A stretch of DNA of 35,584 bases from Candidatus Gemmiger faecigallinarum (lineage in GTDB: Bacteria; Bacillota; Clostridia; Oscillospirales; Ruminococcaceae): contig DWVD01000059.1 in assembly GCA_019120395.1 (NCBI GenBank), positions 1 through 35,584 of the forward strand, in the 5' to 3' direction. The stretch's first letter is position 1. The number at the start of each line of letters is the position of its first letter. The position numbers and the translations under genes are program-made. The notes beneath the pieces are model-generated. The model searched no databases, was not told the DNA's origin, and saw only the letters and a list, made by a program, of their open reading frames with translations. Positions 1 through 35,584 of this stretch are shown here, in pieces.

Positions 1-1
1 C

Positions 2-241
2 GCCAAGAGCTTTGCCCGCATCTTTTACCGCAACGCCATCAACATCGGCCTGCCGATTCTGGAGTGCCCCGCTGCCAGCGAGGCCATCCGGGAGGGCGAC
101 GTGGTCAGCGTCAACTTTGACACCGGCGTCATCACCGACGAGACCACCGGCCAGAGCTTTGAGGCCGCGCCCTTCCCGCCGTTTATCCAGAAGATCATCC
201 AGGCCGGCGGGCTGATGGCTTCCCTGAAAGAGAAAGAATGA
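2..241 (+). CDS. leuD: 3-isopropylmalate dehydratase small subunit, 3' part
   Basis: The window opens inside this gene; 79 C-terminal residues and a TGA stop are visible. LeuD is the small (swivel-domain) subunit of isopropylmalate isomerase, which with LeuC converts 2-isopropylmalate to 3-isopropylmalate in leucine synthesis in the cytoplasm. The visible part begins AKSFARIFYRNAINIGLP, the family pattern after the substrate-contacting SSREHA region, which lies off the left edge. The GDVVSVNFDTGVI stretch and the FPPFIQKIIQAGG end also fit LeuD. leuB follows after 15 bp, so the two are probably cotranscribed. The start and any upstream leader are outside the window. Confidence 0.93.
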   Translation, partial: AKSFARIFYRNAINIGLPILECPAASEAIREGDVVSVNFDTGVITDETTGQSFEAAPFPPFIQKIIQAGGLMASLKEKE

Positions 242-256
242 GAGGGTGCAACGACA

Positions 257-1327
257 ATGCAGAAGAACATCGCGCTGATCTACGGCGACTGCGCCAGCCC
301 TGAGATCGTGGCCCAGGCGGTGCGGGTGCTGGACAAAATTGCCGAAAAGCACGGCCACACCTTCACCTACACCCGCGCCTGGATGGGCGGCGAGGCCATT
401 GACAAATTCGGCGACCCGCTGCCCCAGAGCGAGCTGGACAAGTGCCTGGCGGCCGACAGCGTGCTGCTGGGCGCGGTGGGCGGCCCCAAATGGGAGGGCC
501 TGCCCGGCGACAAGCGCCCCGAAAAGGGCCTTTTGCGGCTGCGCGCCGGCATGGGGCTGTACTCCAACAACCGGCCTGCCAAGATCTGGCCCCAGCTGGC
601 CGTCGCCAGCCCACTGAAAAAGGAGATCGTGGACCGGGGCATCGACTTTATCGTGGTGCGGGAGCTGATCGGCGGCGTGTATTTTGGCGAGCATAAGACC
701 GAGACAGTGGACGGCGAGGAGAAGGCCACCGACGTGATGAGCTACGCCGAGCACGAGATCGAGCGCATCGGCCGCATCGGCTTTGAGACCGCCATGAAGC
801 GCCGCAAGCGCCTGACCTGCGTGGACAAGGCCAACGTGCTGGACACCAGCCGCCTGTGGCGCAAGGTGATGCACCGGCTGCAGGCCGACTACCCGGAGGT
901 GGAATACCGCGAGATGTTTGTGGACAACGCCGCCATGCAGATCTGCAAGGACCCGTCCCAGTTTGACGTGATCGTGACCGAGAATATGTTCGGCGATATT
1001 TTGTCCGACGAAGCCAGCGAGATCACCGGCAGCATCGGCATGGTGCCCTCCTCCAGCCTGGGCGACGGCACCCGCGGCCTGTACGAGCCTATCCACGGCT
1101 CCGCGCCGGACATTGCCGGGCAGGACGCGGTCAACCCCATCGCCTGCATCCTGTCCGCCGCCATGATGCTGCGATACAGCTTTGGCATGGCCGACGAGGC
1201 CGACGAGGTGGAGGCCGCCGTCAACGCGGTGCTGGACCAGGGGCTGCGCACCGCCGACATCTGGCAGGAGGGCTGCACCAAAGTGGGCTGCACTGCCATG
1301 GGCGACGCGATTTTGGCCCGGCTGTAA
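257..1327 (+). CDS. leuB: 3-isopropylmalate dehydrogenase
   Basis: Cytoplasmic NAD-dependent oxidative decarboxylase that converts 3-isopropylmalate to 2-oxoisocaproate, the last committed step of leucine synthesis. At 356 residues it has normal family length. The isocitrate/isopropylmalate dehydrogenase signature is complete near the C-terminal third (VTENMFGDILSDEASEI then GSIGMVPSSSLG), followed by EPIHGSAPDIAGQ; LLGAVGGPKW and RELIGGVYFG are also typical. The ATG is preceded by AGAGGG. One oddity is the N-terminal loop, usually GDGIGPE, which reads GDCASPE here (residues 10-16). It closes the visible leu operon; a weak hairpin (arms 1395-1400 and 1417-1422) and a longer one near 1540-1574 follow. 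Confidence 0.96.
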   Translation: MQKNIALIYGDCASPEIVAQAVRVLDKIAEKHGHTFTYTRAWMGGEAIDKFGDPLPQSELDKCLAADSVLLGAVGGPKWEGLPGDKRPEKGLLRLRAGMGLYSNNRPAKIWPQLAVASPLKKEIVDRGIDFIVVRELIGGVYFGEHKTETVDGEEKATDVMSYAEHEIERIGRIGFETAMKRRKRLTCVDKANVLDTSRLWRKVMHRLQADYPEVEYREMFVDNAAMQICKDPSQFDVIVTENMFGDILSDEASEITGSIGMVPSSSLGDGTRGLYEPIHGSAPDIAGQDAVNPIACILSAAMMLRYSFGMADEADEVEAAVNAVLDQGLRTADIWQEGCTKVGCTAMGDAILARL

Positions 1328-1527
1328 ACCGCTTTTGCCGCGCCGCCCTGTGCGGGACGGCGCAGCCGGGAGTTCCTGCTTTTCTTTTAAAACCGCGGCC
1401 GGCGGGGCGTACCCCCGGCCGCAGCCTGGGGCATTTTAGAGGGAAGAATGCCGCTTGAAGCCGGCGGTTTGCCGGCAGACAGATTCGGCTGCCCCGCCGC
1501 AATGTGCGTGCGGTACGGGGCGGCACG

Positions 1528-1576
1528 AAAAAATTGACCCCCGTTTTGCGCCATGTGCGGGCCAAAACGGGGGTTT
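1528..1576. terminator. Bidirectional hairpin between leuB and the leftward PadR operon
   Basis: Perfect 12-bp inverted repeat: arms 1537-1548 and 1563-1574, 14-nt loop. On the minus strand it is followed by a run of six T (A run at 1528-1533), so it is a good end for the leftward PadR/membrane-protein operon. On the plus strand the T-tract is only three bases, so leuB termination is less certain. The rest of 1328-1626 is GC-rich and shows no gene. Confidence 0.7.
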
Positions 1577-1626
1577 GCTGTGCCTGTGTCTGTGCGCCGG
1601 TCCGGCAGGCTGAAAGGCCCTGCCCT

Positions 1627-2313
1627 TTACCGGGCGCGCGGTGCCTGCGCGCTTTCCCGCCAGGGCCGGCGGCGGGCGCAGGCGTTGTACCGGGCGGTAC
1701 GCACCGCCCAGCTGGCGGCAGCCAGGGCAAAAAAGCCCAGGCTCAGCGCCCAGGTGGGCGCCGGCACGTCAACGGGGCGCACCAGCCAGGGAACGGCGAC
1801 GGCCAGGGCAAGCGCCAGCAGCACGCCCAGCCCGGCCAGCAGGCGCGGCGAAAGGCCGCCTTTTTCCGGCGGTTGGCTGAACTGCCGGCGGAACAGCGCC
1901 GACGCCAGCAGCCAAAGGCTGTACACCGCAAAGACCGCCGCCGTGCCCCACAGCGGCCAGGACTGCCGCTGCACCGCCATCCCTGCCAGAAAAACTCCGA
2001 CCGCCGCCCCCGCCGCCGGCCACCAGGTTAGCAGGCGGTCCAGCGGCGTGCCGGGGTCAATGGCGGCGCACAGTTCGTTCACGGTGCCGGCCGGGTCTTT
2101 GCCCAGGGCCTCAGTCAGCGGCCTGCCCTCCTGCCCGGCGCGGGCGGCCAGGTCGATCAGGTCGCGCAGCACCCGCTGGGCTTCGTAACTGTTCCAGGTG
2201 GCATCGTCCAGCCGGCGGGCAATGCCGCGCAGCACCTCTCGGTCCCCGTCGGCCAGCGCGCGCAGGTCCCTGCGGTTTTGGCGGCGCAGAAGAAAGTACT
2301 CGTCACAAAACAT
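1627..2313 (-). CDS. DUF1048-like membrane protein coupled to PadR
   Basis: A 228-residue protein. The N-terminal ~90 residues are soluble and helical, with a stretch around YEAQRVLRDLIDLAARAGQEG and EALGKDPAGTVNELC (residues 43-82) that resembles the DUF1048 family, which often neighbours PadR regulators. Four hydrophobic segments follow (about 96-113, 119-141, 156-178, 187-205), ending in a basic tail. The start overlaps the end of the padR gene by 11 bp, so the two are translationally coupled; an AAAGGGGG ribosome site lies inside padR. The role is unknown. In similar pairs the membrane protein may act with or be controlled by the PadR repressor; that is inferred from context only. Confidence 0.75.
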   Translation of the reverse strand: MFCDEYFLLRRQNRRDLRALADGDREVLRGIARRLDDATWNSYEAQRVLRDLIDLAARAGQEGRPLTEALGKDPAGTVNELCAAIDPGTPLDRLLTWWPAAGAAVGVFLAGMAVQRQSWPLWGTAAVFAVYSLWLLASALFRRQFSQPPEKGGLSPRLLAGLGVLLALALAVAVPWLVRPVDVPAPTWALSLGFFALAAASWAVRTARYNACARRRPWRESAQAPRAR

Positions 2314-2653
2314 CCGGCGTCCCCCCTTTCGGTCCCCCGTTCAAAATGGCCTCCACCCCTGCTGACGTTTCCCGCCAGGCATCGATAAACTGGGCCAGAT
2401 AGGTCTTGCCCGCCGGGGTCAGCAGGTAATACTTCCGGCTGGGGCCGCTGGGCGAAGCGCGGTACTCGGCCCGGATCAGCCCCTTGCGCTCCAGCCGCAG
2501 CAGCAGCGGGTAAAGGGTACCCTCGGTCAGGCCGGCAAAGCCGCTTTGCCGCAGCAGCGCCGCGATGGCGTAGCCGTAGGCGGGCGCGCGGGCGATGATC
2601 TGCAAAATGCAGCCCTCCAGCGCCCCTTTGCGCAGCTGCGCACGGTCAAACAT
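2303..2653 (-). CDS. PadR family transcriptional regulator
   Basis: A 116-residue winged-helix regulator. PadR hallmarks are visible: an early LEGCILQIIARAPAYGYAI helix, the recognition region GTLYPLLLRLERKGLI, and the wing with GPSRKYYLLTPAG. It is a short (subfamily 2) PadR, which usually dimerises through the C-terminal helix and represses its own operon together with an adjacent transporter or membrane-protein gene. The ATG follows a GAGAGGGGGG ribosome site. The next gene overlaps by 11 bp, so both are probably controlled from the promoter at 2743-2771. The ligand cannot be told from sequence. Confidence 0.9.
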   Translation of the reverse strand: MFDRAQLRKGALEGCILQIIARAPAYGYAIAALLRQSGFAGLTEGTLYPLLLRLERKGLIRAEYRASPSGPSRKYYLLTPAGKTYLAQFIDAWRETSAGVEAILNGGPKGGTPDVL

Positions 2654-2742
2654 CGGCGTCCCCCCCCTCTCTCCCCTGCGTCCTGGCGGCCGCAGGGCGG
2701 CGTTTGATCTGCCTTGCGTGGCAAGGTTCTTTCTTTAAGTAT

Positions 2743-2771
2743 ATGGTATCACAAGGTAGCCAAAGCGTCAA
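2743..2771 (-). promoter_or_regulatory. Probable promoter of padR operon
   Basis: Read on the minus strand: -35 TTGACG (2766-2771), 17-bp spacer, -10 TACCAT (2743-2748), with an overlapping TATACT just downstream. It lies about 90 bp ahead of the padR ATG in the only AT-rich stretch there. No separate PadR operator is assigned. Confidence 0.55.
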
Positions 2772-2800
2772 CACCGGAGCGCCGTTTGATCCGGCAAGAA

Positions 2801-2842
2801 CAAAACCCTGCCGTTGGGGAACTTTCCCCCGGCAGGGTTTTG
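2801..2842. terminator. Hairpin terminator after asparaginase
   Basis: Perfect 13-bp inverted repeat, arms 2801-2813 and 2830-2842, whose outer pairs are A4/T4, giving a U-tract inside the 3' arm in either direction. It lies just beyond the asparaginase stop at 2890 (minus strand). Confidence 0.75.
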
Positions 2843-2889
2843 CCTGTATCCCGGAACCCCTGTTTGGGGCCGGGCCTGTCCTTGCTGTT

Positions 2890-3894
2890 TCACAGCAGAT
2901 CGTGCTGCACCGGCTGTTCAAACAGGGCGCGGGCGGCGGCGGGGTCGCGGGTCTGGGCCAGCACCCACATCAGCTTGGTGACCACCGCCTCCGGGGTCAT
3001 GTCGCGGGCTTCCAGCACGCCGGGCAGCTCGCGGGCAATGCGCCCCACCTCGTACACCGAAAGGTCGCTGCCCTCGTGCTGCACCTGGGTGGAGAACACC
3101 GCCAGCCGGCCCGACGCCAGCCAGTCCCGCACGGCGCGCAGCAGCGGGCCGTCCTCGCCGCCGGGCAGGCCGCCCACGCCGAAGCCTTCAATGACCACGG
3201 CGCGGTAGTGGTCTTTCAGCGCCGCAAAAATGTCCGCCCCCATGCCGGGCACCAGCCGCAGCACGAACACCGCCGGGTCCAGCCGGTCGCAGAACCGCAC
3301 CGGCGGCCGGTCCTGCGGCGTGGGCAGGAAGCGGATCAGCCGGTCGTCCCGGAACACCGCGGTCTCCGGGTAGTCGATGCTGGAAAAGGCGTTCAGGCTT
3401 TTGGAGCGCACCTTGCGGGCGCGGGTGCCCAGGATGACCAGGTTGTCAAACACGATCTGCACGCCCCAGGCTCCCTCCGACACCGCGTAGGCGAAGGCGT
3501 GCAGCAGGTTGTTGCGGGCGTCGGTGTCCCGGTTGTAGATGGACTTCTGGCTGCCGGTCAGCACGATGGGCTTGGCGGGGTTTTGCACCATATAGCTCAG
3601 CGCCGCGGCGGTGTAGGCCATGGTGTCGGTGCCGTGGGCGATAACAAAGCCGTCGTACTCGCCGTAATGGTCCCGGATGGCCTTTGCCATGCCGCACCAG
3701 TGCTCCGGGCCGATGTTGGTGGAGTCCAGGTCATAAAGCTGCATCGTGTCGATCCGGCACATTCCTTCCAGCTCCGGCACAAACTGCAGCAGCTCGGCCG
3801 CCGAGATGGCCGGCGCCAGCACGCCGCGGCTGGTGGGCTTGCAGGCGATGGTGCCGCCGGTGGCCAGCAGCAGGATCTTTTTGGTTTTGGGCAT
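2890..3894 (-). CDS. L-asparaginase (type I-like)
   Basis: Hydrolyses L-asparagine to aspartate and ammonia; 334 residues, a normal length. Both active-site signatures are present: ATGGTIA near the N-terminus (nucleophile Thr15) and HGTDTM (Thr89, Asp90), with the supporting VLTGSQ motif after it. No signal peptide precedes the first strand KKILLLATGGTIA, so it is predicted cytoplasmic, as for AnsA-type enzymes. The ATG follows AAAGGAGG at good spacing. It stands alone: a terminator follows, and the gene upstream ends 121 bp away. The C-terminus contains the expected small asparaginase C-terminal domain. The glutaminase side activity cannot be judged. Confidence 0.93.
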   Translation of the reverse strand: MPKTKKILLLATGGTIACKPTSRGVLAPAISAAELLQFVPELEGMCRIDTMQLYDLDSTNIGPEHWCGMAKAIRDHYGEYDGFVIAHGTDTMAYTAAALSYMVQNPAKPIVLTGSQKSIYNRDTDARNNLLHAFAYAVSEGAWGVQIVFDNLVILGTRARKVRSKSLNAFSSIDYPETAVFRDDRLIRFLPTPQDRPPVRFCDRLDPAVFVLRLVPGMGADIFAALKDHYRAVVIEGFGVGGLPGGEDGPLLRAVRDWLASGRLAVFSTQVQHEGSDLSVYEVGRIARELPGVLEARDMTPEAVVTKLMWVLAQTRDPAAARALFEQPVQHDLL

Positions 3895-4015
3895 GGTCTG
3901 CCTCCTTTTGGCATGGGGTTGGGGCGCAAAACGGCCCGCCGGGCGGTTATTCCCCCGCCGGGCGGGCGCCGATAACAGATATGTATGTTTTTGGGGAAAG
4001 CCGGTCTCTGCCGGG

Positions 4016-4468
4016 TCAGTCCATCTCTGTCGTCACCAGAAACGTCTCGCTACCGGCGTCGGTCGCCACGGTGATGGCGTAGTTATACACCGTGCGCAGC
4101 TCCAGCGTCAGGGTGTCGCCGTCCTGCTCCGCACGGTAGTCCAGCTTGGGCATGACGGTGTTGGGCTCGTACAGCTTGTAGCCGGTCGACCAGGGTTCGG
4201 CAAAGCGGACGGTGACGTCCTGCTCCGTCACGCCGGTCAGGGCAATGGCAGGGCGGCCCTCGGCGGCAAACAGCCGGGCGGGCTGCGGGGCGGCGTCCTC
4301 GGCCGACCAGTAGTCGGCGTCCGTCCCGGTCACCGCGCAGCCGGAAAAGCTGACCGGCACCGACGCCGTCTCCAGCACCGTGTCCAGCGCGGGGGCGGCG
4401 TCCCGGGCGCAGGCGCAGAGCAGGCACGCCAGCAGAAGCGTCGCCAGCGGGATGGCTGTTTTTTTCAT
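4016..4468 (-). CDS. Small lipoprotein of unknown function
   Basis: A 150-residue predicted lipoprotein. The chosen ATG (4468) gives MKKTAIPLATLLLACLLCAC, a classic signal with lipobox L-C-A-C20; an in-frame longer reading starting at 4513 would put a charged tail before the signal and lacks a ribosome site. The mature part has beta-rich stretches (DVTVRFAEPW; DTLTLELRTVYNYAITVATD) and no motif I recognise. It starts 41 bp after the DinB-like gene and is probably cotranscribed with it. The protein should be anchored on the outer face of the membrane. Confidence 0.75.
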   Translation of the reverse strand: MKKTAIPLATLLLACLLCACARDAAPALDTVLETASVPVSFSGCAVTGTDADYWSAEDAAPQPARLFAAEGRPAIALTGVTEQDVTVRFAEPWSTGYKLYEPNTVMPKLDYRAEQDGDTLTLELRTVYNYAITVATDAGSETFLVTTEMD

Positions 4469-4509
4469 AGGGAATACCTCGTTGTGCAGGCGGGCGGCAG
4501 TCCGCCGGG

Positions 4510-5031
4510 TCATTCGTAAGGGTCATAGGGCGGCTTGGGAAATTCCCGTTCCAGGCCCAGCGTTTTGGGGCACAGGCCGGTTTCGGCCAGCACCAGGCCC
4601 ATCAGCAGGCCCAGATTCAGGTGCAGGCGGCGGTACTGGGCCAGGATCAGCGTAAACCGGGTCCACCGGCAGCCTTCCGGCCTCTGCAGCAGGTCCTCGT
4701 CATGCAGCGAGGTCAGATACAGCGAAAGCCTGGCTTTGATGGTGGTGAAATACTCCTCCATCTGGCGGCGGCTCAGCCGCACCGCCGGGCAGACGCCCAG
4801 CTCGTCAAGGTGCGGCGCGTGGATCGGCGGCTCCACAAAGCCGGGGTCGGCCGGGTTGACAAACCACTGGTCCAGCTTGTGCAGCGTGTGGTACAGATAC
4901 TGCCACAGCGGCGCGCCGCCATAGCTTTTGTCCCAGATCTCGTCGGGGATGCAGTCCATGGCGTTCTGCGTCTCCCACAGGGCGCGCACCGTCATCTCGA
5001 CGATCACCGCCGTATATGAGCTTTCCCGCAT
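4510..5031 (-). CDS. DinB-like four-helix protein
   Basis: A 173-residue soluble helical protein of the DinB/YfiT-like superfamily, metal-binding four-helix bundles whose members include thiol (bacillithiol, mycothiol) transferases and many uncharacterised proteins. Candidate metal ligands are the histidines in LYHTLHKLDQW (His48, His51) and RRLHLNLG (His137), the usual distribution. The ATG at 5031 follows GGGAGGGGA; an in-frame extension to 5148 would add an arginine-rich segment without a ribosome site and was not used. A small hairpin (5056-5072) lies in its leader. The lipoprotein downstream is probably in the same transcript. The substrate is unknown. Confidence 0.75.
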   Translation of the reverse strand: MRESSYTAVIVEMTVRALWETQNAMDCIPDEIWDKSYGGAPLWQYLYHTLHKLDQWFVNPADPGFVEPPIHAPHLDELGVCPAVRLSRRQMEEYFTTIKARLSLYLTSLHDEDLLQRPEGCRWTRFTLILAQYRRLHLNLGLLMGLVLAETGLCPKTLGLEREFPKPPYDPYE

Positions 5032-5160
5032 GGCACATCCCCTCCCCTGTCTGCCGGGGGCGCTATGCCCCCTATCCAGTATGGGCAGGACCCGGCGCGC
5101 TATACAGCGGCGCCGGCGGCGGGGCGCTGCGGGAACTTTGGCCGCCACCGCTATTGTACA

Positions 5161-5193
5161 CCAAAGGCCGCCCGGTTACAAGGCGGCCTTTGG
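5161..5193 (-). terminator. Hairpin terminator after the second lipoprotein gene
   Basis: 12-bp perfect stem (5161-5172 with 5182-5193, 9-nt loop) of the AAAGGCCGCC/GGCGGCCTTT type, downstream of the stop at 5253 on the minus strand. A second GC-rich hairpin lies just before it (about 5195-5218). No long T-run, so strength is uncertain. The remainder of 5032-5252 holds no gene I can support. Confidence 0.55.
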
Positions 5194-5252
5194 GCGGCGC
5201 CGCGAACTTTGCGCCGCCGCGCAAAATATGCTATACTGAGCTGCGACGGCGT

Positions 5253-5918
5253 TTACTGCTCGCCGGTCTGGTCCAGCACTTCCCACTCGTCCTTGTAAGC
5301 GATGCTCTCGCCATAATACCAGGCGCTGCCGCGGTATGGACCGGCCAGGTCGAAATGCTCCAGCGGCCACAGGTCGTCCAGCGCGGGCGGCTGGCCGTCA
5401 GCCGCGCGGTAATAGACTGCCTGCGCGCCGAACGAGTCGTTCAGGGTCCGCCAGACGGTATCCAGCAAAAACCACCGCAGCAGATCGGCGTCGTAAAACA
5501 CATAATCCGGGCTGCCTCCCTGGGGCATTTCCCCGTCCCACAGCGCCGACCCGGCCTGCCAGGTCACCGTCCAGGCGTCCCCCTGCTGTTCCAGCGTAAA
5601 GTCAAAGGCGATGCCGGTCTCCTCCGTCAGGGCCGCGCACAGCGCAGCGGCGTCAACGCCGCCGGGCACCTGGACCACGCGCACGTCCTCGACCTCGCTG
5701 CCGGCGGTAAAATCCAGCAGCAGGGCATCCGCCAGGCCGGCCGTCTCCGCGGTGGCCGTCTCGGCCGTACGGATGGCCGGTTGCTGCGCCGGCGGCTCTG
5801 CCTGCTGGGGCGAGGCGGCCGGCAGGACGCTGGACGCTTCGGCGCCTGTTTCGGCGCAGGCCGCCAGCGCCAGGCCGCAGGCCGCGGCGGCCAGGCAGAA
5901 AAGGAACCGGTGTTTCAT
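5253..5918 (-). CDS. Lipoprotein of unknown function
   Basis: A 221-residue predicted lipoprotein. MKHRFLFCLAAAACGLALAAC gives a signal peptide with lipobox L-A-A-C21, then a Pro/Gln/Ala-rich linker to about residue 65 and a folded domain. The start is taken at the ATG (5918) because AAGGAG sits 10 bp upstream; an upstream TTG in frame lies too close to that site. The domain has two rough halves (ALLLDFTAGSEVEDVRVVQVPGG... and FYDADLLRWFLLDTVWRTLNDSFG...), which might mean a GerM-like or other sporulation/germination-type fold, but I cannot assign it. Neighbours give no functional clue. Confidence 0.72.
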   Translation of the reverse strand: MKHRFLFCLAAAACGLALAACAETGAEASSVLPAASPQQAEPPAQQPAIRTAETATAETAGLADALLLDFTAGSEVEDVRVVQVPGGVDAAALCAALTEETGIAFDFTLEQQGDAWTVTWQAGSALWDGEMPQGGSPDYVFYDADLLRWFLLDTVWRTLNDSFGAQAVYYRAADGQPPALDDLWPLEHFDLAGPYRGSAWYYGESIAYKDEWEVLDQTGEQ

Positions 5919-6262
5919 GGTGGACAAACTCCTTGCATTGCAGCGGGTTTCAGACCGGCTGCGGATAGACTAGCAACATCTTACCACCAGCCGCCGTATT
6001 ATTCCAGACCCGCGGCCATATTTTTACAACTGTATGGGGCGCGGCGGCCGCTGCAGCGCCGCATTTGCGGCGTTTTTTCCGATTTTTGGCATTTGTTCAC
6101 GTACTGTTTGGCTTCCGTTCACGATTTGACCACAAATCTGTGAAATAATATCTGTGTTCTTCCGGCAGGCGGGGCAAAGCGCCCGCCGCCGCACGGCCGT
6201 TTCCCTCCGCCGACGGGCGGGCCCGGGCGCGGTACTGAATCAAAAAAGGATGGCGCTATTTT
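5919..6262. other. Divergent intergenic region with no gene
   Basis: 344 bp between divergent units. It is the most AT-rich stretch in this part and should hold promoters both ways. The best rightward candidate is TTGACC (6126-6131), 17-bp spacer, TATCTG (6149-6154), with an overlapping AATAAT. On the minus strand only weak -10-like words are seen. The motif GTTCAC occurs twice (about 6095 and 6116). Confidence 0.5.
6126..6154 (+). promoter_or_regulatory. Candidate promoter of the zinc-ribbon / DUF5685 / J-domain operon
   Basis: TTGACC, 17-bp spacer, TATCTG. The -35 is good and the -10 is weak (three matches), overlapped by AATAAT. It is about 110 bp ahead of the first gene. Confidence 0.35.
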
Positions 6263-6655
6263 ATGAAAGCCTGGTTTCAGCGTTTTATGTCCGGTCGTTA
6301 CGGCGGGGATCAGTTCAGTCAGTTTTTGTCGATCCTGTCGCTGATCCTGCTGGTCCTGGGGTTGTTCACCTGGGGCATCTTCTATTACATCGGCCTGGCG
6401 CTGCTGATTTACAGCTATTTCCGCATGTTCAGCCGCAACATCCAAAAGCGGTATGCCGAAAACCAGTGGTTCCTGACCCGGACCGCCGGCATCCGCAGCT
6501 GGTTTGCCCACATAAAGGTCCGCTTTGCCCAGCGCAAGACCTACCGTTATTTCAACTGCCCCCACTGCAAGCAGGCCATCCGCGTTCCCAAGGGCCGCGG
6601 GCGCATCTCCATCACCTGCCCCAAGTGCCAGACCCAGTTCATCCGCAAAAGTTGA
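6263..6655 (+). CDS. Membrane protein with C-terminal zinc ribbon
   Basis: 130 residues. Two adjacent hydrophobic helices (about 21-36 and 38-52) form a hairpin in the membrane, followed by a basic linker and a C-terminal zinc ribbon with two CxxC knuckles (Cys99/Cys102 and Cys119/Cys122) that read CPHC and CPKC. The ribbon should face the cytoplasm. An AAGGA site precedes the ATG. Only six bases separate it from the DUF5685 gene, and a J-domain gene follows with overlap, so all three are one operon. The role is unknown; the company of a co-chaperone suggests membrane-linked protein quality control or assembly (inference). Confidence 0.8.
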   Translation: MKAWFQRFMSGRYGGDQFSQFLSILSLILLVLGLFTWGIFYYIGLALLIYSYFRMFSRNIQKRYAENQWFLTRTAGIRSWFAHIKVRFAQRKTYRYFNCPHCKQAIRVPKGRGRISITCPKCQTQFIRKS

Positions 6656-6661
6656 CGCTGT

Positions 6662-7534
6662 ATGTTTGGATATGTTACTATCTACCGGAAGGACCTGCCG
6701 CCGGAAGCCGTCGACCGCTACCAGGCGTACTACTGCGGCCTGTGCGAGGCGCTGGGCCGCCGCTACGGCGCGGCGGGGCGGATGACGCTCTCCTTCGATA
6801 TGACCTTTGCCGCCATCCTGCTCAGCGCGCTGTATGATCCCGAAACGGCGTTTTCCGCCGGGCGCTGCCTTCCCCATCCGGTCAAAAAGCGCCCCCGCGC
6901 CGCCAACCAATACCTGAACTATGCGGCGGACATGAGCATTGCGCTGGCTTATTACAACTTTTTGGACGACTGGCAGGACGAACGCCGCCGCGGCAGCCTG
7001 CGCAGCGCCAAACGCCTGGAACCGCACCTGCCCGGCATCCGGCAGGCACATCCCGTCCAGTGCGAGGCCATCCGCGCCCGGCTGGACGCCCTGACTGCGC
7101 TGGAAGCAGCCGGCAGCGACGATCTTGACGCGCTGTGCGGCTGTTTTGGCGCGCTGCTGGGGGCGGTGTTCCAGTACCAGAACGATATGTGGGCGCCGGT
7201 GCTGGACCGGGTCGGCCGCGGGCTGGGCGGCTTCATCTACCTGATGGACGCCTACGACGATTTGGAAAAGGACGCCAAAAACGGCAGTTTCAACGCGCTG
7301 GCGTCACTGCGGGCCAGCCTGGACGACGAAGCGTTTGAGGAGCGCTGCCACGAACTGTTCACCCAGCAGCTGGGCATCTGCGCCGAGGCGTTCGGCCTGC
7401 TGCCCATCCTGAAGGACAGCCCCGAAGGCCAGCTGCTTTATAACACCATCTATTCCGGCGTGTGGTGCAAGTACACGCTGATCAAAGCACGGCGCGAGGA
7501 CAAGCGCAGAGAGGCAGAGAAACGACATGCGTGA
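6662..7534 (+). CDS. DUF5685 family protein
   Basis: 290 residues, recognised from the family N-terminus MFGYVTIYRKDLPPEAVDRYQ followed by a YYCGLC pair (Cys25, Cys28). The rest is mostly helical, with Asp-rich motifs (NFLDDWQDE around residues 99-107, and LMDAYDDLEKDAKNG around 194-208) that look like a metal- or diphosphate-binding helical bundle, somewhat reminiscent of isoprenoid-synthase-like or phytoene-type folds. That similarity is only by eye. No signal peptide is present and the start fits the operon spacing. It overlaps the next gene, a J-domain protein, by 8 bp. Function is not established. Confidence 0.82.
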   Translation: MFGYVTIYRKDLPPEAVDRYQAYYCGLCEALGRRYGAAGRMTLSFDMTFAAILLSALYDPETAFSAGRCLPHPVKKRPRAANQYLNYAADMSIALAYYNFLDDWQDERRRGSLRSAKRLEPHLPGIRQAHPVQCEAIRARLDALTALEAAGSDDLDALCGCFGALLGAVFQYQNDMWAPVLDRVGRGLGGFIYLMDAYDDLEKDAKNGSFNALASLRASLDDEAFEERCHELFTQQLGICAEAFGLLPILKDSPEGQLLYNTIYSGVWCKYTLIKARREDKRREAEKRHA

Positions 7535-8291
7535 CCCATACAGCGTCATTGGCATCAGCCAGGGCGCCGACGAGGAGACCATCAAAAAAGCATATCGCCA
7601 AAAGTGCAAGGAGTTCCACCCCGACCTGCACCCCAACGACCCCACCGCCGAGGACAAGTTCAAGGAAGTGCAGGCCGCTTACAGCGAGATCATGCGCGAG
7701 CGCCAGGGCGGAGGCCACGGCAACGCCAGGGCTTCCGGCGGCAGCGGATACGGCGGCCAGGGCGGTTACCGCAGCGCGGGCGGAAGCTACGGCGGCCAGG
7801 GCCAGCAGTACCAGGACCCGTTTGGTTTTGGCTTCGGGTTCGACCCGTTCGGCTTCGGATTTGGCGGCTATTCTTCCAGCGGGTACAGCAGCCAGGGTTC
7901 CAGCCGCGACACGCCGGAGATGCAGGCCGCCAACAACTACATCCGCAACGGCTACTATCAGGAAGCGCTGAACGTGCTGAACGGCATCCCCGAGCGGGAC
8001 CGCAATGCCCGCTGGCATTATTACTCCGCGCTGGCCAACGCCGGCCTGGGCAACAACATCCGCGCCCAGAGCGAGGCGCGCGCCGCCGTGGATCTGGAAC
8101 CGGGCAATTACGAGTACCAGAACCTGCTGGACCGGCTGCAGAACCCCGGCCGCAGCTACACCACCTACCAGCGCTCCCACTCGCAGCCCGGCAGCGGCAA
8201 CCCGCTGCTTCGCTTTTGCCTGACCGTATGGGTCGCACAGTTGCTGATGGCCTGCTGCTGCGGCGGGCGCGGATATTATTTCTGCTGCTGA
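7527..8291 (+). CDS. J-domain (DnaJ-like) protein with cysteine-rich C-terminus
   Basis: 254 residues. Residues 3-58 are a J domain with the HPD tripeptide at 31-33, which would stimulate an Hsp70 (DnaK-type) ATPase. Residues 60-127 are a Gly/Tyr/Ser/Phe-rich linker (GGYGGQGG, FGFGFDPFGFGFGG). Residues 131-203 read as a tetratricopeptide-like helical repeat (ANNYIRNGYYQEALNVLNG; WHYYSALANAGLGN). The tail (230-254) is hydrophobic and ends with MACCC GGRGYYFCC, a cysteine cluster. It lacks the DnaJ zinc fingers and client domains, so it is a specialised class C co-chaperone rather than housekeeping DnaJ. It is translationally coupled to the DUF5685 gene, a likely partner. Confidence 0.87.
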   Translation: MRDPYSVIGISQGADEETIKKAYRQKCKEFHPDLHPNDPTAEDKFKEVQAAYSEIMRERQGGGHGNARASGGSGYGGQGGYRSAGGSYGGQGQQYQDPFGFGFGFDPFGFGFGGYSSSGYSSQGSSRDTPEMQAANNYIRNGYYQEALNVLNGIPERDRNARWHYYSALANAGLGNNIRAQSEARAAVDLEPGNYEYQNLLDRLQNPGRSYTTYQRSHSQPGSGNPLLRFCLTVWVAQLLMACCCGGRGYYFCC

Positions 8292-8305
8292 CCGCCCGTC
8301 TCCTA

Positions 8306-8366
8306 AAAAAGCAAAAATCCAGGCGCCCCGCACCGGCATGGCCGGCCGCGGGGCGCCTGTTGTTTT
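8306..8366. terminator. Strong bidirectional terminator
   Basis: 12-bp perfect stem (8320-8331 with 8348-8359). Plus strand: followed by TTGTTTT, ending the J-domain operon. Minus strand: followed by T runs (A runs at 8305-8317), ending the FtsX-type permease transcript. It separates convergent operons only 86 bp apart. Confidence 0.85.
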
Positions 8367-8376
8367 GGCGGGACGT

Positions 8377-11073
8377 TTACTCGGCGGCGCGCAGGCGCTC
8401 CACCACCGTCTGGCGGGCGGCGGCGCGGTAGCTGGCCAGCGGCACCAGGCAGCCCAGCAGCACGAACACCGGCAGCAGCGCCAGGATGGGCAGCACCGTG
8501 AACCGGTAGCTGAAGAACCAGAACACCCCTTCGATGGCGGGGCCGATCAGCGGCCCGGCGACGGTACAGACCGCCAGCGCCAGCAGCAGGGCCAGCAGCG
8601 TGTAGCCCAGCCCCTCAAAGATCAGCATAGCCTTGAGCTGCCGGCCGGTCATGCCGACGGACTGCAGCACCGCGAACTCCCGCCGGCGGGTGATGATGCC
8701 GGTCAGGATGGCGTTGACAAAGTTCAGCACGCCCACCAGCCCGATGACAAAGGCCAGCGCGCTGCCCACCGCCAGGAACATGTTCCGCAGCCCTTCAAAC
8801 TGGGCGGCGTAGCCCTGCTTGCTCTCAAAATCCAGCGTGAGCTGGACGGTTTGGGTGTAATTGGTCAGCCAGTCCTCCATGGCGGCGCTGGACTCGTCGG
8901 TGGCGTCAAAGGCGTAGCACATGACGGCGCTGGTGCCGGTGTCCTGCACAAAGCGGTCGCCGTCCAGCAGGAACTGGTCGCCGCCGTAGTAGCGGAAGGA
9001 CAGGGTGGACGGCACCACCACGGCGGCGCAGACGGTGTAGGTCACGTCCCGGTACTCGGTGGCGCGCACCGAGTAGGGCCGCCCGCCGGCTTCCACCTGG
9101 GCCCAGTCGGCGTCGTCGGGGATGGTCTCGCCGGTGTCGGTGTAGTAGGCCTCGGTGGCCTGCACATAGCGCAGGGTGACGGTGTCGCCCACCCTGGCCC
9201 AGTTGCTGTTCGGGTCCACCTGGTCGTAATCATTGTCGCTGTACACCGCCGCGATGGCGTTCTGCGCCGGGTCGGACAGCGGGGCCAGGTCGCCCTCCAC
9301 CACCCGCAGCGCGGACTGGGGAAAGCTCTCCATGCCGTACAGCTCGATGGGGGTGTACAGCTTGCCGTCGTCGCTGCGGGGCATGGCGGCGATCTGCTGT
9401 TCCAACAGGTCCAGCTCGCCGACGCTGGCGTAGGCGGCGGTCCAGCTGCTGCGGTACCAGTCCTCGCCCACCGCGTCCCAGATGGTGGTGATGGAGCCGT
9501 AGACCCGGCCGCTTTCGGTGATGACGCCCTGGGCGTTGGCCTCGGCAATGACGTCCTCCGTCACGACGTTTTCCTCGGAGCGGTAGCCGGACTGGAAATA
9601 GTCCGCCGACGCCAGGATATAGTCCGCGGCCGAGCGGTCCCGCAGGTATTTTTCCATGTCAAAGCCGGAGGTGAAGGTCCAGGTCAGGTTCAGCAGCACC
9701 ACCGCCAGCGCCAGGCTGAGGACGGTGACGGCGGTGCGGCCCCTGCTGCGGCCCAGGTTGGCGCGGGCCATGGCGGGCAGAAATCCCCTGCCGCCGGCGG
9801 CCCGGCGTGCCCGGCGGGGCAGGCGGCGGGGCGCGGCCTCGGTGTAGCGCACGGCCTCCACCGGGGATACCCGCCCGGCCAGGCGCACCGGCCGGGCACA
9901 GGACAGCAGCACCGTGACCAGCGAAAAGACGGCCGACGCCGCAAAGGCCAGCGGCTCAAAGCTGGGCACCACCTGCAGGTTGGGGTTGATGATGCCCACA
10001 AACACGGGCATCATGCAGCTGCCGGCCAGGTAGCCCAGCACCAGGCCCAGCGGGATGCCCGCCAGGCACAGCCACAGTGCCTGGTAAACAAGGATGCGCC
10101 GCAGCTGCCGCGCCGTGGTGCCGATGGTCTTGAGCAGGCCGTAAAAGCGGATGTCGTTGGTGACCGAGATCTGGAACACGTTGTAGATGATCAGGTAGCC
10201 GGTCAGCAGGATCAACACCAGCACGGCGGCCAGCACGATCAGGGTCTGGATGTCGCCGCTTTCCGCCACCTGGGCGCCGGTGTAGCCCCAGTTGACGCCG
10301 CTGCTCACATAGCCGTCGGCGGCGGGGTCGGTGGTCTGCATCCCGTGGCGCGCCAGCAGGGCGTTCAGGTCGTCGGCGATGCGGGCGGAGCTTTGGAACA
10401 TCACGCCCATCGTCCATTTGCCGGTGGAGGTGGCCGGGTCGCCGCTGGAAAGCGCCGCGATCTCCTCGGCGGCGGAGCGGGAGACCAGCACCTGGCTGGC
10501 CGGGTTGACCGGGTCATGCTCCCACCAGCCGCTGAGGGTGAAGGTGCGGCGGACAGCGGTGGGGCGGCTGGTCTCGGTGTCGATATAAAAATCCAGCGTG
10601 AACCGGGCGCCGATCTCCGGCTCCACGCCCAGCAGGTCCAAAACCAGCCGGTCGCAGGCGGCCTGGTCGGTGCCGTCGGCGGGCAGGGCGCCCACGGTGG
10701 GGGTGCAGAAGTAGTGGGGCGCCTCCTCCGGCTCAATGTAGCTGACCTCCACATGGCTTTTGTGGAAGGGCGGGTCGGTGGGGCTGCCCAAAAACAGCCG
10801 CGCCCCGGCGTGGACCAGCTCCGGGTCGCCGCACAGCTGCTCCACCTGCTCCCAGGTCAGGTTCTTGACCGAGGCGTGGATGTCGCCGCCGGCGGTGCGG
10901 AAGTTGTACTGCTCGGTGCTGGCGTTCAGCGCCGCGGCGATGGTGAACAGCGAGGTGAACAAAATGCTGGTCAGCGCGATGGCCAGCACCGCCACGATGT
11001 TGCGGGTGCGGGCGGCGGCCATGCTCTTCCGGCTCAGGCGGCGGATACAGCCGCGGTTGGCAACTTTCATCAT
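8377..11073 (-). CDS. ABC transporter permease, MacB/FtsX type, 898 aa
   Basis: Large permease with the double FtsX arrangement: first transmembrane helix at about 26-48; a large extracytoplasmic domain to ~275; an FtsX core with helices near 277-298, 333-355 and 373-392; another helix near 447-466; a second extracytoplasmic domain; and a C-terminal FtsX core (about 770-890) with LQSVGMTGRQLKAML, the usual coupling-helix region. The first core has the equivalent LLKTIGTTARQLRRIL. It lies 9 bp after its ATPase. In Firmicutes such pairs next to two-component systems often sense and resist peptide antibiotics or act on the envelope; the substrate is not evident. Start: two tandem ATGs behind AAGGGGG; the upstream one was used. 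Confidence 0.9.
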   Translation of the reverse strand: MMKVANRGCIRRLSRKSMAAARTRNIVAVLAIALTSILFTSLFTIAAALNASTEQYNFRTAGGDIHASVKNLTWEQVEQLCGDPELVHAGARLFLGSPTDPPFHKSHVEVSYIEPEEAPHYFCTPTVGALPADGTDQAACDRLVLDLLGVEPEIGARFTLDFYIDTETSRPTAVRRTFTLSGWWEHDPVNPASQVLVSRSAAEEIAALSSGDPATSTGKWTMGVMFQSSARIADDLNALLARHGMQTTDPAADGYVSSGVNWGYTGAQVAESGDIQTLIVLAAVLVLILLTGYLIIYNVFQISVTNDIRFYGLLKTIGTTARQLRRILVYQALWLCLAGIPLGLVLGYLAGSCMMPVFVGIINPNLQVVPSFEPLAFAASAVFSLVTVLLSCARPVRLAGRVSPVEAVRYTEAAPRRLPRRARRAAGGRGFLPAMARANLGRSRGRTAVTVLSLALAVVLLNLTWTFTSGFDMEKYLRDRSAADYILASADYFQSGYRSEENVVTEDVIAEANAQGVITESGRVYGSITTIWDAVGEDWYRSSWTAAYASVGELDLLEQQIAAMPRSDDGKLYTPIELYGMESFPQSALRVVEGDLAPLSDPAQNAIAAVYSDNDYDQVDPNSNWARVGDTVTLRYVQATEAYYTDTGETIPDDADWAQVEAGGRPYSVRATEYRDVTYTVCAAVVVPSTLSFRYYGGDQFLLDGDRFVQDTGTSAVMCYAFDATDESSAAMEDWLTNYTQTVQLTLDFESKQGYAAQFEGLRNMFLAVGSALAFVIGLVGVLNFVNAILTGIITRRREFAVLQSVGMTGRQLKAMLIFEGLGYTLLALLLALAVCTVAGPLIGPAIEGVFWFFSYRFTVLPILALLPVFVLLGCLVPLASYRAAARQTVVERLRAAE

Positions 11074-11082
11074 GGCACCCCC

Positions 11083-11751
11083 TTACCGTGTGACGATGCG
11101 GCCGTCCTCAATGCGGACGATGCGGTCGGCCAGCTGGGCGATCTCCTCGTTGTGGGTGATCATGACCATTGTCTGGCGGAAGGTGCGGCCCATGGTCTTC
11201 ATCAGGCTCAGCACGTCCTGGCTGGTGGCGGTGTCCAGGTTGCCGGTGGGTTCGTCTGCCAGCAGGATGGCCGGCTTGGTGGCCAGCGCGCGGGCAATGG
11301 CCACCCGCTGCTGCTGCCCGCCGGAAAGCTGCCCCGGCAGGCTGTTCAGCTTTTGGTCCAGCCCCAGCGCGTGGATGATGCTGGCCACATGACGGCGGTC
11401 CACCTGCGCGCCGTCCAGCTGGATGGGCAGCACGATGTTGTCGTAAACGCTCAGCACCGGCACCAGGTTGTAGGCCTGGAACACAAAGCCGATCTTGCGG
11501 CGGCGGAAGATGGTCAGGGCCTCGTCTTTCAGCGAGAAGATGTTTTTGCCCTCCACCGTCACGGTGCCGGAGGTGGGGCGGTCCAGGCCGCCCAGCATGT
11601 GCAGCAGGGTGCTTTTGCCGCTGCCGGAGGTGCCGACGATGGCGACGAACTCGCCCTCCTCCACCGCCAGGTCCACGCCGTCCAGGGCTTTGACCAGCGT
11701 GTCGCCGCTGCCGTAGTATTTTTTCAGTTCATGGGTCTGCAAGACTGTCAT
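11083..11751 (-). CDS. ABC transporter ATP-binding protein (MacB/LolD type)
   Basis: 222 residues, the usual length for this class. Walker A GTSGSGKST (40-48), Q-loop in FVFQAYNLVPVLS, signature LSGGQQQR (142-149), Walker B ILLADEP (162-168) and H-loop in MVMITHNEE are all intact. It should power the FtsX-type permease encoded 9 bp downstream. The ATG follows GGAAAGGAG. Upstream (11752-11931) is a leader with a terminator-like structure that separates it from the kinase gene, so it may be transcribed both by read-through from the two-component operon and from a local promoter. Confidence 0.95.
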   Translation of the reverse strand: MTVLQTHELKKYYGSGDTLVKALDGVDLAVEEGEFVAIVGTSGSGKSTLLHMLGGLDRPTSGTVTVEGKNIFSLKDEALTIFRRRKIGFVFQAYNLVPVLSVYDNIVLPIQLDGAQVDRRHVASIIHALGLDQKLNSLPGQLSGGQQQRVAIARALATKPAILLADEPTGNLDTATSQDVLSLMKTMGRTFRQTMVMITHNEEIAQLADRIVRIEDGRIVTR

Positions 11752-11817
11752 GGGGCAGGCTCCTTTCCAAATTCAGCCAAAGGCCCGGCGGGCTGCGCCG
11801 AAAAAGGCCCCGGCGAT

Positions 11818-11858
11818 AAAAAACGGGCATCCCGGCGGGGAACGCGGTTCCCCTGCCG
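11818..11858 (-). terminator. Terminator or attenuator between kinase and ABC genes
   Basis: Read on the minus strand: a hairpin with an 11-bp interrupted stem (11833-11858, loop 11844-11846), then a small CGGG-ATG-CCCG hairpin (11824-11834) followed immediately by six T (11818-11823). It either ends the two-component transcript or acts in the leader of the ABC genes. Confidence 0.55.
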
Positions 11859-11867
11859 TGATACCCA

Positions 11868-11873
11868 GTATAC
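11868..11873 (-). promoter_or_regulatory. Candidate -10 box for the ABC genes
   Basis: TATACT on the minus strand, about 115 bp ahead of the ATPase ATG. No consensus -35 lies 16-18 bp upstream, which would fit a promoter needing an activator such as the neighbouring response regulator. A transcript from here would include the terminator-like structure at 11818-11858. Confidence 0.3.
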
Positions 11874-11931
11874 AGGATGAATCTGTCGCGGCGCTTTCGA
11901 AAAAGTGACGGTGTTGAAAGGTTTCCGGCCG

Positions 11932-12885
11932 TCAGGCTCCGCCGGCTGCCGGCGCATCGCTGCCGGCGGCGGAAGGTTCGCCGCCCCGCCGGGGCAGATA
12001 CAGCGAAAACACGCTTCCCTGCCCCGGCGCGCTGCTGACCCGGATATACCCGCCCTGCCCGGCGGCGATCTGCCGCGCCAGGTACAGCCCGATGCCCAGG
12101 CCCTCGGCGCTGCGGGCGGCGCTGCCGCGGGCAAAGCGGCCGAAAATGGCGGCCTGTTCGCTTTCCGGGATGCCGGGGCCGGTATCGGCCACATCCACCC
12201 GGCAAAAGCTGTCGGTCAGCCGGGCCGAAAGCGTCACGCTGCCGCCGGGCGGCGTGTACTTGACCGCGTTGTCCACCAGATTGTACAGCGCCTCCGGCGT
12301 CCAGCGGGCGTCAAAGCAGGCGACGGCTCCGCAGGGGCGCACCGTCAGCCGCAGCCCCTTGCCGGCGGCCGCGGCGCGCGCTTCCCCGGCCGCCTGTTCC
12401 AGCAGCCCGTCCACGCGGTTGTCCGCCGGGGCCAGCTGCAGCAGCCCGGTCTCCAACCGCGACGCCTGGATCAGATTTTCCAGCAGGAAACGCAGTTTTT
12501 CGGCCTGTGCGCGCAGCGGCGTCAGGCGGGCGCGCTGGGCGTCGCTCAGCTCGGTCTCCTCCAGCAGCGACGCATAAAGCAGCACGTTGGCCATGGGGGT
12601 GCGCGCCTGATGGGAGATGTCCGAGATCAGGCTCTGCACCGCCGCCTGCTCTGCCGAAAGCGCCCGGTTTGCCGCGGCGCTGCCGCGCAGCAGGCGCGCC
12701 ATCCGGCTTTCCAACGCCGAGAGGGCGGTCTCGTCAAAGGATTCCTCCACAAAGCCGCCGTCGATGGCGTCCGTAAGCATGCGGTCCAGCCTGCGCACCA
12801 GACGCCGGGCCCGCAGCAGCTGCACCGTCCCCGCCGCCAGCGCGGCCAGCCCCAACGCGCACAGCGCCGCCGCCAGGCCCGTCAC
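11932..12885 (-). CDS. Sensor histidine kinase with minimal sensor region
   Basis: 317 residues. The start is a GTG (12885) overlapping the regulator stop as GTGA, typical of coupled regulator-kinase pairs; longer in-frame readings run through the regulator gene. The N-terminus has just one hydrophobic helix (about 2-23) with no loop outside the membrane, then a short linker, the phosphoacceptor box ISHQARTPM (His92), N box DNAVKYTPPGG, G1 DTGPGIP and G2 GLGIGLYLA. It cannot sense an external ligand through a domain of its own, so the signal probably comes through the neighbouring ABC transporter, as in Bce-type flux sensing (inference). The C-terminal tail is Ala/Gly-rich. Confidence 0.9.
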   Translation of the reverse strand: MTGLAAALCALGLAALAAGTVQLLRARRLVRRLDRMLTDAIDGGFVEESFDETALSALESRMARLLRGSAAANRALSAEQAAVQSLISDISHQARTPMANVLLYASLLEETELSDAQRARLTPLRAQAEKLRFLLENLIQASRLETGLLQLAPADNRVDGLLEQAAGEARAAAAGKGLRLTVRPCGAVACFDARWTPEALYNLVDNAVKYTPPGGSVTLSARLTDSFCRVDVADTGPGIPESEQAAIFGRFARGSAARSAEGLGIGLYLARQIAAGQGGYIRVSSAPGQGSVFSLYLPRRGGEPSAAGSDAPAAGGA

Positions 12886-13541
12886 GGCTGCGCCTCCCAC
12901 TGGTAGCCCACGCCGTACACGGTGCGCACCGGCGGGTCCACCAGCTTGGCCCGCAGCCGCCGCATCGTGACCGAAAGCGCGTTCTCGTCCACATAGTCGC
13001 CGCCGTCCCACACGGCGTCCAGCAGGCGGGCGCGGGTCAACACCCGGCCGCGGTTTTCCACCAACAGCCGCAAAAGCCGCTGCTCGGTGCGGGAAAGCTC
13101 CACCGGCACGCCCTCGCGGGCAAACCGCATGCGTTCGAAATCAAATTCGAACCGGCCCTGCCGGTAGACTGCCTCCCCGGCGGCGCGCCGCCCGCGCAGC
13201 AGGTTTTTGACCCTGGCCCGCAGCACGGCCAGGGAAAACGGTTTTGTCACATAGTCGTCGGCGCCCAGTTCCAGCCCGCGGACCTCGTCCACCTCCAGGT
13301 CGTTGGCGGTCAGGATCAGCACTGGCAGGTCGCTCGACCGGCGCACCTCCCGCAGCAGCGAAAGCCCGCTGCCGTCCGGCAGGTTCAGGTCCAGGATCAC
13401 CAGGTCCCAGCGCTCCCGCTGCAGCGCCCTGCGGGCGGCGGCCAGGTCCGGCGCCAGCTTGCAGCTGTACTGCTCCAGCGTCAGGCGGACGCCCTCTCCC
13501 AGCGCGGTGTCATCTTCCACGATCAGCACGCGGTTTGCCAT
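12882..13541 (-). CDS. OmpR/PhoB-family response regulator
   Basis: 219 residues. Receiver: acidic pair in VEDD (9-11), phosphoacceptor Asp51 (VILDLNLPDG), Thr in LILTAND, Lys100 in DDYVTKPF. The C-terminal winged helix has LSRTEQRLLRLL, RARLLDAVW and the YGVGYQW end. The ATG at 13541 follows GGGGGAGGAGGAG at good spacing. It is first in a transcript with the kinase, starting from the promoter at 13591-13619. The most likely target is the ABC operon downstream (8377-11751). Confidence 0.95.
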   Translation of the reverse strand: MANRVLIVEDDTALGEGVRLTLEQYSCKLAPDLAAARRALQRERWDLVILDLNLPDGSGLSLLREVRRSSDLPVLILTANDLEVDEVRGLELGADDYVTKPFSLAVLRARVKNLLRGRRAAGEAVYRQGRFEFDFERMRFAREGVPVELSRTEQRLLRLLVENRGRVLTRARLLDAVWDGGDYVDENALSVTMRRLRAKLVDPPVRTVYGVGYQWEAQP

Positions 13542-13590
13542 ATCGCTCCTCCTCCCCCGGCCGGCGTTTTCCGGCCGGTTCTGTCGTCCT

Positions 13591-13619
13591 ATTATACCAT
13601 ACGATATGGCGGCCCCCAA
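13591..13619 (-). promoter_or_regulatory. Promoter of regulator-kinase operon 1
   Basis: Minus strand: perfect -10 TATAAT (13591-13596), 17-bp spacer, -35 TTGGGG (13614-13619). It is about 50 bp ahead of the regulator ATG and just after the terminator of operon 2. Confidence 0.65.
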
Positions 13620-13633
13620 CTCCCCGTTTTGCG

Positions 13634-13680
13634 CCAAAAAAGCGGGCCTGCCCCGCCTTGCCGGCAGGACAGGCCCGCTT
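13634..13680 (-). terminator. Terminator of regulator-kinase operon 2
   Basis: Minus strand: 11-bp perfect stem (13670-13680 with 13640-13650) with an inner GC hairpin, followed by six T. The stem begins within the kinase stop codon. Confidence 0.85.
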
Positions 13681-14701
13681 ACCGCCCGGATGGCAGCGAC
13701 AGGCAGAAGGACGTCCCCTGCCCCACCCGGCTTTCCACCGTGATGCGCCCGCCGCTCAGCTCCACGATGCGGTGCACAAGCGCCAGACCCAGGCCGTTGC
13801 CCGCCGCCGCGCGGGAGGAATCCCCCTGATAAAACTTGTCGAACACATGCCCGATGTCCTCCGGTCGGATGCCCACGCCCTCGTCCCGCACCGTAACGGT
13901 GACCACGCCGCTCTCGCACCGGGCAGTGATAAAGATGGCCCCGCCCGGCCGGCTGAATTTGATGGCGTTGCCGATCAGATTCATCCACACATGTTCCATC
14001 ATTTCGCAGTTGTTGCGGTAGGGCAGCCGGGGCAGATCCAGCTCAAACACCAAGTCCTTGTCCGACCACTGGCTTTCCATCCGCAGCACGCAGGTGCGGA
14101 TCTGTTCGTCCAGGTCATACTCGGTCTGTTCCCCCACCAGCTTCTGGTTTTCGTACCGGGAGATCAGCAGCACGTTGCTGGCCAGCTTGGAAAGCCGCTG
14201 GGATTCTTCGGCGATAAAGTCGAGGTAATCGTTGCGCTGCTGCTCGGTCAGCCCGCCGTGGCGCAGCCGCCGGGCAAAGCCGCGGATGGACACGATGGGC
14301 GTTTTAAATTCGTGGGAGAAGGTGTTGATGAAATCGTTGCGCATCATCTCGGTGCTGCCCAGCTCGGCGGTCATTTGGTTGAAGCTGTGCAGCAGCTCGG
14401 CAATGTCCCCGGTGCCTTCCTCCGCCACGCGGACCGAGTAATCCCCGCGCGAGATGGATTTGGTCGCCTCCAGCATATCCTGGATCGGCTTGGCCGACCG
14501 CCGGCTGACAAACGAGGAGATGGGGATGGCCAGCAGGATGGACAGCACCATGGGCATCCAGGGCGCCATAAAGTGCCCCGACGGCAGCACGCGGCTGGCC
14601 AGCGGCATCCAGACAAACACCGATACCAACCCCGCCAGCAGGTTGCTGACCACCACGCAGACAATGAACCGCCCGCGGGTGGAATCCATCAGCCGCCGCA
14701 T
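13679..14701 (-). CDS. Sensor histidine kinase with HAMP domain
   Basis: 340 residues from the ATG at 14701; a GTG one codon earlier (14704) is an equally close alternative. The junction reads GTGATG, so the regulator's TGA overlaps either start. Two transmembrane helices (about 11-33 and 44-66) enclose a very short extracytoplasmic loop of about 12 residues, followed by HAMP (to ~118), phosphoacceptor box FSHEFKTPI (His130), N box NLIGNAIKFSRPGG, G1 DEGVGI and G2 GNGLGLALVHRI. With so small a loop, direct binding of a large ligand outside is unlikely. The pair is divergent from the Gld-like ABC operon, its probable target. A strong terminator follows directly. Confidence 0.93.
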   Translation of the reverse strand: MRRLMDSTRGRFIVCVVVSNLLAGLVSVFVWMPLASRVLPSGHFMAPWMPMVLSILLAIPISSFVSRRSAKPIQDMLEATKSISRGDYSVRVAEEGTGDIAELLHSFNQMTAELGSTEMMRNDFINTFSHEFKTPIVSIRGFARRLRHGGLTEQQRNDYLDFIAEESQRLSKLASNVLLISRYENQKLVGEQTEYDLDEQIRTCVLRMESQWSDKDLVFELDLPRLPYRNNCEMMEHVWMNLIGNAIKFSRPGGAIFITARCESGVVTVTVRDEGVGIRPEDIGHVFDKFYQGDSSRAAAGNGLGLALVHRIVELSGGRITVESRVGQGTSFCLSLPSGR

Positions 14702-15372
14702 CACAGCCGCACCGCCTTGTAGCCCAGGCCCCGCACCGTCACGATGGCAAAGTCCCGGTTGTCCCTGAACCGGTCCCGCAGCCGGTTGATGTGCACGTTG
14801 ACGGTGTGCTCGTCGCTGTCGGTGTCCAGGTCCCAGATCTCGTCCATCAGCTGGCGGCGGGTAAAGGTCTTTTCCGGGCAGGCCAGCAGCTTGTACAAAA
14901 GCTGGAACTCCTTGCGGGGCAGCACGGTGGTGCGGCCGTTGCAGCGCACGGCCAGATCGTCGTACACCAGCACCGTGCCGCCCACCGCCAGCCGCCGGCT
15001 GCTGATGGCCTGCGCCCGGCGCAGCAGCGCCCCGATGCGCAGCAGCATCTCTTCCTCGTCGGCCGGCTTTGTCATGTAATCGTCCGCCCCCAGGCGAAGC
15101 CCCCGGCGTTTGTCGGCCAGCGCCTCTTTTGCGGTCAGCATCAAAACCGGCAGGTCATAGCCGTTGCCCCGCAGCTGCGAAAGCAGCTCGAACCCATCCA
15201 TGCGCGGCATCATCACGTCCAGCACCATCAGGTCCACATGCTTTTGTTCCAGCAGTTCCAGCGCCTGCGCCCCGTCCGCCGCCAGCATCGGCTCATAGCC
15301 CGCGTCCGCCAGGGTATCCTGCATCAAGCGGCGGGTCCCCTTGTCGTCCTCGGCAACCAAAATCCGAAACAC
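14701..15372 (-). CDS. OmpR/PhoB-family response regulator
   Basis: 223 residues. Receiver with VAEDD (acidic pair), phosphoacceptor Asp52 (MVLDVMMPRMDG), LMLTAK and Lys in DDYMTKP; the DNA-binding domain has LPRKEFQLLYKLL, RRQLMDEIW and the VRGLGYKAVRL end. The start is a GTG at 15372 behind AGAGGTG; no in-frame ATG fits better. Coupled to the kinase by stop/start overlap. The 300-bp divergent region to the ABC operon carries a tandem TTGAC repeat near a TATAAT box, a plausible binding site for this protein. Its own promoter is not clear: TATAAA and TATGAT words occur at about 15445-15460 on the minus strand without good -35 boxes. Confidence 0.95.
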   Translation of the reverse strand: MFRILVAEDDKGTRRLMQDTLADAGYEPMLAADGAQALELLEQKHVDLMVLDVMMPRMDGFELLSQLRGNGYDLPVLMLTAKEALADKRRGLRLGADDYMTKPADEEEMLLRIGALLRRAQAISSRRLAVGGTVLVYDDLAVRCNGRTTVLPRKEFQLLYKLLACPEKTFTRRQLMDEIWDLDTDSDEHTVNVHINRLRDRFRDNRDFAIVTVRGLGYKAVRL

Positions 15373-15534
15373 ACCTGTACACCTCTGTTCCGGGATACCT
15401 GATCCATATTGCGGCGCACCGTCCTTTTCCGTGCACCCGGTCCCCTTTTATACCGAAATCATACACTCTGCCTGCGACAATTTGATAAGAAAATGGTGAA
15501 AATTATTCGAAACCTTCCCGCCGGGCCGCCGGAA

Positions 15535-15566
15535 TTGACCGAAAGTTGACATTCGTTTTCTATAAT
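15535..15566 (+). promoter_or_regulatory. Regulated promoter of the Gld-like ABC operon
   Basis: TTGACC (15535-15540), five bases, TTGACA (15546-15551), nine bases, TATAAT (15561-15566). The two hexamers repeat with an 11-bp period, the pattern bound by OmpR/PhoB-type dimers, and neither is at the normal 17-bp distance from the perfect -10 (20 and 9 bp). This suggests an activator-dependent promoter. Confidence 0.6.
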
Positions 15567-15643
15567 CTGCTGCAGAGCCCGGGCGCGCATCCGCGCGTTC
15601 CGGCAGGCCGGCGGACAGCCGGCGCAGAAAGGAAGCAGAGAAC

Positions 15644-15679
15644 ATGAAACAGTCACACAGAACAGGAGGCGCGCGATGA
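15644..15679 (+). CDS. Possible 11-codon leader peptide
   Basis: A short ORF, MKQSHRTGGAR, with a good ribosome site (AAAGGAAG ending about 9 bases upstream) whose TGA stop overlaps the ATG of the ABC ATPase as ATGA. The ribosome site of the ATPase (AGGAGG) lies inside it. It could couple translation or be a chance frame; nothing is known of such a peptide. It is too short for codon statistics. Confidence 0.35.
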   Translation: MKQSHRTGGAR

Positions 15680-16722
15680 TAACGGTTGAGCATCTGACCA
15701 AATATTACGGCAGCTTTCTTGCCGTGGACGACATCTCCTTCGAGATCAACGAAGGCCACGTCTACGGCTTCCTGGGACCCAACGGCGCAGGAAAATCCAC
15801 CACCATGAACATTATGACCGGCTGCCTGTCGGCCACGTCGGGCCATGTGCGCATCGACGGGCACGACATTTTTGACGAGCCGGACCAGGCCAAAAAGCTG
15901 ATCGGCTACCTGCCGGAGCATCCGCCGCTTTACCTGAACGAATCCCCGCTGGAGTACCTGCGCTTTGTGGGCGAAGCCAAGGGCCTGCGCGGCGCCGAGC
16001 TGGACCGCCAGGTCGACGACGTGCTGCAAAAGACCGGCACCGCCGCGGTTAAAAACCGCCGCATCTCCAACCTTTCCAAGGGCTACCGCCAGCGGGTGGG
16101 CATCGCCCAGGCGCTTCTGGGCAGCCCGAAGGTCATCATTTTGGACGAGCCCACCGTCGGCCTGGACCCGCTGCAGATCATCGAAATCCGCGACCTGATC
16201 CGGGAGCTGGGCCGGACACATACCGTCGTATTCAGTTCCCACATCCTGTCCGAGGTGCAGACCATCTGCGACCAGATCCTGATGATTGCCAAGGGCAGGC
16301 TGGTGGCCTTTGACACCCCCGCCAACCTGGAGAAAAAGCTGCTGGCCCCCAACGAGGTCCGCCTGACCACCGACGCCGCCCCCGACGAGCTGCGGCATAT
16401 CCTGGCAAAGGTGCCGGCCATCTCGCAGCTGACGGTGGACCCGGATACCGGAAAATGGACCACCGCCCACATCAGCACCGACCGGGACGATATCTACGAG
16501 CTTTCCCGCGCCATCTATCAGGCGTTTGTGCCCGGCGATAAGGCCATTTTGGAGATGGCGCTGAAGAAGGGCACGCTGGAGGATGTGTTCATTGAGCTGA
16601 CCGAGTCCGAAAAGCCGGCCGCGGCCGCCCGGCCCAAGGCAGGGCGCAAGGCGGCAAAGCCGGCCGCCGGCCGGCCCGGCCCGCAGACCGGCGGGGACCC
16701 CGCCGAAGGAAAGGAGGCGTGA
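15676..16722 (+). CDS. ABC transporter ATP-binding protein (GldA-like)
   Basis: 348 residues. Walker A GPNGAGKST (34-42), signature LSKGYRQR (133-140, with LSKGY instead of LSGGQ, as is common in GldA/NatA-type ATPases), Walker B VIILDEP (153-159) and H-loop FSSHIL are intact. A C-terminal accessory domain follows, then an unusual Lys/Ala/Pro-rich tail from about residue 312 to the end, probably disordered. First large gene of a four-gene operon with an ABC-2 permease, a GldG-like protein and a DUF4340 protein. The ATG sits behind AGGAGG. Confidence 0.95.
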   Translation: MITVEHLTKYYGSFLAVDDISFEINEGHVYGFLGPNGAGKSTTMNIMTGCLSATSGHVRIDGHDIFDEPDQAKKLIGYLPEHPPLYLNESPLEYLRFVGEAKGLRGAELDRQVDDVLQKTGTAAVKNRRISNLSKGYRQRVGIAQALLGSPKVIILDEPTVGLDPLQIIEIRDLIRELGRTHTVVFSSHILSEVQTICDQILMIAKGRLVAFDTPANLEKKLLAPNEVRLTTDAAPDELRHILAKVPAISQLTVDPDTGKWTTAHISTDRDDIYELSRAIYQAFVPGDKAILEMALKKGTLEDVFIELTESEKPAAAARPKAGRKAAKPAAGRPGPQTGGDPAEGKEA

Positions 16723-16725
16723 CCC

Positions 16726-17589
16726 ATGGCAGCTGTATTCAAACATGAACTGCGGATGTACTTCCATTCGCTGACCGCCTACGTGTTCGGCGCGTTCCTG
16801 CTGGTGATCGTGGGCATCGGCGCCATGCTGTACAACCTGCAGGCCGCCGTCAGCAACTTTGAGTTTGTGCTCAGCTTTTCCAGCATCATCTACGCGGTGA
16901 TCGTGCCCATCCTGACCATGCGGGTCATTGCCGAGGAGCGCCGGCAGAAAACCGACCAGCTGCTCTACTCGCTGCCCATCTCCACCTTCCAGGTGATCGC
17001 GGGCAAGTACCTGGCGCTGCTGGTGGTGTTTGCCATCCCGCTGTGCATCATCGCCTGCTATCCGCTGATCTTCGCCCAGTTCGGCGAAGTCTACCTGCCC
17101 ACCAGCTACGGCTCGCTGCTGGCCTTCTTTCTGATGGGCGCGGCGCTGATTGCCGTGGGGGTGTTCATCTCGTCGCTGACCGACAACCAGGGCTTTGCCG
17201 CGGGCATCGGCGTGGCGGTGATCCTTTTGAACTATTTCAGCGTCACGTTGTCGGAATATGTCTCCTCCACCGCCCAGGGCTCGGCGCTGGCGCTGTTTGT
17301 GCTGGCCGCCGGGGTCGGGCTGCTGATCCATTACCTGACCCGCAACGACAACCTGGCCTGCGCCGTCGGCCTGATCCTGATGGCCGTGGTGGTCGTCTGG
17401 TACTTTGTGGACAGTTCCGCCTTTGAAGGCCTGCTGCCCAGCATTATGACCACCCTCTCGCTGTTCGAGCGGCTGGACGTGTTCGTCAACGGCGTGTTCG
17501 ATTTGACCGCCGTGACCTATTATCTGTCCGTAGCGGCGTTCTTCCTGTTTTTGTCGGTGCAATCGCTGGAAAAGAGGAGGTATAACTGA
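16726..17589 (+). CDS. ABC-2 type permease (GldF-like)
   Basis: 287 residues, about six transmembrane helices (near 20-36, 54-68, 92-112, 126-148, 153-172 and 186-202, plus one near the C-terminus). The stretch MRVIAEERRQKTDQLLYSLPIS between the second and third helices is the hallmark of the GldF/NosY-like ABC-2 group. The ATG follows AAAGGAGG, three bases after the ATPase stop; the stop overlaps the next gene by one base (TGATG). It should form the membrane channel with the ATPase; the cargo is unknown. Bacteroidetes relatives act in gliding and secretion; in Clostridia the role is unproven. Confidence 0.92.
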   Translation: MAAVFKHELRMYFHSLTAYVFGAFLLVIVGIGAMLYNLQAAVSNFEFVLSFSSIIYAVIVPILTMRVIAEERRQKTDQLLYSLPISTFQVIAGKYLALLVVFAIPLCIIACYPLIFAQFGEVYLPTSYGSLLAFFLMGAALIAVGVFISSLTDNQGFAAGIGVAVILLNYFSVTLSEYVSSTAQGSALALFVLAAGVGLLIHYLTRNDNLACAVGLILMAVVVVWYFVDSSAFEGLLPSIMTTLSLFERLDVFVNGVFDLTAVTYYLSVAAFFLFLSVQSLEKRRYN

Positions 17590-19046
17590 TGAGTGTGAAC
17601 AAAAAGCCCAAAAAGAAAAGCTCCCCCGCGCCGGTGCACAGCCAGGTGGCGCTGCTGGGCGGCTCCTACTCGCTGATCATCTCGGCGGTGGTGCTGGCGC
17701 TGCTGATCGTGGTCAACCTGTTTGTGTCCGCGCTGCCCACCACGCTGACCAAGTACGATATCAGCTCCACCCAGCTGTACTCCATCACCTCCAACACCAA
17801 GGTGGTGGTCAACGCCCTGGAGCAGGACGTGACCATCTACTGGGTGGTGCAGTCGGGCGAGGAGGACGACGTCATCGAGAACCTGCTGGGCAAGTACGAG
17901 AGCCTGTCCGACCACATCACCGTGGCCAAGCGCAACCCCGACGTCTACCCCACCTTTACCCAGCAGTACACTGACGAGGAGGTCCCCAACAACAGCCTGA
18001 TCGTCGAGTCCGGCGACCGCTACCGTTATATCAGCTATAACGACATCTACGTCACCGAGACCAACATGTACTCCTACACCTATTCCACCTCCTTTGACGG
18101 CGAGGGCGCCATCACCTCGGCCATCGACTATGTGGTCACCGAGGACCTGCCCCAGCTTTATGTGCTGGAGGGCCACGGCGAGGCCGAGCTGCCCTCCACC
18201 TTCTCTGACCAGCTGGAGAAGGAAAACTACGAGGTCAACACCCTGTCGCTTTTGACGGTGGACGAGGTCCCCGCCGAGGCCGACTGCGTATTGATCTACG
18301 CGCCCTCCACCGACCTTTCCGACGAGGAAGTGACCATGCTGGAGGATTACGTGGCCGGCGGCGGCAAGCTGCTGGTCAGCGCCGGCCCCACCGAGGACGG
18401 CACCCTGACCAACCTGTACAGCCTGCTGGAAAACTACGGCGTCACCGCGGCCGAGGGCATCGTGGTGGAAAGCGACCGCGAGCACTTCGCCTTCGGCGCG
18501 CCCTACGTGCTGCTGCCCGACCTGGCCAGCAGCGACGTGACCGACTCGCTGATCGACAAGAACTATTATGCGCTGATGCCCATCTCCCAGGGCCTGACGG
18601 TGGGCAGCACCGAGAACGGCACCGTCACCCAGCTGCTGACCACCTCGGACACCGCCTTCAGCAAGGCGGCCGGGTACAGCCTGTCCACCTACGACAAGGA
18701 GGACGGCGACATTGACGGTCCCTTTGCCGTGGGCGTCAGCATTGAGGACAACGGCGGCGGCAAGATCGTCTGGTTCAGCTCCTCGGTCTTTTTGGAGGAT
18801 ATGTACAACGCCTATTCCTCCGGTGCCAACGTGGACATGGCCATGAACGCCCTGTCCAGCCTGGTGGGCGAGCGGGAGGCCATCGCCATCCGCTCCAAAT
18901 CGCTGAACTACAACTACCTGACCATCAGCGACTCCGCCTCCTCGGTGCTGAAAGGCCTGATGATCGGCGTGTTCCCGCTGGGCTACCTGGCCGTCGGCAT
19001 CGTTGTGATCGTAAGAAAAAGGAAGGTGCAAAATGAAGCGGTATAA
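17589..19046 (+). CDS. GldG-like ABC auxiliary protein
   Basis: 485 residues. A short lysine-rich cytoplasmic tail, a transmembrane helix (about 27-48), a large extracytoplasmic region, and a second helix near the C-terminus (about 457-478) followed by a basic tail. The middle has the fold seen in GldG/ABC_transp_aux proteins: QLYSITSNTKVVVNALEQDVTIYW near residues 61-85, then LPQLYVLEGHGEAELP and ADCVLIYAPSTDLSDEE, which resemble the IFT52/GldG domain. It starts by TGATG overlap with the permease stop behind GAGGAGG, and overlaps the next gene by 14 bp. It likely forms the outer part of the transporter complex. Confidence 0.88.
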   Translation: MSVNKKPKKKSSPAPVHSQVALLGGSYSLIISAVVLALLIVVNLFVSALPTTLTKYDISSTQLYSITSNTKVVVNALEQDVTIYWVVQSGEEDDVIENLLGKYESLSDHITVAKRNPDVYPTFTQQYTDEEVPNNSLIVESGDRYRYISYNDIYVTETNMYSYTYSTSFDGEGAITSAIDYVVTEDLPQLYVLEGHGEAELPSTFSDQLEKENYEVNTLSLLTVDEVPAEADCVLIYAPSTDLSDEEVTMLEDYVAGGGKLLVSAGPTEDGTLTNLYSLLENYGVTAAEGIVVESDREHFAFGAPYVLLPDLASSDVTDSLIDKNYYALMPISQGLTVGSTENGTVTQLLTTSDTAFSKAAGYSLSTYDKEDGDIDGPFAVGVSIEDNGGGKIVWFSSSVFLEDMYNAYSSGANVDMAMNALSSLVGEREAIAIRSKSLNYNYLTISDSASSVLKGLMIGVFPLGYLAVGIVVIVRKRKVQNEAV

Positions 19047-20454
19047 ACGGATCATTGCCCTGCTGGCCGTGCTGGCGGTGGCCTGCGTCGCCACCTTTGC
19101 CGTCTCCCGCTATGAGGCGCACAAAGAGGAGATCCAGAACAGCGACGAGGTGATTTTGGAGATCGACCCCGACGCCGTCACCGCCCTGTCCTGGAGCTAT
19201 GACGATACTTCCCTCTCCTTCCACAAGGACGAGACCTGGCAGTACGACGGGGACGCGGCCTTCCCGGTGGATGCGGACAAGATCGCCGGCCTGCTGGACC
19301 AGTTTTCCCAGTTCGGCGTCTCCTTCATCATCGAGAATGTGGAGGACTACGCCCAGTACGGCCTGGACGACCCCACCTGCACCATCGACCTGACCGCCGG
19401 CGATACCAGCTATACCATCAAGCTGGGCGATTTCAGCCAGATGGACGAGGAACGCTATGTGGACATCGGCGACGGCAACGTCTACCTGGTGTCGGACGAC
19501 CCCATGGACAAGTTCGAGGTGGAACTCAGCGACCTGATCGACGACGACGAGCTGCCCGACTTTGAGCAGGTGTCCCACATCACCTTTGCCGGCGCCCAAA
19601 GCTACACCGTCACCCGTGAGGAGGACAGCGGCAAGAGCTACTCGGCCGAGGACGTCTATTTCAATCAGGACGGCCAGCCGCTGGACACCGCGCGGGTCAA
19701 CAGCTACCTGTCCAACATCAGCAGCCTGAGCACCGACGAGTACGTCACCTACAACGCCACCGACGAGGAACTGGAACAGTACGGCATGAATGACCCCGAA
19801 CTGACCGTGACGGTGGATTACAGCCGCGAGAACGAGGACGGCGAGACGGTCAGCGACACGTTTGTGCTGAACATCGCCCGCGCTCCCGGCGACCGCGCCA
19901 CGCTGGAAACCGCCGACAGCGACGACGCCGACAGCTCCGACAGCACGGCGTCCGACGCTGCCGACAGCATCGAGGCTTACCTGCGGGTGGGCGAGTCCCA
20001 GATCATCTACAAGCTGGACGGCGCCGACTTTACCGCGCTGATGGAGGCTTCCTACGACGATCTGCGCCATCAGGAAGTGTTCTGGGGCGACTTTGCCGAC
20101 GTGACCCAGCTGGACATCGAGCTGGAGGGCACGACCCACACCATCACCTCCACCGGCTCCGGCGAGGATCGGGTCTACTCCTACAACGATGCAGAGATCG
20201 ACCTGTCCGGCATCCAGACCGCGGTGGAGTCGCTGACCGCCGACAGCTTTACGACCGAAGCCGCCTCCGGCCAGGAGGAGATCGCGCTGACGCTGCACCT
20301 GGACAACGAGGACTTCCCCACCGTGACCATCCGGCTGACCCGCTATGACGGCAGCCTCTGCCTGGCCGAGGTGGACGGCGAGAGCGTCTGTCTGGTCAGC
20401 CGCTCGGCCGCCATGAACTTGGTGGAAGCCGTGCAGGCCATCGTACTGAATTAA
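19033..20454 (+). CDS. DUF4340 domain membrane-anchored protein
   Basis: 473 residues. One N-terminal membrane helix (about 7-24) anchors a long, very acidic extracytoplasmic region. Repeating DUF4340 elements can be seen (ALSWSYDDTSLSFHKDETWQYDGD; VDADKIAGLLDQFSQFG; YAQYGLDDPTCTIDL and, again, EQYGMNDPELTVTVDY), so at least two copies are present. A low-complexity Asp/Ser/Ala linker lies at about residues 293-312. The ATG follows AAGGAAGG inside the GldG-like gene, overlapping it by 14 bp. DUF4340 proteins go with GldFG-type ABC genes; no activity is known. It is the last gene, before a very strong terminator. Confidence 0.88.
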   Translation: MKRYKRIIALLAVLAVACVATFAVSRYEAHKEEIQNSDEVILEIDPDAVTALSWSYDDTSLSFHKDETWQYDGDAAFPVDADKIAGLLDQFSQFGVSFIIENVEDYAQYGLDDPTCTIDLTAGDTSYTIKLGDFSQMDEERYVDIGDGNVYLVSDDPMDKFEVELSDLIDDDELPDFEQVSHITFAGAQSYTVTREEDSGKSYSAEDVYFNQDGQPLDTARVNSYLSNISSLSTDEYVTYNATDEELEQYGMNDPELTVTVDYSRENEDGETVSDTFVLNIARAPGDRATLETADSDDADSSDSTASDAADSIEAYLRVGESQIIYKLDGADFTALMEASYDDLRHQEVFWGDFADVTQLDIELEGTTHTITSTGSGEDRVYSYNDAEIDLSGIQTAVESLTADSFTTEAASGQEEIALTLHLDNEDFPTVTIRLTRYDGSLCLAEVDGESVCLVSRSAAMNLVEAVQAIVLN

Positions 20455-20480
20455 GCCTTTCCCGGCCGCCCTGCGCGGTC

Positions 20481-20523
20481 CGGACGCCCCGGCAGGCAGA
20501 GCCTGCCGGGGCGTCCGTTTTTT
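20481..20523 (+). terminator. Terminator of the Gld-like operon
   Basis: 17-bp perfect stem (20481-20497 with 20501-20517), 3-nt loop, followed by six T. Very strong intrinsic terminator. Confidence 0.95.
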
Positions 20524-20561
20524 GCACAGCCCGGCAAAACCAGCGTTTTGCACAAACATTC

Positions 20562-20596
20562 CCGGCGGTATCTGGCAATACCGCCGGTTCTTTTTT
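20562..20596 (+). terminator. Second terminator
   Basis: 10-bp perfect stem (20562-20571 with 20578-20587), 6-nt loop, then TTCTTTTTT. A smaller inverted repeat (20534-20540 with 20545-20551) lies between the two terminators. It isolates the next gene from upstream transcription. Confidence 0.8.
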
Positions 20597-20612
20597 GTGT
20601 TTGGAAAAACGG

Positions 20613-20641
20613 TTGAACCGCCTTTTACCGCGCGCTATAAT
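20613..20641 (+). promoter_or_regulatory. Promoter of the beta-helix gene
   Basis: -35 TTGAAC (20613-20618), 17-bp spacer, perfect -10 TATAAT (20636-20641), 57 bp before the GTG start and just after a terminator. Confidence 0.75.
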
Positions 20642-20697
20642 GGGGCAAAACTGCGCCGCCCGGCCCCGCCCCGCGCGCAGACAAGGAGGTTTTTCTC

Positions 20698-22572
20698 GTG
20701 ATCTATCACGTATTGCAGTCCGCCCCTGCCGGCGGCGACGGCAGCGCCCGGCGGCCGTTTTCAACCATTTCCCAGGCGGCCGCGCTTGCCATGCCCGGCG
20801 ACACCGTCCAGATCGGCGACGGCGTCTATCGGGAATGGGTGCGCCCCCGCAACGGCGGCCTGGGCAACAATCAGCGCATCACCTACTGCAGCGCGCCCGG
20901 CGCGCATCCCGTCGTCAGCGGCGCCGAGCTGCTGGAGCGCTGGACGCACGACCGGGGGCAGGTCTGGCGCGCCGAGGCGGACAACGCCCTGTTTGGCAGC
21001 TACAATCCCTACGCCGACGAGATCTTTGGCGACTGGTACGACGGCCTGGGCCAGGCCCACCACACCGGCGAGGTATTCCTGAACGGCGAAGCCCTGTACG
21101 AGGCCGCTTCCCTTGCGGCGTTGTACGAGCCGCCCGCCTCGCCCGAAAAGGCGCTGCGCTGGTTTGCCCAGTCGGAAGGCAGCCGCACCGTCTTTTACGC
21201 GGATTTCGGCGGGCAGGACCCCAACGGCGGCTGCGTCGAAATCAGCGTGCGCCCCTTCTGCTTTTTCCCGCAGCAGACCGGGCTGAATTACATCACCGTC
21301 CGCGGCCTGACCTTCTGCCAGGCCGCCACCCAGTGGGCACCGCCCACCGCCTTCCAGCCCGGCGCCGTCGGCCCCCACTGGAGCAAAGGCTGGATCATCG
21401 AGGACTGCGTCGTCCACGACTCCAAGTGCTGCGGCATCAGCCTGGGCAAAAAGCGGGACATCCGGGACAACGCCTGGTCGCTGGACCCCGCCAAGGGCGG
21501 CACGCAGACTTATACCGAACTGATCTTCTCCAACCTGCGGGACGGCTGGAGCAGGGAGTCCGTCGGCGGGCACATCGTCCGCAACAACGAGATCTACAAC
21601 TGCGGGCAGTCCGGCATTGTGGGCTGCATGGGCGGCGCTTTTTCCACCATCACCGGCAACCACATCCACCACGTCAACCTGCGGGGCGAATTTTCCGGCG
21701 CCGAGATGGCCGGCATCAAGCTGCATGCCGCCATCGACGTGGTGATCGAGCACAACATCATCCACGACTGCTGCAAGGGCATCTGGCTGGACTGGGAGGC
21801 CCAGGGCGCGGCCGTGCGCCGCAACGTGCTGTTCCGCAACGACCGCGAGGAGGACCTCTTTCTGGAGGTCTGCCACGGCCCCTGCCTGGTGGAAAACAAC
21901 GTCCTGCTTTCAGCGCGCAGCTTTTTGAACGTGTCCCAGGGCACCGCCTGCGTCCACAACCTGTTTGCCGGCAAGATCCTGGCCGTGCCGGACACCAACC
22001 GCTTTACCATGTATCATCTCCCCCACAGCACCCAGGTGGGCGGCGTGATGCTGATTTACGGCGGCGACGACCGCATGCTTTACAACATTTTTATCGGCAG
22101 CGACCGCGAAGTCTGGCAGGACGGCGCTTACGGCACTGCCTGCTATGCCGATTACAGCCACGAGGCCGCCGCCAAAACCATGGAAAACGACACCCCCGCC
22201 GCCGATCTGGGGCGCACCCTGCCTGTGACGGCGCGGGAAAACCTGTATCTGAACGGCGCGCAGAGCTGGGCCCACGAGGCCGACCCGCACGCGCTGCCGG
22301 ATTTCTGCGCCCGCGTCTCGGTGGAGGAGCAGGACGGCCATTTCTGGCTTTGCACCAACCTGGACGAGATCGCCGACCAGCTGGACGGCTGGCGGGTGGA
22401 CCGGGTGACCACCGAGCTGCTGGGCACGGCGTTTGAGCCCGGGCAGCCCTTTGAGAACCGGGACGAAAGCCCCCGCGTGGTGGACGCCGACCTGACCGGC
22501 CTGCCCCGCCCCAAAAAGACCTGCATCGGTCCCTTTGAGGGGGCCGCCTGCCGCCGCATCCTGCTGGTGTGA
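20698..22572 (+). CDS. Right-handed beta-helix protein, probably carbohydrate-active
   Basis: 624 residues, GTG start behind AAGGAGG. The N-terminus (GDGSARRPFSTISQAAALAMPGDTVQIGDGVYREWV) is a DUF1565-type entry to a right-handed parallel beta-helix. The middle has helix rungs such as HIVRNNEIYNCGQSGIVG, HIHHV and VVIEHNIIHDCCKGIWLDW, with many conserved His, Asp and Glu residues suited to catalysis. The layout recalls beta-helix glycosidases such as GH141 (fucosidase/xylanase members) or related families; this is a suggestion, not proof. No signal peptide or anchor is seen, so it should act in the cytoplasm on imported oligosaccharides. It has its own promoter and terminator and no sugar transporter beside it. 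Confidence 0.82.
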   Translation: MIYHVLQSAPAGGDGSARRPFSTISQAAALAMPGDTVQIGDGVYREWVRPRNGGLGNNQRITYCSAPGAHPVVSGAELLERWTHDRGQVWRAEADNALFGSYNPYADEIFGDWYDGLGQAHHTGEVFLNGEALYEAASLAALYEPPASPEKALRWFAQSEGSRTVFYADFGGQDPNGGCVEISVRPFCFFPQQTGLNYITVRGLTFCQAATQWAPPTAFQPGAVGPHWSKGWIIEDCVVHDSKCCGISLGKKRDIRDNAWSLDPAKGGTQTYTELIFSNLRDGWSRESVGGHIVRNNEIYNCGQSGIVGCMGGAFSTITGNHIHHVNLRGEFSGAEMAGIKLHAAIDVVIEHNIIHDCCKGIWLDWEAQGAAVRRNVLFRNDREEDLFLEVCHGPCLVENNVLLSARSFLNVSQGTACVHNLFAGKILAVPDTNRFTMYHLPHSTQVGGVMLIYGGDDRMLYNIFIGSDREVWQDGAYGTACYADYSHEAAAKTMENDTPAADLGRTLPVTARENLYLNGAQSWAHEADPHALPDFCARVSVEEQDGHFWLCTNLDEIADQLDGWRVDRVTTELLGTAFEPGQPFENRDESPRVVDADLTGLPRPKKTCIGPFEGAACRRILLV

Positions 22573-22590
22573 CGGCGTATTCCCGGCGCC

Positions 22591-22637
22591 GCCGGGGCTG
22601 CTTCCGCACAAGGGCGGGGCGGCCCCGGCTTTTTTTT
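22591..22637 (+). terminator. Terminator of the beta-helix gene
   Basis: 8-bp perfect stem (22591-22598 with 22622-22629), 23-nt loop, then eight T. A further hairpin followed by six T lies at about 22638-22667. Confidence 0.8.
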
Positions 22638-22701
22638 GCCGCGCCCCGCGCAGGGCGGCATTTTTTGCGGCGATCTCCATGATAACTTCACAATCGCATG
22701 C

Positions 22702-22707
22702 TATACT
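22702..22707 (+). promoter_or_regulatory. Candidate -10 box of sensor-transporter operon 3
   Basis: TATACT 19 bp ahead of the regulator ATG. No consensus -35 at 16-18 bp; TTCACA is only 9 bp upstream. It may need an activator. Confidence 0.4.
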
Positions 22708-22725
22708 CCGGCCGGGTGATTGTTT

Positions 22726-23394
22726 ATGAAACAGATTTTGATCGTGGAAGACGAGCCGGACATCCAAGAGCTGCTCTGCGCCTATCTGCGGGACGCCGGA
22801 TACGGGACCGCCGCGGCCGGGGACGGCGTGGCCGCGCTGGACCTGTTCCGGTCCCGGCCCTTTGACCTGGTCCTGCTGGATATCCTGCTGCCCAAGATCG
22901 ACGGGTTTGGCGTCTGTGAGCTGATCCGCAGGCAATCGCAGGTGCCGGTTTTGATGCTGACCGCGCTGGAGGGCGAGGCCGAGCAGCTCCGCGCCTTTGG
23001 CCTGGACGCCGACGACTATGTAACAAAGCCGTTTTCCATCCCCGTGCTGCTGGAAAAGATCCGGGTGATCCTGCGGCGGCACGGCGGCGCGCCGGGGGAC
23101 GCCCGGCTGCGCTACCGGGACCTGCTGATCGACCCGGACGCCCGGGAAGTCCTGCTGGACGGGCGGCCGCTGGAACTGACCGCCCGGGAATTTGAGCTGC
23201 TGCGCACCTTCCTTGCCGCGCCGGGGCGGGTGTTCACCCGCGAGATGCTGCTGGCAAAGCTGTGGGGCTACGATTTTTACGGGGACGAGCGGGTGGTGGA
23301 CAGCCACATCAAAAACCTGCGCCGCAAGCTGGAGCGGGATTATATCGAGACCGTCAGGGGGGTGGGGTACCGTGTTGCGAAAGAAAGCTGCTGA
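22726..23394 (+). CDS. OmpR/PhoB-family response regulator
   Basis: 222 residues from the ATG at 22726; a TTG two codons earlier is less likely. Receiver: VEDEPD acidic cluster, phosphoacceptor Asp52 (VLLDILLPKIDG), LMLTAL, Lys in DDYVTKPF. Winged helix: LTAREFELLRTFL, REMLLAKLWG, ERVVDSHIKNLRRKL and VRGVGYRV. The ribosome site (GGGTGA) is weaker than those of its neighbours. The kinase gene overlaps its end by 23 bp, and the ABC genes downstream are the likely regulon. Confidence 0.95.
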   Translation: MKQILIVEDEPDIQELLCAYLRDAGYGTAAAGDGVAALDLFRSRPFDLVLLDILLPKIDGFGVCELIRRQSQVPVLMLTALEGEAEQLRAFGLDADDYVTKPFSIPVLLEKIRVILRRHGGAPGDARLRYRDLLIDPDAREVLLDGRPLELTAREFELLRTFLAAPGRVFTREMLLAKLWGYDFYGDERVVDSHIKNLRRKLERDYIETVRGVGYRVAKESC

Positions 23395-24856
23395 GAGCCT
23401 GACCGTCCGCATCTTCCTGAGCACCGCCCTCCTGCTGCTCTGCGCGGGGGGCATCACCTTTGGTCTTATCGCCTGGGCCACGCCCAGCATCTACACGGCC
23501 GTGATCACCGAGGACCTGGCGCAGCAGGCGGACCAACTGGCCCAAAAGCTGGCGGGCGCCCGCCTGGCCGACAGCGGCCCGCTGCTGGACGACTTTATCC
23601 GCGCCTCCGGCGCCGATGCGATGCTGGTCGGCCCGGACGGGCAGATCGCCGAGACCGGCTCGCAGCTTGCCGTCCGCGCGCTGTATCCGGACGGCGGCGG
23701 GCTTGCCGCCTTTTCCGGGGACAGCTCCGCCGCCACTTACGCGTCGGATGTGGCGGGGGCGCAGGACGAGGTGACCGTCACCCTGTCGGAGCAGGCCTCT
23801 ATTACCGCACAGGTCCGGTTTGCCGACCAGTCCGGCGCCTATCTGCTTTCGGTGGCGCCGCGTCTGGAGGCAAAGAACCAGGCGGTGCAGGCGCTGGCCC
23901 AGACCGCGCCCTGGCTGCTGCTGGTGCTGCTGGCGTTCTCTCTGCTGTGCGCGCTGGCCTATTCGCGCTATATCGCCCGCCCCGTCGTCCGGCTCAGCGG
24001 CATCGCAGAAAAGATGGCCCGGCTGGATTTCAACTGGGAATGCGGGGAAAAGCGCCGGGACGAGATCGGCAGGCTGGGCCGCAGCCTGGACGAGATGGCG
24101 CGGCGGCTGTCCGCCTCGCTGGAAGCGCTGGAGGTGGCCAACCGCGCGCTGCGGGGGGAGGTGGAGCAGGAGCGGGAGCTGGACCGCCAGCGGATGGCCT
24201 TCTTTTCCGCTGCCTCCCACGAGCTGAAAACGCCGGTGACCATCTTGAAAGGCCAGCTGTCCGGCATGCTGGAGGGGGTCGGCGTGTACCGGGACCGGGA
24301 CAAATACCTGCTGCGCGCGCTCCAGGTTGCCGGCCGGATGGAGGTCCTGGTCCGGGAGCTTTTGACCGTTTCCCGCATGGAGAGCGGTCCCGCCGGCGTC
24401 CGGCAGGAAACGGTGGATCTGGCCGGGCTTGTCCAGCGGCAGCTGGCGCTGGACGCCGAGCTGTTTGCGCAGCGCCGCCAGCATCTGTCCCGGGAGCTGG
24501 CGGCGGGGCTCAGCGTGACCGGGGACGCCGCCCTGCTGGGCAAAGCGGTCGGGAACCTGCTGTCAAACGCCGCCCTGTACTCCCCGCCGGGCGCGCAGGT
24601 GCGGGTGTGGTGCGGCCTGCGGGACGGCCGCCCCACGCTTACGGTGGAAAACAGCGGGACGCAGATCCCGCCCAGCGCCCTGCCCCATCTTTTCGAGGCC
24701 TTCTACCGGGCGGACGGTTCCCGCAGCCGCAGCACCGGCGGCAGCGGCCTGGGCCTGTACCTCGTGCGCCGGATCCTGGACCTGCATCGGGCCGACTGCA
24801 CCATCGAAAACACCGGGCGCAGCGTGCTGGCCACCGTCCGTTTTGCCGCGGGATAG
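23372..24856 (+). CDS. Sensor histidine kinase with extracytoplasmic sensor
   Basis: 494 residues. The start is a GTG at 23372 behind GGGGGGTGGGG, overlapping the regulator end by 23 bp; a TTG follows directly as alternative. Transmembrane helices at about 13-36 and 179-198 flank a 140-residue extracytoplasmic domain, probably a PAS/Cache-like fold (ADAMLVGPDGQIAETGSQ). Then HAMP (199-250), phosphoacceptor box ASHELKTPV (His283), N box NLLSNAALYSPPG, a degenerate G1 (ENSGTQIP rather than DxGxGIP) and G2 GSGLGLYLVRRI. The G1 change is also seen in VanS/BceS-like kinases of Clostridia. It is the only kinase of the three here with a real sensor domain. Confidence 0.94.
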   Translation: MLRKKAAESLTVRIFLSTALLLLCAGGITFGLIAWATPSIYTAVITEDLAQQADQLAQKLAGARLADSGPLLDDFIRASGADAMLVGPDGQIAETGSQLAVRALYPDGGGLAAFSGDSSAATYASDVAGAQDEVTVTLSEQASITAQVRFADQSGAYLLSVAPRLEAKNQAVQALAQTAPWLLLVLLAFSLLCALAYSRYIARPVVRLSGIAEKMARLDFNWECGEKRRDEIGRLGRSLDEMARRLSASLEALEVANRALRGEVEQERELDRQRMAFFSAASHELKTPVTILKGQLSGMLEGVGVYRDRDKYLLRALQVAGRMEVLVRELLTVSRMESGPAGVRQETVDLAGLVQRQLALDAELFAQRRQHLSRELAAGLSVTGDAALLGKAVGNLLSNAALYSPPGAQVRVWCGLRDGRPTLTVENSGTQIPPSALPHLFEAFYRADGSRSRSTGGSGLGLYLVRRILDLHRADCTIENTGRSVLATVRFAAG

Positions 24857-24927
24857 CTCCCGCACCCTTTCGCTTCGCGGAGCGCGCGCAGGGAAACTCT
24901 GCCGCCCCGCCGCGCTTTTTTCCCTCT

Positions 24928-24956
24928 GCCCGTGCCGTCCGTGCGCGGGCTTTTTT
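24928..24956 (+). terminator. Terminator between kinase and ABC genes
   Basis: 8-bp stem with one G-T pair (24928-24935 with 24943-24950), 7-nt loop, then six T. The ABC genes downstream should therefore have their own promoter. Confidence 0.8.
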
Positions 24957-24987
24957 GCGCCCCGGGAGATCCTCCACACAAAACACA

Positions 24988-24993
24988 TATAAA
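24988..24993 (+). promoter_or_regulatory. Candidate -10 box of the third ABC operon
   Basis: TATAAA 66 bp before the ATPase ATG. No -35 match at 17 bp (GGAGAT). The sequence just upstream has repeated ACACA words. The missing -35 box would fit control by the neighbouring regulator. Confidence 0.35.
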
Positions 24994-25059
24994 ATCCAGC
25001 TTTGCTCCACACAGCGCCGGTATCCTTGCCTTATCCCAAACAGAAAGGAACAAGGCAAT

Positions 25060-25929
25060 ATGGACATTTCGATTCAAAACGTCAGCATGACTTACCCTTC
25101 CGGGAAGCAGGCGCTGAAAGGGCTGGACCTGCAGCTGCGCGCGCCCAGTCTGGTCGGCTTGCTGGGCCCCAACGGCGCGGGCAAATCCACGCTGATGAAG
25201 CTGCTGGTAACGGCTTTGCTGCCCACCGGCGGCGCCATCCTGATGGACGGGCAGCCGCTGGACAAGGCCGAGCGGCTGCTGAAATCCCGGCTGGGCTATC
25301 TGCCCCAGGATTTCGGCCTGTTCGACGAGCTGACCGTGACCCAGTTTTTGGATTACATGGCGGCGCTGAAAGGCGTGCCCGCCCCCGCGGCCGCGATCCG
25401 GAAAGCCGTCTGCGCGGTCAACCTGGAGGACAAGGCCAGGGCCCGGCTCCGCACCCTGTCCGGCGGCCAGCGCCAGCGGGTGGGCATCGCCCAGGCGCTT
25501 CTGGGCGACCCGCCCCTGCTGATCTTCGACGAGCCTACCGTGGGCCTTGACCCGGAGGAGCGCATCCACTTCCGCAACCTGTTTTCCCGTGCCGCCCAGG
25601 ACCGGCTGGTGCTGCTGTCCACCCACATCATCGAGGACGTGCAGTCGGTGTGCGACCAGATCGTGGTCATCCACCACGGGCGGATCCTGTTTGCCGGCAC
25701 GCCGGAACAGCTGATCCGGCGCGCCGACGGCCATGTGGGCGTATTTTGGGAAAAGGACGCCGTACGGGAACAGGGGCTGCATATCACCGCCCGGGTCAAC
25801 ACCAGCCGGGGCATCCGCTGCCGCGCGGTGGCGGACGCCCTGCCCGCCTGTGCCCGGCCGGAAGAGCCTACGCTGGAGGACGCCTACCTCTACCTGATCC
25901 ATCTCAATTCCGGGGAGGCGCTGCAATGA
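25060..25929 (+). CDS. ABC transporter ATP-binding protein
   Basis: 289 residues from the ATG at 25060 behind AAAGGAA; longer in-frame readings run into the kinase region and the terminator. Walker A GPNGAGKST (36-44), Q-loop LPQDFGLFDELTV, signature LSGGQRQR (133-140), Walker B LLIFDEP (153-159) and H-loop LSTHIIED are intact. The C-terminal region (about 215-289) is the accessory domain common in BcrA/NatA-like ATPases. Its stop overlaps the start of the permease-peptidase gene as ATGA, showing tight coupling. It likely serves both membrane proteins downstream. Confidence 0.95.
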   Translation: MDISIQNVSMTYPSGKQALKGLDLQLRAPSLVGLLGPNGAGKSTLMKLLVTALLPTGGAILMDGQPLDKAERLLKSRLGYLPQDFGLFDELTVTQFLDYMAALKGVPAPAAAIRKAVCAVNLEDKARARLRTLSGGQRQRVGIAQALLGDPPLLIFDEPTVGLDPEERIHFRNLFSRAAQDRLVLLSTHIIEDVQSVCDQIVVIHHGRILFAGTPEQLIRRADGHVGVFWEKDAVREQGLHITARVNTSRGIRCRAVADALPACARPEEPTLEDAYLYLIHLNSGEALQ

Positions 25930-28115
25930 AAACGATCCGCCTGTTTTTGCCGGAGCTGGGACGTCTGCTGCAAAGCCGCCCCACCTGGCTTGCGCTCCTG
26001 CTGACGGTGCTTTCCCCCGCGGCAGGGCTGATTTTGTACAACCCCGCCACCGCCGACACCATGCTCTCGGCTTACCTGGCCAATCCGGCCCTTGCGGGCG
26101 GCGTGGCGGGCGGCGTCCTCTTCGGCCTGCTGACCGTGTTTGAACTGGACCGGGTCGGCCGCAGCCGCGCGGAGCTGCTGGTCGACGCGGCGGTATCGCC
26201 GCTGGCCATGGCGCTGGTGCGTCTGGCGGCGCTTTTGACAGCGGCGGCGCTGGCCGCCGCCCTTACCATGCTGGCATGGCTGCCCGTCAGCATGGCGCTG
26301 ATCGGCGCGGTCTTTGACGCCGTCGACTATCTGCTGGCCTACCTGCTGCTGATGGGGCTGGCTCTGCCGCTGGCCGTCCTGGCGGCGGCCGCCGCCTTCC
26401 AGTTCACCTGCCGCGCCGACCTGTCCCTGGTGCTGTTTGCCGCTTTTGCCGCGCTGAGCCTGACGGTCTGGGCGGACGACTGGCAGCTGTGCTGGCTGAA
26501 CCCCTGCGTGTGGGCGCTTTCGGACGATTTTTCCAACTTTCGCATCTTCCGGTCGGTGGCCTGGATGCGCCTGACCTGGCTGGCCGCCCTGGCCGGGGTA
26601 TGGGCGGCGTCCTTCCTGTGCATCCGGCAGCACGGCAGGGGGCTGGCAGGCTCGCTGGCGCACAGCGTCCGGCATGTCTGCCGCCCCGCGGCGGCGCTGC
26701 TTCTGCTGGCCGCTTCCGCCTTTGCCTACTGCGCCCAGCCCCTGGTGGACAACAGCAATCCCGACCAGACGGTGATGACCTTTGCCCAGATCCCCTACGC
26801 GGAAAATGTGGTCTGCACCGGCCGCAGCGCCCAGGTATTCCCGGACACCGCCGCGGGGACTGTTTCCGGCAGGGCGACCTATCAGTTCCATAACACCTCC
26901 GGCCAGCAGCAGAAAGCGGCTTTCGGCATCACGCCGGGTTACGCCGTCGCCTCTGTGCAGGCAAACGGCGCCGACGTTCCCTTCTCGGTAAGCGATTACC
27001 AGGAATACAACGAAGCCCTGCTGGAGGTCACCCTGCCCGCCGACGAACAGGTGGAACTGACCGTGTCGTACAGCGGCTTCCCCCGCGAAAACCGGAACCT
27101 TGCCGTCATGCAGGGCGGCAAGGAGATCAGCGGGGAATATCTCTGCCTGGAAAACGCCGCCCTTGCGCCCCGGCTGATGAACGTCCCGCCCGATGAGACC
27201 GGGTATGACGCTGCCATCGAAGTCACCCTGCCCGCCGCCATGACGGCGATCCCCTTTGGGGCCAGCGAGGCCGAGGTCGTGGCCGAGAACAGCGACGGCA
27301 CCAGGACCTGGCGCTACACCACCGGCAGCCTTGGCGGGATCCTTTATGCGGGCGACTATGTCCGCGAGGAGATCCAGGCCGGCGGCATGACGATCGACTT
27401 TTACTACGGCCGCAGGCACCAGCCCGTCATGGAAGCCGCCGGGGCCGCGGATGCGGTCCGGGCGGTGGTGGAGTACTGCACCGGTCATTACGGCCCGCTG
27501 TCTTTCGGCGCGGGCGGCAGCCTGAAGCTGATCCAAAGCCGCGTGACCGGCGGCGGGTACGCGGCAAACGGCGCAAGCCTGCTGGACGAAGCGGATTTTA
27601 CCGCCGACAACCTGGGCGACGCCAGCAAGGGCGCAGCCGCGGGCGAGGTCATGATCCACGAGCTGGTGCATCAGTGGTGGGGCCTGGGCAATATGTTCGA
27701 CAGCTCGGACGCTGCAAGCCCCTGGTCGGCCGAGGGTCTGACCGTCTATACCACTTACCGCATCGTCCGGGAGCTGTACGGCGAGGCCTATGCCCGGCAG
27801 CACTACATCGACGCCTGGCAGCAGGCGGTGGACGACTATTATCAGAACTTTTACGTCCGCAATCCGGAATATCTGGCCATGCTGCCGGCCGAAAAGCAGC
27901 TGGAGATCTCCAACGACCTGCGTTACGTACGGCAGTATTGCGAGATGCCGCTGAAAATTTTGAAAGCCGAGCAGCTGGTGGGCGGCGAACAGGCCATGGA
28001 TCAGATCCTTCAGCGCCTGTTCACCCGGGAGCTGGATCCCCTGGCCCCCTATCTGACCTATCAGGATTTCCTGGACGCCTGCGGGCTGACGGAGGAGGCG
28101 CTGGACCTTGTTTAA
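25926..28115 (+). CDS. ABC permease fused to an M1-like zinc peptidase domain
   Basis: 729 residues in one frame. N-terminal half: seven hydrophobic helices (about 20-38, 57-74, 96-125, 134-158, 166-183, 211-232, 253-270) of ABC-2 permease character. C-terminal half (about 275-729): a beta-rich segment, then a gluzincin domain with HELVHQWW (His578, Glu579, His582) and SAEGLTVY, whose Glu603 is the likely third zinc ligand. The HEXXH to Glu gap is 20 residues (M1 enzymes usually have 18), and no GxMEN motif is seen; GGGYAANG takes its place. An odd number of helices should put the peptidase outside the cell if the N-terminus is inside. The start overlaps the ATPase stop (ATGA). Substrate unknown. 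Confidence 0.9.
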   Translation: MKTIRLFLPELGRLLQSRPTWLALLLTVLSPAAGLILYNPATADTMLSAYLANPALAGGVAGGVLFGLLTVFELDRVGRSRAELLVDAAVSPLAMALVRLAALLTAAALAAALTMLAWLPVSMALIGAVFDAVDYLLAYLLLMGLALPLAVLAAAAAFQFTCRADLSLVLFAAFAALSLTVWADDWQLCWLNPCVWALSDDFSNFRIFRSVAWMRLTWLAALAGVWAASFLCIRQHGRGLAGSLAHSVRHVCRPAAALLLLAASAFAYCAQPLVDNSNPDQTVMTFAQIPYAENVVCTGRSAQVFPDTAAGTVSGRATYQFHNTSGQQQKAAFGITPGYAVASVQANGADVPFSVSDYQEYNEALLEVTLPADEQVELTVSYSGFPRENRNLAVMQGGKEISGEYLCLENAALAPRLMNVPPDETGYDAAIEVTLPAAMTAIPFGASEAEVVAENSDGTRTWRYTTGSLGGILYAGDYVREEIQAGGMTIDFYYGRRHQPVMEAAGAADAVRAVVEYCTGHYGPLSFGAGGSLKLIQSRVTGGGYAANGASLLDEADFTADNLGDASKGAAAGEVMIHELVHQWWGLGNMFDSSDAASPWSAEGLTVYTTYRIVRELYGEAYARQHYIDAWQQAVDDYYQNFYVRNPEYLAMLPAEKQLEISNDLRYVRQYCEMPLKILKAEQLVGGEQAMDQILQRLFTRELDPLAPYLTYQDFLDACGLTEEALDLV

Positions 28116-28827
28116 GATTTTTCGATACGAATGGAAACGTTTTGTGTGGAATCGGTTCTTTTTCGGGCTTCTGCTGGTGCTGCTGTTTTACGGCTGGCAG
28201 GTCCTGGACCGCGTGACCATCCTGGGGGTCTCCCACACCGCCCCCTTTTCCCCCTGGAGCTTCGGCGACTATCTGAGCCGGGTGTTTCCGCTTTTGTGGG
28301 TCGGGACGCTGTTTTTCCTGACCTTTTTCACCTCCGCAAGGGCGCGGCGCGCCGCCATGCTTACCGACGCCGCGTCCGCTCCACCCCGGCGCTACGCCCT
28401 TGCGCGGTGTTCCGCCGCCCTGGCCGCCGTCTGTCTGCTGGCGCTGGCCTGCCTGCTGGAGGCCGCCCTGTTCTACGGCCGCTACTTTGGCTGGCATGAC
28501 TGGGAAACGCTTGCGCTGCCCGCCCTTGTCGCCCTGGCGCCGCCGCTGGTGTTTGCGCTGGGAAGCGGCTGGCTGCTGGGCCGGGTGCGCCCCTGGCTGC
28601 TTTATGTCTGGATGCTGGTCCCGTTTGTCTGCCGGGCGCTCCCCCTACCCGACGCGCTGGGCCTGTGGGACGGCAGCTTTTTTACCGAGTATCCCCTGAC
28701 GGCGTCAGCGCCTGACCCGGACTTTGTCCTGCCGCTGTCCGTCCTGCCGGCCCAGGCCGCATTGCTTGTTGCAGGCGCAGCGCTGCTTGCCCTGCCCGTC
28801 CGCCCCGCCGGGCGCGGGCGGGCCTGA
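28108..28827 (+). CDS. Second ABC permease-like membrane protein
   Basis: 239 residues with about six hydrophobic helices (near 18-33, 60-76, 100-122, 133-155, 158-175 and 210-230). The start is a TTG at 28108, overlapping the end of the peptidase-permease gene by 8 bp and preceded by GGAGGAGG at good spacing; no ATG fits better. The N-terminus FKIFRYEWKRFVWNRFFFG is typical of ABC-2 permeases of antibiotic-resistance and bacitracin-type systems. It probably pairs with the upstream permease to make a heterodimeric channel driven by the ATPase at 25060. A terminator follows. Confidence 0.82.
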   Translation: MFKIFRYEWKRFVWNRFFFGLLLVLLFYGWQVLDRVTILGVSHTAPFSPWSFGDYLSRVFPLLWVGTLFFLTFFTSARARRAAMLTDAASAPPRRYALARCSAALAAVCLLALACLLEAALFYGRYFGWHDWETLALPALVALAPPLVFALGSGWLLGRVRPWLLYVWMLVPFVCRALPLPDALGLWDGSFFTEYPLTASAPDPDFVLPLSVLPAQAALLVAGAALLALPVRPAGRGRA

Positions 28828-28873
28828 CCGGGCCGGCGCAAGGCCCGCAGGTCCCGCAGCAGCAGCGCAAAAC

Positions 28874-28938
28874 GGGCGGCTTTCTTTTGCGGTACGCGCA
28901 CAATGCGTGTTCCGCATGGGAAAGCCGCCCGCTTTTTT
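28874..28938. terminator. Terminator after the third ABC operon, shared with lysO-like gene
   Basis: 11-bp perfect stem (28874-28884 with 28920-28930) with a structured 35-nt loop, then GC and six T on the plus strand. The minus strand has GTTTTG after the stem, so it can also serve the leftward gene ending at 28947. Confidence 0.8.
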
Positions 28939-28946
28939 CAGGCAAT

Positions 28947-29861
28947 TCAATAGCACAGCGCGATCAGCACCGGCACCAGCGCCGAGCAGATCATGCCGTT
29001 GAGCACCGCAAAAACCACCGTCTCCTCGCTGGTGTAGCGCACCAGCATGGGCAGGGTGGTATCCTCGCTGGTGGCCGCCGCCGGGGCGATGCAGGTATAA
29101 CCGTTGAGATGGCGCGCAATGTAAGGGATCATAAAAAAGGAGCCGATCTCCCGCATCAGGTTGCTCAAAAATGCGATGCTCCCTATCTCGGCGCCCGCCA
29201 GGCCGCTGATGGTCACGCCGGCTAGGCTGTACCAGCCCAGCCCGCTGGCGATCGAGACCGCCAGGTTGACCGGATACCCCAAAATCAGCCCGCACAGGGC
29301 GCCGCCCAGCAGCGACCCCGCCACGATCCCGCCCGGGATCAGTAAGATCCGGACATGGTATTGCCGTATGCTGGCCCAAAGCCCCCGGTGCATGCCCACG
29401 CTGACGCCCACCGAGAACATCAGCAGGTACAAAAGCCACTGGGTGTGCGCCGTCAGCGGCGTCAAAACCCCGGCCGCCGCAGGGAACGCCCCGCAGGCAA
29501 CGCCCAGCAGCAGCGCGCCAAGGGCCAAAAACAGCATCGGGTCCACCGCGGCGCGCCCGGCGGTCCCGCCGCCGGCGGAGGCAGGCGTGCCGGACGCCCC
29601 GCTCCCCGGAAGAAACCACCGGGTCAGAGCATACACCACCGCGACCGAGCACAGGGTCGGGAGCAGGAAAAACAGGAGTCCCCGCGCCCCCAAAAACGCC
29701 AGCTCCGAAAAAAAGCCGTCCCGCTGACCCAGACTGACCCCCATGGAGAAGATCAGCAGCAGGGTGCAAAAAAGCTGCACCCGCTCGTTGTTCGCCTTCT
29801 GCCCCGCGGGGAAAACGCGCCCCGCCAGCATCCCGGCCGCCATAAATCCAAGTGTTTCCAT
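28947..29861 (-). CDS. LysO family (DUF340) membrane exporter
   Basis: 304 residues, about eight hydrophobic helices. The family region GLGWYSLAGVTISGLAGAEIG with FLSNLMREI (about residues 207-239) matches LysO, which exports lysine in E. coli; the ending with EETVVFAVLNGMI also fits. A Gly/Ala/Ser-rich loop at about 86-104 separates the two halves. The chosen ATG (29861) begins with the first helix METLGFMAAGMLAG; longer frames add a charged tail with no support. The ribosome site is a GGGGGG run about 12 bases upstream. It has its own promoter (29963-29991). The substrate (lysine, a toxic analogue or another amino acid) is unproven. Confidence 0.88.
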   Translation of the reverse strand: METLGFMAAGMLAGRVFPAGQKANNERVQLFCTLLLIFSMGVSLGQRDGFFSELAFLGARGLLFFLLPTLCSVAVVYALTRWFLPGSGASGTPASAGGGTAGRAAVDPMLFLALGALLLGVACGAFPAAAGVLTPLTAHTQWLLYLLMFSVGVSVGMHRGLWASIRQYHVRILLIPGGIVAGSLLGGALCGLILGYPVNLAVSIASGLGWYSLAGVTISGLAGAEIGSIAFLSNLMREIGSFFMIPYIARHLNGYTCIAPAAATSEDTTLPMLVRYTSEETVVFAVLNGMICSALVPVLIALCY

Positions 29862-29962
29862 TGCTGCTTGCCGCCCCCCTGCTGCGCCCCGCCATGCAGA
29901 CGCAGGCGGGGACGTTCCGGCCGCCGCCCGGCATCCTGCGGCCGGGGCACGGCGGCCTGGGT

Positions 29963-29991
29963 ATGCTAACATGCCGCCGCCAAAATGTCAA
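29963..29991 (-). promoter_or_regulatory. Promoter of the LysO-like gene
   Basis: Minus strand: perfect -35 TTGACA (29986-29991), 17-bp spacer, -10 TAGCAT (29963-29968). The -35 contains the TGA stop codon of the lactonase gene. No lysine-riboswitch-sized leader fits; the leader is about 100 bp. Confidence 0.65.
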
Positions 29992-31052
29992 GCCTCCCCG
30001 CCGCAGGCCACCAGGCAGACCGGCTGCGGGCAGTCCGCCTGCAGCACCGGCCCGGACAAAAGGCCGGTCTTCGGGTCCCGCGCAAAGCCGGTGATGCCGC
30101 CGCCATCCTGGTTGGCCGCCAGCACCAGATCCTCCAGCACCAGCAGATCCCGCGGATTGCGTCCGCCGGTGGGCTGGCGCTGCATCAAGGCCAGGCCGCC
30201 GGGCTGAGGGCCGGCCGCGATCACTGCGATGCTGTCATCCCCGCGGTTGGAGGCGTACAGGAACCGCCCGTCCGGCGACGCCTTGATCGCCGCGCAGGTG
30301 CTGCCCGGCACATCGCCCGCCAAAGTGGAGACCCGCCCGGCGATCCGCCCGCCGTCGGCGGTCTGTTCCACCGCGTACACCTCCGAGCTAAGCTCGCAGA
30401 CGACGTACAGCCAGCCGGGACGGCCGGGCAGCACCGCAAAGTGCCGCGGGCCGGCACCGCCGGGCAGGGCAATGTCTCCCTGCGGCTGCCGGCACAGCCG
30501 CCCGGACGCCGGGTCCGGGGCGTACAGGCACAGCCGGTCCAGTCCCAGGTCCACACAGTACAGCCCGCGGCCGTCCGGCGCAAAGCCGGCAAAGTGGGCG
30601 TGGGGGCCTTCCTGCCGGTCGGGGTTGGGGCCGTGGCCCGCGTGCCGATCCAGGTCGGTGCGCCCGGCCAGGCTGCCGTCCGCCGCCAGCCGGAACATCG
30701 ACAGGCTGCCGCTGAGGTAGTTGCTCACATACAGCGCCCGGTTCGGCTCGTCCAGCAGCAGGTGGCAGGGCAGCGTGCCGCCGGTGGGCAGCCGGTCCAG
30801 CGGTTCCAGCCTATCGCCCCGGCGGCGGAAGGCCGCCGCGCCGCCGCCGAACTGCCCGTCAAATTCCATGTCCTCCATCACAGCGTAGACCAGGCTGCCG
30901 TCCGCCGACGCCGCTAGGTAGGAAGGATTGGAGATGCCGCTCTGCCCGCCCGCCGGTTCCAGGCGCAGCGGATCGGCGCGCAGGCGGAACAGGTGGATGC
31001 CCTGCGCCTGCGCAGGCGCGTAGCTGCCCACAAGGATGGTGTATTCCCGCAT
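29988..31052 (-). CDS. Lactonase family beta-propeller protein (Pgl/YbhE type)
   Basis: 354 residues from the ATG at 31052, which follows AAAAGGAGG. The family fold is a seven-bladed propeller; typical blade motifs appear in order: TILVGSYAP, NPSYLAASADG, CHLLLDEPNRALYVSNYL, GPHAHFAGFAPDGRGLYCVDLG, GPRHFAVLPG, IKASPDGRFLYASNRGDDSIAV and NPRDL. Family members hydrolyse 6-phosphogluconolactone or other sugar lactones in the cytoplasm. It is the last gene of a four-gene operon (dehydratase, SDR, RraA-like, lactonase), so it may open the lactone made by the SDR rather than serve the pentose phosphate path (inference). The gap to the previous gene is 23 bp. Confidence 0.88.
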   Translation of the reverse strand: MREYTILVGSYAPAQAQGIHLFRLRADPLRLEPAGGQSGISNPSYLAASADGSLVYAVMEDMEFDGQFGGGAAAFRRRGDRLEPLDRLPTGGTLPCHLLLDEPNRALYVSNYLSGSLSMFRLAADGSLAGRTDLDRHAGHGPNPDRQEGPHAHFAGFAPDGRGLYCVDLGLDRLCLYAPDPASGRLCRQPQGDIALPGGAGPRHFAVLPGRPGWLYVVCELSSEVYAVEQTADGGRIAGRVSTLAGDVPGSTCAAIKASPDGRFLYASNRGDDSIAVIAAGPQPGGLALMQRQPTGGRNPRDLLVLEDLVLAANQDGGGITGFARDPKTGLLSGPVLQADCPQPVCLVACGGEA

Positions 31053-31075
31053 GGCGTTTGCCCTCCTTTTGGCGG

Positions 31076-31735
31076 TCACAGAATGCCGTAGCGGGCAAAG
31101 GCCTCAGTGGCGGACATGCCGCCCTCGATGGCTTTGCGCACCGTCTTTTCGCCGCGGGCCTTTTCCAGCGCCCGCTCGACCACCTCGTCGATGTGCTGCG
31201 CCGGCACCATCAGCACGCCGTCCACATCGCCGAACACCAGGTCGCCGGGCTGCACCGTCACGCCGCCCACCTCGATGCGGCAGCGGAAATCCACCACCTG
31301 GGTGCGCACCGAGGAATCCTGCGCGTAGCATCCGCGGGAAAACACCGGCCAGTTCTGCTCCAGCACCTGCGGGGTGTCCCGGTGCCAGCCGTTGACCACC
31401 GCGCCCGCCGCGCCCCGCTTTTTGGCGGTGGCGGTCAGCAGCTCGCCCCAGTAGGCGCAGCGCATCTCGCCGCCGGTGGCCAGGTAGACCTCGTCCTGCT
31501 TCAGATCGTCCAGCGCCTCGGTCAGGTAGCCGAAGGGCTTTTTCTGCTCGCCGTAGACGTCGATCATCAGCACGGTCATGGCGTAGCCGGCCAGCTTCAT
31601 GTCCGGGCGCAGCGGCCGCACCGCCTGGGGCAGAAACTGGTGATACAGCCCCATCTGGTCCATGATGTCCCCCACCACGGGGGTGTACAGTTCCTGTTTG
31701 ATGACTTGCAGGCATTCATGCCGGTCCAGTTTCAT
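31076..31735 (-). CDS. RraA-like protein (possible HMG/oxaloacetate-type aldolase)
   Basis: 219 residues. Family members are RNase E inhibitor RraA or class II pyruvate aldolases and oxaloacetate decarboxylases of the HMG/CHA aldolase group. The aldolase residues are present: Arg119-Asp120 in NGWHRDTP, and the Gly-Asp-rich stretch [15 protein letters not shown] near 164-178; [13 protein letters not shown] is also typical. This supports an enzyme acting on a 2-keto acid with a divalent metal. The ATG at 31735 follows AAGGAG; an ATG seven codons upstream lacks a site. Its place between SDR and lactonase genes suggests it cleaves the 2-keto-3-deoxy acid made by the dehydratase (inference). Confidence 0.85.
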
Positions 31736-31809
31736 GGTATCTTCTCCTTGTATCATGTATCACGGGTTTTATTTTTCCGGCGCGCCGGGCGCGCCCGCCA
31801 AAAGCGTTT

Positions 31810-32553
31810 TCAGTAGCGCAGCAGGTTTTCGCTGTAACCGCCGTCCACAAACAGCGTGGTGCCCGTCACGTAAGAGGACGCCTCGCTGGCCAGGAACACC
31901 GCCGGGCCGGCCAGTTCCTCGGCGCGGCCCACCCGCTGCATGGGGATCCACTGGTCAAAGTCCATCTGTTCCACCAGCTCGCGGTTCATGTCGGTCAGGA
32001 TAGCGCCGGGTGCCAGGTTGTTGACGCGGATGCCATACTGCGCCAGTTCCAGCGCGGCCACCCGCGTGTACATGGCCAGCGACGACTTTGCCATGCAGTA
32101 ATAGCCGTTGCCCCGCACCGGCACCCGCTGGTGGATGGAGGTCACATTGATGACCGAGGCTTTGCCCGCCTGTTTCAGTGCGGGCAGCAGTTTCTGCACC
32201 AGAAAATAGGGCGCCTTGGCGTTGACGTTGTAGACGGCGTCCATCTCCTCCCGGCTGCCCTGCTCCACCGGGCGGTGGGTTTCAAAGCCGGCGTTGTTCA
32301 CCAGCACGTCCAGACGGTCCAGCTTGTCCAAAAGCGGCCGGAGCATCCCGTCCAGGGCGTCGGTGTCCCGCAGGTCGCCGTACAAAAATTCAAACCCGTA
32401 CTGCCGGGCCACAGCGGCGGTGCTCTCCTGCCGGCTGCCGTGGATCCACACCGACGCGCCCGCCTCCTGCAGGCCCTTGGCAATGGCCAGCCCGATGCCC
32501 CGCGTGCCGCCGGTGACCAGCGCGGTCTTTCCTGTCAGATCAAACAACTGCAT
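31810..32553 (-). CDS. SDR family oxidoreductase (gluconate/fructuronate type)
   Basis: 247 residues, classical short-chain dehydrogenase length. Cofactor motif TGGTRGIG (14-21), NNAG (86-89), catalytic Ser139, Tyr152 and Lys156 (YCMAK), and the C-terminal VTGTTLFVDGGYSENLL. The opening MQLFDLTGKTALVTGG is like gluconate 5-dehydrogenase, KduD and mannonate/fructuronate reductases. The ATG is behind AAAAAGGAGGG, so the in-frame region to 32658 is not used. It lies 32 bp after the mannonate-dehydratase-like gene, and may oxidise a sugar or reduce fructuronate to mannonate. Cofactor preference is not clear. Confidence 0.9.
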   Translation of the reverse strand: MQLFDLTGKTALVTGGTRGIGLAIAKGLQEAGASVWIHGSRQESTAAVARQYGFEFLYGDLRDTDALDGMLRPLLDKLDRLDVLVNNAGFETHRPVEQGSREEMDAVYNVNAKAPYFLVQKLLPALKQAGKASVINVTSIHQRVPVRGNGYYCMAKSSLAMYTRVAALELAQYGIRVNNLAPGAILTDMNRELVEQMDFDQWIPMQRVGRAEELAGPAVFLASEASSYVTGTTLFVDGGYSENLLRY

Positions 32554-32585
32554 GGCAGTCCCTCCTTTTTCCGGCCTCAGCCGTC

Positions 32586-33647
32586 CTACAGGGCCATCAG
32601 CTGGGCGCGGATAAAGCCCAGCGCATAGGCCATGCCCGCGTGCCAGGGATCGCCGCACTGGAGCTGCGGCGTGTGGTCGGGGATCAGCACCCCGTCAAAG
32701 TGATGCTTGTGCAAAATTTCCAGCGTGCGGCGGATGTCGATGTCGCCGTCGTCCACAAACACCTCGGTGTAGTCGGGCACCTTGCCGCGGACGTTGCGCA
32801 CATGGGCGTAGGCGATGCGGCCCTGGGCGGCGTACTGTTCCAGCGCCTCGTAGATGTCGCCGTGGGTCATCTCCTGGATGCTGCCCATGCAGAAGTCGAT
32901 GCCGTTGCAGGGGCTGGGCACCAGGTCCAGCACCTTCTGGTACAGCTCCGGCTGATAGACCATCCGCGGCGTCCCGCGCAGATAGGGCATCGGCGGGTCG
33001 TCCGGGTGCAGGGCCATCATCACGCCGGCCTCCTCCGCCACCGGCAGGATCTGTTCCAAAAACCATTTCAGCCGTGCCCACAGTTCCTCGTAGCCGATGT
33101 CGGGGATATGGCCCTCCGGCGCGTTGGGGTCGTAGGTCATGTTCCAGACCTCGCCGTTGGGGATGCGCGCCTCCAGATCCAGCTGGTCAGCGTGGAAGCA
33201 GGTGCTGACGGCGCCGCCCCGCGCCCGGGTGGTCTTTTGGTGCCCCCATACGCCGGCCAGGCTGAAGTTGTAGCCAAAGCAGCGGATGCCCGCCTGCCCC
33301 ACCCGACGGATGATCTGCTTGAGGTTTTCCATCTGCTCCTCTTTTTTGGGGCCGTCCAGCAAAACGTCGTACCAGTCGGCAGGGCTGAAATTCTCGATGC
33401 CGTAGATGCGCAGCCCCCTGGCCTGCGCGCGGCGCTGCAGTTCCAGCAGGCTTTCCAGACTCCAGATGGACTCGCCCGCTTTGGAGTCCCCATAGTTGAC
33501 CTTCTCGTCGGTCGCCTTGACGATCTCCTGGTCGTTGCTGTAATAGTTGGCCAGATGGATGATCAGGTCGGTGCAGCTGCACTGGCGGGCAAAGGCGAAC
33601 TCCTCGTCCCGCAGCATATGGCGGTATAATCCAAGACCAAGTTTCAT
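32586..33647 (-). CDS. uxuA: Mannonate dehydratase family protein
   Basis: 353 residues, TIM-barrel enzyme related to UxuA, which dehydrates D-mannonate to 2-keto-3-deoxy-D-gluconate in glucuronate breakdown. The metal ligands can be placed: His214 (LHPDDPP), Cys253 (DFCMGS), His282 (AHVRN) and Asp324 (IPDHTPQ). It is within family length, and starts at an ATG behind AATGGAGG. It is first in a leftward operon with SDR, RraA-like and lactonase genes, divergent from an AraC regulator. The substrate could be mannonate or another aldonate; no uronate isomerase (UxaC) gene is in the window. The symbol is given by family, not by proof of substrate. Confidence 0.9.
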   Translation of the reverse strand: MKLGLGLYRHMLRDEEFAFARQCSCTDLIIHLANYYSNDQEIVKATDEKVNYGDSKAGESIWSLESLLELQRRAQARGLRIYGIENFSPADWYDVLLDGPKKEEQMENLKQIIRRVGQAGIRCFGYNFSLAGVWGHQKTTRARGGAVSTCFHADQLDLEARIPNGEVWNMTYDPNAPEGHIPDIGYEELWARLKWFLEQILPVAEEAGVMMALHPDDPPMPYLRGTPRMVYQPELYQKVLDLVPSPCNGIDFCMGSIQEMTHGDIYEALEQYAAQGRIAYAHVRNVRGKVPDYTEVFVDDGDIDIRRTLEILHKHHFDGVLIPDHTPQLQCGDPWHAGMAYALGFIRAQLMAL

Positions 33648-33697
33648 CGGTTTCCTCCATTCCGGGCGGCCGGGCAGACCGCCCCTGTGCTGTCCCT

Positions 33698-33703
33698 ACT
33701 ATA
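33698..33703 (-). promoter_or_regulatory. Candidate -10 box of the sugar-acid operon
   Basis: Minus-strand TATAGT, about 50 bp ahead of the dehydratase ATG. No -35 match at 17 bp (AAGAAA), in keeping with activation by the divergent AraC protein. Confidence 0.4.
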
Positions 33704-33727
33704 TCGCATCCCGACGCAGATTTCTTC

Positions 33728-33756
33728 TTGACCTTTGACATTTCTTGTTCTATATT
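33728..33756 (+). promoter_or_regulatory. Promoter of the AraC-type regulator gene
   Basis: TTGACC (33728-33733), 17-bp spacer, TATATT (33751-33756), 50 bp ahead of the ATG. A second TTGACA (33735-33740) lies inside the spacer. Confidence 0.65.
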
Positions 33757-33806
33757 GATCTTGAGAAAAGAAAGCGGCCATCAGGCGCTCTGCACAGGAG
33801 GAAACC

Positions 33807-34673
33807 ATGGGCACATCCGTCAAAATCGTCAATGGCGCAGATGTTTTTACGCTGGATCACGAATTTTACTATTCCAGCCGCACCCACATTGATGCAGGGG
33901 AATATCCCCAGGTCCACGATTTTTACGAACTTATCCTGGTGACTGACGGCGAACTTGGGATGCAAATTGGCAGCGTTTTATTGACGCTGCCGCGCGGCGG
34001 GCTGTTGCTGCTCCGCCCCGGCGACATACACACCAAACTGGAGCGGGGGCCTTCCGCCCACATCGACCTGGCCTTTCCCGCCTTCACGGTACGGCAGCTG
34101 TTTTCCTATCTCTATCAAAGCGACGCGCCGCTGCATGAGCTGACCGGAGCGCCTCATCCCCCGTTTGTGATGCTGACGGCCGGGGACACGGCCGCATTCC
34201 AAAGCCGTCTGGCCCGTTTGAACCAGCTGCCGCCGGTCGCTGCAGAAAAAAACGCTCGCCTGCGCGCCCTTCTGCCCGATCTGCTGTTTCACTGTCTCAA
34301 CCGTCCCAGCGAGCCGGACGGAGCCGCTCTTCCCTCCGATCTGCCCGCCTGGCTTGCATCCGCCCTGGAAGGTCTGGACGACCCCGTCAACCTGAGCCAG
34401 GGGCTTGGCTACCTGGCCCAGCAGAGCGGCCGTTCCCCGGAACATATCTGCCGCTGTTTCCGGCGGTATTTCGGCTGCACGCCCTCCGCATATCTGAACC
34501 GCCGGCGGCTGTACTGTGCGGTCAATCTGCTGACCCATACCGACCTGGAGATCGTGGATGTGGTGTACGAAAGCGGCTTCCAAAGCACCAACTACTTCTA
34601 CCATCTGTTCAAGCGCGCTTTCGGCATGTCGCCGCTGCAATATAAAAAGCTCCATCTTCCGCGCTATCTCTAA
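33807..34673 (+). CDS. AraC family transcriptional regulator
   Basis: 288 residues. N-terminal cupin-like effector domain (about 15-150; FYELILVTDGELGMQIG, LLLRPGDIHTKL), then a C-terminal double helix-turn-helix (about 190-285) with LGYLAQQSGRSPEHICRCFRRYFGCTPSAYLNRRR in the first half and DVVYESGFQSTNYFYHLFKRAFGMSPLQY, the canonical AraC signature, in the second. The ATG follows AGGAGG. The gene is divergent from the sugar-acid operon with 159 bp between starts, so it is probably its activator, responding to a sugar or sugar acid. Confidence 0.94.
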   Translation: MGTSVKIVNGADVFTLDHEFYYSSRTHIDAGEYPQVHDFYELILVTDGELGMQIGSVLLTLPRGGLLLLRPGDIHTKLERGPSAHIDLAFPAFTVRQLFSYLYQSDAPLHELTGAPHPPFVMLTAGDTAAFQSRLARLNQLPPVAAEKNARLRALLPDLLFHCLNRPSEPDGAALPSDLPAWLASALEGLDDPVNLSQGLGYLAQQSGRSPEHICRCFRRYFGCTPSAYLNRRRLYCAVNLLTHTDLEIVDVVYESGFQSTNYFYHLFKRAFGMSPLQYKKLHLPRYL

Positions 34674-34736
34674 CCCGCCGGCCACAGACCTGGCCTGCAA
34701 GATGCCGCCCGCAGACATCACAACCCGAACATACCT

Positions 34737-34785
34737 TTTTACCGTTGGCCCGGCCGATGAAAGCCGCCCTCTTTGAACGGTAAAA
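34737..34785. repeat. Inverted repeat after araC-type gene
   Basis: 10-bp perfect arms (TTTTACCGTT, 34737-34746; AACGGTAAAA, 34776-34785) with a 29-nt loop. It may act as a weak terminator or as a recombination/binding element. Confidence 0.55.
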
Positions 34786-34823
34786 CTTGATATATGAGTT
34801 TATAACCGCCGGTTTCATCGGCA

Positions 34824-34848
34824 GTTCACTGACTTTTAATCAGTGAAC
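34824..34848. repeat. Perfect inverted repeat, 9-bp arms
   Basis: Arms GTTCACTGA (34824-34832) and TCAGTGAAC (34840-34848) around a 7-nt AT-rich loop. A shorter copy of the outer part (GTTCAC ... GTGAAC, 6-nt loop) lies at 35117-35134. It resembles an operator or a site-specific recombination site; no protein can be named. Confidence 0.5.
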
Positions 34849-35324
34849 CCGCGCTGGCACACCAAAAGGCTTCCTATTCTTTCCGGCTAAGGTCAACGCC
34901 TTTGTCCGGATTCGCGCAGCGCAGCCAACGGTATCAACAGCCGCCGCGCCGCCGCCACAGCGCATACAGCCGCCTTTTGGGATCCAGCTGCCCGAACCGG
35001 CTTCACAGGCGGTTTAAGACGCAACAAACCGATGCTCACCCGAACAGGAATACGGTCTTTCGGAAAGTTTTCCACCCCCGCATCGCAATCAATATCCCTC
35101 GGCGAAGCCGGTCTTTGTTCACAGACGGGTGAACCACTGGAATACTAGCGCCACGAGTCATGTCGCGTTGGAACGGTCGTCCAGCCGCGAAAGCGGGGGC
35201 TACACTCATTGACAAAAGTCTTTTTGAACCTCACGCCCAGCGAGCAGGTTTCAGGACGCAAAAATGGGGAACCGAAACTCTTTTTTCTGCTCGCCGTCCA
35301 AACACTCAACATAAAAACTGCACA

Positions 35325-35364
35325 AAACAAAAAACCGAATCCTCTCATAAAAGAGAAGATTCGG
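35325..35364 (-). terminator. rRNA operon terminator
   Basis: Minus strand: stem of 12 positions with one mismatch (35353-35364 with 35335-35346), 6-nt loop, then T6-G-T4. It lies just after tRNA-Glu and ends the leftward rrn transcript. Confidence 0.88.
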
Positions 35365-35372
35365 ATTTTGCT

Positions 35373-35447
35373 TGGTGACCCGTGCGGGAATCGAACCCAC
35401 GTTAACGGCGTGAGAGGCCGCTGTCTTAACCGCTTGACCAACGGGCC
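35373..35447 (-). tRNA. tRNA-Glu (anticodon CTC)
   Basis: 75 nt including encoded CCA. Acceptor GGCCCGT pairs with ACGGGTC (one G-T), discriminator A. The D arm has GTC/GAC; the anticodon stem GCGGC/GCCGT encloses the loop CTCTCAC, so the anticodon is CTC (reads GAG); the T arm GTGGG/CCCGC encloses TTCGATT. It follows 5S rRNA by 15 bp and is part of the same transcript. Confidence 0.96.
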
Positions 35448-35462
35448 ATATAAAAAAGAGAA

Positions 35463-35578
35463 GCCGGCATCTACCTATTTTCACAGGTCGTTTCCAACCA
35501 ACTATCGTCGGCACAAGTGAGCTTAACTACTGTGTTCGGAATGGGAACAGGTGGGACCTCACCGTCATTGACACCGGC
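35463..35578 (-). rRNA. rrf: 5S ribosomal RNA
   Basis: 116 nt on the minus strand, recognised from the conserved core CCACCTGTTCCCATTCCGAA followed by CACAG, and by its ends GCCGGTGT and ATGCCGGC, which pair to form helix I. The window ends a few bases upstream, so 23S and 16S rRNA should lie off the right edge, transcribed leftward. Confidence 0.96.
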
Positions 35579-35584
35579 CGTATA

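Follow-up and report, generated by a model that had tools for sequence, protein, structure and literature searches.

INTRODUCTION

What might a bacterium do with a transporter permease that carries a peptidase on the same chain? A locus in Candidatus Gemmiger faecigallinarum raises this question in a concrete form. An initial annotation of the window, by which we mean the whole stretch of 35,584 nucleotides analysed here, read one gene as an ABC permease with an M1-like metallopeptidase joined to it on the outer side, and considered a role in peptide-antibiotic immunity or peptide export. Below we examine the gene, its active site, its neighbors and its relatives before weighing what the assembly as a whole is likely to do.

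THE FUSION GENE AND ITS PREDICTED FOLD

The gene (25926–28115, plus strand) translates without interruption into 729 amino acids, in keeping with the single 729-codon frame of the initial annotation, and its ATG overlaps the stop codon of the preceding ATPase gene by 4 nucleotides. Membrane helices fall within residues 18–269 and an M1-like domain spans residues ~284–729. The order that the annotation had given, seven helices and then a domain, agrees with an AlphaFold2 model, in which seven membrane-length helical stretches lie N-terminal of the soluble domain when 132–144 and 146–161 are taken as one. Loop charges are mostly consistent with the N-terminus inside and the domain outside, and sequence and model together place the predicted M1-like domain on the outer face. 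Structure prediction, the check that the annotation itself had proposed, returned an M1 fold with a pLDDT of 88.

Relatives were gathered by a contig scan that yielded 155 pattern matches, 123 of which encode relatives; the best 80 of these 123 were retained as loci. Alignment A1 comprises 64 of 81 candidates (the 80 loci and the window), with the omission of ten whose match starts past residue 1, six that are cut or broken (including L078, with a stop within the matched stretch), and L013, which is identical to L012. The Pfam Peptidase_M1 model matched all 64 members, at E values up to 0.01; for the window fusion it gave E 4.4e-6 and 26.9 bits against a cut-off of 27.7, and 29 bits, above that cut-off, in a genome-wide search. 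Pfam permease families matched neither the fusion nor the second permease downstream, and the identity of the fusion as an ABC permease rests on its gene order with the ATPase. An FtsX-type permease was likewise not matched; the fusion has seven helices and bears its domain at the C-terminus, not as a loop between helices 7 and 8.

Might an assembly or frame error have joined two genes, as the annotation had warned? The window does come from a draft genome in 122 contigs (2.58 Mb, ~83% complete, with the fusion as its sole Peptidase_M1 match). However, full-length fusions occur in many independent records, including cultured strains and the complete genome L032, and because of these independent copies the error is excluded for practical purposes, its probability being negligible.

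AN INTACT ZINC SITE WITHOUT THE AMINE ANCHOR

HELVH occupies residues 578–582 and the downstream Glu is residue 603, both where the annotation had put them, with 20 residues in between. H578, E579, H582, E603, Y671 and E555 do not vary among the 72 Bacillota fusions compared (the window and the rest of A1, which make 64, six more from alignment A2 and two later additions); Y671 stands in the column that we take to be the catalytic Tyr of the M1 family. With the zinc ligands invariant in 72 of 72 and an M1 fold modelled, the zinc site, whose absence the annotation would have counted against itself, is predicted to be in place.

The annotation had set the protein apart from ordinary M1 aminopeptidases on two grounds, of which one stands. 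GxMEN is absent: its region reads GGYAANGASLLDE in the window protein, where Ala546 replaces the motif Glu, and the same column holds Ala in 71 of the 72 fusions and Met in the remaining one. Judged by sequence, this is a real departure. The spacing between HExxH and the Glu ligand is a minor matter, being 20 in 58 of the 72 and within 16–23 in the rest, two of which have the 18 of ordinary M1 enzymes; since it varies so within the family, the 20-residue spacing was no longer taken to signal a new enzyme. For contrast, 12 unfused M1 proteins from the same phylum (13 loci, with L089 omitted as a near copy of L088) retain the motif Glu in 11 cases, and HExxH, the Glu ligand and the Tyr in all 12. 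An unfused M1-like protein encoded at L083 (1–2634, minus strand) also misses the GxMEN Glu (GVGMAAD), and its chain extends far past the catalytic part.

The GxMEN Glu is the proposed binder of the substrate amino terminus (PMC10343166). Since the zinc and catalytic residues are invariant and this Glu is gone, catalysis by the fused domain seems plausible; ordinary aminopeptidase action, that is, N-terminal trimming, seems unlikely, because the amine-binding residue is replaced in all 72 proteins.

A FIVE-GENE MODULE

The fusion gene belongs to a module of five genes, all on the plus strand in the window. An OmpR-type response regulator (22720–23394; Response_reg and Trans_reg_C) and a sensor histidine kinase (23399–24856; Pfam HAMP, HisKA and HATPase_c) lie upstream, in accord with the annotated link to a two-component sensor; kinase hydropathy indicates two membrane helices around ~130 extracytoplasmic residues. 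They are followed by an ABC ATPase of 289 amino acids (25060–25929; ABC_tran, E 6.5e-33), whose top NCBIfam scores are with GldA, a PQQ-system model and DrrA, each under its own cut-off. After the fusion comes a second permease of 239 amino acids (28108–28827), which starts inside the end of the fusion gene. Its profile similarity to the fused membrane half is weak (probability 35%, E 0.0004), and ABC2_membrane_3 is touched by one of 28 second permeases, at E 0.62.

This order is widely kept. Among the retained loci, the ATPase lies upstream of the fusion in 76 of 80, and the second permease downstream in as many; the exceptions for the latter are L015, L063 and L078, where the sequence stops, and L009, which has a short piece only. 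Altogether, the loci short of either gene are seven cut by the end of the sequence, and L009. At the 58 loci with ~4 kb of upstream sequence, the ATPase adjoins the fusion in every case and a kinase is found upstream on the same strand in 51, at 44% identity or more in 47 of these; the response regulator likewise lies upstream in the same orientation at many loci, with 50–85% identity. L028 and L073 have the sensor pair downstream on the opposite strand, and a kinase of the window type was not found at L010, L026, L031, L046 and L076. No substrate-binding protein is present among the five module genes, and a search of an anti-phage library gave no match for the fusion or the second permease and weak or generic matches for the ATPase, kinase and regulator.

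The surroundings of the module hold further features. A lysine exporter LysO-like gene (28947–29972, minus strand) adjoins it. Another ABC system (15676–20454), in the same orientation and with an ATPase, an ABC-2 permease, an ABC_transp_aux protein and a DUF4340 protein, has a layout that we take to be reminiscent of the gliding-associated transporter of Bacteroidota, and a right-handed beta-helix protein with a glycoside hydrolase 120 insertion domain is encoded at 20698–22572.

A CONSERVED PROMOTER ELEMENT

Ahead of the ATPase gene lies a promoter element (24972–25026, plus strand) composed of the half-sites CTCCACACAAA, ACACATATAAA, ATCCAGCTTTG and CTCCACACAGC, followed by GCCGGTATCCT with the −10-like TATCCT. 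It scores 70.8 with a position matrix and is the sole match in the window, where nothing else exceeds 8; in the host draft genome, a degenerate pattern that tolerates up to two mismatches has this one match. The arrangement recurs before the ATPase across 73 loci including the window (copies such as L012 = L013 and L005 = L111 among them): four 11-bp half-sites, ending beside TATCCT and placed, as a rule, between 88 and 34 bases ahead of the start codon. Scores exceed 25 in 64 of the 73 upstream sequences, shuffled controls (one per sequence) never rose above −10.7, and a second independent match above 18 occurs in none of 86 loci; these numbers are descriptive, because the matrix was trained on the same related sequences.

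The element is present in 57 of 57 loci with a window-type pair, defined by at least 56% identity for the regulator or at least 44% for the kinase, thresholds set after the scores had been seen. Nine loci with other regulators show the element once, a weaker variant four times and neither four times, and it occurs in six of the seven loci with no sensor gene in the stretch examined. We therefore consider it a probable dedicated site of the response regulator, which would bind there. L016, L017, L018 and L029 combine a divergent kinase (36–41% identity) with a variant promoter repeat upstream of the ATPase, as if site and regulator had changed together. When small ORFs were compared across loci in search of precursor peptide genes beside the module, no convincing or conserved family emerged. 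The three largest families (18, 17 and 17 loci) cover the promoter region and occur on both strands, as would be expected of conserved DNA that does not code for protein.

CARGO BETWEEN KINASE AND ATPASE

In a survey of 58 loci with the kinase upstream, 17 have a large gap (>600 bp) between kinase and ATPase, and the other 41, under 600 bp, leave no room for cargo. Cargo genes were identified in 14 of the 17; the contents of the large gaps at L007, L058 and L080 were not recognised. At L021 the survey took the gap from a short second piece of the kinase; counted from the main kinase match it is ~2.1 kb, which leaves its gap class the same. A CAT-family O-acetyltransferase is found at nine loci, four of them near-copies, and an alpha/beta hydrolase at nine, including the same four; VanZ (two near-copies), a GNAT (one) and a transglutaminase-like protein (one) complete the set. 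The CAT relative that was compared with CatA scored 210.4 bits, under the cut-off of 270. The window has no cargo at this position. Lying ahead of the promoter element, the cargo is not transcribed from it, and its presence lends circumstantial support to a resistance setting only.

DISTRIBUTION AND POSSIBLE SIGNS OF TRANSFER

How widespread is the fusion? Genomes were drawn evenly from the groups of the host, its own genome included. The fusion was spanned in nine of 148 genomes of the family at E 1e-30 (one as two contig-end pieces, one with a doubtful second copy), in six of 196 of the class (one in two pieces), where 18 had any match, and in three of 398 of the phylum at E 1e-15; an earlier phylum draw of 199 gave 15 matched genomes, and the fusion was spanned in the host's own genome only. 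The one other genome of the host genus listed in the family draw showed no fusion. Full-length relatives recur in Clostridia.

A quick tree requires 13 changes of family label against a minimum of five, with 16 rows unlabelled, which by itself does not prove transfer. L012 (Pseudoflavonifractor) and L013 (Flavonifractor) share 10,178 bp without a difference, and L015 (Fournierella) matches both exactly over 6,163 bp; since L012 and L013 come from one isolate series, their identity may reflect contamination. An integrase scan of six genomes returned 5 to 32 matches in each, from which no connection with the module was drawn, and a search of plasmids and phages with P0001 found no match at E 1e-5. 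At L107, two fusion genes stand in tandem; the upstream copy is a repeat of the downstream copy and includes a series of unread bases, and may for these reasons be an assembly effect, so that the intact copy alone was used.

RELATIVES IN OTHER PHYLA

A weak plasmid match at E 0.1 led to ABC–M1 fusions in four other phyla, Gemmatimonadota, Bacteroidota, Acidobacteriota and Pseudomonadota, and in three of these they are annotated. Thirty plasmid records matched, five of which were examined (Hymenobacter, Granulicella, Pseudoalteromonas, Zymomonas and Gemmatirosa); the annotations read M1 family aminopeptidase, ABC transporter permease or hypothetical protein, with Gemmatirosa unannotated. Like the window protein, all five place membrane helices before a C-terminal M1 domain and have the GxMEN Glu replaced, by Ala in three and Ser in two. 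An ATPase gene adjoins four of the five, as in the window; Granulicella has no annotated ATPase beside its fusion in a gene table that is incomplete. Hymenobacter, where a LytTR regulator accompanies it, and Pseudoalteromonas have a histidine kinase gene nearby. Unlike the window fusion with its 729 residues and seven helices, these proteins have 1,016–1,222 residues and 10–12 hydrophobic segments before the M1 domain, and apparently hold both permease halves in one chain, whereas in the window the second permease is a separate gene.

The zinc site is kept in four of the five, the alignment of the zinc-less one being less sure. That one, on the Zymomonas mobilis plasmid pZZM404 (L123, 1881–4931), lies behind two ATPase genes and has lost its zinc ligands (RExxR); it is likely, from its sequence, a catalytically dead relative. 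Fused M1 domains thus need not be catalytic. No study of ABC permease–M1 fusions appeared among the matches listed in searches of open-access literature (best 15 of 173, best 15 of 30 and best 8 of 922). Since such fusions are annotated in other phyla, they are already known as a general kind, of which the window holds a variant with a split permease and a linked sensor.

COMPARISON WITH CHARACTERIZED SYSTEMS

Cpr-type lantibiotic resistance (CprABC-RK and its LanFEG relatives) comprises an ATPase and two unlike permeases under two-component control (PMC5786555). The module likewise has one ATPase, two different permeases and a two-component system, and its kinase has an extracellular loop of similar size; however, each Cpr permease has six helices and lacks a peptidase domain, in contrast to the seven helices and large domain of the fusion. 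The lantibiotic-protection ATPase model TIGR03740 scores the window ATPase at 134 bits, and its cut-off of 309.75 is not reached. Cpr/LanFEG ATPases carry an E-loop in place of the Q-loop; the window ATPase reads GYLPQDFG, with the Gln present, and so lacks the E-loop. The Nsr operon of Streptococcus agalactiae (NSR peptidase, NsrFP and NsrRK) acts against nisin (PMC5583591, PMC8003753). It too unites a two-component system, an ABC transporter and a membrane-associated peptidase, but its peptidase, NSR, is an S41 serine peptidase encoded separately, and its transporter is BceAB-type. By analogy, the transporter studied here probably works like Cpr or Nsr, and membership in either is not claimed because the models place it in neither.

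Turning to the peptidase half, the fusion has the fold, HExxH, third ligand and catalytic Tyr in common with M1 aminopeptidases such as ERAP1, LTA4 hydrolase and EryP, and differs from these in the loss of the GxMEN Glu, the variable spacing, the attached permease and a chain that stops soon after the catalytic part. C39 peptidase-containing ABC transporters also unite peptidase and transporter in one chain (PMC10885120), but have an N-terminal cysteine peptidase and an ATPase in the same chain, neither of which the fusion shows. The M1 peptidases AplP and NosP are bifunctional enzymes with endopeptidase activity, and NosP keeps GAMEN (PMC10885120, PMC13039773); endoproteolysis therefore does not need loss of the motif Glu.

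A PROPOSED MECHANISM AND ITS RIVALS

Peptide resistance appears to be the likeliest role of the module, in line with the annotation's idea of peptide-antibiotic immunity. The sensor pair probably switches on the pump, which on the likeliest reading would act at the cell surface to strip or destroy harmful peptides. Specifically, we propose an inducible, heteromeric ABC exporter with one ATPase and two unlike permeases, one of which would bear the external zinc peptidase domain. The kinase would perceive a peptide-like threat to the envelope; the response regulator would then occupy the four 11-bp repeats and turn on the transporter operon, whose product would pull the peptide from the membrane or from lipid II. 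The tethered domain would cleave the extracted peptide at the surface, presumably inside the chain, or when blocked or cyclised, rather than by ordinary trimming of the N-terminus, because the anchor for a free N-terminus has been lost. From promoter occupancy to export direction, cleavage and substrate, these steps are what we infer, and this Cpr-like pairing of export with surface proteolysis is put forward tentatively, its chance of being right falling somewhat short of even. Counting against it are the ATPase score under the lantibiotic-protection cut-off, cargo that resembles enzymes modifying small antibiotics, the Zymomonas relative without a zinc site, the M1 endopeptidases AplP and NosP, of which NosP keeps GAMEN, and the six loci where the element occurs and the stretch examined shows no sensor gene.

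Could the domain bind rather than cut? As a non-enzymatic external receptor or gate, it would bind a peptide and hand it to the transporter or kinase, which would suit both the loss of the amine-anchoring Glu throughout (72 of 72) and the Zymomonas fusion, where the architecture outlives the zinc ligands. Yet the metal ligands, catalytic Glu and Tyr are invariant in 72 Bacillota proteins with identities down to ~28%, which suggests selection for chemistry, and we regard this reading as unlikely, if deserving of attention. Efflux of envelope poisons or of antibiotics other than peptides, in which the M1 domain would play a secondary part, is less likely again: the CAT-family, VanZ, alpha/beta hydrolase, GNAT or transglutaminase-like cargo at 14 of 58 loci would fit, as would the place of DrrA, a daunorubicin-resistance model, among the three best ATPase scores, but 41 of the 58 loci are without room for cargo, the window is cargo-free, the cargo lies outside the reach of the promoter element, and the conserved peptidase domain would be left unexplained.

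A transporter that exports a peptide and then processes it to maturity outside the cell, in mirror image of the C39-peptidase transporters, would account for the fusion of peptidase and transporter, and M1 peptidases such as AplP do process lanthipeptides (PMC10885120); against this, no precursor gene was recognised and the largest small-ORF families overlie the promoter, and we consider it improbable. Surface digestion of food or recycled peptides coupled to uptake, which an external peptidase beside a transporter would presumably serve, is quite improbable, given that a substrate-binding protein is missing from the five module genes and that the ATPase scores best with exporter-like models. 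Returning to inducible export with surface proteolysis, one may ask whether it extends to the wider group. ABC-fused M1 domains might form a class of their own, membrane-tethered endopeptidases that lack N-terminus recognition, cut antimicrobial or cyclised peptides while an exporter draws these off the membrane, so that one complex both extracts and destroys, answer to one dedicated peptide-induced promoter and are transferred among gut bacteria; taken whole, we hold this generalization to be doubtful.

IMPLICATIONS

Gut Clostridia live surrounded by host defensins and bacteriocins, and to our knowledge, how they survive these is understood for few species. The name "aminopeptidase" now attached to ABC–M1 fusions is doubtful, because the amine-binding Glu is lost. 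If confirmed, the module would represent a resistance system in which a peptide is extracted and destroyed in coupled steps; it would also provide a first function for a group of ABC–M1 fusions that spans several phyla.
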